64,000 bases of DNA from Candidatus Cloacimonadota bacterium (GTDB taxonomy: Bacteria > Cloacimonadota > Cloacimonadia > JGIOTU-2), in contig JAFGDR010000023.1 in NCBI GenBank assembly GCA_016932035.1, positions 1-64,000 of the forward strand, written 5' to 3'. The position numbers and the translations under genes were made by a program. The notes below the pieces were generated by a model. It was not told the origin of the DNA. It was given only the letters and a program-made list of their open reading frames with translations, and made no database searches. This document shows, piece after piece, positions 1-64,000 of the stretch. Within the stretch, counting starts at the first letter, position 1. Each line of letters opens with the position of its first letter.

Positions 1-1314
1 AGTTCCATTAAGGTCTATAAATATCCAATTTCCATTAACCTTAACTTTGCCCAAACCATTTTCAAATTTTTGCATATTATCATACTTACATTCAAGAATG
101 AGATCTCCGGATGTATTGATCAAACCCCATTTTCCATCCATTTTAACAAAAGCTACACCATCGGAGAAGTGCATCACAAGATCATATGTGAGAGGGACGA
201 CTATTTTACCTGATGTGTCTATGAATCCCCATTTATCATCCAATTTAACTCGTGCTAATCCATCATTGAAATTATCAGTCGTTTGATAAATGCATGGAAT
301 CACTTCTTTCCCTGTTTTATCGATAAATCCAAATTTATTATTCACTTCAACAGCTGCAAATCCATTATGAAATGATTCGGATTCCATTTCATATTTTATC
401 GAAGTGATCGGATTGCCTTTTTTATCAATATATCCATATTTTCCATTAAGTTTTACCTGGGCTAATCCGTCCGAAAAATCTTTCGCCTTATCATATTTGC
501 AGGGAACGACTTCTACACCTAATTCGTCTATGTATCCGTAATGTCCTCCAGTTTTGTAACCGTAATCATCGTATTCACCTGTATAAACAATTGCCATACC
601 ATCAGCAAAATCATCGATGTCAGTATATTTGATCTCAGTAACGGGATTCCCTTCTTTACCTATTAATCCCCATTTACCATTTAATTTAACTCCTCCAAGT
701 CCGTTTTCAAAAGAAATTACTGAATCGTACTTTAATTCTATCACTACTTTACCGGAATGATCAATATAACCTTTTTTGTTATCCTTCTCGACAGCAGCTA
801 AACCTTCGGAAAAATCGTAAGCATTTTCGTATATACAGGGGATAACCTCTTGACCTTCACTATTTATGAAACCATATCTTTTGTTATATTCTTCATCCCT
901 TTTACAGACTCTTGCAAGACCTTCAGAAAAATATGATGCACTGAGATATTTTAACTCAACTATGTTTTCACCTTTAGTGTTATAAAATCCATACTCGTTT
1001 TTTGTGTTGACTTCAAAAAATCCTTCTTTAACAGGTCCAACGTGAGTGAACCATGTAGGCACGATTGTTTCACCGGATTTGTTAATTATTCCACTTTTAT
1101 GGTTGTTAACAACTAATGCATAGCCATTGATGAAGGGATCTGCTAGGCCGAACTGGCACTCTATTTTGATATTTTTATTGTGATCTGCATAGCCCCACAG
1201 TTCACCATTGAAATAGGGAACCAGCTCAGGTGTTTGTGCAAAGCAGGTTGAAATGAATGCTGTCATGAGTGCAAGCACGAGGAGAACAAGAACTATATTA
1301 ATTTTGTATTTCAT
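1..1314 (-). CDS. Secreted WG-repeat protein, C-terminus outside window
   Basis: The frame stays open for 438 codons from ATG at 1314 to the left edge, so the C-terminus is missing. A signal peptide is clear (basic start, long Leu/Val/Ile core, then STCFA before QTPEL). About twelve WG-type repeats follow, of the form YGFIDKTGKEVIP...YDxxxxFSDGLAxVKL. WG repeats form short beta units whose ligand is generally unknown; a surface or periplasmic binding role is inference. A strong ribosome site (AAAGGAG) lies upstream of the chosen ATG. The next gene (1340-3388) is a paralogue in the same direction, 25 bases upstream, so the two are probably cotranscribed. Confidence 0.85.
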   Translation of the reverse strand, partial: MKYKINIVLVLLVLALMTAFISTCFAQTPELVPYFNGELWGYADHNKNIKIECQFGLADPFINGYALVVNNHKSGIINKSGETIVPTWFTHVGPVKEGFFEVNTKNEYGFYNTKGENIVELKYLSASYFSEGLARVCKRDEEYNKRYGFINSEGQEVIPCIYENAYDFSEGLAAVEKDNKKGYIDHSGKVVIELKYDSVISFENGLGGVKLNGKWGLIGKEGNPVTEIKYTDIDDFADGMAIVYTGEYDDYGYKTGGHYGYIDELGVEVVPCKYDKAKDFSDGLAQVKLNGKYGYIDKKGNPITSIKYEMESESFHNGFAAVEVNNKFGFIDKTGKEVIPCIYQTTDNFNDGLARVKLDDKWGFIDTSGKIVVPLTYDLVMHFSDGVAFVKMDGKWGLINTSGDLILECKYDNMQKFENGLGKVKVNGNWIFIDLNGT

Positions 1315-1339
1315 TTTAGTTTCTCCTTTATTTTTTGTC

Positions 1340-3388
1340 TTATTTCCAGAGCAATTTTCCTGTTTTATCGATGCATTGTAATTGTGAAAACTGAGTCACG
1401 AGAACCAAAGCAACACCGTCTTGAAAATCATTGACTTGGAAGAATTGCGGATCGATAACAATCGTCCCTTCTTTATCGATAAATCCCCAGGAATTACCTT
1501 TCCTTACTGCAGCGAGACCTTCATTAAACGATCTTGCTTCGTCATATTGGTAATCGATAACTTTGGTTGCCTTATTGTCGATAAATCCCCATTTACCGTT
1601 GTTCAGGACAGGTGCCAATCCTTCTTTGAAATCACCAATATTTTGATACATAGGCAAGATCTGCCAGATGCCTTTTTTATCAATGTAACCACAAGTATTA
1701 TTATCACTTTGAGCACCAGCTAATCCTTCTGAAAAATTAAGAACACCTTTAAATTTTATTTTGACTGCAATATTTCCATCTCGATCAATAAAACCGAATT
1801 TCCCGTCTTTTTTTACACGCGCCATACCTTCGACAAAACTATTCGCTTCATAAAAATCGGGCATCATTAATGAAAATAACCGTTTACCTTCCTTATCTAT
1901 ATATCGCCATTTCCCATCTAATTTTACTGCTGCATAACCTTCAGAAAATTGCTGGACATCTTCGTATTGCGGTTCAATGATAATCTTCCCTGTTTTATCA
2001 ATGAATCCGTATTTATAATCAATTCTTACAGGAGCTAATCCTTCCTGGAAATTATCTGATACTTCAAAAATGGGATTAATAATAAGTTCACCCTTTTCAT
2101 TAATAAAACCATATTTATCGTCTATTTCAATCGGAGCTAATCCATCTACAAATTCACTGCTCAGAGTGTAATCGAAATGTGGATCAATAACATATTCACC
2201 TTTAGCATTGATAAATCCTGATTTCCTATCATTCCATGTTGCAGCTAATCCCTCAGAGAAACTTCGCACATCGTCGAATTGAGGTGTAATTATTATGTCA
2301 CCTTTTTTATTGATAAAACCCCATTTACCATTTATTTGTACCGCACATAAGTCTTCAGAAAAATATTGAACCAGATCAAATTGCGGTTCGATAACGATCT
2401 TTCCCTTTTTATTTACAAATCCCCAGAGATTATCTCTTTCAATACTTGCAATGCCATCCTGGAACGAGCTAGCATTTTCAAATTGGGATTCGATAACAAA
2501 TTTTCCTTTTTTATTGATGTAGCCATATTGAGAATTAGTTTTTGCTGGTGCAAATCCTTCACTGAATCTTCCGACACTTTTAAAGTTTGGTTTTATAACT
2601 TCGTTGCCTTTTTTGTCGATAAATCCCCATGAATCATCAATTTCTACTCCAACTAATCCTTCACTAAATGACCAGTTTGCATATTTAAATTGCGGAAGAA
2701 TAGTATAATTACCTTTATTGTCTATGAAACCCCACATATCACTATATTCAACTGCTGCTACTCCTTCTGAGAAATCCATTGTTAAATCATAATCAGTTAG
2801 GCCAATGACAATATTACCCTTTTTATCGATGTAACCCTTCTCGTCATCGATAACTACTCGAGCACGGTCTTCATGAAATTCATATGCTAAGTTAAATTTT
2901 GGTTCTATAACAACTTCGCCTTTTCTATCAATATAACCCATACGATGCACACCATCGCATTCAGATGACCGAAACTGAACTACGGCAACACCATCACTGA
3001 AATTATTACATGATGTAAATCTTGGAAATATTGCAAATTTACCTGTCTTGTCGATGTATCCTGCGTTATTAGAGAAAAAGACACATGCTAATCCTTCACT
3101 GAATCCGGGAGGTTTCGCATAAAATATCGGGTCAACGATAAAATCACCACTCTCATTAATGAATCCCCAGTATGACCCCACTCTGACAGCTGCTTTGCCC
3201 TCCGAAAAGTAGTCGATCTCATCAAATTGAGGGGTTATGAGAACCTCTCCTTGTACATTCATATAACCCCATTTTGACCCTTCACGATAGGGGAGTAAGT
3301 TGCTTCCTTCTGCAAAGCAAATCGAAGTTAATATCAAAAGAAAGTTTATACCAAGCAATGTTAGATTGAGCATTATTTTACGACTCAT
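1340..3388 (-). CDS. Secreted WG-repeat protein (682 aa)
   Basis: A signal peptide (residues 1-26, ending ICFA) is followed by about eighteen WG repeats that fill the rest of the protein, for example WGFINKKGDIIITPQFDDV. No other domain is visible. The repeats differ enough from each other to look old rather than freshly amplified. Ribosome site AAAGGAG sits before the ATG, and a TTGACG/TATCAA promoter lies upstream at 3436-3464. It is a paralogue of the partial gene at 1-1314 and of the repeat half of the gene at 4205-6226. The molecular function is unknown; export to periplasm or surface is inferred from the signal peptide. Confidence 0.88.
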   Translation of the reverse strand: MSRKIMLNLTLLGINFLLILTSICFAEGSNLLPYREGSKWGYMNVQGEVLITPQFDEIDYFSEGKAAVRVGSYWGFINESGDFIVDPIFYAKPPGFSEGLACVFFSNNAGYIDKTGKFAIFPRFTSCNNFSDGVAVVQFRSSECDGVHRMGYIDRKGEVVIEPKFNLAYEFHEDRARVVIDDEKGYIDKKGNIVIGLTDYDLTMDFSEGVAAVEYSDMWGFIDNKGNYTILPQFKYANWSFSEGLVGVEIDDSWGFIDKKGNEVIKPNFKSVGRFSEGFAPAKTNSQYGYINKKGKFVIESQFENASSFQDGIASIERDNLWGFVNKKGKIVIEPQFDLVQYFSEDLCAVQINGKWGFINKKGDIIITPQFDDVRSFSEGLAATWNDRKSGFINAKGEYVIDPHFDYTLSSEFVDGLAPIEIDDKYGFINEKGELIINPIFEVSDNFQEGLAPVRIDYKYGFIDKTGKIIIEPQYEDVQQFSEGYAAVKLDGKWRYIDKEGKRLFSLMMPDFYEANSFVEGMARVKKDGKFGFIDRDGNIAVKIKFKGVLNFSEGLAGAQSDNNTCGYIDKKGIWQILPMYQNIGDFKEGLAPVLNNGKWGFIDNKATKVIDYQYDEARSFNEGLAAVRKGNSWGFIDKEGTIVIDPQFFQVNDFQDGVALVLVTQFSQLQCIDKTGKLLWK

Positions 3389-3435
3389 GGATGATCTCCT
3401 TTATTAAAAAAGTTGATATTACTACTTTAATAGTT

Positions 3436-3464
3436 TTGATAAATTTGTAATAGATTTACGTCAA
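3436..3464 (-). promoter_or_regulatory. Sigma70-like promoter for WG-repeat genes
   Basis: On the minus strand, TTGACG (3459-3464) is followed after 17 bases by TATCAA (3436-3441). It would start transcription about 40 bases upstream of the ATG at 3388 and probably serves both WG-repeat genes. The preceding TTC gives the TTCTTGAC context also seen upstream of groES and of two secreted-protein genes. Confidence 0.45.
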
Positions 3465-3488
3465 GAAATTGGAAAACTGAATATAATA

Positions 3489-4136
3489 TTATTTCTTCTG
3501 TATAACACTTCCTTGCCCGAGTGTAATCACATAGAATATACTTATAATTCCAAATAGCCAGGTAAGATCGACTCCCACAGTTTGAATAGATGAGAAGATA
3601 ATGAGATAAAGAACAGTGAAGATAATCGAAGCAATCGCAAAGAAACTGCTTAGTTTTTTTCCAAGAGCATCTTCTCTAAACTTCTTTGCTCTGAAAGCAT
3701 TGAGAACGATGAAAACAATTGATATTAAAAAGCATAAGATCAGGATGTATACGAAGCTTTCATTATAGGTTCCCAGTCCTTCGAGAAACACAATCGGTGA
3801 TTTACCGATCATAATGATAGCAACGATCCAGGGAATGAGTAAAATTGCTGATATGATCTTCACTCCAAGCTGGCGTTTTTCAGCCGGAAGCAGCCAATAC
3901 ATAAGTAGAAGCATAAAAGGTATCTCGAAATAGAATCCTATGCTTGCAATGCGACGGGCAATTTCATACCCGATCCATCCACTCCAGAGAAAGAGATCAC
4001 CTAAATGATAGACAAGCAAGCTTAACGTGATTAGAATGATTGCTGTGTCCTCTTTTGATTTGCTCTTCTTTACAAGGAAGTAAACAAATAGAATAAGTAG
4101 AATTATGACTGCCATGAACGGTACTATCCATTCCAT
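3489..4136 (-). CDS. Seven-helix integral membrane protein, unknown function
   Basis: This 215-residue protein is almost entirely hydrophobic, with seven predicted membrane segments (near residues 4-23, 33-52, 66-86, 92-112, 128-147, 158-180 and 190-208) and short charged loops. It ends right after the last helix, with no kinase, PAS or other cytoplasmic domain. The layout resembles the seven-helix sensory input module of some histidine kinases, but no output is attached, and I do not recognise a family with confidence. It sits between two WG-repeat genes on the same strand, so it could act with them at the envelope; that is only proximity. Confidence 0.75.
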   Translation of the reverse strand: MEWIVPFMAVIILLILFVYFLVKKSKSKEDTAIILITLSLLVYHLGDLFLWSGWIGYEIARRIASIGFYFEIPFMLLLMYWLLPAEKRQLGVKIISAILLIPWIVAIIMIGKSPIVFLEGLGTYNESFVYILILCFLISIVFIVLNAFRAKKFREDALGKKLSSFFAIASIIFTVLYLIIFSSIQTVGVDLTWLFGIISIFYVITLGQGSVIQKK

Positions 4137-4204
4137 ATTAATCCTCCGATGTTTTTATTTTGTTTTACTGTCGAAATTTAACAAAAAATTTCATAACTAT
4201 ATTG

Positions 4205-6226
4205 TTACTCAAAAATACTTTGGATCCCAATGACAAATGCAGGAGCAAACGTTGATGTATGCTCTTCACCGGGAATTGTTTTATATTCTGTAAGAAGACC
4301 TTTATAATTCCTTGTGTTAATAATGTCATTGAATTTTTTTACAAACATAAAATCTTCATATTCCTTAGCACCAAGGGATAGAAATACTTGTGCTTGTAAC
4401 TCATCATTGTTTTGTGAAAAATCCTTTTCATTATCAAAGATCATCGTGTCATCCCACCAGAACGATGGACTTATTAAAATATACCTATTGAACAAATCAG
4501 GATCTTCAAAAAGAGTATACGCACCAAACAATCCACCAAGTGAATATCCAACCAAAACACGTTCATCTGGGACGATCCTATAATTCATTTCTATAAGTGG
4601 AATAAGTTCATTTTGTATGAATTTAAGAAAATTATCAGCTCCACCCCCGCCTTGAAATGCCTTTACAGCATAACTCTCAGTGGGACAAAAATCACGTATC
4701 CTTTTTTGATACCAATCATCGAATGTTCCATTGTATGTAATGCCAACAATGATCATTTCCGGGATTTGCTTACCAAAAGCCATCATGAATGCTGACTCGC
4801 GTACTGTTCCTAGTAGATAATCTGCATCTAACAAATAGAGAACTGGATAAGTTTTATTTGTCTTGTAATAATCTTTAGGTAATGCAATTGTGATCTGATA
4901 GGTGTCATCAACAAATGTTGATTTGATTTCTCTTACTTCAGTATCCGGCATTAATGCTTGTGGCAATATATCTTTCTTCTTTCTTTTAGGAGGAACATAT
5001 TCCTTATAATATTCAGTTCCGTTTTTATCAATATAGAATTCCCTTCCATCTAGTTCAACCTTTGCTAAGCCGTCTTTGAATTTTGAGCCCATGTACTTAT
5101 GTGTTTTATATTTATAGGGAATTCTCAGAATTCCGAGGGTATCAAGAAAACCGGTTTTATTATTTTCTTTAACATAAATCAAACCTTCTGAAAAATCGTA
5201 ACCAATATCATCATCTCCATATTTAGGTTCAATAATTTCTTCACCCAACCTGTTTATGAATCCAATACCACGCAAACTTACTCTAGCAAAACCATCAACT
5301 GAAAAATCATAAACTCCATAATATTGTAAAGGTGTGATTTCTTTCCCAGTTGTATCAATAAAGCCCAGATAACCACTTGCATCAGTAACTTGAGCAAATC
5401 CGTTAATGAAATTTTCAATATTTTTGTATGTATATGGTACTACTATTTCACCTTTGGAATTTAATAGACCATATTTATTATCTTGTTTATCAGGATACAG
5501 TCCGCCGTAATATCTTGCATTTGTTTCATGATTTTTTTCTAGTTCATTACCATATTCATCAAGATAACCTTCATATCCTCCAGTGGGATGGTTTGTATCC
5601 TCTTTGGCAAAAGGAGCTAATCCGTTATTTAAATCCTTTACCATACAATATTTAAATGGAATTATTTCTTTGCCTGTTTTATCAATGAAACCATACAACC
5701 TGTTTGTATCTTTTACTGCAGCAAGATTCTCGTGAAAATCATTTGCATTTTTGTAAATTAATGGTGTGATTTCATGACCGCTTAAGTCTATGAATCCATA
5801 TTTATTATTTAGTTCAACTTTTGCAAAACCTTCATGAAATTCATTGATATAATCATATTTCATTTCAGTCAGAGGTTTTCCTGCGATATCGATCAAACCA
5901 CATTTGTTATTATAATCACATACTTTTGCAACACCATCCGAGAAATCGAAAATATATTTATAACTACATGGAACTAATTTGTTGCCGTGTATCTCGATAA
6001 GACCATACCCCTTGAAATCTTCTCTTACTCTAGCCACACCATCCTGAAAAGGAAACGCTTCATCATACGTACATGGAATAAAAACATTCTTGTCTTGATC
6101 ACAATATCCCCACTTGTCACCATATCTAAAGGGGATGAGTTGTGGAGTATTTGCAAAGCTAAACGTTGATATAATGCTTAACAATATCATGAGTGAAAAA
6201 ATGATAATTTGTATTTTTTTATTCAT
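4205..6226 (-). CDS. Secreted WG-repeat protein fused to alpha/beta-hydrolase esterase
   Basis: The start at 6226 (MNKKIQI) is preferred over two upstream ATGs because GAGG lies just before it and the signal peptide then begins directly. After the signal (ending TFSFA) come about eleven WG-type repeats to roughly residue 420. The rest matches the esterase D / enterochelin-esterase-like family (PF00756 type): LYLLDADYLL, the nucleophile elbow GYSLGG with Ser562, ISPSFWWDD, and a candidate catalytic His656 in GEEHTST. A functional hydrolase acting on an ester outside the cytoplasm is therefore plausible; the substrate is unknown. The WG part could target the enzyme to a ligand. The fusion is unusual and is discussed in the findings. 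Confidence 0.85.
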   Translation of the reverse strand: MNKKIQIIIFSLMILLSIISTFSFANTPQLIPFRYGDKWGYCDQDKNVFIPCTYDEAFPFQDGVARVREDFKGYGLIEIHGNKLVPCSYKYIFDFSDGVAKVCDYNNKCGLIDIAGKPLTEMKYDYINEFHEGFAKVELNNKYGFIDLSGHEITPLIYKNANDFHENLAAVKDTNRLYGFIDKTGKEIIPFKYCMVKDLNNGLAPFAKEDTNHPTGGYEGYLDEYGNELEKNHETNARYYGGLYPDKQDNKYGLLNSKGEIVVPYTYKNIENFINGFAQVTDASGYLGFIDTTGKEITPLQYYGVYDFSVDGFARVSLRGIGFINRLGEEIIEPKYGDDDIGYDFSEGLIYVKENNKTGFLDTLGILRIPYKYKTHKYMGSKFKDGLAKVELDGREFYIDKNGTEYYKEYVPPKRKKKDILPQALMPDTEVREIKSTFVDDTYQITIALPKDYYKTNKTYPVLYLLDADYLLGTVRESAFMMAFGKQIPEMIIVGITYNGTFDDWYQKRIRDFCPTESYAVKAFQGGGGADNFLKFIQNELIPLIEMNYRIVPDERVLVGYSLGGLFGAYTLFEDPDLFNRYILISPSFWWDDTMIFDNEKDFSQNNDELQAQVFLSLGAKEYEDFMFVKKFNDIINTRNYKGLLTEYKTIPGEEHTSTFAPAFVIGIQSIFE

Positions 6227-6480
6227 TTGAAACCTCGTCATCACGTTATTTGATTATGTTAATAAACTATAATTAAAGAGGATCAAATCGCTGTTCAAGT
6301 ATGTTATGCAATAGTCTTAGAGAAAACAAATAACTGTCCCATTTAGGAATGATTTTCATTTTGAGAACCAAAGTGATTATTTGTCAAATTAATATATTAG
6401 TTGCAAATACTAACATAAATAACACACTTGATTAGGAATGTTGACATTTGAAAGCAGGTAAGTATGAGTACGTTATTACT

Positions 6481-7491
6481 ATGAAACACAATAAAGTCTA
6501 TAATGCACTTGCACTCTTTTCTGGCGGACTTGACAGTATTCTTGCTGTTAAACTTGTCGAACAGCAGGGAGTTGAAGTCATACCTATTTGTTTTGAGTCT
6601 CCTTTCTTCTCGTGTAGAAAAGCTGTTAGTTCTGGAAAAGAAAATAATCTATCTGTACATGTTGTCCACCTTGGAGAGGATTATCTAGATATGATTCGTG
6701 AACCGAGATATGGTTATGGAAAAAACATGAATCCGTGTATTGACTGTCATGCCTTTATGTATAAAAAACTCGGTGATATGCTGGTGAAATTCAATGCAGA
6801 TTTTCTTATTTCAGGTGAAGTGCTTGGACAGCGTCCCATGTCCCAGCAGCTTAACGGCATGAATGCAGTTGCAAAATGGAGTGGGTACAAGGACTTGATC
6901 GTACGTCCGCTTTCTCAAAAACTGTTGCCGGACACAAAACCGATCCGGGAAGGTTGGCTCAATAAGGATATACTTCTCGATCTGCAAGGCCGTGGAAGAA
7001 CACGACAAATTGAATTAGCAAACAAGTTCGGTATAACTGAATATCCAACTCCTGCAGGTGGATGTCTTCTAACCGATCCGGGTTATTCAAAGAGGTTTCG
7101 TGATCTAATCGATCATAACATGTTTGATCAGAGATTTATCACATTTCTCAATGTTGGAAGGCAGTTTCGGCTTGATGATTCAACCAAACTTATTCTTGGA
7201 AGGAATATGAGTGATAATGATTACATCCTAAAACTGATAGAGAAAAATCAAGATTCGATCGATATCGTTGTTAAAGCAAAGGATATTCCCGGTCCAATCG
7301 GTGTTTTGCAAAGTAGAGAAAAATCGATATCTAAGGAAGTTTTAAAACAAGCAGCAGAGATAGTTGTTCGTTATATATCAAAAGCAGCGGATTCTGTTAC
7401 CGTGCAGGTACGGTTGCCAAACGCTACTATTCGCGAAATGGATATTTCTAAACGAACTAATGGATTTGAAAGAGAACTTTTGATAAATTAG
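6481..7491 (+). CDS. PP-loop tRNA thiolation-like protein (ThiI/MnmA-related)
   Basis: The PP-loop ATP pyrophosphatase motif SGGLDS is at the N-terminus, followed by CIDCH and GGCLLTDP, typical of the ThiI/MnmA-like branch that adenylates and thiolates tRNA uridines. The C-terminal third resembles the RNA-binding NFACT-R type region found in this subfamily. ATG at 6481 (MKHNKVYNALALFSGG) places the PP-loop where the family has it; an in-frame TTG at 6448 is possible but would add an unlikely leader. The exact modified position is not deducible. It converges with maf, the two stops overlapping by a few bases. Confidence 0.8.
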   Translation: MKHNKVYNALALFSGGLDSILAVKLVEQQGVEVIPICFESPFFSCRKAVSSGKENNLSVHVVHLGEDYLDMIREPRYGYGKNMNPCIDCHAFMYKKLGDMLVKFNADFLISGEVLGQRPMSQQLNGMNAVAKWSGYKDLIVRPLSQKLLPDTKPIREGWLNKDILLDLQGRGRTRQIELANKFGITEYPTPAGGCLLTDPGYSKRFRDLIDHNMFDQRFITFLNVGRQFRLDDSTKLILGRNMSDNDYILKLIEKNQDSIDIVVKAKDIPGPIGVLQSREKSISKEVLKQAAEIVVRYISKAADSVTVQVRLPNATIREMDISKRTNGFERELLIN

Positions 7492-8069
7492 CAACCAATC
7501 ATCTGTTTACACATTTCATAAAAAAGCGGAATAGGAAATCCCATTACATTAAAGTAACATCCCTCAATCTTATCGATGAACTGGCTTCCATAACCCTGAA
7601 TACCGTATGCCCCTGCTTTATCCATTGGTTCACTGGTTTCAATATATTCATCAATATCACTAACAGATATTTTATTGAAATACACTTTAGTTTTTGAAAT
7701 ATTTCTAAGAATACTTTCTTTATGCAGAATTGCGATACCAGTTAACACTTCGTGGCATTGCCCTGACAGTTTGTGCAGGATGTCAAAAGCATCCTTTTTA
7801 TCTGCCGGTTTACCGATAATTTCGTTATGCAGAACAACGGTTGTATCAGCTCCGATAATAAGAGAATCCGGGTAATTCCTTTGGATTTCCTCAGCTTTTT
7901 CCTGGGCGTAATGCATAACATATTCTTCAGGCATCATACCATTAATGTGTTCATCTATATGTGAGGGAATTTGTTTGAAGTTCAAACCCACCTGTTTCAG
8001 CAAAAACGCCCTCCGAGGAGAGCGTGATGCCAAAATAATATCTGTATCTTTAAGAAAATTATGTAACAT
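7488..8069 (-). CDS. maf: Maf family nucleotide pyrophosphatase
   Basis: The start LASRSPRRAFLLKQVG is the Maf nucleotide-binding signature, and IIGADTTVV plus GKPADKKDAFDIL and DKAGAYGIQGYG follow in family order. Maf/YhdE enzymes hydrolyse non-canonical or pyrimidine nucleoside triphosphates (dTTP/UTP) to monophosphates in the cytoplasm, linked to housecleaning and septum control. The 193-residue length is normal. Its first codons overlap the end of proS by 11 bases on the same strand, implying translational coupling. Confidence 0.93.
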   Translation of the reverse strand: MLHNFLKDTDIILASRSPRRAFLLKQVGLNFKQIPSHIDEHINGMMPEEYVMHYAQEKAEEIQRNYPDSLIIGADTTVVLHNEIIGKPADKKDAFDILHKLSGQCHEVLTGIAILHKESILRNISKTKVYFNKISVSDIDEYIETSEPMDKAGAYGIQGYGSQFIDKIEGCYFNVMGFPIPLFYEMCKQMIGC

Positions 8070-9789
8070 TTTTATCTATTTCGTCATAGAGGTCATCAAT
8101 GAGTTGCTCTACTTTTTCAATAATATCATCAAAGGCACAGGAAAATTTATCGCCTGTTTTTCGAATTTTGATCTCTACCATTTCATTCTCGAAATTCTTC
8201 TTACCAACGATAATATGGATAGGAATTCCAATAAGATCAGCATCTTTGAATTTAAAACCGGCTTTCTCATCTCTATCGTCATACAGAACATCGATGAACT
8301 CATTTTGAAGCATCTCATAAACATTATCACAAAATGAGGTGATATCCTCTTCAGCAGGTGAGAGATTGATCAGTTCGACATCATAAGGTGAAATCGAGAT
8401 CGGCCAGATAATGCCATCTTTGTCATGGAACTGCTCGATCGCAGCAGCCATTGTGCGGGTAATACCAATACCGTAGCAGCCCATCTGGTAAGGAACAGGA
8501 GTTCCGTCTTCGGCATCATAGGTTGCATCCATGATCTTGCTGTACTTATCGCCTAGCTGGAAAATCTGCCCAACTTCGATACCTCTGAAAGAGGTCATTT
8601 CTTTTCCGCATCTTGGACAACGATCACCTTTTACAGCTTGTTTTAAATCAACCCATTTGTCTATGTGGGCATCTCGTTCCAGGTTAACGCCTTTATAATG
8701 ATAATCAGCTTCATCAGCACCGGTGACCATATTTTTTATACCTTTAAGATTTTCATCAGCATATATCTTAATTTTCTTCGTACCAACCGGTCCCACAAAT
8801 CCAGCAATTGATTTAACTACATTTTCAATCTCAGCTTCAGTAGCAAATTCAAGATTAACACATTGCAGGAAGTTCGCAAGCTTTATGTTGTTGATCTCTC
8901 GGTCTCCTCGAATGAGAACGGCAATGAATTGATCATCTGCCTTGTATACAATTGTCTTGATCAAATGGCTTGGACGGATACCAAGAAATGCACTAACTTC
9001 CTCTACAGATTTTTTGCCGGGGGTGTGAACTTTCTCGAGTTCTTTCAGTTTCTCTTTGTCATTTACCTCAAACGGAGCGATCTTAGCATTTTCAGAGGTT
9101 GCAGCATAGCCGCATTCGCAATGTAGTACTTCAGATTCGCCTGTTTCTGCAAGTACCATGAATTCATGTGAAGATGAGCCACCGATTGCACCTACATCTG
9201 CTTCTACTGCAACACTGTTCAATCCGCAACGCGCAAAAATTCTTGAATAGGCATCGTACATGTCATCATAACTCTTCTGAAGCCCTGCATTATCTTTATC
9301 AAAACTATATGCATCCTTCATGATGAATTCCCGTGAGCGCATCACACCAAATCGTGGTCTAATCTCATCGCGGAATTTAGTCTGTATCTGATAAAGATTT
9401 ATTGGTAATTTTTTATATGATTTTATGTCATATTTTGCGATAAGAGTTATTACTTCTTCATGCGTTGGACCAAGGGCAAATTCACGTTCATGGCGGTCTG
9501 TCAGTCGCATCAGTTCAGGACCATACACAGCCCATCTGCCCGACATTTCCCAGAGTTCGCGCGGATGGAGCACCGGCATGAGGATTTCCTGGCATCCTTT
9601 ATCATTAAGCTCCTCGCGAACAATAGTCTCGATATAATTGATAACTTTCTTTGCGATTGGCAGATAGGAATAAATGCCCGATCCGAGTTTTCGCAACATA
9701 CCGCTGCGTATCATCAGGGTATGGCTTTGTATTTCTGCTTCTGCGGGTTTTTCTTTAAGCGTAGGAATAAACGCCTGAGAGAATCGCAT
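8059..9789 (-). CDS. proS: Prolyl-tRNA synthetase (bacterial type with editing insert)
   Basis: This class II synthetase charges tRNA-Pro. All family features are present in order: MRFSQAFIPTLKE at the start, motif 2 region (RDEIRPRFGVMRSREFIMKD), the Ybak-like editing insertion around residues 230-385 (SAFLGIRPSHLIKTIVYKAD), motif 3 (GCYGIGITRTMAAAIEQ) and the anticodon-binding domain at the end. ATG at 9789 is chosen because GGAGG lies 5 bases before it; an upstream in-frame TTG would place the start inside that ribosome site. The length (576 residues) is standard. It is followed by maf, overlapping it. Confidence 0.97.
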   Translation of the reverse strand: MRFSQAFIPTLKEKPAEAEIQSHTLMIRSGMLRKLGSGIYSYLPIAKKVINYIETIVREELNDKGCQEILMPVLHPRELWEMSGRWAVYGPELMRLTDRHEREFALGPTHEEVITLIAKYDIKSYKKLPINLYQIQTKFRDEIRPRFGVMRSREFIMKDAYSFDKDNAGLQKSYDDMYDAYSRIFARCGLNSVAVEADVGAIGGSSSHEFMVLAETGESEVLHCECGYAATSENAKIAPFEVNDKEKLKELEKVHTPGKKSVEEVSAFLGIRPSHLIKTIVYKADDQFIAVLIRGDREINNIKLANFLQCVNLEFATEAEIENVVKSIAGFVGPVGTKKIKIYADENLKGIKNMVTGADEADYHYKGVNLERDAHIDKWVDLKQAVKGDRCPRCGKEMTSFRGIEVGQIFQLGDKYSKIMDATYDAEDGTPVPYQMGCYGIGITRTMAAAIEQFHDKDGIIWPISISPYDVELINLSPAEEDITSFCDNVYEMLQNEFIDVLYDDRDEKAGFKFKDADLIGIPIHIIVGKKNFENEMVEIKIRKTGDKFSCAFDDIIEKVEQLIDDLYDEIDKNVT

Positions 9790-9915
9790 GAATGCCTCCA
9801 ATAAGAATTTGCATTCAACTTTTTTTTGCAGTGTTGCAGTGTCAAGAAAAGCAAGATATTAGCATTACTTAGAAAGAAATATCATTTTGTTTGTATTCTC
9901 TCATTATTCAACTTC

Positions 9916-9943
9916 TTGACAAAAAAACCCTCCCTGTTAACAA
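9916..9943 (+). promoter_or_regulatory. Possible promoter of gingipain-like gene
   Basis: TTGACA (9916-9921), preceded by TTC, starts exactly 55 bases upstream of the GTG start. The -10 is weak (TAACAA after 16 bases). The same TTCTTGACAAA string lies 55 bases before the start of the secreted-protein gene at 15061, which supports a shared promoter type. Confidence 0.35.
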
Positions 9944-9970
9944 CAACTCAAAATCCAAAGGGGAGGTCGC

Positions 9971-12900
9971 GTGAAAAATGTTTTTTTCACGGGCATACTT
10001 TTTATGCTCCTGCTGCCATTAAGTGTAACGGCACTTGATATACAATCCACTGATACCAATCTCTTAATTACAGGAAAATTCGATCCATGTACTGTTGAGA
10101 CAGAAAAAAGGGGAGAGTCTCAATTCTGCTCGCTTAGTATAGACGGTTATGCTTCAACAGGAGAGCCGGGCAAAGCTTCATTGCCTGTTTTTTCTCAACT
10201 CTTTGCATTACCACCATCCGGAAGTTACATGTTATCTGATTTTTCTTTCACATATGATGAACAGGTCATAGATGAAAAGATACGGCCTTTCGGTTGGGAA
10301 GATGATCTCACTCTTGATGAAGATTTTTACAAACAAGATGAATGGTATCCCAATGAAATAGTAACCATCGGCTCACCGGTTATCATGCGGGGATATAGAT
10401 TCTGCCAGATTTCGATCGCAGCTGTTCAGTACAATCCTGCACAGAACATGATACGAACTCTAAAAGATATCAAAGCAGAGTTTGAACTTGATACATCAAA
10501 CGATGAAAATCCTTTAACAGATACTAAAAACAGGTCGTCATACTCATTTTCAAAAATTGCATCAGAACATATTTATGGAATGAGTAAGGACGGCATCAAC
10601 GATAATGGAAGCTATCTCATCATAACACCAGACGCTTGTGCATATTCACTTGAATTACTGGCTGAGTGGAAGAGAAAACTTGGTCATGAGGTGACCATCA
10701 CACTCCTCTCTGAAATAGGAGCTTCACCTGATAATTATGATATAAAAGACTACATTCAGAACGCCTATCTTTCGTGGGATGTTCCCCCGGAATTCGTTAT
10801 TCTCGTTGGAGATGTTACAGGTAATTTTATAATGCCATCATTTTATGTTGATGGGTATTTGACACCATACGATGTCTCAGATCATCCATATACACTCCTT
10901 GATGGAACGGACTATTTTCCTGATATTTATATCGGTCGTATTTCAATTCAAAGTTTAATGAACCTGAATACTATTATTACAAAAATTATTACGTATGAAA
11001 GTACTTATATTGCAGGAAATTGGTATGATGAAGCACTCATGATATCCTGTATCGATCCTGAGTATGGTATGTTTACACACTATATTACGAAATTAAATAT
11101 TGGAACAAAGCTTTATTATGATGGTTTCAACCAGGTTGATTTCTTTACGTATCCGATGAATGTCGGCATTCCTCAGTTAATCAGCATGATCGATGACGGG
11201 TACACATTGATCAATTTCAGAGGTTTTGGGAGTCCGCTCTATTGGTGCAACTCCTATGGGTATCACTTTTTAAATTCATCTGATTTGCCCTCTTTGAATA
11301 ACGGTTTCATGCTTCCCATGCTAACGAGTATGACCTGCGGCGGGGGTGACTTCGCTTTCACCGAAGCAGACCAATGTTTCGGTGAATTATGGATGGCAGA
11401 AGGTACACCCTCAAATCCAAGAGGTTCAATCGGATTTATTGGACCGAGTGAATGGGACACAAAAACTCCATGGAATAATTGTAATGATATGGGAATCTAT
11501 CAGGGTATCACACAGGAAGATCTCTTTCGATGCGGCGAGATGATGCTTCGCGGAAAGATGGAACTTTATAATAATTATCCTCACAACCATGCCTGGGGTG
11601 GTTCACTCGATTCTGATCAATTCTATTTTTATGTGTACAACCTGCTCGGTGATCCAGGATTGCAGGTTTGGACTGATGAACCAAAAGATATTACGGTTAT
11701 CACTGAAGATGAAATATCTGATATGCAAAATTATCTGGTTGTGGAAATTGATGTTGATGATGAAAAATCAGACTTCATGGTTTCCCTTACAAAAGATGGA
11801 GCACTTATCACAAAAGGTATGACTGATGAAAATGGCAGTGTAACACTCTTTGCTGATTTTCTTGTTGATTCATACCAGGTAACAGCATCGAAGTATGAAT
11901 TTCTTCCTGAGGTCGTTAATATATCTGTCAATGCAGAAAGCCAACTTGACGTGACTGAAGTTACTTTCATCGATGATCCAATTTCAGGTACTGATGCTGA
12001 GTATTCTGTTACGCTTGATAATCCTAATCTCATTAATGCCGAAGATATTGAAATAATGATCTCGACTGATGAAGAAGCTGTAACAGTCATTACAGACAGC
12101 GCTTACGTGCAGAATATCCCAGTAGGTGCATCACATACCTTTGAAAATCTCCTTCTAAGCATTAATGAAAAATGGGCGGCTGGTAAAACCGCGAATGTTG
12201 ACGTGAATATCAGCTCTAATTTTGGAGATCAGTCATATATCATTCCGGTAGAGATAGTGAGTCCTGAGCTTGTTCTTATGGACTTTCTCGTTCAAAATGC
12301 AGATACCTGTCTCATTCAAAACCAACAAGATAACGTCATCATCAAACTTACAAATACAGGTGATGTGCAAACAGGATATATCAGCGCGACTCTTTTGTGT
12401 ACAAATGGTAAAGCTGATGTCATCCAGGATGTCAGTTTCTATAACTCAATAGCAGTTGGAGAAACAGGGTCAAATCTTGTATATTTCTCTGTATTACCGG
12501 ATGAAGTAATAACAGGTGAGATCGCCCAGTTCGAGTTAGAGATTACGAAAAATGACTCTATTGTACAAACTCTTCAATTCTCAATACCTATTGGCTTAAT
12601 AGAAGAAACGAGCCCAACCTTCTCAAATTATGGGTACTATGCAATTGAAAGTTCAGATACAGGATTTTTCAATGCTCCGGTATATGATTGGGTAGAACTC
12701 AATCCTGCAATGGGAGGACAGGGGATACCTGTTTGGGGAGATTATACATCGGTCGATGGATACACAAAAATTCTCAATCTGCCTTTTGGATTTACGTATT
12801 TCGGGAACTTTTATGAAACGATATCAATATCATCAAGCGGTTGGCTTTCAATGGGAGAAGAAATAATTTATCACAGGAACAGGACAATACCCTCCGGATG

Positions 12901-14884
12901 TGGACCTTCAGCGATGATCGCACCATTCTGGGATAACCTGCAGAATGGGATCATTTTTTCGTGGTTTGATCAGGATGAGCATAGATACATTATTGAATGG
13001 CAGGCATTTGAAAATTTTTATGATCCCAGTGTAAAAGAAACGTTTGAAGTTATTTTGTATGATCCGGAATATTACCCGACTCCAACAGGCGACGGCGAGA
13101 TTCTGTTCCAGTACCAGACAATATCAAATGTTGATCAGGACGAGAACTATGCGACCGTTGGCATTGAGAATTTTCCTCAAACGGATGGTGTTCTCATGAC
13201 CTATGCAAATATCTATGCACCAACTGCACATACCCTCCAGAATGAAACTGCCATTCTTTTCACAATAAAAGAAGGACCTGATATTCCGCTCCTTGAGATC
13301 GCACCGCAGCAGCTGGAATTTACCATTCCTCAGGATACTACTGAAACTGCATATCTGACACTTACGAATTCATCAACACAAGAGTTATCATATTGGATAG
13401 AATCATCTCATTTTTCACGGGATGAAGCAAAGGAAGGCGGCAAAAGTATCGAGAACGACTTTATTCTCTGTACAACAGCATCATATGTTCCCGTCATTCC
13501 TATTCAGATTCTGTGCTATCTTTATCATAACAGTCCGGATGATGAACCAGTTTACGGTGTTCGTCTGGACTTCTCTGATGGTGTGTTCGTGAACACCGCA
13601 GACAATGTGGCATCTCTTAACTATAATGGAGAAACAGGAATGGGAGCTTCTGTTACCTGGGGCTTCGGGAATGGAACTCCCGTTTATATTTCAGGGGTGC
13701 ATGGATTCCAGATCAATGTTACTATAGATCCAAGTATTACAGGACCGATCGAAGTTGGATGGTATCTCGAAGGTGACGGTTCAGGAACTGCTCCACATTC
13801 AAAAGAAGGAACCTTTACACTACAACCTTCAACCAATTCATATCTATGGATGGACTATCCCGATGGGGGAGAAACACTTGTTTACAGTACAATAGATACG
13901 ATCAGATGGTTTACCTATGGATCGATTGATAATGTGTCGGTTTATCTTTCACGAGATAACTGTAATACATGGGAAACACTAGCCGAAAATATCCCGAATA
14001 CTAACGAATTAGCATATACAGTTGCTGGTGTACTTTCTGATAATTGCAGGATCAAAGTTCAGAATACTAATGGATCACAGAATGATATGTCGGATAATAC
14101 ATTCTCAATCAATATATTCGATATTACTCATCCTGAAAATGGTGAAGTACTGGAATATAATACATTGGATACTCTTATATGGTATTATACAGGTATTTAT
14201 CAAAATGTGATACTCCAATTCTCTCCTAATAACGGCTATACCTGGGAAACGATCAACAACGAAATGCCTAATGCTGGTACTTATGAATATACTGTCCCGG
14301 GTCCTCCCTCACGATGGTGTGCATTCAGGATCATTTCACCTGATTATACAACATCAAACAGAACTTTGGGAGTCTTCACGATTGTAGACACACCGATTGG
14401 CTGGCTGCAGGTTGGTGCGTCATCAGGAACACTTGAACCTGGAGGTTCAGCGCTCATTCCGATACACGTCAATACAACAGAATTAGAAGCAGGATATTAC
14501 GAAGCATATGTCTGTGTTACCTCTCAAATAGGGCAGAAGATCAACATTCCTATTATGCTGGAAGTAAGTTATGGCAATGATGATGAACCTCAAGAAGATG
14601 TCGCAAATACTACGATATATCCTAATCCATTTATTTCTTCTGCTACGATTTCGTATTACAAAACTAAGAATTCCCAAGATCATGTAGAAATTATCATTTA
14701 TAACATAAAGGGTCAACTGATTAGGGAAATTGAAGATATACATTCACAGCAGGGAGTAAATGAAGTAGTATGGAATGGTAAAGATCGCTATGGAAAAAGC
14801 GTTTCATCAGGTTTGTACTATTATCAGATAAAAGTTGGAAACGAAATAATTGGAACGAATAAATGTCTTCTCATGAGAGAATAG
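9971..14884 (+). CDS. T9SS-secreted gingipain-like (C25) protein lacking the catalytic His
   Basis: A GTG start follows GGGGAGG; the signal peptide ends at SVTA. Residues about 210-560 form a C25 (gingipain) fold: YLIITPDA, EFVILVGDV, YIGRIS and MTCGGG with the expected Cys456. The usual His of the GHG motif is replaced: residues 418-421 read GFGS, with Phe419 encoded by TTT. Downstream are immunoglobulin-like stretches (about 660-860), a NIDO-like region (about 870-1110), further beta-sandwich repeats, and a T9SS sorting domain (YPNPF near 1550, then IIYNIKGQLIREI and SSGLYYYQI). Likely exported and surface-attached, probably as a non-proteolytic binding protein; alternatively a degenerate protease. 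Confidence 0.85.
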   Translation: MKNVFFTGILFMLLLPLSVTALDIQSTDTNLLITGKFDPCTVETEKRGESQFCSLSIDGYASTGEPGKASLPVFSQLFALPPSGSYMLSDFSFTYDEQVIDEKIRPFGWEDDLTLDEDFYKQDEWYPNEIVTIGSPVIMRGYRFCQISIAAVQYNPAQNMIRTLKDIKAEFELDTSNDENPLTDTKNRSSYSFSKIASEHIYGMSKDGINDNGSYLIITPDACAYSLELLAEWKRKLGHEVTITLLSEIGASPDNYDIKDYIQNAYLSWDVPPEFVILVGDVTGNFIMPSFYVDGYLTPYDVSDHPYTLLDGTDYFPDIYIGRISIQSLMNLNTIITKIITYESTYIAGNWYDEALMISCIDPEYGMFTHYITKLNIGTKLYYDGFNQVDFFTYPMNVGIPQLISMIDDGYTLINFRGFGSPLYWCNSYGYHFLNSSDLPSLNNGFMLPMLTSMTCGGGDFAFTEADQCFGELWMAEGTPSNPRGSIGFIGPSEWDTKTPWNNCNDMGIYQGITQEDLFRCGEMMLRGKMELYNNYPHNHAWGGSLDSDQFYFYVYNLLGDPGLQVWTDEPKDITVITEDEISDMQNYLVVEIDVDDEKSDFMVSLTKDGALITKGMTDENGSVTLFADFLVDSYQVTASKYEFLPEVVNISVNAESQLDVTEVTFIDDPISGTDAEYSVTLDNPNLINAEDIEIMISTDEEAVTVITDSAYVQNIPVGASHTFENLLLSINEKWAAGKTANVDVNISSNFGDQSYIIPVEIVSPELVLMDFLVQNADTCLIQNQQDNVIIKLTNTGDVQTGYISATLLCTNGKADVIQDVSFYNSIAVGETGSNLVYFSVLPDEVITGEIAQFELEITKNDSIVQTLQFSIPIGLIEETSPTFSNYGYYAIESSDTGFFNAPVYDWVELNPAMGGQGIPVWGDYTSVDGYTKILNLPFGFTYFGNFYETISISSSGWLSMGEEIIYHRNRTIPSGCGPSAMIAPFWDNLQNGIIFSWFDQDEHRYIIEWQAFENFYDPSVKETFEVILYDPEYYPTPTGDGEILFQYQTISNVDQDENYATVGIENFPQTDGVLMTYANIYAPTAHTLQNETAILFTIKEGPDIPLLEIAPQQLEFTIPQDTTETAYLTLTNSSTQELSYWIESSHFSRDEAKEGGKSIENDFILCTTASYVPVIPIQILCYLYHNSPDDEPVYGVRLDFSDGVFVNTADNVASLNYNGETGMGASVTWGFGNGTPVYISGVHGFQINVTIDPSITGPIEVGWYLEGDGSGTAPHSKEGTFTLQPSTNSYLWMDYPDGGETLVYSTIDTIRWFTYGSIDNVSVYLSRDNCNTWETLAENIPNTNELAYTVAGVLSDNCRIKVQNTNGSQNDMSDNTFSINIFDITHPENGEVLEYNTLDTLIWYYTGIYQNVILQFSPNNGYTWETINNEMPNAGTYEYTVPGPPSRWCAFRIISPDYTTSNRTLGVFTIVDTPIGWLQVGASSGTLEPGGSALIPIHVNTTELEAGYYEAYVCVTSQIGQKINIPIMLEVSYGNDDEPQEDVANTTIYPNPFISSATISYYKTKNSQDHVEIIIYNIKGQLIREIEDIHSQQGVNEVVWNGKDRYGKSVSSGLYYYQIKVGNEIIGTNKCLLMRE

Positions 14885-14910
14885 CATAAACAAAACAATT
14901 AATTATACCT

Positions 14911-14945
14911 GAAGGCGATATTGGCGAATATCGCCTTCATTTTTC
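14911..14945 (+). terminator. Rho-independent terminator after gingipain-like gene
   Basis: A perfect 12-base stem, GAAGGCGATATT and AATATCGCCTTC, with a GGCG loop, is followed by ATTTTT. It lies 26 bases after the stop at 14884, marking this gene as a single transcription unit. Confidence 0.85.
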
Positions 14946-15060
14946 GGGAATTAAATTGATTATAATAATATCCTCATTTAAGATACTCGACCTATTTACT
15001 ATTTCTTGACAAATATTTCATACGAGATTTCGAAGCATTTAAGCATCGTGGAGGTGTGAA

Positions 15061-16602
15061 ATGAGTAGAAAAAAAATTATATTTGGTGTGGTTTTAATTC
15101 TTTTTTGTACGAGTCTGCTTTCAGCACAGGTAAATTTTCAGCATGTCTGCACATTGCATAAACCCAGTTCGGGAATCAGTTATCAAGTTACTCAACTATT
15201 TGATTATGATAATAACGATATTGATGAAATAATTACACAATATTATGATGTGGATCAGTATCTTCAGTATATTATTATCTCTGATATTTCAGGAACTATT
15301 ATAGATTCGATCGTTATTGATGATTGGTTTTTTTATGATGAATATGTTGTTAGTGATGAAGTAATCTTATTCAATAAAAGTGGAGTGAATGTTATTATGA
15401 GAGCTCAAGTTCCATATTTTCAAGGAAGATTAAGATTTTCACTTCAAGATTGTGAAACCCTTTCTTACATTGATTCTCTGAATATCTTTCCTTTAAACAA
15501 CAGCATGTTTTCAGAAGTATTTATTATTGATTTTTATCAAAATGATAATGAGGATATTTTTCTTGTAGGAGCAAATGAATTTAGTTTTTTTGCTAAGGAA
15601 GATCCCAACCATACATGTTTGTTTAAGTTCAAGATTGATAATGATTCTTTGAATTATATTGATGGATATTATAATACTGGGATGACCTGTGTTCATCCAG
15701 ATAATATCGTACTTCTTTCTGTTGGTAAATATTCTTATGCTTCAGTTGGTTCAGGTGTGTCTTGTTTTAGTTATTACTACTTGCAAAAAATAACAAAAGT
15801 CGAGCCAATCTTACAAACACAACTTCATTCTACAGGAGGTAATGTTGTTTGGGAAAAAGATTCGAAAGAAACATATTACCATTATCCAAAAAATTATGAT
15901 GTTATCACAAAAAACAATCAAGATGATTCACCGCAGGTTCTACAATATCGCAGGCTCGATTCGGACGATGGAACATCTGTTCATTTTAAAGCGTATGAAA
16001 CCATAAACTGGCAAGAGATTTGGTCTAAAGAAGATTCACAAATTGGCTTAGGAAAAATAACTGCATCAAGTTGTGTTCAGGTAAACAATGAAGACCATTA
16101 TGTGATGTATTTCAGGGGTGATAAGCTTGAAATAAGAGACAGATTGAATGGTAACATCATTCATCACCAGGATTCTGTACTTGCAGTATGTGACATACTC
16201 AGAAAAAGCGATGGGGACCTTCTCTTCTTTGTAGAAAAAGATGATGAAACCGGTTACGATGTTTACTCTCTCGATGGACCTATCTTCGTTTCAAATGATG
16301 AACCACCTACACAAAATGAATTCGTAATTGAACAGTATCCGAATCCATTTAAAAATGACATAACCTTTTCCTTCTCATCAAAAGAACCGACTCAAAATGT
16401 TGGGATAAAGATTTATAATATCAAGGGTCAATTGGAAAGAGCACTCCGCTTCAACACTTCTTCGCTTTCTCGCTTTCACACTGTCATTTGGGATGGACGC
16501 GATAACAGCGGAAATGCAGTTTCACAAGGCGTTTATCTCTATCGCATAAATTTAAATAAACAAGAAATTTCCGGTAAAATTATTAAACTCGATGAGGAGT
16601 AG
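15061..16602 (+). CDS. T9SS-secreted repeat-type surface protein, paralogue 1
   Basis: A signal peptide (to LLSAQ) is followed by a region beginning LFDYDNNDIDEII, similar to the calcium-loop FG-GAP/VCBS motif, and long beta-rich sequence of no family I recognise. The last 85 residues are a T9SS sorting domain (QYPNPF, KIYNIKGQLE, WDGRDNSG, GVYLYRINL). The protein is probably exported through the outer membrane and anchored. It forms a tandem pair with 16605-18116, only two bases apart, with which it shares about 100 nearly identical residues before the sorting domain. Ribosome site GGAGGTG precedes the ATG. Function unknown. Confidence 0.82.
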   Translation: MSRKKIIFGVVLILFCTSLLSAQVNFQHVCTLHKPSSGISYQVTQLFDYDNNDIDEIITQYYDVDQYLQYIIISDISGTIIDSIVIDDWFFYDEYVVSDEVILFNKSGVNVIMRAQVPYFQGRLRFSLQDCETLSYIDSLNIFPLNNSMFSEVFIIDFYQNDNEDIFLVGANEFSFFAKEDPNHTCLFKFKIDNDSLNYIDGYYNTGMTCVHPDNIVLLSVGKYSYASVGSGVSCFSYYYLQKITKVEPILQTQLHSTGGNVVWEKDSKETYYHYPKNYDVITKNNQDDSPQVLQYRRLDSDDGTSVHFKAYETINWQEIWSKEDSQIGLGKITASSCVQVNNEDHYVMYFRGDKLEIRDRLNGNIIHHQDSVLAVCDILRKSDGDLLFFVEKDDETGYDVYSLDGPIFVSNDEPPTQNEFVIEQYPNPFKNDITFSFSSKEPTQNVGIKIYNIKGQLERALRFNTSSLSRFHTVIWDGRDNSGNAVSQGVYLYRINLNKQEISGKIIKLDEE

Positions 16603-16604
16603 TT

Positions 16605-18116
16605 ATGAAAAAAATATTTCTTCCCGTTTTGATTCTTGTCCTTTTCGCAAGCATTGTTTCGGCAGATGTGCAATTTCAGTATGAGTTTACGATCGATAAA
16701 TTTAATAGTAATGATATACTCCAAAAAGTATATTTATTCGATTATAATAATGACGGAATTGATGATTATGCAATCGACTATAGTTGCTACGAAGCGTATG
16801 GATTGTTTTATAAATATGTATCAGGATTATACAATAGCGAAGGTGCTCTATTTGATGAACTACATCCAGATTGGTACGAAAGATATTATTTTTTTCAAAA
16901 CTACAATTTAGAAAATAGATCAATCTTTATTCATTCTCTGGACGATTCGCTTTTTATCCAGTTAAAGGAATATAATACTGGCAGTATTCTCGATTCTATT
17001 AAAATTACTATTACAGAAGGTCATTTTTTCACTTATATAACTGATGTAAATTCAAAAGTGTTAAATGACACTACGTATCTTTTCGTTGGTGCTATGAAGA
17101 AATGGAATTATATTGGAGATGAATACTTTACATCATATTTTTTTATTTTAAAGATTGTTGAAGATGAAATATTTCATCAGGAAGGCATTGAGAATAGTGG
17201 ATTCAATAGTATTAATGCGAATAACAAAAATTTAAGTATCGGATTTTTTTATGATAATCTTGATAATGCTGCTTATGGCTCTGAAACTTTTAATTATTAT
17301 TTAAAATGTACATCATTCCAAGATAGTAATTCAGTTGAATCGTTGCATTATGCTGGAGGTTTGCTGTACTACACAACACCCAACGAATGGAATCATTGCC
17401 CTCAAAATTACGAGATACTTACAAAAAATCCTCTAGGTGATTATCCCCATGTTCTGTATTACCAGCAGTATGATAGTGAAGATGGAGATTCTGTCTTTTT
17501 CTATGCTTACGATCTTGATATTCCGGAAAAGGTGTGGTCAAGAGAGGATACATTATTAAATGATAGTAAGATAACAGCATCAACCTGCGTAATGGTCAAT
17601 GATGAAGTCCATTACGTTATGTACTTCTATGACAATCATACACTTGAAATACGAGACCGTTTAAACGGCAATATAGTGCATCAACAGGATTCGGTTTTTA
17701 TAGTAAGCGATATTTTAAGAAAAAGTAATGGTGACCTGCTTTTCTTTGTAGAAAAGAATGATGAAACAGGTTATGATGTCTATTCATTCGATGGACCGAT
17801 ATTTGTTTCAAATGATGAATCACCTACACAAAATGAATTCGTGATTGAACAGTTTCCGAATCCCTTTAGGAATCATATTACGTTCTCTTTCAAATCAAAA
17901 GAACTAATACAAAATGCTGAGATAAAGATTTATAATATCAAAGGACAACTGATTCAAGAGCTTCACCCTTTCTCCTCATCACCACTTCACCATTTCGAAT
18001 CAACGTGGGATGGAAACGATAAACATGGACAGAAAGTAACTCCTGGTCTGTATTTGTATCAGGTTCTCATCAATGGGGAGCAAAAAGCAGAAAGGAAATG
18101 CCTGTTGATTGAATAA
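16605..18116 (+). CDS. T9SS-secreted repeat-type surface protein, paralogue 2
   Basis: Same architecture as its upstream neighbour: signal peptide (to IVSA), an early LFDYNNDGIDDY loop, divergent middle, then a strongly conserved block (EIRDRLNGNIVHQQDS, DILRKSNGDLLFFVEK, VYSFDGPIFVSNDE) and the T9SS sorting domain with FPNPF and KIYNIKGQLIQEL. The pair arose by tandem duplication, with the N-terminal halves diverging. The stop TAA overlaps the next ATG by one base, so this gene and the CapA-type gene are translationally coupled. Molecular function not known. Confidence 0.82.
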   Translation: MKKIFLPVLILVLFASIVSADVQFQYEFTIDKFNSNDILQKVYLFDYNNDGIDDYAIDYSCYEAYGLFYKYVSGLYNSEGALFDELHPDWYERYYFFQNYNLENRSIFIHSLDDSLFIQLKEYNTGSILDSIKITITEGHFFTYITDVNSKVLNDTTYLFVGAMKKWNYIGDEYFTSYFFILKIVEDEIFHQEGIENSGFNSINANNKNLSIGFFYDNLDNAAYGSETFNYYLKCTSFQDSNSVESLHYAGGLLYYTTPNEWNHCPQNYEILTKNPLGDYPHVLYYQQYDSEDGDSVFFYAYDLDIPEKVWSREDTLLNDSKITASTCVMVNDEVHYVMYFYDNHTLEIRDRLNGNIVHQQDSVFIVSDILRKSNGDLLFFVEKNDETGYDVYSFDGPIFVSNDESPTQNEFVIEQFPNPFRNHITFSFKSKELIQNAEIKIYNIKGQLIQELHPFSSSPLHHFESTWDGNDKHGQKVTPGLYLYQVLINGEQKAERKCLLIE

Positions 18117-21112
18117 TGAAGAGTAAATTGTTCGCTTGTTTAGTTCTTTTCTTATTCATATCAACATTCCTATATTCATCACATCGGGGACAAATCATTG
18201 AGGATTTTGAGAGAGGTTCGATCTCATTACAATCATATCCCGGGCAGGATCTTGATCCCGATGACTGGTGCCTGGATTCATTAAATACATATAATAATTC
18301 GCAGTACTCTCTCAAATTATTTGGAAATACCTGGAAAGTCGAACCAATCGTTCCGATACAAATTGATACAAACTCAGTTTGGTCTATTTCTGCGTACATA
18401 GAGACCAAAGGCGAGATACATGGATTCGGTATTATGGATTCAACGAATGTTCTCATGTATTCATTGGACGGAAGCGAAGAACTTGATATCGAAGAATTCA
18501 TAACTGTTTATCAGGGTACTTTCCCGGAACAGGAGTGGGATACATACATGCTGCCGGTTGCTGATGACTGGTTTGCGTGGTTCGAGTATTATCCAACCAT
18601 TACAGCACTCCTCTTCATCAATGATCTCGATACTGATCCGGATGGCGTGGTCTATTTTGATGATATTATCAATATTACGGAAGATCTTCCTATAATTCCT
18701 GATGTCGAAATATGGTCATCTCAGGGGAAAGAATACACAGATAAGTTTGGAAACCGCAATCTTGATGTTCAGTTCTACTCAGATGTCTTCGACCCGGATA
18801 GTGACATCCTTAGCTATCATTGGGATTTTGGAGATGGAGATACCAGTTCTGTAGAAAATCCAGCACACACCTATAATATTTATGATGATCACTCTTACAA
18901 TGTATTACTCGAAGTGACAGATGATACAGGCATGATCGGAAGGGGGAATTGCCAGATCGTGCCGGAACCGGGAACATCATCATTTCCTATTACTATGAAC
19001 TTCGTAGGGGATATTCTCCTTGCGAGAGGATATGAAAATGCAGGTGGAATCATTCAAACCTATGGCGTAGAAGCAATCTTTGAACCAACACTTCACTTAT
19101 TGGGAAATGCAGCAGATGTGACTGTGGCAAATCTGGAATGTCCACTCACTGATCAGGGAACCCATCATCCGACAAAGCCGATTTATTTTCGGGGAGATCC
19201 TGATAATGTAGATGGGCTCGTGTACGCAGGTGTGGATATCGTAACGCTCGCAAACAATCACATCCTTGATTATATGCTTACCGGCATGCAGCAGACGCAG
19301 GATGTTTTAAATCAAAACGGGATTCTGTCATCGGGTGCAGGTGCAGATTCCTATGAAGCATATACACCGATTCTTTATACACAGAATGGGATCACGTTTG
19401 CCTTTCTTGCATCAAGCGACAGAACCGGACAGTATAATAATTATCAGCCATATTTGAATGCCGGATTCAATAAGCCGGGATTTGCCTATCTCACACCGTA
19501 CTATCTCACGCAGCAAATAGATGAAGTGGATGACATATCGGATTATCAGATCATCGAAATGCATGCAGGAAGTGAATATTCGCTTGCTCCGGGTGGTGAG
19601 TATGACAAATCAGAAGAGCTTAATCCTTATCAGGATGAGGGATACAATCCAAAGGCAGATATTCCGCATATGTGGGATAGAGCAATTCGGCAACATGCCA
19701 TCGATTCCGGTGCTGATCTTGTGATCTGTCATCATCCGCACATTATTCAGGGTTTCGAGGTGTATAATAACAAACTGATCGCTCATTCACTTGGTAATTT
19801 TGTATTTGACCTGACCTATCCTGAAACCATGCCGACCATGATACTCAATGCAAAAATAAATGAGAACGATTTTTATGATTATTGTGTAAAACCAGCATTC
19901 ATCGATGACTGGATACCGCAGCCGGCTTTGGGCGAATTCGGTCTGCATATTTTAGACTATCTCGCATTCCGTTCAAAAGAACTCGATACATACATGTATG
20001 TAAATCGAGATAGTGTGTACGGAAGGATTATCCTCGACACACTCTCAATGGATATTCTAACGCATGTAAAAACAGAGAATGTTTCGTTAGAGCTGGAAAA
20101 TGATAGATACATTTCAGATCCTCAGCGAATTGATCATATGGGCAATATATCTATGATGAGTTCTATTACTCCACAGAGAAATTGGGAATATCGAGTTGGA
20201 AGAGATTTGGTCTGGTTTGGCAATATGGAGGATGAGGGATGTACCATGTGGGACATGAACGAATCAGATGAGTTTTATGACAATACAGTTTTTTTTGAAG
20301 GTGAAAGATCGATCGCGCATACATGGGATGAAAATAATTATTACAACCTTTCAACTAATCTTGAAGGAAGGATTCGAAGATATTCCGATTCCACAAATTA
20401 TTCATTAAGCGGCTATATCAAAACACACGATGCGAAGGCAGTTTCGATACAGATCAGGTATTATCAATATCGTTGGTACACTACAATGCTTGGCTCGGAA
20501 TATATTTCAGATTGGATAAGTGGAGATACCGACTGGACATATTATCATAAAGAACTCACCGTACCCGAGCTTACGAGTTATTTTGATATTTTACTCGTAT
20601 CACAACCTCCATATAATGGAACATCATACGCTTGGTTTGATAATGTGGGATTGATCGAGTGGGGTGATTGGAAATCGCAGATAAATGAGCCAATGATATC
20701 GAATCCAAATGATTATTATTTTTACCAGATTCGAACTAATGAGCAGATTGCCGGTGCAACGGTCAAATATGAAGAAAATTCTTACGGACCGCTCCCGAAT
20801 GTTAGTATAGATGATAATCCACATAATCCTGAAATAATATCGAATCTTAAGAATTTTCCTAACCCATTTAATAATTCGACCAATATCTCCTTTTCGATGA
20901 AAACAAATCTTTCAGATTGTAAAATCAAAATATTTAATGTAAAAGGTCAGTTTGTACGAGAATTGGGATTTAGGGATCTGGATTTTGGATCTAGTGTTGT
21001 TTGGGATGGGAAGGATATGTTAGGGAAAAATGCAGCGAATGGAATATATTTCTATTCAGTATTTGAGAAGAACAGATTTTTGGCGACTGAAAAATGCTTG
21101 TTATTAAGATAA
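18116..21112 (+). CDS. T9SS-secreted CapA-type metallophosphatase-like protein with PKD domain
   Basis: After a short signal peptide come a jelly-roll-like region (about 25-190), a PKD domain (about 205-285; WDFGDGDTSSVENP is diagnostic), and a CapA/PGA_cap calcineurin-like domain (about 292-610). Metal-ligand motifs of CapA are intact: NFVGDILLARG, NLECPLTD, LANNHILDY, EMHAG, CHHPHIIQG and HSLGNFVFD. A second carbohydrate-binding-like region (about 690-850) and a T9SS sorting domain (FPNPF, KIFNVKGQFVREL, WDGKD) finish it. CapA proteins take part in poly-gamma-glutamate capsule synthesis or act as phosphoesterases; here the domain would sit outside the cell. The substrate is unknown. Confidence 0.85.
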   Translation: MKSKLFACLVLFLFISTFLYSSHRGQIIEDFERGSISLQSYPGQDLDPDDWCLDSLNTYNNSQYSLKLFGNTWKVEPIVPIQIDTNSVWSISAYIETKGEIHGFGIMDSTNVLMYSLDGSEELDIEEFITVYQGTFPEQEWDTYMLPVADDWFAWFEYYPTITALLFINDLDTDPDGVVYFDDIINITEDLPIIPDVEIWSSQGKEYTDKFGNRNLDVQFYSDVFDPDSDILSYHWDFGDGDTSSVENPAHTYNIYDDHSYNVLLEVTDDTGMIGRGNCQIVPEPGTSSFPITMNFVGDILLARGYENAGGIIQTYGVEAIFEPTLHLLGNAADVTVANLECPLTDQGTHHPTKPIYFRGDPDNVDGLVYAGVDIVTLANNHILDYMLTGMQQTQDVLNQNGILSSGAGADSYEAYTPILYTQNGITFAFLASSDRTGQYNNYQPYLNAGFNKPGFAYLTPYYLTQQIDEVDDISDYQIIEMHAGSEYSLAPGGEYDKSEELNPYQDEGYNPKADIPHMWDRAIRQHAIDSGADLVICHHPHIIQGFEVYNNKLIAHSLGNFVFDLTYPETMPTMILNAKINENDFYDYCVKPAFIDDWIPQPALGEFGLHILDYLAFRSKELDTYMYVNRDSVYGRIILDTLSMDILTHVKTENVSLELENDRYISDPQRIDHMGNISMMSSITPQRNWEYRVGRDLVWFGNMEDEGCTMWDMNESDEFYDNTVFFEGERSIAHTWDENNYYNLSTNLEGRIRRYSDSTNYSLSGYIKTHDAKAVSIQIRYYQYRWYTTMLGSEYISDWISGDTDWTYYHKELTVPELTSYFDILLVSQPPYNGTSYAWFDNVGLIEWGDWKSQINEPMISNPNDYYFYQIRTNEQIAGATVKYEENSYGPLPNVSIDDNPHNPEIISNLKNFPNPFNNSTNISFSMKTNLSDCKIKIFNVKGQFVRELGFRDLDFGSSVVWDGKDMLGKNAANGIYFYSVFEKNRFLATEKCLLLR

Positions 21113-21190
21113 GAATATCGAATGATAATTAAGGATTTATTAAAATCAAAATCTTCAATCGGTGTTCGATGTTGTTAAATCAAAAGGTGA

Positions 21191-22204
<1,014 letters not shown>

Positions 22205-22231
22205 TATGTATTTGTATGAATGGAGTAATTG

Positions 22232-23338
22232 ATGGAAAAATCTGAATACTATGACTGGCTACGTATAGTTACCGTAAAAGGACTCGGCTCAGAAACAATA
22301 CAAAAACTTCTTACAAAATATCATAATCCCGGCAAAATTTTCAAAACATCAAAGGACGAGTTAATAGAAATATCTTATATTCCCCAGAAGGTAGTTGAGA
22401 ATATTATCCATTTCGACCAACAAGAATTTGTGGAACGTCAATCTCAACTACTCGAAAAACATAATGTACATCTTATCTCTATCCTTGATGATGAATATCC
22501 TCGATTGCTGAAATACATATACAATCCACCGATATTGCTCTATATAAAAGGTCAACTGCTGCCCGAAGACGAACTTGCTTTCGCGGTCGTAGGAACACGA
22601 AAGCCAACACAATATGGTAAGATAGCTGTAAGAAAAATAGTACCGAAACTTACACTGTCAGGTTTTACGATAGTAAGCGGTCTCGCATACGGTATTGATG
22701 CTGCAGCTCATGAAGAAGCTTTACAAACAGGTGGAAGGACAATTGCTGTTTTTGGAACAGGACTGGACATAATATATCCTACAGCTAACAGAAAACTTGC
22801 TGATAGAGTGTTAGCAAATGGAGCATTAATATCAGAGATTCCTCTTGGAGAGAAAATTGAAGCATGGAATTTCGCAAATAGAAATCGTATAATCAGCGGG
22901 ATGAGTAAAGGCACTTTAGTTGTGGAGGGTGCTAAAACGAGTGGTGCATTATTAACTGCAAAATATGCATTAGAACAGAATCGGGATGTGTATGCAATAC
23001 CTGGAAATATTAACTCACCTCAGAGCGAAGGTCCTAATTATCTCATAAAGATAGGTGCAAAAATAGTCAGTTGCTCAGAGGATATTCTCGAAGAATATCA
23101 ACTGACATTACAATTAACAAGCGACTCAAAACAGAAAGTCGAGAAACCAAAAGTAAAACTTTCTGATGAAGAAGATCAAATTTACAAACTTCTCATAAAG
23201 AATGAGAAAAATCTTAGTTTAGATCGAATGGTGGAACTCACAGGAGAGAATCCCTCAAAGCTATCGAGTATCCTGCTTCAAATGGAATTCAAAGGGCTGA
23301 TAAAACGAGGTGCTCAGAATCGTTACTGGCTTGTCTAA
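22232..23338 (+). CDS. dprA: DNA-processing protein DprA
   Basis: An N-terminal helix-hairpin-helix region (TVKGLGSETIQKLL) is followed by the Rossmann-like DprA/Smf core: FAVVGTRKPTQYG, VSGLAYGIDAAAHEEAL, FGTGLDIIYP, RNRIISGMS and EGAKTSGALLTA. A winged-helix domain of about 60 residues ends it. DprA loads RecA on incoming single-stranded DNA during natural transformation. ATG at 22232 is chosen because GGAG lies 7 bases before it. It shares a convergent terminator with groES. Confidence 0.95.
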   Translation: MEKSEYYDWLRIVTVKGLGSETIQKLLTKYHNPGKIFKTSKDELIEISYIPQKVVENIIHFDQQEFVERQSQLLEKHNVHLISILDDEYPRLLKYIYNPPILLYIKGQLLPEDELAFAVVGTRKPTQYGKIAVRKIVPKLTLSGFTIVSGLAYGIDAAAHEEALQTGGRTIAVFGTGLDIIYPTANRKLADRVLANGALISEIPLGEKIEAWNFANRNRIISGMSKGTLVVEGAKTSGALLTAKYALEQNRDVYAIPGNINSPQSEGPNYLIKIGAKIVSCSEDILEEYQLTLQLTSDSKQKVEKPKVKLSDEEDQIYKLLIKNEKNLSLDRMVELTGENPSKLSSILLQMEFKGLIKRGAQNRYWLV

Positions 23339-23342
23339 AAAA

Positions 23343-23375
23343 AAGACCTTTGAGGTATGTAACCACAAAGGTCTT
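23343..23375. terminator. Bidirectional terminator between dprA and groES
   Basis: Stem AAGACCTTTG (23343-23352) pairs with CAAAGGTCTT (23366-23375). It is five bases beyond the dprA stop and 18 before the groES stop. A run of A lies on its left side, giving the T-run for the groES transcript; the right side (GGTTAATAATT) is weaker for dprA. Confidence 0.75.
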
Positions 23376-23392
23376 GGTTAATAATTACTAAC

Positions 23393-23662
23393 TTATTCGA
23401 TAATTCCTAAGATATCGGAACGTTGCACGATGAGATATTTTTTACCTTCAAGTTCGATCTCAGTGCCACCATATTTTGCATAAACAACCTTATCACCCTT
23501 TTTCACGAGTTTCTGCAGGTCTTCATCATTTCCAACTGCAATGATCTTGCCGATCTGTGGTTTTTCTTTTGCTGTGTCTGGGATGATAATGTTACCGATT
23601 TTCTTTTCTTCCGATTCAATTGTCTCAAGAAGAACGCGATCATCAATAGGTTTAATTTTCAT
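23393..23662 (-). CDS. groES: Co-chaperonin GroES
   Basis: This 89-residue protein has the complete Cpn10 fold: MKIKPIDDRVLLE at the start, the mobile-loop region (KKIGNIIIPDTAKEKPQIG), the basic turn and YGGTEIELEGKKYLIV near the end. GroES caps the GroEL ring during protein folding. ATG at 23662 is chosen because GGAGG lies just before it; the frame is open upstream but without a better site. groEL is not next to it, which is unusual but known in some lineages. A CIRCE-like operator and two possible promoters lie upstream. Confidence 0.96.
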   Translation of the reverse strand: MKIKPIDDRVLLETIESEEKKIGNIIIPDTAKEKPQIGKIIAVGNDEDLQKLVKKGDKVVYAKYGGTEIELEGKKYLIVQRSDILGIIE

Positions 23663-23701
23663 TATACCTCCGTTATGATTTTTCATTTTGATTTATAGAA
23701 A

Positions 23702-23730
23702 AATGTATGGTGCAACAGAAGATGCGTCAA
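23702..23730 (-). promoter_or_regulatory. Promoter of groES
   Basis: On the minus strand, TTGACG (23725-23730) and TACATT (23702-23707) are 17 bases apart, placing a transcript start about 33 bases before the groES ATG. A second candidate, TTTTCA (23769-23774) and TATATT (23746-23751), also spaced by 17, overlaps the CIRCE-like element. Confidence 0.5.
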
Positions 23731-23756
23731 GAATTTTTTTATGATAATATAAAAAA

Positions 23757-23783
23757 TTAGCAATGAGCTGAAAAGTTTGCTAA
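23757..23783. promoter_or_regulatory. CIRCE-like HrcA operator upstream of groES
   Basis: The sequence TTAGCAATG, nine bases, GTTTGCTAA matches the CIRCE consensus TTAGCACTC-N9-GAGTGCTAA at 7 of 9 positions in each arm with exactly the right spacing. The TTAGCA/TGCTAA outer halves are perfect. It lies about 95 bases upstream of the groES start and overlaps a possible promoter, so heat-shock repression by HrcA is likely. No hrcA gene is in the window. Confidence 0.6.
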
Positions 23784-23893
23784 ATTCCAGTTTTTCAAAT
23801 GCAAAAATATTTCTAAAATTCAAAACTCCTGAAAATGTATGCTTAATACTTGACCAATAATTTATCTTTTGATGAAGAAATCAAAAGGTTTAT

Positions 23894-26041
23894 ATGATTA
23901 GAAAACTCATTTTAATTGGATATTTGTTTCTTTCTTTTGGAAGTACTCTCGCGAGTTCTTCATTAAAAGAGGTGTATGAAGTTGCTCCTGCATATGATGA
24001 TTATGATAAATACATGGTATTGGAAACAGGTGTTACATACACGGGCGGCTTGCTGATCGGAAAGATATTCGATCCCATAACTGCTGAACTTTCTGATGAG
24101 ATCGGGATGGATGTAAGGATCGTTGGGAACGGTGCAATACTTAATCTTCAGGGCGAAGAGATCTGCATTTCATATTGCACGAATAAACTCGATATAGACA
24201 ATTGTATCATCATCAATGGAAATATACGGTATCGCGGCATCAATCTTCCTCCTGACGAGATATATCCTTCAGGATATGTAAAATACTGTACATTTTTTAA
24301 ACCTCAAGATTATGGAATACGATTACAAGGAGCTGGTGGAAATATCACTATAGCGAGAAACCTGATTGTCGACGCAGTAGATACAGGTTGGGATTTTCAT
24401 TATCTGCATGGTACCTCACTTGAATATTTACCAACTGGAGCAAATGTCTGCATCAGTGTCTTTTATTCAACCTATGGAGTTCCTGTTCTGCTGAATAACT
24501 GGTCGTTTCATTCCGATCCTGTTGTAAATGCGGACTTGACCAAACATTTTGTCGCACTTTGCGAGTATGGCTGAACCGTTCCGCAGGTGGTCAGTTGGGC
24601 TGCATCAAGTAATATAATTGGTATCGATCCTCAACTTATTGATCCGGAGAATGGAGATTATCGAGTGATACCCGGTTCTCCAGCAGAAGGATATGGTTGC
24701 CAAATATTTTCAGACGAGAGAATCAATTTTTATGACGATTCAAAAAAAGCATCCTTAACTTACGAAAAGTATAACAAGAGAAATTCCATAGAAGTATCTG
24801 GAATCATTAATGAGCATACATTCTGGCAGGCAGATACGATAAAAGTAATAGGAGATATCAAAATTGCAGACCAAACGATTCTCACAATAGCACCTTCAAC
24901 GAGGATCGAATTCCAGGATTTTTATTCTATCGATTGCAAAGGAAGTATAGAGGCAATAGGGAAAGCTGACGGAAGAATAATTTTTACATCTGCTCATCCG
25001 GAGTACTTTATACCTGATTCATCAACGACTGGAGCCTGGAATTGTATCAGGTTTCATAATACTTCTCCGTTAAATGATAGATCATTCTTCGCATATTGTG
25101 ATTTCGAATATTCAAAAGCTTTTGACGATTCAGTAAAAGGTGGTGTGTTTTCATTATATAACTATTCTAATTTACTCGTTGAAAATTGCTCCTTTACTCA
25201 AAATTGTGCAGACTATGGATCGGTATTAGGTGTGGATTATCAATCATCTCCTTGGATAATTGGCTGCATTTTTGACAAAAATTATGCTTTTATTGGCGGT
25301 TCACCAATCTATAGTGCCTATTCTTTTCCGAGATTGTTCAATAATACAATCGTTGATAACTATGTACTAAATAATGATATAAATTACCGAACAGGTGCAG
25401 TGCAGTCATTCATTTCAAAACCTCGAATCATAAATAACATTATATGGGATAATGCTACTCAGTACATTGTCCAAGGTCAAATAACTGAATGTAAAGATTT
25501 CTATACATCATATAATATCATAGAATACGGTCATGGGGGAGAAGGCAACATCGATGACAATCCTCTTTTTGACTATTATGCTGAATATCCCTATTCACTT
25601 TCTCATAACTCACCGTGTATAAATACAGGAACACTTGATACGATGAATCTTTATCTTCCTTTATTAGATTTTACAGGTAATGATAGAATCTATGGCGGTA
25701 GGATCGATATGGGAGCGTTGGAATGGCAGGGATATGCTGTTGAAGATGAAATGCAGATCAAATCGATCATCACTGCGTATCCCAATCCTTTCTCGACCTC
25801 GACGACAATATCATATGCACCCGCGAATTTGCGCGAATCAACACGAATTAAAATTTACAACATAAAGGGGCAGCTTGTGCGCACTCTCAATGTTTCCTCG
25901 TTCCCGAACCCCACTTTGGGAATGTGTGAAGTAGTTTGGGATGGGACTGATGAGGATGGGATAGATTTACAAAGCGGTGTATATTTGTACAGATTAGGTG
26001 AAAGCAATCATATAACAGGAAAGGTTATCAAGACACGTTAG
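23894..26041 (+). pseudogene. T9SS-secreted beta-helix protein interrupted by in-frame TGA
   Basis: One reading frame of 716 codons is broken only by TGA at 24572-24574. The first part (226 residues) has a signal peptide and beta-helix-like text; the second continues in the same frame with DPENGDYRVIPGSPAEG, further right-handed beta-helix coils (YSNLLVENCSFTQN, YSFPRLFNNTIVDN), and a T9SS sorting domain (YPNPF, KIYNIKGQLVRTL, SGVYLYRL). The second part has no ribosome site or signal peptide of its own, so these are not two genes. A recent nonsense mutation, an assembly error or TGA read-through are all possible. Without read-through the product loses its sorting domain and could not be anchored. 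Confidence 0.75.
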
Positions 26042-26045
26042 ATAG

Positions 26046-26076
26046 AAAAAATGCCCTAAATAATAGGGCATTATAT
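26046..26076. terminator. Bidirectional terminator between two beta-helix genes
   Basis: ATGCCCTA (26051-26058) pairs with TAGGGCAT (26064-26071) around AATAA. An A-run precedes it and TATATT follows, so it can stop transcripts from both convergent genes, whose stops lie at 26041 and 26098. Confidence 0.75.
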
Positions 26077-26097
26077 TATCATCAAATTATATAAATT

Positions 26098-29000
26098 CTA
26101 TTCCAATCTATTACCAGACAGATCTCTCCAGAAAAGTATCAGATCCAGATCATCATCAATAGCAATAATCCGATAATAGGATTCTGTATATGTTTGGGCT
26201 GCGTTTACATGAGTAAATGAATTTGTAGCAGAGGATCCAAGATATGTAAATCCTGTATAGGGATCAGTTGAATGTTGAATAGTATAATTGTCAGATCCAG
26301 GAGTTATTTCCCAACCTAAATCAAAATCATTACCATTTTTTGAAAGAGTAACCCATGCGGGAGGTCGTGGTCCTGCTGAAGGATCTACATAAAAACTTCG
26401 TACGCTGGAATACGTACTCAATCCGTAAGAATCTGTTGCTTTGACTGTCCAATAGAATAGATTTCCTGGCTGACAGAATGGAGTATATACACCAGTTTCA
26501 GTAGTTACAGCAGAATCAGGATCGGAAAATGCTGCAGTTACATCGAGATATACTGTATAATAAATGCTATCACCCGGATCGGGATCTGTTGCTGCATTCC
26601 AGGTTAGCATAACTGATGTTTCGTAGACTGTTGCGTCGTTTAGCGGAGAAATCAATGTGAAGTCATTTGGAGGATCAATTACAAAAACATCAAAATACCA
26701 GTCCTGTTGATTGGAATTGGTTTCCAGTCCAATAAGGTCATAAGCTGTAACCTTCCACCAGTACCTCGTATCATCCTCAATTTCCTCATCACTTAAAAGG
26801 AAATGACTGGTTTCAATGTCATTAATTGTATCCTTGCTTGAAGTATTATACTTGGCTGATGTGCTTAATTCAAGACGATATTTTACTGTATCATTTGGTG
26901 TGGGATCTATAGAAACTTCCCAATCAAGAACTGAATCAAATGACCAGAGTGTATCACCTTTTGCAGGAGAGAGCAGATCAAATAAAGAGGGTGCTTCTGA
27001 TAGGGGGGTAGTAAGATAATTTCCATAATCTACATAATCACTAACTGTATCCCCAAGTCCACCAGGATTTGTCGTTGCATTATAGGGACCTGTTGGGTCA
27101 CCCCACCAGTTATAGGTTGCATCTACAGTCACAGAACTTGTTGTGTTTTGTACACCACAGATAGTATTATTAATAATTGAATTTGCATTTCCTGTGTCAC
27201 CCCCGATAAGAGGATCAGCGGAAGTTGAGCAATATATTCCAATATCATTATTATTAATTGAATTTTTATAAACATTTGGAGCAGCAAGACTGCCATAAAC
27301 TTTTATTCCATAATCTTGAGCATTAGTAATAACACATTGTTTTATCAAAGGTGAGGAATTAGTACATAAGACATTTGTAGCAGCATACTCGATTGTACAT
27401 TTATCAAGTTCACATAAACCAGGATTAATGAATCTGTTGAATATTAATCCAGTCCAATCACCGGGTGTTTCGGTTTTACCGGTAAATGTAACACCGCTAG
27501 CTTCAAGTGATCCAAGATATGAGCCATTTGTAGTATTACCAATTGTCATATTATTTCCAGAGCCAAACAATAAAGTAATTCCGGAATTCATTATTAAATG
27601 TGGATTAGTATCATTCCAGACATCAATGTCTCCATAAACATCATAAGGAATTCCCTGGTTTATCCATTCTGTGTCATAATTTATTTTATCACCAGATACA
27701 TAGATTTGATCAGGATTATTTCCAGAATAAACATTATTCTCTTTCAGACAGGCTAAGTCGGAAGCATATACTTTTATAGGATGTTCAGTATTATTGTAAA
27801 ATCTGCAATTTATTACTTCGGGTAAGGGATCACCCTCAGTAATATCATTAATCCTTAAACCGAACCCATCGTTATTCTGGAAAGTAACATGATGTAAAGT
27901 GGGAGCTGATTGAGTTATGATAATTCCTGCATTATAAGTATCAGCATAACCGCCATATTCAACAATACAGTCTGTTAAGCTACAGTTTGCATCATCACAA
28001 AAATTAGCAAAAAATATCCCCCTATGAATAACGCCAACATCTGATCGAGTAAAGGTTACGCCTTCCGCTGTTAATGATCCTTGATATGAAGCGTTGGTAG
28101 TATTCCCGACTTGAATGTAATCTCCATCTTGTAATTGTATAGTGCAACCTGACATAATTTGTAGATGAGGATTTGTGGTCCCATGAATGAGGAAGGAATC
28201 AGTTATTAAATATGGAATTCCATGATCATTCCAGGTTTGTGATTCATCCAATACTCCGTTTCTCACTTCGATAACATCAGATCCATTTCCGGTAAGATTA
28301 TTATTTGGTCCGATTGATCCTGCGTCATTTGCATAGATCGATATGGGATATTCTGTATTCCCGGAGATTGTATTACCAGAAATAGTTGGTCGACTACCAT
28401 TATCTATATACAATCCGTCTCCTTGTCCATCTAAAATCTGACAACCTGTTATAGTTTGTTGAGAGAAAGTTTCATGAGTAGTTATAAAAACAGACCTACT
28501 AGAATAACCGTAACCTGCGTTCTTAATAGTACAGCCGGATAATACTCCACCATTTGTATAATTATTAAAAATCAATCCATTCCAGTAACCGGTGGTGTCC
28601 ACAGATCCGATAAATTCAACACCGGTTGCATTAAGGGTTCCCCAATAAGATGCATTTGAAACGTTACCAATTGTGAAATCTTTATTGGCTGCAAATTTGA
28701 GTACAGTACCATATCCGATATTTAAAGTAACACCCCCTTCAGTAAATAAGTTTAGATCACCAGTAATATAATACGGAATTCCCTGGTTTATCCAAATCTG
28801 ATCATCTGATATTGATTCTCCATAAACAAAAATCTCATTTGTCCCATTCCCGGAAAAAGTGTTTCCTGTTCCAAGTGCAGAAATATCATTAGCATACATT
28901 TGAATAGGATAATCAGTGTTTCCGTTAAACGAACAATTAGTAATATCGGGTCGAATTGAATTATCAGATAGGTTTGTGAAAATTATACCGGCCCCAAAAT

Positions 29001-29478
29001 TATTTTGAAAGGTAACATTGTCAGTTGTAACTGCTGTATCATGAATGTATAAACCACAGTGATTTGATGCTGCACCACCATATTCAATTGTAGCATATTC
29101 GAGTTGTCAATTTGCATCTATACAACAATTTCTGAATTCGATGTAGTCCCAGTCACCCGGAGCAGGTGCTGCAGCATTTGAAGTGAAAGTTATCAGACTG
29201 TCTTCTGTTCCCACTGCAATCAAACCTCCTGCATAACTGGGATTTGATGCATTCCCAATAATCATAGTTTTTCCCGGATCAAATTTTACGATCACACCAG
29301 GTTTTAAAGTTAAAGTTGGAAGTGAAATAGAACTTATTGTAATGTCACCAGTGCAGATATGAGGATTATCATCAGCATACCAGGTTTCATCAGTTGAAAT
29401 CGTGCCCGAATGATAGGTTTGTGAATAACAATAATAACAGATAAAAAGAAACAAAATAATAATAACAATTTTTTTCAT
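26098..29478 (-). pseudogene. Secreted beta-helix repeat protein interrupted by in-frame TGA
   Basis: A single frame of 1,127 codons runs from ATG at 29478 (signal peptide to CYSQ; ribosome site AAAAGGAG) to TAG at 26098, broken only by TGA at 29107-29109. It holds four long repeats of about 185 residues (motifs such as WINQGIPY, TIGNTTNGSYLGSL, CTIEYGG), a closing TYNWWGDPTGP motif, and three fibronectin-like beta domains; no T9SS sorting domain is visible. At the TGA, repeat 1 reads DAN-stop-QLEYATIEYGG; repeats 3 and 4 have Cys there (DANCSLTDCIVEYGG and GLCELDKCTIEYAA). The rest shows no decay. An annotation tool would split it into 123- and 933-residue pieces. Confidence 0.75.
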
Positions 29479-29607
29479 TTTTTTCTCCTTTTAAAGTTCA
29501 TAATAAATGACTTATATTACACTTCAGAAAATATTTACTTAAAAAGTCAATTATTTTTATTGAAATAAATTCTCAAAAATTATTGAGATAAACGTGTAAT
29601 TTTTTCA

Positions 29608-30735
29608 TTAAGGCAAAAACTGCAACGGATCGTAGGCCCGTCCATCCAGCCGAACCTCGAAATGAACATGCGCACCTGTTGCATTGCCGGTCATTCCAAC
29701 CTTTGCAATGATTTCCCCTTTTTTAACCTTATCACCCTTACTAACAAGATTTTCCTGATTATGTGCATACACCGTCATAATGCTGTTATCATGCTTGAGA
29801 ATGATGACATTTCCATAGCCGCGTTGTTTTCCCGAATAAGCTACTTCACCATCTAACACTGCTTTTAATGGAGTGCCTTCAGGGCATGCGATATCCAAAC
29901 CTTTATGTGGTTTCCCGTCACGAGTGCCGAAGCCAGATGTGATCTGCCCTGTACAAGGCCATATGATACCGTATTTCTGGAATTCAGATTTCTTTATTAC
30001 CGGTTTAGGAATCGTATATTTTGAATTATCATCCTTGGATTGTGGGGCAAGATAGAGCTTCTGTCCTACAAAAATATTATCAGAACTCAAGCTGTTGTAG
30101 TTCTTTAATTCATATATTGACAAGCTGTAGGTTGATGCAATTCTATAAAGTGTCTCACCCTTTTTAACAACATGATATTTTGGTTTCTTGGTCTGTGTGG
30201 TTTGAACCTTGGGTGTTTCGATCTTTTCTTGAGTTGGTTGAGGTTTGTCTATTTTTTTCGGCTCATATTGCTTTATAGGTGTGGTAACAGTTGTGGTTTG
30301 AATTGTTGTACCATTTAAAAGTAATTTTTCCCCGGCTTTAATCGTATAGGATGAAAGTTGGTTCCATTCCATCAATTGTTCGATAGGAATGGAATACATC
30401 TTAGAGATCCTATAAAGTGTCTCACCTTTTTGAATAACATGATAACCGGATGAAGGAATGTCCTTTTTTGTAACATAATACTGTTGTGGGTGCTCTTTAC
30501 TATATAAATATATTTTTTGTCCAATGAGAATTTTATCTGATGGAAGATTATTTATCCTTTTAAGAGCATCTACAGTTGTTTCGTACTTCTTAGCTATTGA
30601 GTATAGGGTATCTCCTTTTTTTACAACATGATAATCATCGGATTCAGTAATATATGTTGGATTTGGAGAAAATCCAAGCAATAGAAGGCATAAAAAAAGA
30701 ATAATAAGTTTAGTATACAATTTCGAATGAATCAT
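29608..30735 (-). CDS. LysM-domain M23 metallopeptidase (NlpD/EnvC-like)
   Basis: A signal peptide is followed by three LysM peptidoglycan-binding domains (YHVVKKGDTLYSIAKKY, YHVIQKGETLYRISKMY, YHVVKKGETLYRIASTY) separated by a Pro/Thr/Lys linker, then an M23 peptidase domain. Zn ligands are present: HKGLDIA (His and Asp of HxxxD) and HVHFEV (HxH). The catalytic site being intact, it may cleave peptidoglycan cross-links during division or act as an amidase activator. ATG at 30735 is preferred because the signal peptide starts there; it overlaps the end of acyP by 26 bases. Secretion to the periplasm is inferred. Confidence 0.9.
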   Translation of the reverse strand: MIHSKLYTKLIILFLCLLLLGFSPNPTYITESDDYHVVKKGDTLYSIAKKYETTVDALKRINNLPSDKILIGQKIYLYSKEHPQQYYVTKKDIPSSGYHVIQKGETLYRISKMYSIPIEQLMEWNQLSSYTIKAGEKLLLNGTTIQTTTVTTPIKQYEPKKIDKPQPTQEKIETPKVQTTQTKKPKYHVVKKGETLYRIASTYSLSIYELKNYNSLSSDNIFVGQKLYLAPQSKDDNSKYTIPKPVIKKSEFQKYGIIWPCTGQITSGFGTRDGKPHKGLDIACPEGTPLKAVLDGEVAYSGKQRGYGNVIILKHDNSIMTVYAHNQENLVSKGDKVKKGEIIAKVGMTGNATGAHVHFEVRLDGRAYDPLQFLP

Positions 30736-30982
30736 ATTCAGTTTGTTCCGGGTCTTCTTCAATGATGATGTTGTCAACGCGTGCTGAAGGAGGTCCTAAT
30801 TTGATTTTATCAATAAAGGGTTCCAGGTTTTCGGCATCGCCCTGGACCTTGATTTCAACTTCTCCGTTATAAAGATTTTTTACATATCCATACAGATTAT
30901 ACTGACGTGCATTATAGGTTGTAAAATATCGAAATGCAACACCCTGTACAATGCCTTTTATGATGATATGTAGTTTTTTCAT
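30710..30982 (-). CDS. acyP: Acylphosphatase
   Basis: This 90-residue protein carries the acylphosphatase signature: GIVQGVAFRYFT (containing the catalytic Arg in GVxFR) and the GYVKNLYNGEVEI segment with the catalytic Asn. It hydrolyses carboxyl-phosphate bonds such as acetyl phosphate or 1,3-bisphosphoglycerate in the cytoplasm. Its ATG begins one base after the stop of the MutL-like gene and there is no clear ribosome site, so it probably relies on translational coupling. An in-frame TTG five codons upstream is less likely. Confidence 0.92.
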   Translation of the reverse strand: MKKLHIIIKGIVQGVAFRYFTTYNARQYNLYGYVKNLYNGEVEIKVQGDAENLEPFIDKIKLGPPSARVDNIIIEEDPEQTEYDSFEIVY

Positions 30983-30983
30983 T

Positions 30984-33887
30984 TTAATCAAATACAATTA
31001 TTTTTGGTCTTACTACTCCAGCGCGAATCTGGGTATGACCATTCATATATATTTTTCTATGATGATGTTCTCTGAAGAAGTCTTCAAAGACGGCATTCAT
31101 TCTGAAATCACCGAAACCTTCTGTCAATATTATCGGGAACGGTATAACCTCATTTCCCGTGAGTGCAACACCGATCTCTTCTCCGATGAATGAAACGAGG
31201 TCTTTATTATCGATGGACGGAGCGATAACACCCCCAACATCACTTTCTGCACACAATTTGAGAAATTCATAATCGATTTTATCGAAGCAAATAAGAATGG
31301 TATTTTTACATTTATCTTTTTCGAGAACCGGTTTTGATAGGATCATCATATTGCTTGTTCTTTCGCGACCGAATCCGATAATCCCGTTGAGAATACTTCC
31401 GTTATACTGTATCATAACTGATACATTATCCTCAACATCGATAACATCTCCGCTCACATGAGCCAACAGTTTGTATGGTTCATTTTTATACTGAATCGTA
31501 ACAGTTCCATTTTCTATATCAATATCAGTTATGACACCAGTCGTCGGTGATGGTATCACATGACTGAAATCTTTCTCAAGTCTTGCTGCAAGCGGTTCAT
31601 AGGTTTCGATAAAATCTCCTTCATGCTTTTTTAGGTAACCTTTGATATGTTTTGGATTGATTTTCAGTTCTTTCGCCACATTTACTTTATAAGGTTTGGT
31701 CGAATAATCCTGGATTTCGCGTAGAATGATCGTGCCAGTTTCGAAATTGATATGTTCAATCGTACCTCTTACAGGTGTCCTGTACGTGCTGCTCTTACCA
31801 GAAAAAGCTGATATAACTCCACGATCTGCAATATCGAGAATCTTCTGATTGAATTTTACCGACTCTCCCTCTTTAATGCAAATACTTTTCTCCATGAGTC
31901 CGGGTGTGAGGTCAAGATAATCAAGTGTAAACAGAGAGAGCACATAGATCTTTGGCGGGGCATATTTATTCTCACCGATAAGAGTATCATACGTAACCGG
32001 ATCACCCTTGCGAACAAATAGTTCACCTTCATATGGTAGTTCCCGTTTGATTGTGAATGTGCCATTTTCAATTGATTTATGTTCAAAAAATGATGAGAAA
32101 CATTCTTCGATTTTTTTATTGGATGTGTCTTCTTTGAATAAATCAAGCTCTTTATTATATTGCTCAAAGAAAGTATTTTCTTTGAAACGGGTATCGATCA
32201 AGAGGGGGAGTTCAGTATCCAATTCAAATTCATGATCGTTATTGCCTAAAGAAAAGCCTTTCTCGAGTTTGATTGAGATATTGCGAGATTCTTTCTGATC
32301 ATTCGGAATATATTTCATTTCATCTGAAAGAATAGAATACGTTTTATCTTGTATGCTAATATCCATTACTTTTCGATTTGGTTTCATCTGTTTATAAATC
32401 GGATGAATACATAGACCGATTTTTTGAAAACACTCTTTATGTATAAGTTCACATGCAATTTCTCGATCTATTTCACTGAGTTTTCCGAGATGAGGTGAAA
32501 TGAAATGATTATCCCGCCAGACCTCTGTAATTCCGGAAGGTTTCAGTCCATCACAGATGGTCAATAGAGATTGTTTTTCGGATGGTGCATTTGAAAGTAC
32601 GCCACCAGCACCGATCATTATGCCAATATCTTTCATATGAAAGGAACGCTTCGACTCAAGCTTTTCAACATAGAAGCATTCAAGGAATTTGTCGAGGTCC
32701 ATGTGTTTTAAGCGATCAAGAATCCCAATATTTTGAGTATTAAAATGCATCTTCATATGCTGGTCTTTGGACAGGCGGATCGCTTCACGTGCAACTGCAT
32801 GTTCGATTGCAATCTGAATATCATCATCAGGCACATAAAGAGGATAGAGCATTTTATTCGAAATATAATTTCTTAAGTAATTTTCATTAATACTATCGGG
32901 TAGCCACTTCTGCACATTATCGAATCCTGCATCTTTCATTACATTCGATATACTGTAACTCATTCCATAATTTGCGCTTACAGTTCGGTGATAATTTCCC
33001 AGTATATTTGAAAAAACGTCAGTCGTTGCGCCACCAATATCAACTGAAATTACATTCTTTCCTAATTCTTCACTGACAATTTTCAGCGTATTGATAACTC
33101 CAGATGGTGTTGGAATGATATCACCTGCAACGACTTTTTTCAAATCACCATATCCGGGCGCTTGTTCCATCACATTATCCATGAAGAGCTGGTGTATCTT
33201 TTCCTGGGCTGGTGGAAGATTTTCATCTTGGAGAGTTGGACGAAGATTTGGTACAATATAAAGTTCAAACTTCTCTGAAAAAAGCGATTGAATAAAGGAT
33301 TGTGCATCTTTATTGCCGGCATAAACAAGCGGGATTTTTGTCTTATCTCCAAATTTTGGTTTAGGATGAGCGAGTGAAAGGAGTTCACCCATTCGTACAA
33401 TACTGCTTATATTCCCACCATCAGTTCCACCCGAAAAGAGGATGATATCCGGTCGCAGCAAACGGATGAGCTGCATTTGCTCAACAGCAGTTCTGTTATC
33501 GTTAATAGCAAAGGTGTCGAGTATAACACCTCCGGAACCATACGCAGCTCGTTTGGCGCTGCTAGCTGAATCGAATAATGTCAGACCGAACACAAGAATC
33601 TGCAGTCCACCTCCGGCACTACTCGTCGTCAGATAAAGTGTATCTTCAGAAAAATGAAGGCTTTGTGAAGAAGCATTCTTGTGTAGAAGCGATATATGGT
33701 TCTCCTCCTCGATCTGTTTTATAGCTTTAAAGATTCCTATCTTAACATCTTCCTGTGGACTCTCTACTGTTGTACCAACATTTTTAAGAGCAGTAAGTGT
33801 ATATAATGAGTTATTCTTTTGGAAAAGGACAGCTTTTGTTGTTGTACTGCCAATGTCTGTAATAAGTAAATTTTTTTCTAATTCCAT
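30984..33887 (-). CDS. MutL/GlmL-family protein, long form (967 aa)
   Basis: The first half matches the MutL (GlmL) family, actin-like ATPases encoded with B12-dependent carbon-skeleton or amino mutases: LLITDIGSTTTKAVLF (phosphate 1, residues 8-22), LFSGGTDGGN (about 150-159) and VISVDIGGATTDVF (about 279-292). They are thought to reactivate or assemble the mutase. Family members are usually about 450-620 residues; here roughly 350 residues are added, with repeated short beta hairpins (about 700-880; TPVRGTIEHINFETGTI, PSPTTGVITDIDIENGTV) that look like barrel-sandwich or KOW-type folds. No adenosylcobalamin aminomutase lies next to it, though methylmalonyl-CoA mutase is 15 kb away. This gene begins an operon with acyP and the LysM/M23 peptidase. 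Confidence 0.82.
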   Translation of the reverse strand: MELEKNLLITDIGSTTTKAVLFQKNNSLYTLTALKNVGTTVESPQEDVKIGIFKAIKQIEEENHISLLHKNASSQSLHFSEDTLYLTTSSAGGGLQILVFGLTLFDSASSAKRAAYGSGGVILDTFAINDNRTAVEQMQLIRLLRPDIILFSGGTDGGNISSIVRMGELLSLAHPKPKFGDKTKIPLVYAGNKDAQSFIQSLFSEKFELYIVPNLRPTLQDENLPPAQEKIHQLFMDNVMEQAPGYGDLKKVVAGDIIPTPSGVINTLKIVSEELGKNVISVDIGGATTDVFSNILGNYHRTVSANYGMSYSISNVMKDAGFDNVQKWLPDSINENYLRNYISNKMLYPLYVPDDDIQIAIEHAVAREAIRLSKDQHMKMHFNTQNIGILDRLKHMDLDKFLECFYVEKLESKRSFHMKDIGIMIGAGGVLSNAPSEKQSLLTICDGLKPSGITEVWRDNHFISPHLGKLSEIDREIACELIHKECFQKIGLCIHPIYKQMKPNRKVMDISIQDKTYSILSDEMKYIPNDQKESRNISIKLEKGFSLGNNDHEFELDTELPLLIDTRFKENTFFEQYNKELDLFKEDTSNKKIEECFSSFFEHKSIENGTFTIKRELPYEGELFVRKGDPVTYDTLIGENKYAPPKIYVLSLFTLDYLDLTPGLMEKSICIKEGESVKFNQKILDIADRGVISAFSGKSSTYRTPVRGTIEHINFETGTIILREIQDYSTKPYKVNVAKELKINPKHIKGYLKKHEGDFIETYEPLAARLEKDFSHVIPSPTTGVITDIDIENGTVTIQYKNEPYKLLAHVSGDVIDVEDNVSVMIQYNGSILNGIIGFGRERTSNMMILSKPVLEKDKCKNTILICFDKIDYEFLKLCAESDVGGVIAPSIDNKDLVSFIGEEIGVALTGNEVIPFPIILTEGFGDFRMNAVFEDFFREHHHRKIYMNGHTQIRAGVVRPKIIVFD

Positions 33888-33926
33888 GTTTTGATTTTTA
33901 TGAAGGGGTGAAATGCTGTAAAGTTT

Positions 33927-34916
33927 TTAGCCTTTCAAACCGCTGGTAACAAAACTTGAAATGATTTGTCTCTGGGCAAAAAGGAAGAGAATGAGAAGAG
34001 GTGCAATCGAGAATGTTGATGCAGCCATAAGAAGTGAAGTGCTTGAAGACGCTTCCTGAGCAAAGTAGGAAAGACCCACCTGGAGTACTCTCAGATTATC
34101 GCTGCTGGTCATAACCAATGGCCACATGAAGCTGTTCCAGCTGCCGATCAAGGAAAAGATAGCTGTTGTTGCGAGAATTGGTTTTGAAATCGGCAAGACG
34201 ACTCTCCACAAAATACCAAATTGTGAACACCCATCAATGACTGCTGCGTCGAAAAGATCTTGGGGAATTGTCTTGAATTGCTGCCTGAGCAGGAAAATGC
34301 TGAATATATTTGCGATCCAAGGAACGATCAGAGCTTGGTAAGTGTTTATCCAATCGAGTTTTGTTAGAAGAAAATATGATGGTATAAGGTATATCGGTTG
34401 AGGAACCATCATCATGCTGATGAAAAGATAAAATATGAAGTCTCGTCCCTTAAACCTCATCCGTGCAAAAGCATAAGCAGCTAATGAGGATGTTATCAAT
34501 ACTCCTATCAGGACCGAAAACGAAACGATAAGTGTGTTCAGGAAATATCTGCCGAATGGAACTTTTGTAAATGCTTCGACATAATTATCCCAGTGAAATT
34601 TTATTCGTTTGGAAGACTTGATTTCTTCAGATGGAACTTTAACATAGGATTCTCTGAAAGTTTTACCATCTTTATCGTAAATATTAATAACCGTAAGGTT
34701 CTCTTCTTTTGCAACGATCTCACAATGCTCTTTCTTGCCATCATGAATATAATAGTTCACGAACTCGATTGGTATAAACCCCACGCTTCCTTTATTAACC
34801 GTTGTTTGCGATTTTAAGGATGTAGATACCATCCAGATGAAAGGTACAACCATGATCAGTCCGCAGAGGATGAGCATGAAATATGAGAAACCTTTTCCGA
34901 AATATTTTTTCAGCAT
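33927..34916 (-). CDS. Sugar-type ABC transporter permease (MalG-like)
   Basis: Binding-protein-dependent permease of the MalG class, with the EAA-loop DAAVIDGCSQFGILWRVVLPI contacting the ATPase and six membrane segments. An insertion of about 60 residues lies between the first helix and the core (about 40-105; HDGKKEHCEIVAKEEN, YDKDGKTFRESYVKV), giving an extra periplasmic domain beyond the normal MalG loop. Its ATG overlaps the TGA of the MalF-like gene by one base, so the two permeases are cotranslated. No binding protein or ATPase is nearby. Substrate unknown; carbohydrate is inferred from family only. Confidence 0.9.
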   Translation of the reverse strand: MLKKYFGKGFSYFMLILCGLIMVVPFIWMVSTSLKSQTTVNKGSVGFIPIEFVNYYIHDGKKEHCEIVAKEENLTVINIYDKDGKTFRESYVKVPSEEIKSSKRIKFHWDNYVEAFTKVPFGRYFLNTLIVSFSVLIGVLITSSLAAYAFARMRFKGRDFIFYLFISMMMVPQPIYLIPSYFLLTKLDWINTYQALIVPWIANIFSIFLLRQQFKTIPQDLFDAAVIDGCSQFGILWRVVLPISKPILATTAIFSLIGSWNSFMWPLVMTSSDNLRVLQVGLSYFAQEASSSTSLLMAASTFSIAPLLILFLFAQRQIISSFVTSGLKG

Positions 34917-35857
34917 CAGTACTGCACCTTTTTCTCGAGCTGTTTTTGCAGAAGGGTCAGTGAAAGGATGATAATAAAGAGGACAAGCGCAATTGCGCTG
35001 GCATAACTCAAGTTTTGAGATTCCCCAAAACCTGTTTCAAAAATATAATACACGATAACTTTTGTTGTACCGAGTGGTCCTCCTATTGGTGGTCCTGTCA
35101 TCAAGTACACCTGGGAGAATACCTGGAATGTTGTTATCGTTGTCATTATGAGCACATAAAATGTTGTAGGGGAGATAAGAGGAACAGTTATTTTGAAGAA
35201 CTGCCTCCATTTGCTTGCACCGTCGATTTCAGCAGCTTCGTAATATACTTCAGGAATGTTTTGAAGTCCAGCAAGATAGATGATCGTATTGTATCCCAAA
35301 CTTCTCCACACGCTGACAATAATGATCGCGAAAAGTGCAAGTGAAGGTCCTCCGAGTGCTTTTGGAATATCGATGCCCATCGATCCAAAAAGTAGCGTGA
35401 ATATTCCTCGTGGTTCGGAAAGCCAATCGAGACCGTGAATTCCAAAGAAACTAAGCATATGGTTCATCAATCCACCCTGAGGTGAGAAGATGAGTTTCCA
35501 TAGGATTGAAATCGCAACGAGAGAAGTGACGGTAGGAATAAAATAGGTTGTTCTGAAGAGACTAGATAGTTTCTTTGTTCTATTCAAAAGATTGGCAAAA
35601 AAGAGTGAGAGAATTAATGTTGATGGAACGACAAAAATTACAAGATAAAATGTATTGAGAAGTGATTGCCAGAATCCGGGATCCTGGAAAAGTTTTAAGT
35701 AGTTTTGGAATCCTATAAATTGTTCGGGACCATGAATTGTCCATTTAAAGAAGCTGATGATGAATGAGAGTACTATTGGAATGAGACGGAAAGCAAATAC
35801 TATCAAAAAGGCTGGTAAGATATACCCAAAAGGGAAATAGTTTTTCTTTGTTCTCAT
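34916..35857 (-). CDS. Sugar-type ABC transporter permease (MalF/UgpA-like)
   Basis: Six-helix permease with the EAA motif YYEAAEIDGASKWRQFFKIT that docks on the ATP-binding subunit. Length 313 is typical of UgpA/LacF-type permeases. Ribosome site AGGAG precedes the ATG. It is the first gene of a two-gene unit that lies just downstream of the tRNA cluster on the same strand; the ATPase and substrate-binding protein are elsewhere. It is one of only two genes in the window that end in TGA, here in a TGATG overlap that clearly works as a stop. Confidence 0.92.
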   Translation of the reverse strand: MRTKKNYFPFGYILPAFLIVFAFRLIPIVLSFIISFFKWTIHGPEQFIGFQNYLKLFQDPGFWQSLLNTFYLVIFVVPSTLILSLFFANLLNRTKKLSSLFRTTYFIPTVTSLVAISILWKLIFSPQGGLMNHMLSFFGIHGLDWLSEPRGIFTLLFGSMGIDIPKALGGPSLALFAIIIVSVWRSLGYNTIIYLAGLQNIPEVYYEAAEIDGASKWRQFFKITVPLISPTTFYVLIMTTITTFQVFSQVYLMTGPPIGGPLGTTKVIVYYIFETGFGESQNLSYASAIALVLFIIILSLTLLQKQLEKKVQY

Positions 35858-35875
35858 CAGCTCCTACATAATAAA

Positions 35876-35949
35876 TGGCTGGGGTGCAGGGATTCGAACC
35901 CCAATAGGCAGATCCAGAGTCTGCTGTCTTGCCATTAGACGACACCCCA
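35876..35949 (-). tRNA. tRNA-Gln (CTG)
   Basis: Cloverleaf with acceptor stem TGGGGTG/CACCCCA, T-loop GGTTCGAATCC, anticodon loop CTCTGGA giving CTG, and an encoded CCA end. Confidence 0.95.
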
Positions 35950-35959
35950 TGGTTATAAA

Positions 35960-36034
35960 TGGCTGGGTCGGGAGGATTCGAACCTCCGGATGCAGGGACC
36001 AAAACCCTGTGCCTTTCCACTTGGCGACGACCCA
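35960..36034 (-). tRNA. tRNA-Gln (TTG)
   Basis: Acceptor stem TGGGTCG/CGACCCA, anticodon stem CAGGG/CCCTG with loop TTTTGGT giving TTG, standard T-loop, and an encoded CCA. Ten bases separate it from the other tRNA-Gln. Confidence 0.95.
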
Positions 36035-36046
36035 CATTTCTATAGA

Positions 36047-36139
36047 TGGCGGAGAGGCAGGGATTCGAACCCTGGGTAAGATGTTACTCCTACACACGCT
36101 TAGCAGGCGCGCACCTTAAGCCAACTCGGTCACCTCTCC
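36047..36139 (-). tRNA. tRNA-Ser (GCT)
   Basis: Class II tRNA with a long variable arm; acceptor stem GGAGAGG/CCTCTCC, anticodon loop CTGCTAA giving GCT, and an encoded CCA. Confidence 0.95.
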
Positions 36140-36152
36140 TAAAAGAACAAAA

Positions 36153-36238
36153 TGGCGGAGGATGAGGGACTCGAACCCCCAAGGGCAGAGCCCGGCGGTT
36201 TTCAAGACCGCTGCCTTACCAATTAGGACTAATCCTCC
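36153..36238 (-). tRNA. tRNA-Ser (TGA anticodon)
   Basis: Class II tRNA with variable arm; acceptor stem GGAGGAT/ATCCTCC, anticodon stem GCGGT/ACCGC with loop CTTGAAA giving TGA (reads TCA), and an encoded CCA. It is the first gene of the four-tRNA transcript. Confidence 0.95.
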
Positions 36239-36273
36239 GTTTAGATTTCACATATTCTGTAAATTAGGATGAT

Positions 36274-36303
36274 ATAATCCGAAGCACTCTTCTCGCATGT
36301 CAA
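36274..36303 (-). promoter_or_regulatory. Promoter of tRNA cluster
   Basis: On the minus strand, TTGACA (36298-36303) is followed after 18 bases by GATTAT (36274-36279). The start would be about 29 bases before tRNA-Ser(TGA). The -35 is one arm of a perfect inverted repeat, TGTCAACA...TGTTGACA, whose other arm carries a forward TTGACA (36338-36343) facing nadK. Confidence 0.5.
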
Positions 36304-36373
36304 CATTTTCAAAAAAAATCCTAAAATTCCATTTTTGTTGACACGACTGCCGCATATCGGCATTTCTCACTCT

Positions 36374-37213
36374 ATGCAAAATATCGGAATATTCTATAAT
36401 CCAACGTTGTTTAAAAATATTCAAAAACTCCAATCCCATATTGAGTTTCTTGTAAAGAACAGCTTTAATGTTTCACTTTTAGGAAGCCAAAAGCGGGACA
36501 GGTTAGAGAATATTTCATATGTTCAAGCATTTACAAAAGATAATATTGATTCACTTATTGTACTTGGAGGAGATGGTACTATTCTTCTCGCTTCAAAGTT
36601 GGTTCTGAAAAAGGGAATACCAATACTTGGATTCAATCACGGCAAACTTGGATTTCTGTCTGAATGTGATAAACATGAGTTTGAATTTGTGATCTCAGCA
36701 TTGAAGAACGATTCATATTCAATCGAAGAAAGAATGGTTTTAGAATATCTTCCCGCACTTGATAGAGCTGAAATTCGATATGCCCTGAATGACTGTGTTC
36801 TTTATAAAGGAATATACCCAAAGATGCTTACCTTTGAGGTGTTTGGAAATCAAGAATTCCTCTTTAATATCGAAGCTGATGGGCTTGTTGTCTCGACACC
36901 AACTGGTTCAACCGGTTATAATATATCAGCTGGTGGATCGATAGCTTTTCCAAGTACGAATGTATTACTTTTAACACCGATAAATCCTCATAATCAGTTT
37001 ATCAAACCATTCATCTTATCTGCTGACATGTCCCTTACAATAAATTACATCAAAGGTGATAGCCAGGTCTGTATTGCAATTGATGGTGAAAATGTTGATG
37101 CTGTAGATAAAAATATTGAAATATTGATAAAAAAATCTGTATATCAATCAAGATTTATAAAGTTGCCGGACAAGAGTTTTGCAAAAATAGTAAGAGAAAA
37201 ATTTATCGGTTAA
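36374..37213 (+). CDS. nadK: NAD kinase
   Basis: NAD kinase phosphorylates NAD to NADP in the cytoplasm. The family motifs are intact: NIGIFYNPT at the start, LGGDGTILLASK (GGDGT), FNHGKLGFLSE, and STPTGSTGYNISAGGSI. ATG at 36374 is chosen because NIGIFYN is the normal N-terminus; no ribosome site precedes it, and TTGACA at 36338 would put the transcript start almost on the ATG, suggesting a leaderless mRNA. The stop TAA overlaps the pgsA ATG by one base. Confidence 0.95.
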   Translation: MQNIGIFYNPTLFKNIQKLQSHIEFLVKNSFNVSLLGSQKRDRLENISYVQAFTKDNIDSLIVLGGDGTILLASKLVLKKGIPILGFNHGKLGFLSECDKHEFEFVISALKNDSYSIEERMVLEYLPALDRAEIRYALNDCVLYKGIYPKMLTFEVFGNQEFLFNIEADGLVVSTPTGSTGYNISAGGSIAFPSTNVLLLTPINPHNQFIKPFILSADMSLTINYIKGDSQVCIAIDGENVDAVDKNIEILIKKSVYQSRFIKLPDKSFAKIVREKFIG

Positions 37214-37836
37214 TGTACACAAAAAAAGACGGATTCGCTCGAGCAGATTTTGATCCTAAGACAGTACTGTCTGTTCCAAATATTGTAACAATGGTTCGTT
37301 TGATCATCTTACCTTTTGTACTCGTCGCTCTTAACAGACAGCAAAACATTCAAGCATTTATTCTAATACTACTAGCCGGTTTTACTGACGTTCTCGATGG
37401 ATTCCTGGCAAAAATACTTCATCAGGCAACAACTATCGGCAAGATCCTTGATCCGGTAATAGACAAGATATTTACTGTAGCTGTTCTTATTTATCTCTAT
37501 GTTTATAGAGGTTTCCCAGGATGGGCATTTTATATAATCATAATATTGGAACTCATGATCCTGGTTGGAGGATACTTGCTTATAACGAAACATCATCAAA
37601 TTCCAAGCTCAAGTTTTTATGGTAAACTTGCTGTTATCATCATCAGTCTTGGAATGTATTTTTATATTATTGATGTTGACAAAATAAATTCATTATCGTT
37701 TGTAGGGGTAAATATTAAAGTCATTACAGTTAGCCTAGGAGTTATTTTGTTAGTAATAGCAACTGTTACATATGGATGTATTTCCAAAAAAGAGATTAGA
37801 AAACTTAATAAACATATTGGAACGAAGGAGAAATAA
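37213..37836 (+). CDS. pgsA: CDP-diacylglycerol-glycerol-3-phosphate phosphatidyltransferase-like
   Basis: CDP-alcohol phosphatidyltransferase with about five membrane helices and the motif D-x2-D-G-x2-A-(R)-x8-G-x3-D-x3-D, seen as DVLDGFLAKILHQATTIG then KILDPVID. The Arg of this motif is Lys here (codon AAA). PgsA makes phosphatidylglycerol phosphate; the SVPNIVTMVRLIILP start favours PgsA over PssA. It is coupled to nadK upstream and to the next membrane-protein gene downstream, each by a one-base TAATG overlap. Confidence 0.88.
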   Translation: MYTKKDGFARADFDPKTVLSVPNIVTMVRLIILPFVLVALNRQQNIQAFILILLAGFTDVLDGFLAKILHQATTIGKILDPVIDKIFTVAVLIYLYVYRGFPGWAFYIIIILELMILVGGYLLITKHHQIPSSSFYGKLAVIIISLGMYFYIIDVDKINSLSFVGVNIKVITVSLGVILLVIATVTYGCISKKEIRKLNKHIGTKEK

Positions 37837-38804
37837 TGGCATCTTTATATCTATCGAGAAGAATTAAGAATTTTATTATGCTTGGTATAATTATTGTAGC
37901 ATTTATAATTGCATTTAACAAATCGGATATAATCAATGCTTTTCTTAAACCTTCCGATGTAATGGGGCATGCACCTAAAAAAGCTCAAGAAATGTTCCAG
38001 CATTCAAAATATGACACCAAGGTTGAACTTAACTATATAACTCCAGAAATCAAGGATTTGAAAAACGAGATCGATGACTGTATAATCGAAAATGATCTTA
38101 ATACAATTTACTCGAAAATTTCATCAAATAACTTAACAAAACTTATTGAAATACCACGTGATAAATATAAAAGTATTATTATTTCATTACGTGACCATGA
38201 AGAGTTATCCTCGGATGAACTTGTACAATCGGCTGAATCAGCTTCAGCTGAATTTCTTAATCAAAGAATCAAGGATGAAGAAAAGGTAAAAGAGAAAATA
38301 TTAAATGATCTTTCTCAAGTACGCAGTGTTTATGAAACAGAGAGTCTTCAAGAAAACTTGCAACGGCAGAGCAACATACTCGACTCACTTAGACAGACTC
38401 TCGCAGAAAGAAAGCAGCACATGAATAACGTCCTTGCAAAAATCGAAGTTTCTCATTTTGTTTCCAGAACTGATGTAACCGAGAGTGCTTTGAAGACTTT
38501 CCTCATAACTTTTGCTGTTTCACTACTCTTTATTTCAATAGGTCTTTTTGTAATATATTTTATACTAATACTTTTTACAAAACTCTTTTCAGTTCTTGGT
38601 ATTAAAACAACTCATGGTCAACCTTCAAGGTATAGTGGTTATAGTGGATATGGTGGTTATGGTAGATATGGTTCTTCATCATATGGCCATGGTTATGATT
38701 ACGGCAACCGCAAGAAGATAAAAAGAAAATATATTAGAAAACCAAAGAGTGAAGTTGAGGAACATTTAGAAAAAGATGAGAGTGAAGATAAAGATACGAA
38801 ATAA
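37836..38804 (+). CDS. Membrane protein with coiled coil and Gly/Tyr-rich tail
   Basis: One N-terminal helix (about 13-29), a charged, partly coiled-coil region of about 190 residues (LQENLQRQSNILDSL and similar), a second helix (about 226-255), then a cytosolic or periplasmic tail rich in Gly and Tyr (YSGYSGYGGYGRYGSS, residues about 268-292) followed by Lys/Arg and finally Glu/Asp-rich sequence. I do not recognise a family. GGAG lies before the ATG. It is coupled to pgsA, which suggests a role at the inner membrane. Confidence 0.8.
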   Translation: MASLYLSRRIKNFIMLGIIIVAFIIAFNKSDIINAFLKPSDVMGHAPKKAQEMFQHSKYDTKVELNYITPEIKDLKNEIDDCIIENDLNTIYSKISSNNLTKLIEIPRDKYKSIIISLRDHEELSSDELVQSAESASAEFLNQRIKDEEKVKEKILNDLSQVRSVYETESLQENLQRQSNILDSLRQTLAERKQHMNNVLAKIEVSHFVSRTDVTESALKTFLITFAVSLLFISIGLFVIYFILILFTKLFSVLGIKTTHGQPSRYSGYSGYGGYGRYGSSSYGHGYDYGNRKKIKRKYIRKPKSEVEEHLEKDESEDKDTK

Positions 38805-38816
38805 AGCTTTTGTTCA

Positions 38817-39044
38817 ATGACTGCCTGGCTTTTATTAATTGTTACTGGACTTATTTTAATGTTTATAGAAATATTAAGTGATCAAGTGATTTTCTTAAGC
38901 TTTGGCTCAGCCGCAATTATTACTGGCATGCTTCACATTATATTCTTAAAAAATATCCTTATCTCACTTCTATTTTTTTTTATAATTTCCCTATTAAATC
39001 TATTTGTTATGAAGAAGCTCGTTATCAAGATGTTGAGGAGATAA
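38817..39044 (+). CDS. Short NfeD-like membrane protein
   Basis: A 75-residue protein with two or three helices whose first half, WLLLIVTGLILMFIEIL followed by FLSFGSAAIITGML, resembles the membrane part of NfeD. The soluble OB-fold that normally follows, and the usual SPFH partner, are absent, so it is either a minimal form or a truncated relative. No ribosome site is clear. It lies 12 bases after the GY-rich protein gene. Confidence 0.6.
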   Translation: MTAWLLLIVTGLILMFIEILSDQVIFLSFGSAAIITGMLHIIFLKNILISLLFFFIISLLNLFVMKKLVIKMLRR

Positions 39045-39062
39045 AAATCATCATTGCAAAGG

Positions 39063-39092
39063 TTGACAAATAAATACATACAGCAATTTTAT
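39063..39092 (+). promoter_or_regulatory. Promoter of rpsT
   Basis: TTGACA (39063-39068) and TTTTAT (39087-39092), spaced by 18 bases, lie about 30 bases before the rpsT ribosome site. Confidence 0.5.
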
Positions 39093-39121
39093 TGCTCAAA
39101 TTATATAATTTAGGAGATTGA

Positions 39122-39382
39122 ATGCCAGATCATAAATCTTGTGAAAAAAGATTGCGTTCAGACGAGAAAAAGAAGGAACGTAATCATTATGTTAAAAAAA
39201 GCATAAGTACGATCATGAAGAAGATCAAGAAGAGTACTGATAAAAAGGAAATGGAATCATTGTTAGTGCAAGCTTATTCTCTTATTGATAAAGCAGTGAA
39301 AAGGGGAGTTATTCATCGCAATAATGCCGATAGAAAAAAATCAAGGTTAAGTAAATTTGTAAAAAACTTTGAAGCAAGCTAA
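39122..39382 (+). CDS. rpsT: 30S ribosomal protein S20
   Basis: An 86-residue, highly basic all-helical protein starting MPDHKSCEKRLRSDEKKKERN, with the late S20 signature IHRNNADRKKSRLSKFV. S20 is a primary binder of 16S rRNA. GGAG precedes the ATG, and it has its own promoter. The N-terminus and signature diverge a little from textbook S20 (for example N in place of T/A in NNADRKK), but length and order fit. Confidence 0.93.
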   Translation: MPDHKSCEKRLRSDEKKKERNHYVKKSISTIMKKIKKSTDKKEMESLLVQAYSLIDKAVKRGVIHRNNADRKKSRLSKFVKNFEAS

Positions 39383-39390
39383 AATCTATT

Positions 39391-42300
39391 TTGAATAAAA
39401 ACAGATTATCTATTATTGTATTACTGGTGGGTGTTTTCATTTCCTGCCCATTATTGGCACACTCGCCGGTTTCAGTTATCAAATCTAATGCAGATAATCT
39501 AACTATTGAATTCACTCTGCCGGGATATGAACTTATTTCGAAAAGTGACTTTGTATATATTGATTGCCCTGATCTTATGCGGGAAGAGATCGAGGGAAAG
39601 ATCGATCTGCCAATTTATTCATTCCTGGTTGGTGTCCCTGTTAATGGAAATACCTATGCTACGATTCTATCAAAAGATGAACATTTCATTGATATCAAGG
39701 CTCCAATTGCACCTTTCCCAGCATTTGTTGACGACCCTTCCAAAGACACATATCGTCCGGTTTACAATTTAGATAAGCAGAAATATCAGCTTGAAAATTC
39801 GAAAGAGATTCTTGAAATCTCCGAACCATATTTCTGGAGACAGCAACAGGTCGTGAAAGTTTCGATCCGTCCGTTCATTGTTGACAATAACACATTAAAA
39901 ATAATCAAAAATCTCAATATATCATTTTCTTTATCTGGAAACAAAAAGCAGTCACTTTTCACAGACGAAAATTTTGAATTGGTCTTTAAGAATGCAATCA
40001 TAAACTTCGATGTTGCTAAAGGTTGGAGTTCTGCAGCAGAAGAGGGTAAGCAGTTTAATCCGTTTTCTCAGGCACACAGATGGTTCAGAATACAGATTTC
40101 AGATGAAGGCATTTGTAAAATAACCAAGCAGAATCTCTCTCAAGCTGGTGCAGATGTAGACAATCTAGATCCTTATAAGATAAAGATATTCAATGGCGGG
40201 GGATTCTCGCAGAATCGTTCAGTTTATTCGACACTTTATCCTTTCGAAGAAATTCCAGTTTTTGTAAAAGAATCAGGTTCTGATTTTACGATATATTTTT
40301 ATGTTCGCGGAACCAATGGATTTGACTTGAACGAGGATTATGATCAATACTACAATCCTTACACTGGAGAAAATACTTATTGGCTTACATATAACACAGA
40401 TCTTTCTCTTTTAAAAAATCCAGCATTTTCTTCGGAAAATACTAAAGAGCGTGAATCACTCAATACATATATTTTCTCAGAACATATTGAAGAAGAACAA
40501 ATCAGGACTGATCCGCTTGAGATCGTATGGTACTGGTCGAGTTTTACGGGCAGCGGTGCAAGCACAAAATATTTTGACTTTAATGTTTCTGATCTCAATA
40601 CTTCAGAACCTCAACAAATCTCTCTCAGGTTCAATTATCGTCCTTACTCAGCTTATTTAGATGTGTATGTTAATAATACACTTTTAACTGATTATACTTG
40701 GTCATCATCCAAAGTAACGTTTACCGGTAATTTTCTAACAAACGGTAAGAACGAGTTAAAGGTTGTTGAAACCACTTCAGGTTCGCAGACACTCTATTTT
40801 GATTATTATGAAGTGTCCTATACAAAAAATCTCAAAATGCAGAATGACTACCTTGCATTAACCTTGCCGCAAGACAATGTTGAATATACGGTTAATGTCA
40901 CGAATGTTTCAAGTAATGAATTAAGTTTGTTCAAAGTAACTGAGTTTAATCAGGTTGCTAAAATTACTGACTACCAACTTTCGGGTTCAACACTATCATT
41001 CGATGCACTTTCAGAAGCTGAAGACACTAAATTCTGCATTGTCAACAGCGGTGGCTACATCGTTCCTGATATTGAAGAAAAACTAAAACCTCAGATGTAT
41101 TTAAATGGTTCGCTTATAGCTGATTCCTACCTGAGAAGCGATTCAACGCTTGCGAATACAGAAGCGATCATTATTACACCAGAACAATTCTGGGACCTTT
41201 CCACGGATTTAGCTGATGTTCATCATCAATATGATGACTTGAATGTTTTAGTGGTAAATATAAATGATGTATATGATGAATTTTCCTGGGGATTGACAGA
41301 CGTTGTTGCAATACGTTATTTTTTGAATTATGTCTATGATTATTATGCATTTGATCCTTCAAAGAAACTGGCATATTGTCTTCTTGTCGGTGACGGAACA
41401 AATGATTTTAGAGGATACGAACAGGGTTCCGAAGAGAAAAATAAAATACTTCCGTTTGTTGAAGGAACTGTTGCATCAGATGATTATTTCGTTTACTTTT
41501 TGAACAAAACAAATCCCTCTCTCATGATCGGGCGTCTTCCTGGATATACCGATACTCAAATGGAGATCATGATAGAGAAGAATATTAATTATGTTACACA
41601 ACCCAGTTGGGGATATTGGCGGAACCGAGTTATTTTAAGTGCGGACGATTTTCTAAAACAGGGAAAAAATACTGAAACAGGTCACACTACTCATGCAGAA
41701 AGTTGTGCTCGAAGAATCGAGTATAATGTTGAATTACTCAAAAACTACGGTATTATGTATCCACTCGATGAATTTCAAAGTAAACCCGAAGCCAATGATG
41801 ATTTGATCAAAATGATCAATAACGGAGCTGCAGTTTTTTACTATATCGGGCATGGCGGATATGATGTGATAGGGGATGAGGAATATTTCCGGTCAAGTAG
41901 AGATATTTCCAAACTCACTAATGCTTATTCCTTAAACTTCTTCCTTGCCGCATCATGTGATATTGGCTTGTTTGATTCAAACACCATTGAATCAATGGCA
42001 GAAAGAATGCTCTATTCAAAAGGTAAAGGTTCTATAGCAGTATTTGCATCAGCACGCAAAGGAGGATATGGTCCGTGCTCTGATATTGTTGCACTGGTTG
42101 TAAATGACGCTGATGAAGGTATAACGATCGGTCAGGCAGTGCTTGCATCAAAGGGTGGTTCTCCATCGAAATCCTACGAAAAATATCTCCTTCTTGGAAA
42201 TCCTATGCTGAAAACTGCACTTCCTGCTGTACGAGGTGATATAACCATCCCTGCAGAATATGCAGATTCACTCAAAGCACGACAGACTGCAGAAATGATT

Positions 42301-43296
42301 GGTATCATTGATACAACTGGTTATGAATTTGATGAGGTTTTCAACGTTGTATTTGATACAGACTATTCAAAAGACTATCCTTATGATTACCGTGATCCTA
42401 ATACCGGTTCTTGGGAAATAAGATACCTTGCGATAGTTCTTAAAGGAGAGGGAATTTTTAAAGGTCCTGTTTCCTCAGAAAATAACGAATTTGATCTTGG
42501 ATTTGTTGTGCCGGATGATGTGCTTGGAGGTCAGGAAGGGCAGGTATTGAGTTACTCAATTGGAACTTCGAATGAAAAAGATGTTGATATTTTACTTCGG
42601 TATAATAAACGAACAAGCACTGCTGATCATGATCTCATTATCAATGGCTATGCAGAAGCAGAGAACGACGGTCCTCCCAGAATTACTATGTGGTTGGATA
42701 ACGATAGCTTTAAGAGTGGAGATTATGTATCATCTTCTCCGTTAGTAAATGTTGAGATAATCGATAGCAATGGAGTAAATATAACAAATTATCCAGGACA
42801 CCGTATTTTACTTACAGTCGATAATGAGTCTGAATACAACATAACAGAGAATTTTGTATACGATCTAAATTCGTATATAACTGGCAGTATTGAATACCAG
42901 CTTGAATCCATTCCTGCAGGCATACACACAATGCGATTGGAAGTTTTTGATAATCTCAATGAGGTTGCTTTTAAAGATATTGAATTTAAAGTGAAAGAGC
43001 CAGATAATATTGATGTTCGAACTGTTTTAAATTATCCAAATCCAATGAATGACCATACGTATTTTACCTTTTACCTTGATGGAGATGCGACCGTAAATAT
43101 TGAAATTTTTACTGTTGCGGGAAGAAAAATCAAAACTATCAAAACTGATCAAAAATTACGTGCTGGGTATAATCAAATATACTGGGATGGGAAAGATGAT
43201 GATGGAGATAATCCGTCAAACGGAGTATATTTTTATAAACTAATTGTTAATGCGAAAAGAATTGATGACACATTCAAAATTATTATTTTCCATTAA
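39391..43296 (+). CDS. porU: PorU-like T9SS sortase (C25 family, catalytic dyad intact)
   Basis: TTG start; signal peptide MNKNRLSIIVLLVGVFIS. An N-terminal propeptide-like region of about 200 residues precedes beta domains and a C25 gingipain-like catalytic domain (about 590-950): LVGDGTNDFRG, MIGRLPG, YYIGHGG with His821 and AASCDIG with Cys856, 35 residues apart as in gingipains. It ends in a FlgD-like/T9SS-type domain (YPNPMNDHTYFTFYL, EIFTVAGRKIKTI). PorU is the type IX secretion sortase that removes the C-terminal signal from cargo and attaches it to lipopolysaccharide. PorU is favoured by size, propeptide and FlgD-like ending; an ordinary secreted C25 protease is the alternative. Other T9SS parts are not in the window. 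Confidence 0.7.
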   Translation: MNKNRLSIIVLLVGVFISCPLLAHSPVSVIKSNADNLTIEFTLPGYELISKSDFVYIDCPDLMREEIEGKIDLPIYSFLVGVPVNGNTYATILSKDEHFIDIKAPIAPFPAFVDDPSKDTYRPVYNLDKQKYQLENSKEILEISEPYFWRQQQVVKVSIRPFIVDNNTLKIIKNLNISFSLSGNKKQSLFTDENFELVFKNAIINFDVAKGWSSAAEEGKQFNPFSQAHRWFRIQISDEGICKITKQNLSQAGADVDNLDPYKIKIFNGGGFSQNRSVYSTLYPFEEIPVFVKESGSDFTIYFYVRGTNGFDLNEDYDQYYNPYTGENTYWLTYNTDLSLLKNPAFSSENTKERESLNTYIFSEHIEEEQIRTDPLEIVWYWSSFTGSGASTKYFDFNVSDLNTSEPQQISLRFNYRPYSAYLDVYVNNTLLTDYTWSSSKVTFTGNFLTNGKNELKVVETTSGSQTLYFDYYEVSYTKNLKMQNDYLALTLPQDNVEYTVNVTNVSSNELSLFKVTEFNQVAKITDYQLSGSTLSFDALSEAEDTKFCIVNSGGYIVPDIEEKLKPQMYLNGSLIADSYLRSDSTLANTEAIIITPEQFWDLSTDLADVHHQYDDLNVLVVNINDVYDEFSWGLTDVVAIRYFLNYVYDYYAFDPSKKLAYCLLVGDGTNDFRGYEQGSEEKNKILPFVEGTVASDDYFVYFLNKTNPSLMIGRLPGYTDTQMEIMIEKNINYVTQPSWGYWRNRVILSADDFLKQGKNTETGHTTHAESCARRIEYNVELLKNYGIMYPLDEFQSKPEANDDLIKMINNGAAVFYYIGHGGYDVIGDEEYFRSSRDISKLTNAYSLNFFLAASCDIGLFDSNTIESMAERMLYSKGKGSIAVFASARKGGYGPCSDIVALVVNDADEGITIGQAVLASKGGSPSKSYEKYLLLGNPMLKTALPAVRGDITIPAEYADSLKARQTAEMIGIIDTTGYEFDEVFNVVFDTDYSKDYPYDYRDPNTGSWEIRYLAIVLKGEGIFKGPVSSENNEFDLGFVVPDDVLGGQEGQVLSYSIGTSNEKDVDILLRYNKRTSTADHDLIINGYAEAENDGPPRITMWLDNDSFKSGDYVSSSPLVNVEIIDSNGVNITNYPGHRILLTVDNESEYNITENFVYDLNSYITGSIEYQLESIPAGIHTMRLEVFDNLNEVAFKDIEFKVKEPDNIDVRTVLNYPNPMNDHTYFTFYLDGDATVNIEIFTVAGRKIKTIKTDQKLRAGYNQIYWDGKDDDGDNPSNGVYFYKLIVNAKRIDDTFKIIIFH

Positions 43297-43332
43297 TTAT
43301 AGCATATATGCTTCCTTATCGCTTTAATAAAT

Positions 43333-43360
43333 TTGACAAGTCAAAATTATATTCTAAATA
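43333..43360 (+). promoter_or_regulatory. Promoter and palindrome upstream of major T9SS protein
   Basis: TTGACA (43333-43338), 16 bases, TAAATA (43355-43360). The -35 is inside a palindrome, TTTGAC-AA-GTCAAA (43332-43345), a possible operator. The leader to the ATG would be about 210 bases. The rest of 43297-43575 shows no gene or riboswitch I recognise. Confidence 0.4.
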
Positions 43361-43575
43361 TTGGAAATGATTTTATAGACTATTGATTAAATTATTATAA
43401 TGAAGCTATAAAAAGAAAAAGTGAAACGTTAATGTCTATGTTAGGCTTGAAACCAGTTTTATCTCATCATTTACTTGCTGGTTATACCCGAAGGGGATTT
43501 TTGTTAATTTCTAAATTAGGTTTTTAAAATAATTATGTTAACAATATCTGATTTGAAAAAATCGGAGGAGACGGT

Positions 43576-46425
43576 ATGAAAAAACTTATTGGATTAACGA
43601 TCGTGGCCTTGTTCATTACCTCACTTGCATTTGCAGTTAATTATACAAGTGGAGAAATGAGCAAAGGAACACCTTCAAACTTTGAATCACGTTCTAACTT
43701 TACTCCTGGCGAACAGCTTCACAGAGTTGCACCTAAAAATGTAGACCCTCATCGTGACGCTCCAGAACCAGAAGGTGTTCAACTTTTATATTGGGAAAAC
43801 TTTGAAACCGAAGATGATATTTGGTATTATGCCAATCTTTCATATTACTGGGTTATTCCTGTTGAAGCTTCTGAGTTCGGAACTCGTTTTACTGCTTATA
43901 GATCTGGCGACCTTGTAGGTGCATGGTTCTATTGGTACACTGGAAATGGTGGAGACGCTGATGTTCATGTCTATGCGGATGATGGAACAGGATATCCTGG
44001 TGCCGGTTTAGGCAGCGTATCAGTTACACCAATTCTTAACGATTGGAACTACGTAGATCTTTCTGGTCTTGGAATTTCTGTTGATCCCTCTGCAGACTTC
44101 TTTATCACCTATAGTGTAGAAGCTGGTGATACTCTTAGTATTCTTTCAGATGATGGCGCGACTACAAATAATCGTGCACTTGAAGTTCTTCCCACAGTAA
44201 AAGATTGGACCTATATGGTTAATGATTGGGGGGCAGACTACGAATGGTGCCTCGAAGCAATCATAGAGCACGACACTGACCCCTGGATTCCTGAAATTGC
44301 AGGAAGATGGCAGTGGGTCGATACTGATTATAATAGCCCCGATCATTCATGGTGGATTGCTGATGATCCAGCATATCAAGGATACAACTGGCTCAGCTCA
44401 GAACCCTTTACTATAGGTGATGACTATGCTTTGGTTCAGGTAGATTACGCTTACAGAAGCAGCTTACCTGAAGCAGTATATTCAGATGAATATTGGTCAT
44501 TCTACATTGGAAATACAGCCGATGGTATTGATTGGCATGCTTCAACCTATAATGCTTATAACTCTGGCACATCCTGGTATGCTGGTGATGAAGTAACACA
44601 TGAGTATGGTACCAGTGCTATTTACTATTTATACACACCGGACATTGATCTTACCACTGCTTGTGAAGCCACATTGACATGTATGCTTGATTATGATACA
44701 GAAGCACCAGGTGGAGAAGACCCACCATTCAACGGCTGGGATGTTGCAAACGTCCAGATCTCTACAGATGGTTGGGCGACAAAAGGATTCCTTGAAGATC
44801 CTGCAAATCCCTATAATGTAACTATTGCATTTGCAGGATGGGCAAATACTTCACTTCCAGCAGACACATTGAGCTATCCCGGTTGGGGTGGTCCAAGTCC
44901 TGCCGGCTGGTTCGCAGGAACTTTCGACCTTGCTGCATATCTTGGTGAAACAGTTCAAATCCGTTTTGCTCTTGCATCAGATCCTTATACTGTTGCTCAG
45001 GGATTCTGGGTTGACAATCTTGATATTACAGCAGACGGTACAGTAATATTCTCAGATTATGATGAAACCAACTTAATTCCAGCCCCTCCAGTTGTTGTTC
45101 TTGAAGAGCTTGAATACCTGGATACTTATACTGATGAAGATTGGTATGTTACTGATAAATATGACATTTCCATGTATGCTGGTGAAGAAGTAATCCTGAA
45201 AATGAAGGCTACTCTTGCGAATGATGCAGGATCCGGAGAAGGTTTCTGGTTCGATGACATCCAGATAACCGGAGCCAACCTTCCTGTTCATGATATGGCA
45301 GCAATGTTCAATGTAATGCCGTATGGTGCGACCGAAGGATGGGATTATAGTCCCGGTATCGTTTATGGAAACTTCGGAACAACAATAGAAGGTCCACAGC
45401 TTAGAATGGATAACCTTGATTATGGTACAACTCCATTCGATTATTACAATAACAATCCTCCAGCAATCGGCTATGGCGAATTTGATCTCGCTTGGCTCAC
45501 TCAACTAGCAGCACTTCCGGGTGCCGGCTGGTATGATTTCTGTGGCTGGACAGAGGTTGGTGGCGATGAAGATCCCACAAACGACTCTACCTATTTCTGG
45601 GGTGTCGAAGTATATCCCGCAGGATGGGCAGAATTCGGTAATAACTCCAGAGTATGGAGTGAAGACTATTATACTTCTGGATACTGTGGAAACTGGTTTG
45701 ATATCTTCGATGGTGCTCGTATGACATCATTTGATATCTATTCAGTTTGGACTCAGGTAATCAACTATGGTTCAACTGGTGATGTTGACACATGGACAGT
45801 TGAGATCTTCGAAGCCATTGATGATCTTACTCCTGGCGCAAGCTTATACTATGGTTCATTCGATTGTACAGGCATTGATGGTGATGATTTTGGTTGGGTT
45901 GAATTCGTTCTTCCTACACCATTACATATTACTGGTAATGTCATTGTAATGATCGGTGGACAATGGGTAGGTGGAGCACCTGGTGTCGATGCAAGTTACT
46001 TCCCAGCATTTGACAGCATGGTTCGTAACTACCTTGGTGTTGGAGCATACTACGGACACAGTGTTTACGGCACAGAAGGCGATCCTTCAACTTGGGGACA
46101 TTCCTCAGGTGACCGTTTCGTCAACATCTATGGTCGCGTAGATTATGCTGTTGATCCTGGTTCACAAGGTGAATTAAGCTATCTCAAGCAGTGCGTACCG
46201 AACCCGGTAACAAACAATGCTACTATTAGCTATCATATTAAGAATTCACCAATGAACAACGCGCAGATCAAGATCTATAATGTGCTTGGTCAGCTTGTTG
46301 ACACAGTTCAGGGTGAAAATGGCGAAGCCACTTGGAATCCTGGCGATGCACCAAATGGTGTATATTTCTACAAGATCTCATCTGATGACTTCACTTCTGT
46401 TAAGAAGATGATACTCATGAGATAA
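43576..46425 (+). CDS. Large T9SS-secreted protein, probably abundant
   Basis: Signal peptide to SLAFA, then a long series of aromatic, Asp- and Gly-rich beta domains with two repeats of a jelly-roll-like unit (VQIRFALASDPYTVAQGFWVDN and EVILKMKATLANDAGSGEGFW). It ends in a T9SS sorting domain (VPNPVTNNATISYHI, KIYNVLGQLVDT, PNGVYFYKI). Strong ribosome site GGAGGAG, a long leader and a very strong terminator suggest high expression; a surface-layer or major secreted component is inference. I do not recognise an enzymatic domain. Confidence 0.82.
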   Translation: MKKLIGLTIVALFITSLAFAVNYTSGEMSKGTPSNFESRSNFTPGEQLHRVAPKNVDPHRDAPEPEGVQLLYWENFETEDDIWYYANLSYYWVIPVEASEFGTRFTAYRSGDLVGAWFYWYTGNGGDADVHVYADDGTGYPGAGLGSVSVTPILNDWNYVDLSGLGISVDPSADFFITYSVEAGDTLSILSDDGATTNNRALEVLPTVKDWTYMVNDWGADYEWCLEAIIEHDTDPWIPEIAGRWQWVDTDYNSPDHSWWIADDPAYQGYNWLSSEPFTIGDDYALVQVDYAYRSSLPEAVYSDEYWSFYIGNTADGIDWHASTYNAYNSGTSWYAGDEVTHEYGTSAIYYLYTPDIDLTTACEATLTCMLDYDTEAPGGEDPPFNGWDVANVQISTDGWATKGFLEDPANPYNVTIAFAGWANTSLPADTLSYPGWGGPSPAGWFAGTFDLAAYLGETVQIRFALASDPYTVAQGFWVDNLDITADGTVIFSDYDETNLIPAPPVVVLEELEYLDTYTDEDWYVTDKYDISMYAGEEVILKMKATLANDAGSGEGFWFDDIQITGANLPVHDMAAMFNVMPYGATEGWDYSPGIVYGNFGTTIEGPQLRMDNLDYGTTPFDYYNNNPPAIGYGEFDLAWLTQLAALPGAGWYDFCGWTEVGGDEDPTNDSTYFWGVEVYPAGWAEFGNNSRVWSEDYYTSGYCGNWFDIFDGARMTSFDIYSVWTQVINYGSTGDVDTWTVEIFEAIDDLTPGASLYYGSFDCTGIDGDDFGWVEFVLPTPLHITGNVIVMIGGQWVGGAPGVDASYFPAFDSMVRNYLGVGAYYGHSVYGTEGDPSTWGHSSGDRFVNIYGRVDYAVDPGSQGELSYLKQCVPNPVTNNATISYHIKNSPMNNAQIKIYNVLGQLVDTVQGENGEATWNPGDAPNGVYFYKISSDDFTSVKKMILMR

Positions 46426-46437
46426 TGAATTAATATT

Positions 46438-46475
46438 AAAGCCCTATTCTGGAAACGGAGTAGGGCTTTTTTTTT
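46438..46475 (+). terminator. Rho-independent terminator after major T9SS gene
   Basis: Stem AAAGCCCTA/TAGGGCTTT followed by nine T residues including the stem end. It ends only 7 bases before the ATG of the next gene at 46483. Confidence 0.92.
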
Positions 46476-46482
46476 AGAAAGA

Positions 46483-48351
46483 ATGAAATCTCTTACCAGC
46501 GATAAGAAGAGCAAGATAAGTCTAGTTATTATATTGATAGCAATTCTTATCTTTATCAATCCGCTCTTTATTACAACTCAAAAACAACTTTTTTTTCCTA
46601 CTAAAATACTCGTTCAGCAAATCCTGATTCTTATCATACTTATATCTTTTCTGCTTTACAAGCATATTGAAAGAATAAAAATTTCCCAACAACTCATCAT
46701 TCTCGGCTTATATATTCTATATTTATTTATACGAACAATCATCCAGCCAGTTCCAAGTTATGGATTTGAACAACTCGTTTATCTCATCCCGTATTTTTTA
46801 CTTTATGCAATTCTTTCTCAACTCAACTTGAACAAGAATGAAATGTTGTTTATTAGTAATACATTTCTATTAAGTTTTATTGTATCAATCGTTTTTGGAA
46901 TTTTTCTCCAATCCAAGCATTCCAGTTTTTCGAACTTTTCGAGACTTCAGCTCACTTGGGCAAATGCTAACTATCTTGCGAGTTATCTATTAGTTACATT
47001 GGCATTTGTGTTATATTCATGGAAAACATCAAAGGAAAAATGGATTCATGTTATATCAGCAACTAGCATAGCAATTGTTCTGATCTTCTTACTTTGGACT
47101 CAATCAAGAGGTGGGCTTGTTAGTTTTTTTCTTATTCTTATCTGTATTTTTCTTTTTTATGCAATTAAAAATAAAAAGAAATGGTTGATTGCAGGTTTAT
47201 CTGTAATCATTATCATATTTATTATTGGCTCTATATATGTATTCAGGACAATACGTCCTCAAACATTGATCTTTCGAGAGAGAATTTATCAAGCGGATGT
47301 TCACTATATCAAACATAATTTTGTTTTCGGATCTGGTGTTGGAACTTTTGTCAGAGAATTCCCCCAATACAGATTAAAGGACTATAAATTGTATGGGCAA
47401 GAGGATATTATATCTCATGCACACAACGAATTTATTGAGGTATGGGCAGAGACTGGTATTGTGGGTATAGCATTAATTCTTCTTTTCTTTTTGTCTCTTA
47501 TCAAAAATTTTAAAAATAATATTAATAGTAAAAACAAATATTTTCTATATGCTGCAGGATTTTCTTTACTGCTTCTTCTCATACATAATCTCTTTTCTAT
47601 TACAATGCGAATTCCACCAATTCTCTTTTATTTCTTTGTGCTGACAGGATTCCTCGCACAAAATTATAATAAGGAAAATGGTTCAAAGGTTAGATTTGTC
47701 TCAAAATTTATTCTTATAGTTTTTGTAGTAGTTTTGATCATTTGTATTTATCAGCAATTGAGAACAATTCAGGGATTAAAACATTTTTCTCGATCAGAAG
47801 AATTATATGCACAAAAAGATCCAAATCTAATGATGTCTGCAATTCTTGAAGCAGAAAAGGCATCAAAGTATATTCCTGAAAACGCAGATCTGCTTTATCA
47901 TAAAGGATTCTTGTACTCAATGCAGCAGGATGATGTCAATGCATTAAAGACCTACCAGAAGCTTGAGAAAGTAGCTCCATATTACCCTCAGCTCTTTTTC
48001 TGGAAAGGGTATATCCTTTCTCTAAAAGGAGATTGGATTGCATCGGTAAAGAGTTATAAGAGAGAGATAGAATATAATGAGTATCCAAAGGTTTATTTCA
48101 ATCTTGCAATAGCGTATCATTATTTGGGAGATGAGAATAAATCTATGCTCAACTTCCTGCACTTTGCTGAAAAAATAAAACTCAAAATAGAAAAACATCT
48201 TATCAAAGACAAGCAGCAAATCCTCGAAGAAGAAGGGTGGAATTTGAAATTTGCCCTCGACAAACTTGAAGAATATTATAAAAAGAACGTTGCTCTATCC
48301 AATAGAATAAAAGAATTAAAAGGATGTTTTTTTCCGGAAGGTAATAATTAG
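46483..48351 (+). CDS. O-antigen ligase-like membrane protein with TPR tail
   Basis: Ten or more membrane helices fill the first 430 residues; the signature LLWTQSRGGLVSFFL is characteristic of the O-antigen ligase/Wzy (PF04932) family, followed by the conserved SHAHNEFIEVWAETG loop. The last 180 residues are soluble tetratricopeptide-like repeats (ADLLYHKGFLYSMQ, PQLFFWKGYILSLKG, PKVYFNLAIAYHYLG). Such proteins join or polymerise surface glycans; T9SS cargo can be attached to A-LPS, so a link to sorting is possible but not shown. The ATG directly follows a terminator and has no good ribosome site. Confidence 0.85.
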   Translation: MKSLTSDKKSKISLVIILIAILIFINPLFITTQKQLFFPTKILVQQILILIILISFLLYKHIERIKISQQLIILGLYILYLFIRTIIQPVPSYGFEQLVYLIPYFLLYAILSQLNLNKNEMLFISNTFLLSFIVSIVFGIFLQSKHSSFSNFSRLQLTWANANYLASYLLVTLAFVLYSWKTSKEKWIHVISATSIAIVLIFLLWTQSRGGLVSFFLILICIFLFYAIKNKKKWLIAGLSVIIIIFIIGSIYVFRTIRPQTLIFRERIYQADVHYIKHNFVFGSGVGTFVREFPQYRLKDYKLYGQEDIISHAHNEFIEVWAETGIVGIALILLFFLSLIKNFKNNINSKNKYFLYAAGFSLLLLLIHNLFSITMRIPPILFYFFVLTGFLAQNYNKENGSKVRFVSKFILIVFVVVLIICIYQQLRTIQGLKHFSRSEELYAQKDPNLMMSAILEAEKASKYIPENADLLYHKGFLYSMQQDDVNALKTYQKLEKVAPYYPQLFFWKGYILSLKGDWIASVKSYKREIEYNEYPKVYFNLAIAYHYLGDENKSMLNFLHFAEKIKLKIEKHLIKDKQQILEEEGWNLKFALDKLEEYYKKNVALSNRIKELKGCFFPEGNN

Positions 48352-48428
48352 CTTAAAAGACCTATTTTTCTTTACTACCCTTGCAACATACTTTTTAAAT
48401 AGCCATTTTAATGCATGAAGAGGTGAAC

Positions 48429-50069
48429 ATGAAAAAGAAATATGAAGAACTCGTTTTGAAACTGACAGAGAGATTTCCAGAACGGCAGAAAGAGTTCCTG
48501 ACCGGGTCTTCTGAAAAGGTTGAACGTCTCTATACACCGGAAGAAACTGAAAAGATAAAATATAATGAAGATATTGGTTATCCTGGTCTTTATCCCTTTA
48601 CGAGAGGAGTCCAGCCAACTATGTATAGAGGGAGATTGTGGACGATGAGACAATATGCTGGTTTTGGTTCTGCTGAAGAATCAAATCAGAGATATAAATA
48701 TTTGCTTTCACAGGGACAGACCGGTTTGTCTATCGCTTTCGATCTTTGCACTCAAATAGGATATGATTCCGATGATCCTATGAGTGCTGGAGAGGTAGGA
48801 AAGGTCGGTGTTGCAATTGATTCACTTGCAGATATGGAAATTCTTTTTGATGGAATTCCACTTGGTAAAGTATCTACTTCAATGACAATTAATGCACCTG
48901 CTGCAATTATACTTGCAATGTATTTAGCTGTTGCAGAGAAGCAGGGAGTAACACCGGATAAGCTGAAAGGTACAATTCAAAATGATATATTGAAAGAATA
49001 TATTGCACGTGGTACTTATATTTTTCCTCCAAAACAATCAATGAGACTCATTACGAATACTTTTGAGTACTGTTCGCAGAACGTACCATATTGGAATACA
49101 ATCTCAGTTTCTGGCTACCATATACGGGAAGCAGGTTCAACTGCTGCTGAGGAAGTTGCATTTACACTTGCTGATGGTATTGCTTACGTCCAGGCAGCTA
49201 TCGATGCAAAGCTCGAAGTTGACGACTTTGCACCGAGAGTATCATTTTTCTTCAATGCTCATAATGATCTCTTTGAAGAAGTAGCTAAATTTAGAGCTGC
49301 AAGACGATTATGGGCACGTATTATGAAGGATAGGTTCAATACTGATAATCCGAAGTCTCAAATGCTTCGTTTTCATACGCAGACTGGAGGTTCTACACTG
49401 ACAGCTCAGCAGTCAGATAATAATATTGTTCGGGTTGCAATACAAGCCCTTGCTGCAGTGCTTGGTGGAACCCAGTCTTTGCACACGAACTCACGAGACG
49501 AAGCGCTTGCACTCCCAACAGAGGATTCTGTGCGAATTGCGCTACGTACACAGCAGATTATTGGATATGAAAGTGGAGTAACAAATACTGTCGATCCTCT
49601 TGCGGGTTCATATTTTGTAGAAAAGATGACAGAAGATATTGAAAGAAAAGCTGAAGAATATATAAACCAAATCGATGAACTCGGGGGAATGGTCGAAGCA
49701 ATAGAAAAGGGATATGTTCAAAAACAGATCCAGGATAGTGCATATAAATATCAGAAACAAATTGAAAAAAATGAACGAATAATTGTTGGTGTTAATAAGT
49801 TCACTATTGAGGAAGAGTCACCCAAAAATCTTTTAAGAGTCGATGAAAAAGTTGAACTGCAACAGATAGAAAAACTACACAAAGTGAAGGCTGAACGTAG
49901 TGAACAAAAAGTAATTGAAAGTCTCGAGAAAATTCGAAAAGTAGCTCGTACTAATGAGAATATCATACCCTTCCTGCTTGAAGCAGTCAAAACCTATGCT
50001 ACCCTTGGTGAGATTTGTAATGTCTTACGTGAAGAATTTGGTGAATATAACGAACAATTAGTACTTTAA
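48429..50069 (+). CDS. mcmA1: Methylmalonyl-CoA mutase, catalytic (large) subunit
   Basis: Matches the mutase barrel of methylmalonyl-CoA mutase (about 546 residues): [53 protein letters not shown] and [13 protein letters not shown]. The Tyr in PTMYRGR (residue 66) corresponds to the Tyr that distinguishes this mutase from isobutyryl-CoA mutase. The cobalamin-binding domain is absent and encoded by the next gene, as in archaeal-type two-subunit enzymes. ATG at 48429 follows GAGGTG; an ATG at 48411 is in frame but less good. It interconverts methylmalonyl-CoA and succinyl-CoA in propionate or amino acid metabolism. Confidence 0.95.
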
Positions 50070-50084
50070 GAGGAATATATAAAT

Positions 50085-50480
50085 ATGAAAAAAATAAGAA
50101 TATTGATTGCAAAACCTGGTCTTGATGGTCATGATAGAGGTGCAAAATTCGTGTCCCGAGCGCTCAGAGATGCAGGATATGAAGTTATTTATACAGGTAT
50201 TCGGCAAACCCCTGAACAGATCGTAGCATCAGCTATTCAGGAAGATGTGGATTTTCTTGGAATGAGCATACTCTCTGGGGCGCATAATGTCCTCTTTAAA
50301 AAAATCATGAGCATTCTCAAAAAGGAAGATGCTGAAGATATTATAGTTTTTGCCGGTGGTGTCATACCTGATGAAGATATTCCATATTTAAAATCACTCG
50401 GCATTAGAGCAATATTTACTCCAGGAACATCTTCAGAAGACATTATTCGATTCATAGAAGAGAACGCAACAAAAGCATAG
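50085..50480 (+). CDS. mcmA2: Methylmalonyl-CoA mutase, cobalamin-binding subunit
   Basis: A 131-residue B12-binding domain with D-x-H-x-x-G (Asp14, His16, Gly19 in LDGHDRG), SILSGAHN and [10 protein letters not shown] that cradle the corrinoid. It is 15 bases after the catalytic subunit and completes the split enzyme. A tryptophanase gene starts 12 bases later. Confidence 0.96.
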
Positions 50481-50492
50481 ATAGGAGATCAC

Positions 50493-51872
50493 ATGGCAAA
50501 ATATCCTGTTGAACCTTTCAAAATTAAAATGGTAGAACCCATCAAGATCTTAAGCAAAGATCAAAGAATAAGAAAAATAAAAGAAGCTAAATACAACTTA
50601 TTCAACGTGAAAGCAGAGGATATTTTCATTGACCTCCTTACGGATAGCGGTACTTCTGCGATGAGTGATTCTCAGTGGGCAGGAATAATGATGGGTGATG
50701 AATCATACGCTGGAAGCAGGAGTTTCAAGCATTTTGAAGGCACCGTTAAAAGTATTTTTGGATTCGAGAATGTTATCCCAACACATCAAGGACGAGCTGC
50801 TGAAGCGCTTCTCTTTTCATCAATATTAAAGCCGGGTGATTATGTTCCGAGTAATATACATTTCGATACGACAGAAGGAAATATACGAAATAATGCGGGA
50901 ATCCCTGTTGCCTGTGTGATCGATGAAGGACTTGATCCTGCAAGCATACATCCTTTTAAAGGAAATATTGACCTGAATAAACTTCAAAAACTTGTGGATG
51001 AAGTTGGTGTAGACAAAATCCCAATTGCAATGATAACGATCACAAACAATAGTGGTGGTGGTCAGCCGGTTTCTCTGGAAAATATCAAGCAGGTATATTC
51101 CTTTTGGAAAAAATATAATATTCCTCTTTTCATCGACGCATGTAGATATGCCGAAAATGCCTATTTCATCAAAATGAGAGAGAAGGGATATGAGAATAAA
51201 ACCATTAAGTATATTGCACAAGAGATCTTTGCACATGCAGATGGTGCAACAATGTCAGCAAAAAAGGATGCTCTTGTTAATATTGGCGGTTTTATCACAC
51301 TCCGAGACAGCGAGTTAGCAAAAAAACTTATCAGCAGGCTTATTATAACTGAAGGTTTCAGAACCTATGGCGGATTGTCGGGTCGTGATCTTGAAGCAGT
51401 AGCTATCGGTTTGAAAGAGGGTTTAAATGAGGATTACCTGAAATACAGGATCGAACAAACAGCCTATCTTGGCGAAAGCTTGCTCGAGAATGGTATACCG
51501 ATTGTTCAACCTCCGGGGGGTCATGCGATCTATCTTGATGCACTATCTATTTTACCGAATATTCCACAGAAGCATTTTCCAGCACAATCACTCGCAGTTG
51601 CTCTCTATATTGAGGGTGGGATACGCGGAGTGGAGATTGGAAGTTTGATGTTTGCTTATGCTGATGAAAAAACGGGAAAAACAGTGTATCCTGACCTTGA
51701 GCTTGTTCGTCTTGCAATTCCTCGTCGCGTATACACAAGAGCACATTTTGACTATGTTGTCGAAACGCTGAAAAAGGTCATGGATAACAAAGATAAGCTC
51801 AAAGGATTTAAAATAACATATCAACCAGAGTTACTCAGACATTTTACTGTCGAGTTAGAAGAAAATTCTTAG
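50493..51872 (+). CDS. tnaA: Tryptophanase (PLP-dependent beta-eliminating lyase)
   Basis: Beta-eliminating lyase of the tryptophanase/tyrosine phenol-lyase family with the PLP Lys258 in MSAKKDAL, DSGTSAMSDSQW and THQGRAAE. Specificity residues point to tryptophanase: Asp125 in FDTTEGN (Thr in tyrosine phenol-lyase) and Ile382 in GVEIGS, where tyrosine phenol-lyase has the phenol-specific Arg. The ending LLRHFTVEL and the PNIPQKHFPAQSLA segment also match tryptophanase. It cleaves tryptophan to indole, pyruvate and ammonia. Its place between mutase and LeuC-type genes suggests an amino-acid-fermentation operon. Confidence 0.88.
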   Translation: MAKYPVEPFKIKMVEPIKILSKDQRIRKIKEAKYNLFNVKAEDIFIDLLTDSGTSAMSDSQWAGIMMGDESYAGSRSFKHFEGTVKSIFGFENVIPTHQGRAAEALLFSSILKPGDYVPSNIHFDTTEGNIRNNAGIPVACVIDEGLDPASIHPFKGNIDLNKLQKLVDEVGVDKIPIAMITITNNSGGGQPVSLENIKQVYSFWKKYNIPLFIDACRYAENAYFIKMREKGYENKTIKYIAQEIFAHADGATMSAKKDALVNIGGFITLRDSELAKKLISRLIITEGFRTYGGLSGRDLEAVAIGLKEGLNEDYLKYRIEQTAYLGESLLENGIPIVQPPGGHAIYLDALSILPNIPQKHFPAQSLAVALYIEGGIRGVEIGSLMFAYADEKTGKTVYPDLELVRLAIPRRVYTRAHFDYVVETLKKVMDNKDKLKGFKITYQPELLRHFTVELEENS

Positions 51873-51879
51873 GATTAAT

Positions 51880-53109
51880 ATGGGAAAAACAATCATTGAA
51901 AAAATAATTCAGATGCATTCAGATGAAGATGTATCAGCAGGCAAGATCGTCTGGATGAAGCTGGATGTGCGGACTGCTCGCGATTTTGGCGGTCCGAATG
52001 TTGTGAAAAATTTAGAAAAGCATTATCCTGACGCAGAACTTCCAGATAAAGATAATGTGTTCTTCACATTTGATACGGTTGCACCCGCAAAAACCATTCC
52101 TTATGCTAATAATCAGCAGATTTGCCGTGATTATGCAAAAAAGAATGGTCTTAAGGTGTATGATGTCGATGCAGGAATCGGTACACATATTCTTATGGAA
52201 AAAGGCTTTGCTCAGCCTGGGAGAACCCTTGTGGGAACAGACAGTCATTTCAACATACTCGGTGCTGTTAATGCGTTTGGACAAGGTATGGGAGATCAGG
52301 ATATTGCATTTGGTTTTAGAACGGGTAAAACCTGGTTTGAAGTACCTGAAACAATAAAGATAAATCTTAACGGCAAATTCTCCTATCCTTCCACAGGGAA
52401 GGACCTTGTGCTATTCATTCTCAAGAGAATCGGCAGCAAGGGGGCACTTGGAAAGTGTATTGAATATTATGGAGATTGTCTGCAGGATTTAAGTTTTGCT
52501 GAGTATATTACTCTTTGTAGCATGATGACAGAAATGGGCGGCATCGTTGCATTTCCTGAACAAAATCCTCATGTCTCACAATGGCTTCTTGAAAGAACTG
52601 GTGAAGATCAGAATTTCATCACAGCTGATGAGGATGCCATATACTCGGATGAGATTGACATCGATGTAACAGATCTTCAACCCCAAATAGCATGTCCTCC
52701 AAAACCAGATAACGTTAAGAACGTTTCAGAACTCAAAGGACTCAAAGTCGGATCTGTTTTTGTCGGTTCCTGTACAAACGGACGAATCGAGGATATGAGA
52801 TATCTGGCAGATATTCTCAAAGGAAACCATGTTGCTGATGGAATAATGCTCCGAGTAGTTCCTGCAACGCGGGAAGTATATGGGCAAATGCTCCAAGAAG
52901 GTTTGATAGAAGCCCTTTTTCAGGCAGGAGCGATCGTCTCTAATCCGGGATGTGGAGGATGCGCCTCCGGACAAATTGGAATGACTGGAAAAGGTGAAGT
53001 CCAAATTTCCACTTCAAATAGAAATTTCAAAGGCAAGCAGGGTGATGGAGAAACATATCTGGCAAGTCCTATCACTGCTGCATTTGCTGCAATCAAAGGA
53101 GAACTATAA
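51880..53109 (+). CDS. leuC: 3-Isopropylmalate dehydratase-type hydro-lyase, large subunit
   Basis: Aconitase-family large subunit with three Fe-S cysteines, Cys298 in VGSCTNGR, and Cys358 and Cys361 in NPGCGGC, plus GIGTHILMEKGF and GTDSHFNILGAVNAFGQG. At 409 residues it is the short, archaeal/homoaconitase-like class of LeuC. Substrate could be isopropylmalate, homocitrate or dimethylmalate; no leuA or leuB is nearby, so the leucine pathway is not established. Its partner subunit is at 54434, separated by an M23 peptidase gene. Confidence 0.85.
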   Translation: MGKTIIEKIIQMHSDEDVSAGKIVWMKLDVRTARDFGGPNVVKNLEKHYPDAELPDKDNVFFTFDTVAPAKTIPYANNQQICRDYAKKNGLKVYDVDAGIGTHILMEKGFAQPGRTLVGTDSHFNILGAVNAFGQGMGDQDIAFGFRTGKTWFEVPETIKINLNGKFSYPSTGKDLVLFILKRIGSKGALGKCIEYYGDCLQDLSFAEYITLCSMMTEMGGIVAFPEQNPHVSQWLLERTGEDQNFITADEDAIYSDEIDIDVTDLQPQIACPPKPDNVKNVSELKGLKVGSVFVGSCTNGRIEDMRYLADILKGNHVADGIMLRVVPATREVYGQMLQEGLIEALFQAGAIVSNPGCGGCASGQIGMTGKGEVQISTSNRNFKGKQGDGETYLASPITAAFAAIKGEL

Positions 53110-53118
53110 CGTACTACT

Positions 53119-54345
53119 ATGAAGAACCTGTTTTTGCTCTTGCTACTGGTTGTCATTTTGATCACATGTACTCATCAGGAAGAATTAATAGAGATAGAAC
53201 CTCCTGATCCGTATGAGCATGTAATTGGTAGACTGAAAACCGGAAAGTCTTTATACTCAGTTCTTTTAGATAATAATGTATCATATCAGGATGCATACAA
53301 GATCACCAAAGAACTTAACTCTATATATGACCTGAGATATTCACATCCTAATGACAGTTTTCATTTAAAAATTGATACGCTTGGAATTGTTCAGGTAATT
53401 GAGTATTCACCTAATAAGATTGAAAAATATATTGTTGCACGTGATTCGACTGATGAATTCGAAGTATTCCATGAAAAGCTCGTACTCGAAAAAGAGGTTA
53501 AGCTTCTTACAACGATACTGAAATCTTCATTATACGAAACACTGATCAATGGGGGACTTGATCCTCAGCTCGTTATGAAGTTCAGCGATATTTTTCAATG
53601 GGATATCGACTTTTTTATAGATCCTCGAGAAGGGGATACCTGCTCGATTGTATATGAAGCATACAGTCATGATGGAGAAATTTTACAGTATGGTGAGATT
53701 TTAGGTGCTTCATATAAAGGGAAATTATTTGATCTGACTGCGTATTATTTTGATAATGGGAATAACATTCATGGCTATTATAATGAGTATGGTGAATCAT
53801 TTCAAAAAGCATTTCTCCGTTCACCACTAAATTATTCTTTTATCAGCTCATATTTCGGTATGCGCCTGCACCCGATAACAAAGCAGGTCTGGCTGCACAA
53901 TGGCGTGGATTATGCTGCCCCTCTCGGTACGCCTGTAGCAAGCTCTGCAGATGGAACGGTCATTCATAAAGGGTGGAAGGGTGGTCATCCAACACCAAAG
54001 GGGAATACTGGCGGATATGGTTATACGGTTATGATACGGCATTCGAATGGCTATAAAACGCTTTACGGTCATTTGAGTTCGTATGCTAAGAATCTCTACG
54101 TAGGAAAACGGGTTGTTCAAGGTGAAATAATCGGTTATGTCGGCTCAACAGGATGGTCAACAGGACCGCATCTTCATTATACGATCTATCATCATGATGC
54201 TCCCATCAATCCTTTGTCACTCAATAATGTTTCAGGACCTCCTATTCCGAAAGAATATATCGATACATTTAATGAATCCGTTCATAACATTAATACACTT
54301 CTCGAACAATCCAACAAAACATTTTTGCAATCAATTTTCGGTTGA
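53119..54345 (+). CDS. M23 metallopeptidase, probable lipoprotein
   Basis: The N-terminus ends in a lipobox-like VILITC, so Cys17 may be lipidated. The C-terminal third is an M23 (lysostaphin-type) domain with ligands in HNGVDYA and HLHYTIYH, and an unusual spacing with a long loop (GWKGGHPTPKGNTGGYG). Residues 100-250 form the OapA-like/N-terminal region seen in membrane-anchored endopeptidases. It would cut peptidoglycan cross-bridges in the periplasm. It is 9 bases after leuC and ends in TGA, with an in-frame TAA two codons later. Confidence 0.88.
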   Translation: MKNLFLLLLLVVILITCTHQEELIEIEPPDPYEHVIGRLKTGKSLYSVLLDNNVSYQDAYKITKELNSIYDLRYSHPNDSFHLKIDTLGIVQVIEYSPNKIEKYIVARDSTDEFEVFHEKLVLEKEVKLLTTILKSSLYETLINGGLDPQLVMKFSDIFQWDIDFFIDPREGDTCSIVYEAYSHDGEILQYGEILGASYKGKLFDLTAYYFDNGNNIHGYYNEYGESFQKAFLRSPLNYSFISSYFGMRLHPITKQVWLHNGVDYAAPLGTPVASSADGTVIHKGWKGGHPTPKGNTGGYGYTVMIRHSNGYKTLYGHLSSYAKNLYVGKRVVQGEIIGYVGSTGWSTGPHLHYTIYHHDAPINPLSLNNVSGPPIPKEYIDTFNESVHNINTLLEQSNKTFLQSIFG

Positions 54346-54433
54346 TTTAAATAAGTTTGTATATTATATGGTCCAAAGGATTTATTCAGCAAAAAATTTG
54401 ACAGTTTAAATGGAGTAGCACGTTTTATCTATA

Positions 54434-54958
54434 ATGCAAAAAGACTGTAAAATAACCGGCAAAATTTGGCTTATACTCGATCAAAACAATCATCTTATTA
54501 ATGATATCGACACTGATATGATCTTTCACAATCAATACCTAGCGATCACTGAAATCGAAAAAATGGGACAATATACGTTTGACAATCTTGAAGGTTGGAA
54601 GGATTTTGCAGCTAAAGCAGTAAAAGGTGATATTGTTATTGCTGGAAAAAACTTCGGTGCCGGATCATCACGGCAACAAGCTGTTGACTGTTTTGCTTCT
54701 CTCGGCATTCAAGCTATACTCGCTGAATCATTTGGTGCAATTTATAAAAGAAATGCCATCAATTCCGGGTTGCCAATTTTAACAATTACACACATCGAAC
54801 TTGATAACCTTTCTCAACGACGCGAAATCACCCTTGATCTTGAGAAAGGTATTGTTTCGACTCCATATATTCAAATAGAACCTTTTTCAAAAGTTCAGTT
54901 TGATATTTATCAGGCAGGTAATTTATTTACTTTCGGAAAACAAGTAATTAATAAATAA
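54434..54958 (+). CDS. leuD: 3-Isopropylmalate dehydratase-type hydro-lyase, small subunit
   Basis: A 174-residue swivel subunit with NDIDTDMIF, GKNFGAGSSRQQAVDC, and AILAESFGAIYKRNAINSGLPIL, characteristic of LeuD. It pairs with the large subunit at 51880. Loop residues around FGAGSSRQQA help decide the substrate and match the archaeal-type form rather than enterobacterial LeuD. No clear ribosome site precedes the ATG, and 88 bases separate it from the peptidase gene, so it may be expressed separately. Confidence 0.88.
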   Translation: MQKDCKITGKIWLILDQNNHLINDIDTDMIFHNQYLAITEIEKMGQYTFDNLEGWKDFAAKAVKGDIVIAGKNFGAGSSRQQAVDCFASLGIQAILAESFGAIYKRNAINSGLPILTITHIELDNLSQRREITLDLEKGIVSTPYIQIEPFSKVQFDIYQAGNLFTFGKQVINK

Positions 54959-54986
54959 AAAAAATACAAAGAAAGGAGCAACAAAA

Positions 54987-57791
54987 GTGAAAGTTTCTAG
55001 GAAATTTGGACTATTGCTTTTGATGTTCACGCTGTTATTCATAAGTTCAGCATTCGGGAAGATGTTGCCCAATAATGAACCTGTTGAAGGATTGAAAGTT
55101 GAAGATGTTCCTCATGATGATGGCGGAGGACTTGTTCTGAGTTGGAAACCTTTGCCCAAAGAGAAACGCATCATTGAATATCGCATTTACCGCGGATATA
55201 CTCCAGATAGCTTATTCTATATCGGAAAAATACCTGTTGATTCCAAAACCGGTGTTGCCTCCGATACAATGAAGTATGTAGACCAGGGCTGGACATTTTT
55301 TGTTGATGCCACTTCTCCAGCAAAGTTAAGGCACGAAAAAGGACAAAAGAAAGGAACAAAAGGTGCGGAAGTACTCTATCGAACGATGCCCCGTGACATG
55401 AAAGTGTATGGTCCCGTGATGGATCACTACCGCATGCTTGCTGTTATTCCTGATAATGAATATGTCTATCACACGAAGATGAGAGAATTTACCGATGTTG
55501 ATACAACTGAAGATGGAACGATTGATACGACATCGACCATCCTTGCCGGCATGAAATTACAGCAGGTAAAGTATATTCTCACAAAATTAACAGTAGGGAA
55601 AGATTATTTTTATGCGATTCAGGCATTAAACATGAACCGTACAGCTTCTCCACTTTCTGCTATTGTAAGTGGAAAAACTACTGATGATCCCCCTGAAAAA
55701 CTTGAAGAATTCTATGCTGTTGCTGTTACAGATAAAGAGCAGATGCAGTTCGAATGGACATTACCAGTTTTTGCAGATGATCAAAAACAATTTAATATCT
55801 ATCTCTATGATGAGTTTGATGATAAGCATCTCATCTTTACAAGACCTGATGCTTATCCGTATACACCTCAAACAAATGCAATCGTTCCTTATGATTCTAT
55901 TGCAGTACGGTATGATGCATTTAATCCGGCAAATATGAAATGGTATCGATTCAATATCGGAGAGCAGGATAGACAAGATCAGGAAACTCTAGCAAAGGAT
56001 GAACCTATTCCAGCAGAGATTATTACCTCTTCAATGCTTCCTGTCCCGCCTGTTCATTTTACTGTAAAAGATCAACCTAATGACAAGGGTGATCAGATGC
56101 AGGTATACTTTGGATATCCCTATTTTGGACTTTCAAAGTTAGTATACAATGATGCCTTTACCAAACTCACCGTGAACTATTTCATCACAGATAATACAAT
56201 GTATGAAGTTGACCGTTTGATCTTAACGATCAATGGTAAAACCAAAACAGAATACGTGCTTGATAATAAACTCGATTTTAAGGTGAACTGGGATTACACA
56301 CAGCCCATGAAAATTAGAGGAACGTTTGTGTGTAAACACAAAGGACAGGAACCTTTACCAGAAGACTATGCTGTGACTCATACCTTTTCTTTCGATACAA
56401 ACATGCAGCTTGTTTTGATCGACACTCCACCAAACGAACAAATGAAAGAAATGGTGGATTATTACTATCAAGTATATAAGATAAACCATGTTAGCGATGT
56501 GTATCGATATGCAAAGGAAATGTCTTTCAGAGAAAGAGAATATATCGATAAAATAGCTTTTGCAACTGTTCAGTTTAGAGGACGACCCCGGTTCGATCTT
56601 AATGAAAAACGATTATATTTCAGTACATATCTCGCAATTGTCAATTATGAAGATCAATATCCCTATTATACACAGGCCTTGTATCTTGACCAGCTTCATC
56701 AACAGGATGAAGAGCTGAAAGAAGAAATTGCGAAACTTCAAACTGAACTTGAAACTGAAACAGATAAAGAGGAAATAGCTAATATTGAAGATCGAATAGA
56801 TCTTTATATAAGCTATCTTGAAGATAAACCTGAGATCGTTAAGGAAGCTAATCAATTAAAAACTGACAAAGAACGTATGAAGTTGCTGTATACAACAGCC
56901 TGTAAAGCAACACGTTCTTTCAAGTATTATATTAGAAAAACTGATGGAAAGGGACATTTTATTGATACACCTGTTTATACTGCCCCAAATGGAGAGCAAT
57001 ATCTCTTTCCGAAGCAGAATTGGTTCAACACAGATGAAATAATTACTCTCGTTGCAGTCCTACTTTTCGGCGCTTTGGTTTACTTCATGATCCGAGCTGC
57101 AAGAAAAGGTAAGAGATTATATATACGTCCAATCGCAGGTATTCAGGAGATTGATAATGCAATCGGTCGTGCCACAGAAATGGGAAGACCGATATTGTTC
57201 GTTCCCGGATTGAGTGGTATCAGTGATGTGGCAACCCTCGCAGGATTGGCGATTTTGAGCAAAGTTGCGAAAAAAGCTGCAGAATATGACACAAGGATTC
57301 TTGTTCCGTGTCGCGACTTTATTGTGCTTCCAATCGCTCAGGAAACTGTTAAAGAAGCTCATTATGAAGCAGGACGTCCCGACACTTATGACAAAAACAG
57401 CGTATTCTTCATTACCCAGGCCCAGTTTGCATTTGTGTCCGGTGTTAATGGTATCATGATCCGTGAAAAAACCGCAACGAACTTCTATATGGGTATGTTC
57501 TGGGCTGAGTCTCTTCTTATGACAGAGACAGGAAGTATGACAGGTGCTATCCAGATCGCAGGTACAGATGCGGTTAACCAGCTACCCTTCTTTATCACGA
57601 CATGTGACTACACATTGATTGGTGAAGAACTGTATGCAGCGAGTGCTTATCTTTCGAAACAGCCACTCATTCTCGGTACTCTTAAAGCGCAGGATTATAT
57701 GAAGCTTCTCATTGTTATCACTGTTGTAATTGGAACCCTGCTTTCAACTGTTCACCTTACGTTCTTTATGAACTGGTTCCCAGCTAAATAG
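54987..57791 (+). CDS. Membrane-anchored exported protein of unassigned four-gene module
   Basis: Signal peptide (1-24), fibronectin-III-like beta domains (about 30-480; GGGLVLSWKPLPKEKRIIEYRI and EFYAVAVTDKEQMQFEWTL), a coiled coil (about 570-640), one membrane helix (about 691-711), a soluble domain on the other side (about 720-900), and a final C-terminal helix (about 905-927). The soluble domain resembles the domain of unknown function DUF6754 (RPILFVPGLSGISDVATLAGL, DTRILVPCRDFIVLPIAQE). It is the first gene of an operon with three further membrane proteins. The role is unknown. Confidence 0.85.
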   Translation: MKVSRKFGLLLLMFTLLFISSAFGKMLPNNEPVEGLKVEDVPHDDGGGLVLSWKPLPKEKRIIEYRIYRGYTPDSLFYIGKIPVDSKTGVASDTMKYVDQGWTFFVDATSPAKLRHEKGQKKGTKGAEVLYRTMPRDMKVYGPVMDHYRMLAVIPDNEYVYHTKMREFTDVDTTEDGTIDTTSTILAGMKLQQVKYILTKLTVGKDYFYAIQALNMNRTASPLSAIVSGKTTDDPPEKLEEFYAVAVTDKEQMQFEWTLPVFADDQKQFNIYLYDEFDDKHLIFTRPDAYPYTPQTNAIVPYDSIAVRYDAFNPANMKWYRFNIGEQDRQDQETLAKDEPIPAEIITSSMLPVPPVHFTVKDQPNDKGDQMQVYFGYPYFGLSKLVYNDAFTKLTVNYFITDNTMYEVDRLILTINGKTKTEYVLDNKLDFKVNWDYTQPMKIRGTFVCKHKGQEPLPEDYAVTHTFSFDTNMQLVLIDTPPNEQMKEMVDYYYQVYKINHVSDVYRYAKEMSFREREYIDKIAFATVQFRGRPRFDLNEKRLYFSTYLAIVNYEDQYPYYTQALYLDQLHQQDEELKEEIAKLQTELETETDKEEIANIEDRIDLYISYLEDKPEIVKEANQLKTDKERMKLLYTTACKATRSFKYYIRKTDGKGHFIDTPVYTAPNGEQYLFPKQNWFNTDEIITLVAVLLFGALVYFMIRAARKGKRLYIRPIAGIQEIDNAIGRATEMGRPILFVPGLSGISDVATLAGLAILSKVAKKAAEYDTRILVPCRDFIVLPIAQETVKEAHYEAGRPDTYDKNSVFFITQAQFAFVSGVNGIMIREKTATNFYMGMFWAESLLMTETGSMTGAIQIAGTDAVNQLPFFITTCDYTLIGEELYAASAYLSKQPLILGTLKAQDYMKLLIVITVVIGTLLSTVHLTFFMNWFPAK

Positions 57792-57805
57792 AAAGGAGTA
57801 TCATA

Positions 57806-58429
57806 ATGAAAAGACAAATACCTTTAATGATAGTTTTGATACTTGGTTTACTCTTTGTTGCTCATGTATTCATTCCCAGCAAACTCTCCTCAGATTACCT
57901 CGACTGGTTCATGAAATGGACAAAAGTTATAGGTCCTTTCGCGATTGTGTTGGGTGTTTTCAGTCTTGTTCTTGTTCATTATAACAAGATTAAACGCAAA
58001 GCTCCTAACTGGGGATACAGTATAGTTACACTTGCAGCACTTGTTATAACAACCGTTGTTGGATTCGTGTGGGGCATCCAGGAAGGAACCCCCTATATGT
58101 GGATCTTTGAGAATTTCAATGTTCCGCTGGGTGCAACGATGTTCTCACTCCTCGCTTTCTACATTGCATCCGCAGCATATAAGGCGTTCAGAGCACGATC
58201 TGTTGAAGCGACCGTATTGCTTGTCGCAGCTATTATTGTGATGCTCGGACGTGTCTCGATTGGACAAGCGATAACCCACTGGATTCCTGATATTACTGAA
58301 TGGATCCTCAATGTGCCAAACCTAGCAGCCAAGCGCGGAATTGCACTTGGTGTAGGACTTGGTATGACCGCAACATCTCTCAAGATCATGCTTGGGATCG
58401 AGCGCTCATATCTTGGCGGAAGGGATTAA
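57806..58429 (+). CDS. Polytopic membrane protein of unassigned four-gene module
   Basis: 207 residues with about six membrane helices, and charged loops at MKWTK, KIKRKAPN and FRARS. The C-terminal RGIALGVGLGMTATSLKIMLG is Gly-rich and hydrophobic. Ribosome site GAAAGGAG precedes the ATG; it begins 14 bases after the anchored-protein gene and 9 bases before the next. I do not recognise a family. Confidence 0.8.
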   Translation: MKRQIPLMIVLILGLLFVAHVFIPSKLSSDYLDWFMKWTKVIGPFAIVLGVFSLVLVHYNKIKRKAPNWGYSIVTLAALVITTVVGFVWGIQEGTPYMWIFENFNVPLGATMFSLLAFYIASAAYKAFRARSVEATVLLVAAIIVMLGRVSIGQAITHWIPDITEWILNVPNLAAKRGIALGVGLGMTATSLKIMLGIERSYLGGRD

Positions 58430-58438
58430 GGAGGTATC

Positions 58439-59392
58439 ATGAAATTTGCAGATAGCATTCAAAAATTAGATAGAAGAATCATCTATATTATTCTTGCTCT
58501 CGCAGTGATTTTACCTCTTGTTTTCCCTGTTGGATTCAAAACCTATACAACAACACCGGTCGAAGATCTATACCGTCACATCGATGCTGCAGCAGGCAGA
58601 GAAGATATGGCAATTATCATGGACTTCACGCATGATCCCGGTGTGCTGCCGGAACTTTACCCGATGGACCTTGCGATCCTGAGACATTGTTTCCAGAGAA
58701 ATATCAAAGTATTCACGATATCCTTCCTTCCACAAGGCGCAGCGATCATTCAGCTTGCACTATCGGAAGTGAAAGAAGATTATCCTAATATCGAAGCTAA
58801 TGTCGATTATTGCAACTTTGGATTTAAACCATGGAGTTTGAAGCTTCCTATCATGCTTGGTATGGGTGATGATATTGCTGAAGCTGTTGAAACAAATAGT
58901 GAAGGACTAAAACTCGAGAATCTTCCTATTATGCAGGATCTTAAAAATTATGATAATATCCAGGTAGTTGTAGAAATTTCAGGTTCTTCGATGGGGCAAT
59001 TCTGGGTAACGTATGCTCGCGCTAAATTCGGTGTTGATGTTGCAGTCGGTCTTACTGCTGTTATGGCTGCAGATGTGTACCCTTTCCTTCAAACAGGACA
59101 GTTTATTGGCAGTTTGGGTGGATTGAAAGGTGCTGCTGAATACGAACAGCTCGTTGACATTTTCGCAATGAATGGTATTGAGTTCAGTAAGAAAAATGCC
59201 AGAAATATGGCATGGGTAGAAGCCCAGTATGAAGAGCTTCCTGAACTCGCAAAATTGTATAAATATAACAAAGCCCGTATCGGTATGGATGCACAGGCTA
59301 TTGTTCACGTGCTCATAATCCTCTTTATCATACTTGGTAATATTGGATATTTCCTTGAAAAACGTGATCAAAAAAAGAAGTTTGGAAAATAA
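58439..59392 (+). CDS. Bitopic protein with soluble domain, unassigned four-gene module
   Basis: N-terminal helix (about 15-32), a soluble domain of about 240 residues (HIDAAAGREDMAIIMDFTHDP, YDNIQVVVEISGSSMGQFW), and a C-terminal helix (about 286-307). A stretch of the soluble domain, PFLQTGQFIGSLGGLKGAA, looks like the region PFFITTCDYTLIGEELYAA in the first protein of the operon, which hints at a shared fold. Ribosome site AAGGAGG precedes the ATG. No known enzymatic motif. Confidence 0.8.
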   Translation: MKFADSIQKLDRRIIYIILALAVILPLVFPVGFKTYTTTPVEDLYRHIDAAAGREDMAIIMDFTHDPGVLPELYPMDLAILRHCFQRNIKVFTISFLPQGAAIIQLALSEVKEDYPNIEANVDYCNFGFKPWSLKLPIMLGMGDDIAEAVETNSEGLKLENLPIMQDLKNYDNIQVVVEISGSSMGQFWVTYARAKFGVDVAVGLTAVMAADVYPFLQTGQFIGSLGGLKGAAEYEQLVDIFAMNGIEFSKKNARNMAWVEAQYEELPELAKLYKYNKARIGMDAQAIVHVLIILFIILGNIGYFLEKRDQKKKFGK

Positions 59393-59401
59393 GGAGTAAA
59401 C

Positions 59402-60001
59402 ATGACTGAAACAATTGGAATCTGGATTGCTGCATTTTTGACACTCTGCATGTTTTCTTTCCTGTATAAGGATAATCCGTTCTATAAATTTGCAGAACAC
59501 CTCTTCGTAGGCGTTTCAATGGGTTACTATATTCCATATACCTTCTATAATGCTTTTCTCCCATACGCATACGAACCGCTTTTTCTCAAAAAAGATTATA
59601 TCCTCATCATACCTTTCATTATCGGTATTCTGTACTGGTTTAGATTTTCATCAAAACTGAGTTGGATCAGCCGTTATCCCATTGCATTTAGCATGGGTAT
59701 GGTAGGTATGGGTGTTCCCATGGGAATGCACGCAAATGTGCTTGTGCAAATGAGAAGTATGATGCTTCCACTCAATAACATCAACATCATCTTGATCTTT
59801 GTTGGAACCATCAGTATTCTCTTGTATTTCTTCTTCTCCAAAGCACATAAAGGTGTATATGGAAAGTTTACTTCCATTGGTATCTGGTTCATGATGATCG
59901 GATTCGGTGCATCATTCGGTTATACGGTGATGGCTCGTATCTCACTCCTCATTGGACGAGTACAATTCCTGCTTGGTGACTGGTTAGGATTGATCAAATA
60001 A
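59402..60001 (+). CDS. Polytopic membrane protein, last gene of unassigned module
   Basis: 199 residues with about six helices; loop FYKFAEHLFVGVSMGYY and a Gly/Met-rich helix GMVGMGVPMGMHANV are distinctive. Ribosome site AAGGAG precedes the ATG, 9 bases after the previous stop. The transcript is closed by a strong terminator just beyond. Function unknown; part of the same operon as 54987-59392. Confidence 0.8.
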   Translation: MTETIGIWIAAFLTLCMFSFLYKDNPFYKFAEHLFVGVSMGYYIPYTFYNAFLPYAYEPLFLKKDYILIIPFIIGILYWFRFSSKLSWISRYPIAFSMGMVGMGVPMGMHANVLVQMRSMMLPLNNINIILIFVGTISILLYFFFSKAHKGVYGKFTSIGIWFMMIGFGASFGYTVMARISLLIGRVQFLLGDWLGLIK

Positions 60002-60015
60002 TTTGCGCAATCAAC

Positions 60016-60059
60016 AAAAGCACAAAGATTATGATGTGATGTCATGGCTTTGTGCTTTT
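60016..60059 (+). terminator. Terminator after four-gene module
   Basis: AAAAGCACAAAG (60016-60027) pairs perfectly with CTTTGTGCTTTT (60048-60059), with a T-rich tail. It ends 8 bases before the apbE start codon at 60068. Confidence 0.85.
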
Positions 60060-60067
60060 CTTTTGCT

Positions 60068-61096
60068 ATGAAAAAAAGAATCGTTCAGATTAGTTTTATT
60101 ATAATACTTCTTGTTGTGATATACGTGCGCATCAATCATGAGAGAAGTAAACCTATCAAAGAAACAAGGTTTGCACTCGGTACCTTTGTTACTCTTGATA
60201 TACAGGACAAAAATCCACATAATAAAGAGATTATCGATTCGGTTTTTGCTCTTATAAAAACTTTGGAAGAACAATTCTCAAGCACCTATGAAAGTAGTGA
60301 AACAAGCAGTTTAAATGCCTGCCGTGATTCGAGTAATATTTCGGAAAGCATGGCGAAACTTCTTAAAATATCTGAAAAAGTTAGTACAGATACTGAAGGT
60401 GCATTTGATGTAACAGTTGGAATACTGCTGCCATACTATGATTTTATTGAAGAGCTGATGCCATCAAAAACGATGATCGATTCACTTAAATCGTTGGTTG
60501 ATTTCAACAAAATATATGTAAACGATTCTATCTTTTTTAAGAATGATCCGAGAATACGAATAGATTTTGGCGGTATTGCAAAGGGATTTATAGTTGATAA
60601 GGCAGTTCAATATCTTAAAGATCAAGGAATCAAGTATGCTGTTATCAATGCAGGAGGTGATCTCTATGTTATGGAGAATCCACAAACTGATGTCTGGAAG
60701 ATTGGTATCCAGCACCCCAGGAATGAGGAACTTCTGGGTTCTCTGGAAGTGAAAAATATGGCAGTAGTCACTTCGGGAGATTATGAGCAATTCTTCATAA
60801 AAGAAAGAGTTCGTATTCATCACATACTTGATCCTCAAACAGGATATCCTGCAGATAAATCAGTTTCTATTACGGTCATAGCACCTGATGCAACCTATGC
60901 TGATGCAATGTGTACAGCTCTATTTGTTATGGGACCGGACAAAGGGATCCAATTTATCAACAAGAAGGATAGTATTGATGCATTGATTGTTTTTGAGAAA
61001 AACGGCTATCTTTATTATGATGTTTCAGAAAATTTTGACAAGTATAACTTCACACTTTTAGATTCAACAGTGTATCTCATCAAGGAAAATAAATAA
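60068..61096 (+). CDS. apbE: FAD:protein FMN transferase
   Basis: ApbE moves FMN from FAD to threonines of target flavoproteins such as RnfG/NqrC. Motifs: FALGTFVTLDI, DFGGIAKGFIVDKA, AVINAGGDLYVM and HHILDPQTGYPA. The protein begins with a membrane anchor (IVQISFIIILLVVIYVRI) and lacks a lipobox. The start at 60068 follows a terminator hairpin with no ribosome site; an in-frame ATG at 60044 lies inside the hairpin. The stop overlaps the folE2 start (TAATG). Confidence 0.93.
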   Translation: MKKRIVQISFIIILLVVIYVRINHERSKPIKETRFALGTFVTLDIQDKNPHNKEIIDSVFALIKTLEEQFSSTYESSETSSLNACRDSSNISESMAKLLKISEKVSTDTEGAFDVTVGILLPYYDFIEELMPSKTMIDSLKSLVDFNKIYVNDSIFFKNDPRIRIDFGGIAKGFIVDKAVQYLKDQGIKYAVINAGGDLYVMENPQTDVWKIGIQHPRNEELLGSLEVKNMAVVTSGDYEQFFIKERVRIHHILDPQTGYPADKSVSITVIAPDATYADAMCTALFVMGPDKGIQFINKKDSIDALIVFEKNGYLYYDVSENFDKYNFTLLDSTVYLIKENK

Positions 61097-61863
61097 TGCT
61101 TAACGATGTTCAAGGCCAGAAAGATTCACGGCAGATCCCGATAAACAAGGTCGGAGTGAAAGGAATCAAATATCCTGTTGTTCTGCAGGATAGAAGAAAT
61201 AACGAACAGAACTCAGTAGCAGATATCAATATGTATGTAGAACTTCCTCACAATTTCAGAGGAACACATATGAGCCGGTTTATCGAGATACTACATCACT
61301 ACCACAGAGAAACGATCATAGATAATCTTGAGGAACTGCTTGAGGAAATGAAATTAAAACTCGATGCTGATGTCGCATATATTGAGATTGAATTTCCATA
61401 CTTCATAAAAAAATCGGCTCCAGTAACAAAAGAAGAATCATTATCATCATACCAGTGTGGATTTAAAGCAAACTTACGTGATACTTTTCATATGGAAATG
61501 TATGCAATAGTACCTGTTCTTTCTCTATGCCCGTGTTCAAAAGAAATAAGCACAAACAGCGCACACAATCAGAGAGCGTATGTGACGGTCAATATTGTCT
61601 ACAATAAGTTCATATGGCTTGAAGAAATCATTGAAATTGCAGAGAATGCGGCTAGTTGCCAGGTTTACTCGCTATTGAAAAGACCTGATGAAAAGTATGT
61701 AACAGAGAAGAGTTATAATAATCCAAAATTCGTTGAAGATATTGCACGAGAAATAGCAGTTTCTTTGAAAAATGATAGAAGAATAGTCCGTTTCTCGGTA
61801 GAAGCCGAAAGCATGGAGTCCATTCACAATCATAATGCTTATGCTATGATCACGTATCCATAA
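61096..61863 (+). CDS. folE2: GTP cyclohydrolase FolE2
   Basis: Type IB GTP cyclohydrolase (GCYH-IB), which makes dihydroneopterin triphosphate from GTP, the first step of folate and some queuosine synthesis. Signatures: KYPVVLQDR, RGTHMSRFIEIL and the catalytic Cys in LSLCPCSKEIS, plus RAYVTVNI and ESIHNHNAYA. The 255 residues fit the family. It sits between apbE and a Nif3-like gene, and its start is coupled to the apbE stop. Confidence 0.95.
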   Translation: MLNDVQGQKDSRQIPINKVGVKGIKYPVVLQDRRNNEQNSVADINMYVELPHNFRGTHMSRFIEILHHYHRETIIDNLEELLEEMKLKLDADVAYIEIEFPYFIKKSAPVTKEESLSSYQCGFKANLRDTFHMEMYAIVPVLSLCPCSKEISTNSAHNQRAYVTVNIVYNKFIWLEEIIEIAENAASCQVYSLLKRPDEKYVTEKSYNNPKFVEDIAREIAVSLKNDRRIVRFSVEAESMESIHNHNAYAMITYP

Positions 61864-61872
61864 AGGAGTTCT

Positions 61873-62637
61873 ATGGTAAAAAGAGATGACATTGTACAAT
61901 TTTGTAATGAATGCTTGCAAGCAGATACGTTTAAAGACTACTGCTATAATGGCCTGCAGATCGAAGGTAAAAAAGAGATAGAAAGTATTGTTATTGGTGT
62001 AAGTTTATCAAGACGATTCATTGAAAAAGCAATTGAAGAAAATACTGATATGATAATCGTTCATCATGGGCTTTTTAAAAGTCAGCTTGGAGATCCACCA
62101 CGAATTGCAGGTATATTTAGAGAGAGAATTAAACTCATTCTGGATAATGACATCAATCTCTGCGGATATCATCTTCCTCTTGATGCTCATCCAGAAATTG
62201 GGAATAATATCAGTCTTGCCAGATTATTTGAGCTTCAAAACATTGAAACGCTTCATTCTCCCTATTATGGTGAAATCGGTTATATTGGTGAATTACAGAA
62301 TTCAATGAAATTCATCGATTTTGTTGAGTTTGTCGATCATAAACTTCATACAAATTCATATTTTCTTGCAGCAGGACCTTCTGTTGTTTCAAGAATCGGT
62401 ATCGTTTCTGGTGGTGGATCCCTTGAATATTCAGGTGCACTTGAAAAAAAGGCAGACACATTTCTCACTGGTGAGATAAGAGAGAATATTGTAAGAGAAG
62501 TAGAAGAGTATCACATCAATTTTATTAATGCAGGACATTACAATACTGAAAAACTGGGCATAAAGAATCTCGGTACGCTTCTTTCTGAGAAGTATGGAAT
62601 ACGAATAAAATTTATTGATATTCCTTGTAGTATATAA
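61873..62637 (+). CDS. Nif3-like dinuclear metal center protein (YbgI/YqfO family)
   Basis: Nif3/YbgI-family dimetal protein with metal ligands in IVHHGLF, GYHLPLDAHPEIGNN and NAGHYNTE. 254 residues, the short YbgI-like form. Often annotated as GTP cyclohydrolase 1 type 2 though the reaction is debated; here it directly follows folE2, which fits the traditional annotation. AAAGGAG precedes the ATG. Ends the apbE-folE2 operon. Confidence 0.92.
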   Translation: MVKRDDIVQFCNECLQADTFKDYCYNGLQIEGKKEIESIVIGVSLSRRFIEKAIEENTDMIIVHHGLFKSQLGDPPRIAGIFRERIKLILDNDINLCGYHLPLDAHPEIGNNISLARLFELQNIETLHSPYYGEIGYIGELQNSMKFIDFVEFVDHKLHTNSYFLAAGPSVVSRIGIVSGGGSLEYSGALEKKADTFLTGEIRENIVREVEEYHINFINAGHYNTEKLGIKNLGTLLSEKYGIRIKFIDIPCSI

Positions 62638-62644
62638 TACATTA

Positions 62645-62673
62645 TTGACAGAAAAATTTTAAGTTAATAAATA
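62645..62673 (+). promoter_or_regulatory. Promoter of GAF/PAS protein
   Basis: TTGACA (62645-62650), 17 bases, TAAATA (62668-62673), about 20 bases before the ribosome site AAGGAG at 62689-62694. Confidence 0.6.
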
Positions 62674-62699
62674 TTGGTTATTCACATTAAGGAGACACA

Positions 62700-63977
62700 A
62701 TGATTGGCGGTCCTTCAAAGAAAAAAATCTTAGAAGAGCTTGAGCAAAAGACTAAGCGCATTCGAGAATTAGAGATAATGGAGAGTAAATACCAGCAGAC
62801 TCGTGAAAATCTCCTTCAAATAGCACGAAATCTAAACCAGAGAATCAGCGAAGTAAAATGTCTGTATAACATAACGAGTCTCGTTGAAAAACCGAATATT
62901 ACCATTGATGGCATTTTGAAAGGAACGATCGAGCAAGTACCAAAAGCCTGGCAATATCCGGAGATCACGTGCGCAAAAGTTACATGGGGGACTAAAGAGT
63001 TCAAAACCGAAAACTATCATAATCCGATTTCATATCTAAAGAGTGACATCAAGGTGTATGGAGAATCCGTTGGAACGATTGAGGTTGGCTACCTCGAAAA
63101 GAAACCCGATAGTTTTGAAGGTCCTTTTACCAAGGATGAGCGAGAACTTCTCAATTCGATTGCAAAACAACTCGGTCGAATTATTGAACAAAAGCAAGCT
63201 GAAGAGGGGCTTGTCAGACTACAGAAAGCTATCGAGACCATGCGCCTTGGCGTAACAATTACAGACCAAGACCGAAATATTGTATACACTAATCCTGCAG
63301 ATGCAAAAATGCACGGTTACAATGTTGATGAGCTCATCGGACAGGATGTTCGCATATTTTCTCCTAAAGAGAATATTTCACCAGTAGATGAGATCGATAA
63401 ATGGAAAGGTATGACACGGGAAAGTGTTAACGTTCGCAAAGATGGATCTTCTTTCCCGGTTCGTCTTATTTCAGATGTTGTAAAAAATAATGAAGGCGAG
63501 AATGTTGGATTCGTTACAATCTCAGAGGATTTAACCGAACGGATGAGTGCAGAGCACGCAAAGAAAGCATTCGAAACAATGCGATTAGGTGTCACACTCG
63601 CCGATACTGACAGAAGGATCATTTATACAAATCCTGCCGATGCTGCGATGCACGGATATGATGTTAGCGAACTTCTTGGAAAGGATGTGAGAATATTTTC
63701 ACCTCCTGACCTTCATAAATACACCACAAAAGGCGAAATCACGAAATGGAAGGGGAAAGTAAGGGAAAGTATTAACGTTCGAAAAGATGGCTCTTTATTC
63801 GCTGTACGTCTTATTACTGATGTGGTAAAGAATATGCGCGGTGAAACAATTGCTTTTGTGACAATCTCTGAGGATATTTCAGATAGAGTTAAAATTCATG
63901 AAGTTGATACTGAAAAAGAGAGTAAAGAAAAATTAAATTTCGAGCGCGACGAGAAACTCGTGGACAAAAAAGAATAA
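62700..63977 (+). CDS. GAF/PAS/PAS signalling protein without output domain
   Basis: An N-terminal coiled coil (1-50) is followed by a GAF-like domain (about 52-165; VPKAWQYPEITCAKVTWG) and two PAS domains (about 174-281 and 289-396) that are near copies: AIETMRLGVTITDQDRNIVYTNPADAKMHGY against AFETMRLGVTLADTDRRIIYTNPADAAMHGY. The first PAS ends in SEDLTER and the second in SEDISDR. The last 29 residues are charged and no kinase, GGDEF or HD-GYP domain follows. A soluble sensor or scaffold for a separate kinase is inference. It has its own promoter. Confidence 0.9.
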   Translation: MIGGPSKKKILEELEQKTKRIRELEIMESKYQQTRENLLQIARNLNQRISEVKCLYNITSLVEKPNITIDGILKGTIEQVPKAWQYPEITCAKVTWGTKEFKTENYHNPISYLKSDIKVYGESVGTIEVGYLEKKPDSFEGPFTKDERELLNSIAKQLGRIIEQKQAEEGLVRLQKAIETMRLGVTITDQDRNIVYTNPADAKMHGYNVDELIGQDVRIFSPKENISPVDEIDKWKGMTRESVNVRKDGSSFPVRLISDVVKNNEGENVGFVTISEDLTERMSAEHAKKAFETMRLGVTLADTDRRIIYTNPADAAMHGYDVSELLGKDVRIFSPPDLHKYTTKGEITKWKGKVRESINVRKDGSLFAVRLITDVVKNMRGETIAFVTISEDISDRVKIHEVDTEKESKEKLNFERDEKLVDKKE

Positions 63978-64000
63978 GCCAATTTTCTCAATATATACAA

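Follow-up and report, generated by a model that had tools for sequence, protein, structure and literature searches.

Co-inheritance of a four-gene membrane operon of Candidatus Cloacimonadota with a predicted ATPase and two further partners across bacterial phyla

Comparison of genomes showed that the four-gene operon A-B-C-D encodes the predicted inner-membrane half of a module, G-E-F-A-B-C-D, whose seven components are co-inherited across many phyla. Its genes stay together in over a dozen bacterial phyla, and it apparently represents a so far undescribed seven-gene system; the papers searched contained no mention of DUF6754/PF20539, and nothing on the module, its partners or its two ancient types. 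One testable unit, with an assayable predicted ATPase, now brings together seven gene families of which at least five have no functional label. In an uncultivated anaerobic phylum the module is nearly universal, and since it also occurs in groups with cultivable members (Planctomycetota, Myxococcota), genetics is possible.

The operon and its four proteins

The window, that is the whole stretch of 64,000 nucleotides that was analysed, contains the operon with the following features:

54987..57791, + strand: A, 934 aa, GTG start, long 'L' type
57806..58429, + strand: B, 207 aa, six-TM protein
58439..59392, + strand: C, 317 aa, two-TM protein with an extracytoplasmic Rossmann-like domain at about residues 39-245
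59402..60001, + strand: D, 199 aa, six-TM protein
60016..60058, + strand: Rho-independent terminator hairpin 3' of D, stem AAAAGCACAAAG/CTTTGTGCTTTT, dG -20.4, z -5.5

A membrane operon of four genes had been proposed for positions 54987-60001 from the letters alone, and the four plus-strand ORFs with intergenic gaps of 14, 9 and 9 bases bear this out, as does the strong hairpin at 60016-60058 for the single terminator said to close it. The region 60014-60064 gave -20.4 kcal/mol (z -5.5), a value equalled by 0 of 200 shuffles, and has a T-rich tail; the hairpin was absent from a simple scan because the loop limit of that scan was 8. As the hairpin overlaps the listed start, ATG 60044, of the ApbE gene 3' of D (60044-61096), translation of ApbE more likely starts at ATG 60068. 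A second A-B-C-D operon is present in the host genome. The operon in the window is the 'L' paralogue and the other one the 'S' paralogue, and with both in one genome the host probably runs two such membrane complexes.

Protein A was correctly described as exported, with a beta-domain and a coiled coil: it has a signal peptide, a tandem fn3-like ectodomain and a coiled coil at residues 567-642. The DUF6754-like domain assigned to its cytosolic side could be placed at residues 675-931, with TM segments at 682-706 and, C-terminally, at 893-920. The corresponding Pfam entry, PF20539, is a single domain of unknown function whose entire profile is matched by A (positions 1-257 of 257; 400.3 bits at a cut-off of 27, E 3.7e-120). 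Pfam fn3 remained below its gathering cut-off in A (16.7 bits vs 25); tandem fn3 chains resembled the AF2 model of A (Foldseek E 4e-8, many others below 1e-3), and comparison of the ectodomain with fn3 structures gave Z of about 9-10 across 180-270 residues, an assignment that concerns fold only and not ancestry. In this lineage the arm is long enough that it could span much of the periplasm. Within the 934-aa model DUF6754 showed low pLDDT (about 36-60) over residues 810-880, and the structural matches were taken up by fn3. The PADLOC anti-phage component models gave nothing credible, the sole match being LmuB (E 0.01) on the coiled coil of A.

Proteins B and D show six hydrophobic segments apiece, in agreement with the two six-helix membrane proteins anticipated. 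Based on charge bias (positive-inside rule), B is oriented N-in/C-in and D probably N-out/C-out. Few buried charges are apparent in either protein, so that transport is not obvious from their sequences. Protein C, which had been taken for bitopic, instead has TM segments at both ends (12-28 and about 288-306) that flank the soluble domain. This topology is supported by the C proteins of Chloroflexota, in which an extracellular-type SH3_3 and T/P-rich linkers lie between the domain and the last TM segment. The conserved residues of C gather after the strands of this domain, in strand-end loops. Comparison of the C domain with 3cf4_G (CODH epsilon / DHS-like) resulted in a Z of 9.8 (rmsd 3.0, 145 residues), which exceeds many Rossmann folds by only about 1, and Foldseek returned no match below 1e-3. 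B, C, D and G have no Pfam family. Known families proposed for B, C or D by Pfam (singly and with all members of the three alignments), NCBIfam, PADLOC and PDB sequence profiles were discarded as chance-level matches, and internal homology was rejected both for B with D (hhalign probability 1.6%) and for A with C (0.5%).

Co-inheritance and the partners G, E and F

DUF6754 is found in 121 of the 124 genomes of the host phylum. Beyond it, a DNA-pattern scan detected the four genes in about 15 other phyla, with the order A-B-C-D retained in 41 of 45 testable copies; of the four exceptions, two differ by long spacing only. Co-occurrence of all four genes in distant genomes, a check that had been set beforehand, was thus strongly positive, and the homologues are not mostly found apart. 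Among 99 genomes of Planctomycetota, A and B occur in an identical 25 (chance 5e-24) and C in those 25 plus two; one complete planctomycetote genome (G174) retains A, B and C although they are widely scattered in it. The trees of A and B concur on an ancient L clade, and the C tree is less clean than these two. Viral and plasmid collections held no relatives of the module.

Pfam tallies of the neighbours of A-D revealed no constant known neighbour, and the further members emerged only from all-against-all clustering of the neighbours: G (about 119 aa), the GlmL-family ASKHA ATPase E, and F, a barrel-sandwich, KOW-like protein. G-E-F-A-B-C-D forms a single run in several phyla, and the same genes also occur in other orders. 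The sequence-only reading had derived a shared complex from the tight operon; co-inheritance supports this part, whereas the set of four was incomplete, with G, E and F as members too. In the host they are encoded as follows:

C23:72685-76089: G-E-F genes, on the same contig, outside the window, 13-16 kb downstream
C23:73057-74955: split E, PF13941 420 bits, cut-off 27
30984..33887, - strand, in the window: diverged fused E-F, 967 aa, motifs DIGSTTTK and DIGGATTD intact, PF13941 337 bits, cut-off 27

The fused E-F is a candidate partner of the L operon, to which it is close in several genomes (G000, G114 and G118 have both on one contig, and in G054 it is found 3 kb upstream); the great length of its E branch speaks against a firm assignment.

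Of the 124 genomes of the host phylum, 120 have F, and in two that are well assembled F is present but A is not. In Planctomycetota, 22 of the 25 A-positive genomes have F (A vs F co-occurrence, chance 1e-16) and 22 have G; G165 and G187 miss both, G200 misses F and G191 misses G. In Myxococcota (112 genomes) all six genomes with F are among the eight with A (chance 1e-8). The E motifs DCGSTTTK and DIGGATTD are nearly invariant. The phosphate-2 type motif (DIGGATTD) was found in 25 of 25 long E sequences, the one from Chloroflexota (L079) having degenerate motifs; the phosphate-1 motif (DxGSTxTK) was found in 20 of the 25, most of the others being cut at the N-terminus. On the basis of these motifs E is a predicted ATPase.

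A possible ATP-powered machine and its alternatives

We tentatively read the module as an ATP-powered inner-membrane machine, with a probability of roughly 45%. Here the seven proteins would assemble as one complex in which cytosolic E splits ATP, and F, as a barrel-sandwich/KOW adaptor, would together with G link E to the DUF6754 domain of A. The ensuing movement would act on or through the membrane core of B and D and might be passed outward to the putative ligand-binding domain of C and to the arm of A; its output may be small-molecule movement or the driving of an envelope-assembly step. At the same odds, this would be an undescribed class of ATP-driven envelope machine with a GlmL-branch ASKHA ATPase, spread over more than a dozen phyla, nearly universal within one of them, and split long ago into an L and an S version.

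The same architecture could serve a transmembrane sensory or regulatory complex, in which C and the fn3 arm of A sense a ligand or the state of the envelope, with B and D as relays and with E as a switch set by its nucleotide state, not a motor. The outside domains do vary, in the number of fn3 domains in A, in FHA and other inserts between TM3 and TM4 of B and in the SH3_3 of Chloroflexota C; 4 of 34 B proteins have weak 7TMR-DISM matches, and the conserved loops of C are pocket-like. However, the neighbours include no constant kinase, receiver, cyclase or transcription factor, and the most conserved part of the module is the cytosolic DUF6754, not the outside domains, and we regard a sensory role as unlikely, if worth keeping in mind. 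Less probable still is a membrane-tethered chaperone or reactivase, in which E would act as GlmL-like ASKHA proteins may for B12-dependent aminomutases, while A-D and F would present or load a cofactor. E belongs to PF13941, whose named members go with glutamate mutase and ornithine degradation, and a mutase-type large/B12-binding subunit pair, identified by eye, is located in the window at 48411-50480. Yet E scores well under the GlmL equivalog cut-offs (NF040745, 217 bits vs 475; TIGR01319, 163 bits vs 204), and in other phyla the neighbours include no recurrent B12 enzyme.

A redox-driven ion pump with a distant likeness to RNF/NQR was suggested by the ApbE gene after D and by the barrel-sandwich of F. 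F would then be RnfC/NqrA-like, B and D the six-TM subunits, and C anchored outside and flavinylated by ApbE. RnfC_N indeed matched one F protein at 26.1 bits (cut-off 25.6), with the other F proteins below the cut-off and NQRA_N matching weakly. Against this, matches to the Rnf-Nqr Pfam family, 0.23 at best, came from two of 34 B proteins and from none of the D proteins; B and D are mutually unrelated; the alignments of F and C are free of conserved Cys clusters, and C lacks a conserved SGAT-type flavin site; and neighbour analysis confined the ApbE adjacency to near relatives. RNF/NQR membership was rejected on this evidence, and we give the pump very little weight. Finally, that A-B-C-D alone is a unit with E, F and G as frequent lineage-linked neighbours, as their separation from A-D in the host genome and many others might suggest, is barely credible given how improbable the co-occurrence would be by chance in two phyla (1e-16 and 1e-8) and given the many single-run clusters with differing gene orders.

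Comparison with known systems

As the sequence-only reading had it, the set fits no known family, and no known complex matches it. Like RNF/NQR, the module has several subunits at the inner membrane, two of them six-TM proteins, and a putative cytosolic barrel-sandwich subunit; it differs in having a predicted ASKHA ATPase instead of redox-cofactor motifs, and its B and D are without sequence relation to that system. E belongs with GlmL/MutL, the methylaspartate mutase accessory protein, in PF13941, and its ASKHA phosphate motifs are intact, but it has about 130-150 extra C-terminal residues and is associated with a membrane module instead of a mutase.

PilM-PilNOP (type IV pili), GspL (T2SS) and MreB-MreCD are envelope machines with actin-fold ATPases. 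By analogy, the module may share with these an actin/Hsp70-fold protein at the inner face, small-TM and six-TM partners and an extracytoplasmic arm. The Pfam families of PilM, FtsA, GspL and MreBCD were not found in A-D, E or F, where only the generic MreB-like_C appeared (E 0.007-0.02). Should the machine reading hold, the actin/Hsp70-fold ATPase superfamily would have a new role at the bacterial membrane, with an E protein of the GlmL/hydantoinase branch setting the module apart from the PilM, GspL and MreB machines.

The operon and its proteins

Four membrane-protein genes, here A to D, form one operon in the window:
54987-60001, + strand, operon A-B-C-D, four genes separated by gaps of 14, 9 and 9 bases
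The encoded proteins comprise 934, 207, 317 and 199 aa, respectively, and the operon ends at 60016-60058 in a strong hairpin (-20.4 kcal/mol, z -5.5) whose tail is T-rich. Because the ATG listed for the ApbE gene directly 3' of the operon (60044-61096) falls within this hairpin, the true start of that gene is probably at 60068. Upstream, a LeuD/aconitase-C-like gene (54434-54958) lies between the operon and an M23 peptidase gene (53119-54345); a similar M23 gene is found 5' of the long type of A in at least five genomes of the host phylum, Cloacimonadota. A GAF-PAS-PAS-like protein with two strongly similar, tandem PAS repeats is encoded at 62700-63977.

DUF6754 (PF20539) matched at full length in the C-terminal part of A (E 3.7e-120). 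The AlphaFold2 model of A (mean pLDDT 82, poor in the DUF6754 portion) showed a signal peptide, an fn3-like chain, a coiled coil (567-642), a TM helix, DUF6754 and a last TM helix, and its outside part grouped with tandem fn3 chains (Foldseek, VIA). Six hydrophobic segments were seen in B and six in D. C has a TM segment at either end and a confidently modelled Rossmann-like domain in between (pLDDT 88). Charge bias places this domain outside and the DUF6754 domain of A inside; in Chloroflexota, T/P-rich linkers and a bacterial SH3 domain separate the domain of C from the last TM, in agreement with the former. The most conserved residues of C directly follow strands, the ligand-binding place in Rossmann-like folds. 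In the B proteins of five Planctomycetota loci (L129, L130, L132, L133 and L134), large inserts separate TM3 from TM4, with an FHA domain in L132; by predicted topology these inserts would be outside the cytosol, an odd location for FHA.

Conservation and further members

To avoid the low-GC host phylum, 84,980 species genomes were scanned for the motif LIGEEL[FY]AA with a degenerate, GC-rich DNA pattern, which returned 75 stretches, all outside that phylum; since the pattern is GC-biased, low-GC phyla are under-sampled in this survey of A-positive loci. Profile searches started from the window proteins found the order A-B-C-D kept in WOR-3, Eisenbacteria, Zixibacteria, Latescibacteria, Krumholzibacteria, Planctomycetota, Elusimicrobiota, Nitrospirota, Methylomirabilota, Binatota, Myxococcota, Acidobacteriota/Aminicenantes, Poribacteria, Riflebacteria/Ozemobacter and Chloroflexota. 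For 45 copies of A, 2.9 kb or more of downstream sequence was available; B-C-D followed in 41, and two of the four exceptions were Chloroflexota with a very long C. At four Nitrospirota loci (L075, L080, L085, L117) a Memo-family-like gene directly follows D (PF01875, four downstream neighbours).

Among 99 Planctomycetota genomes, A was present in 25, B in the identical 25, and C in all of these and also in G217 (strong) and G202 (E 4e-4); the chance value for A with B is 5e-24, shared ancestry ignored. Most genomes are MAGs, so that single absences carry little weight. The single-contig genome G174 keeps all three of A, B and C at separate positions (0.29, 3.48 and 3.53 Mb). This joint retention in distant genomes, even when dispersed, is what the sequence-only reading named as support for a module, and it excludes that the homologues occur mostly apart.

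All-against-all comparison of neighbour genes revealed three further genes recurring near A-D: E, a predicted ATPase of the PF13941 (GlmL/MutL) family of ~600 aa; F (~375 aa), which combines barrel-sandwich and KOW-like parts; and G, a small protein of ~110-130 aa with no credible Pfam match. E retains the ASKHA phosphate motifs but scores far under the curated cut-offs for GlmL itself. F gives barrel-sandwich signals of the biotinyl/RnfC_N type and, at its C-terminus, KOW/Spt5-like signals. In profile searches, G-E-F-A-B-C-D formed a single run at L063, L135, L136, L138 and also L140, which contains A-B-C-D twice. Other arrangements were E-F-A-B-C-D (L075, L080, L090, L132), A-B-C-D-G-E-F (Riflebacteria) and G-A-B-C-D-E(-F) (Binatota, genome G179). 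Of the 25 A-positive Planctomycetota, 22 have F; among A-negative ones, F was present only in G217, which has C and F, apart from a 28-residue match at a contig edge. G likewise occurred in 22 of these A-positive genomes, and additionally in G217, G203 and G223. In Myxococcota (n=112), the six genomes with F all fall within the eight with A. Ignoring shared ancestry, the chance values for A with F are 1e-16 (Planctomycetota) and 1e-8 (Myxococcota). We consider it very likely that the seven genes constitute one functional unit. The Chloroflexota versions (L074, L079, L082) are very diverged: A is without ectodomain, C has a long N-terminal extension, with a zinc ribbon in L074 and SH3_3 in two, and the ATPase motifs of E are degenerate in L079.

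Two types and the host genome

In a tree of A (148 rows), the long and short proteins of the host phylum were split between large clades that each cover many phyla, L (SH-aLRT 95) and S (90). The L group, labelled by A partner, was one clade in the B tree (99/96); the C tree was less clean than both. The A and B trees indicate that the operon was duplicated before the phyla parted, or spread widely later, largely as a unit. A long fn3 arm was observed only in L-type A of the host phylum.

The window, on contig C23 of the 2.44-Mb host genome, holds an L operon; contig C40 carries another complete A-B-C-D operon, whose A is short (369 aa) and has one fn3-like domain. Host G, E and F are clustered beyond the window, at C23:72685-76089, 13-16 kb after D. 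Within the host phylum, DUF6754 was found in 121 of 124 genomes, mostly in two or three copies, and F in 120. G050 and G061 (completeness 93% and 91%) have F and no detectable DUF6754. Several genomes of the phylum show A-B-C-D-A' (L039, L040, L041, L042, L047, L048, L051), where A' is another long A, diverged and apparently lacking B-C-D of its own in the stretch read. The window also contains:
30984-33887, - strand, diverged fused E-F gene, 967 aa
A LysM-M23 peptidase gene (29608-30777, - strand) adjoins it, and fused forms of ~960-1080 aa accompany a separate F in many host-phylum genomes.

Possible mechanism

No paper on DUF6754 or the gene set was found in the open-access literature searched, a scope outside which most subscription journals fall. 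We tentatively favor an ATP-driven mechanism (probability about 0.45), in which cytosolic E would hydrolyze ATP, F and G would link it to the DUF6754 domain of A, and the work, either transport or envelope assembly, may be done by the B-D core together with C's and A's outside domains. A sensory or regulatory complex is the next candidate, although an unlikely one. Less probable still is a membrane-tethered, GlmL-like chaperone. We regard an RNF/NQR-like redox pump as improbable, and a function of A-D without E, F and G as the most doubtful of these readings.
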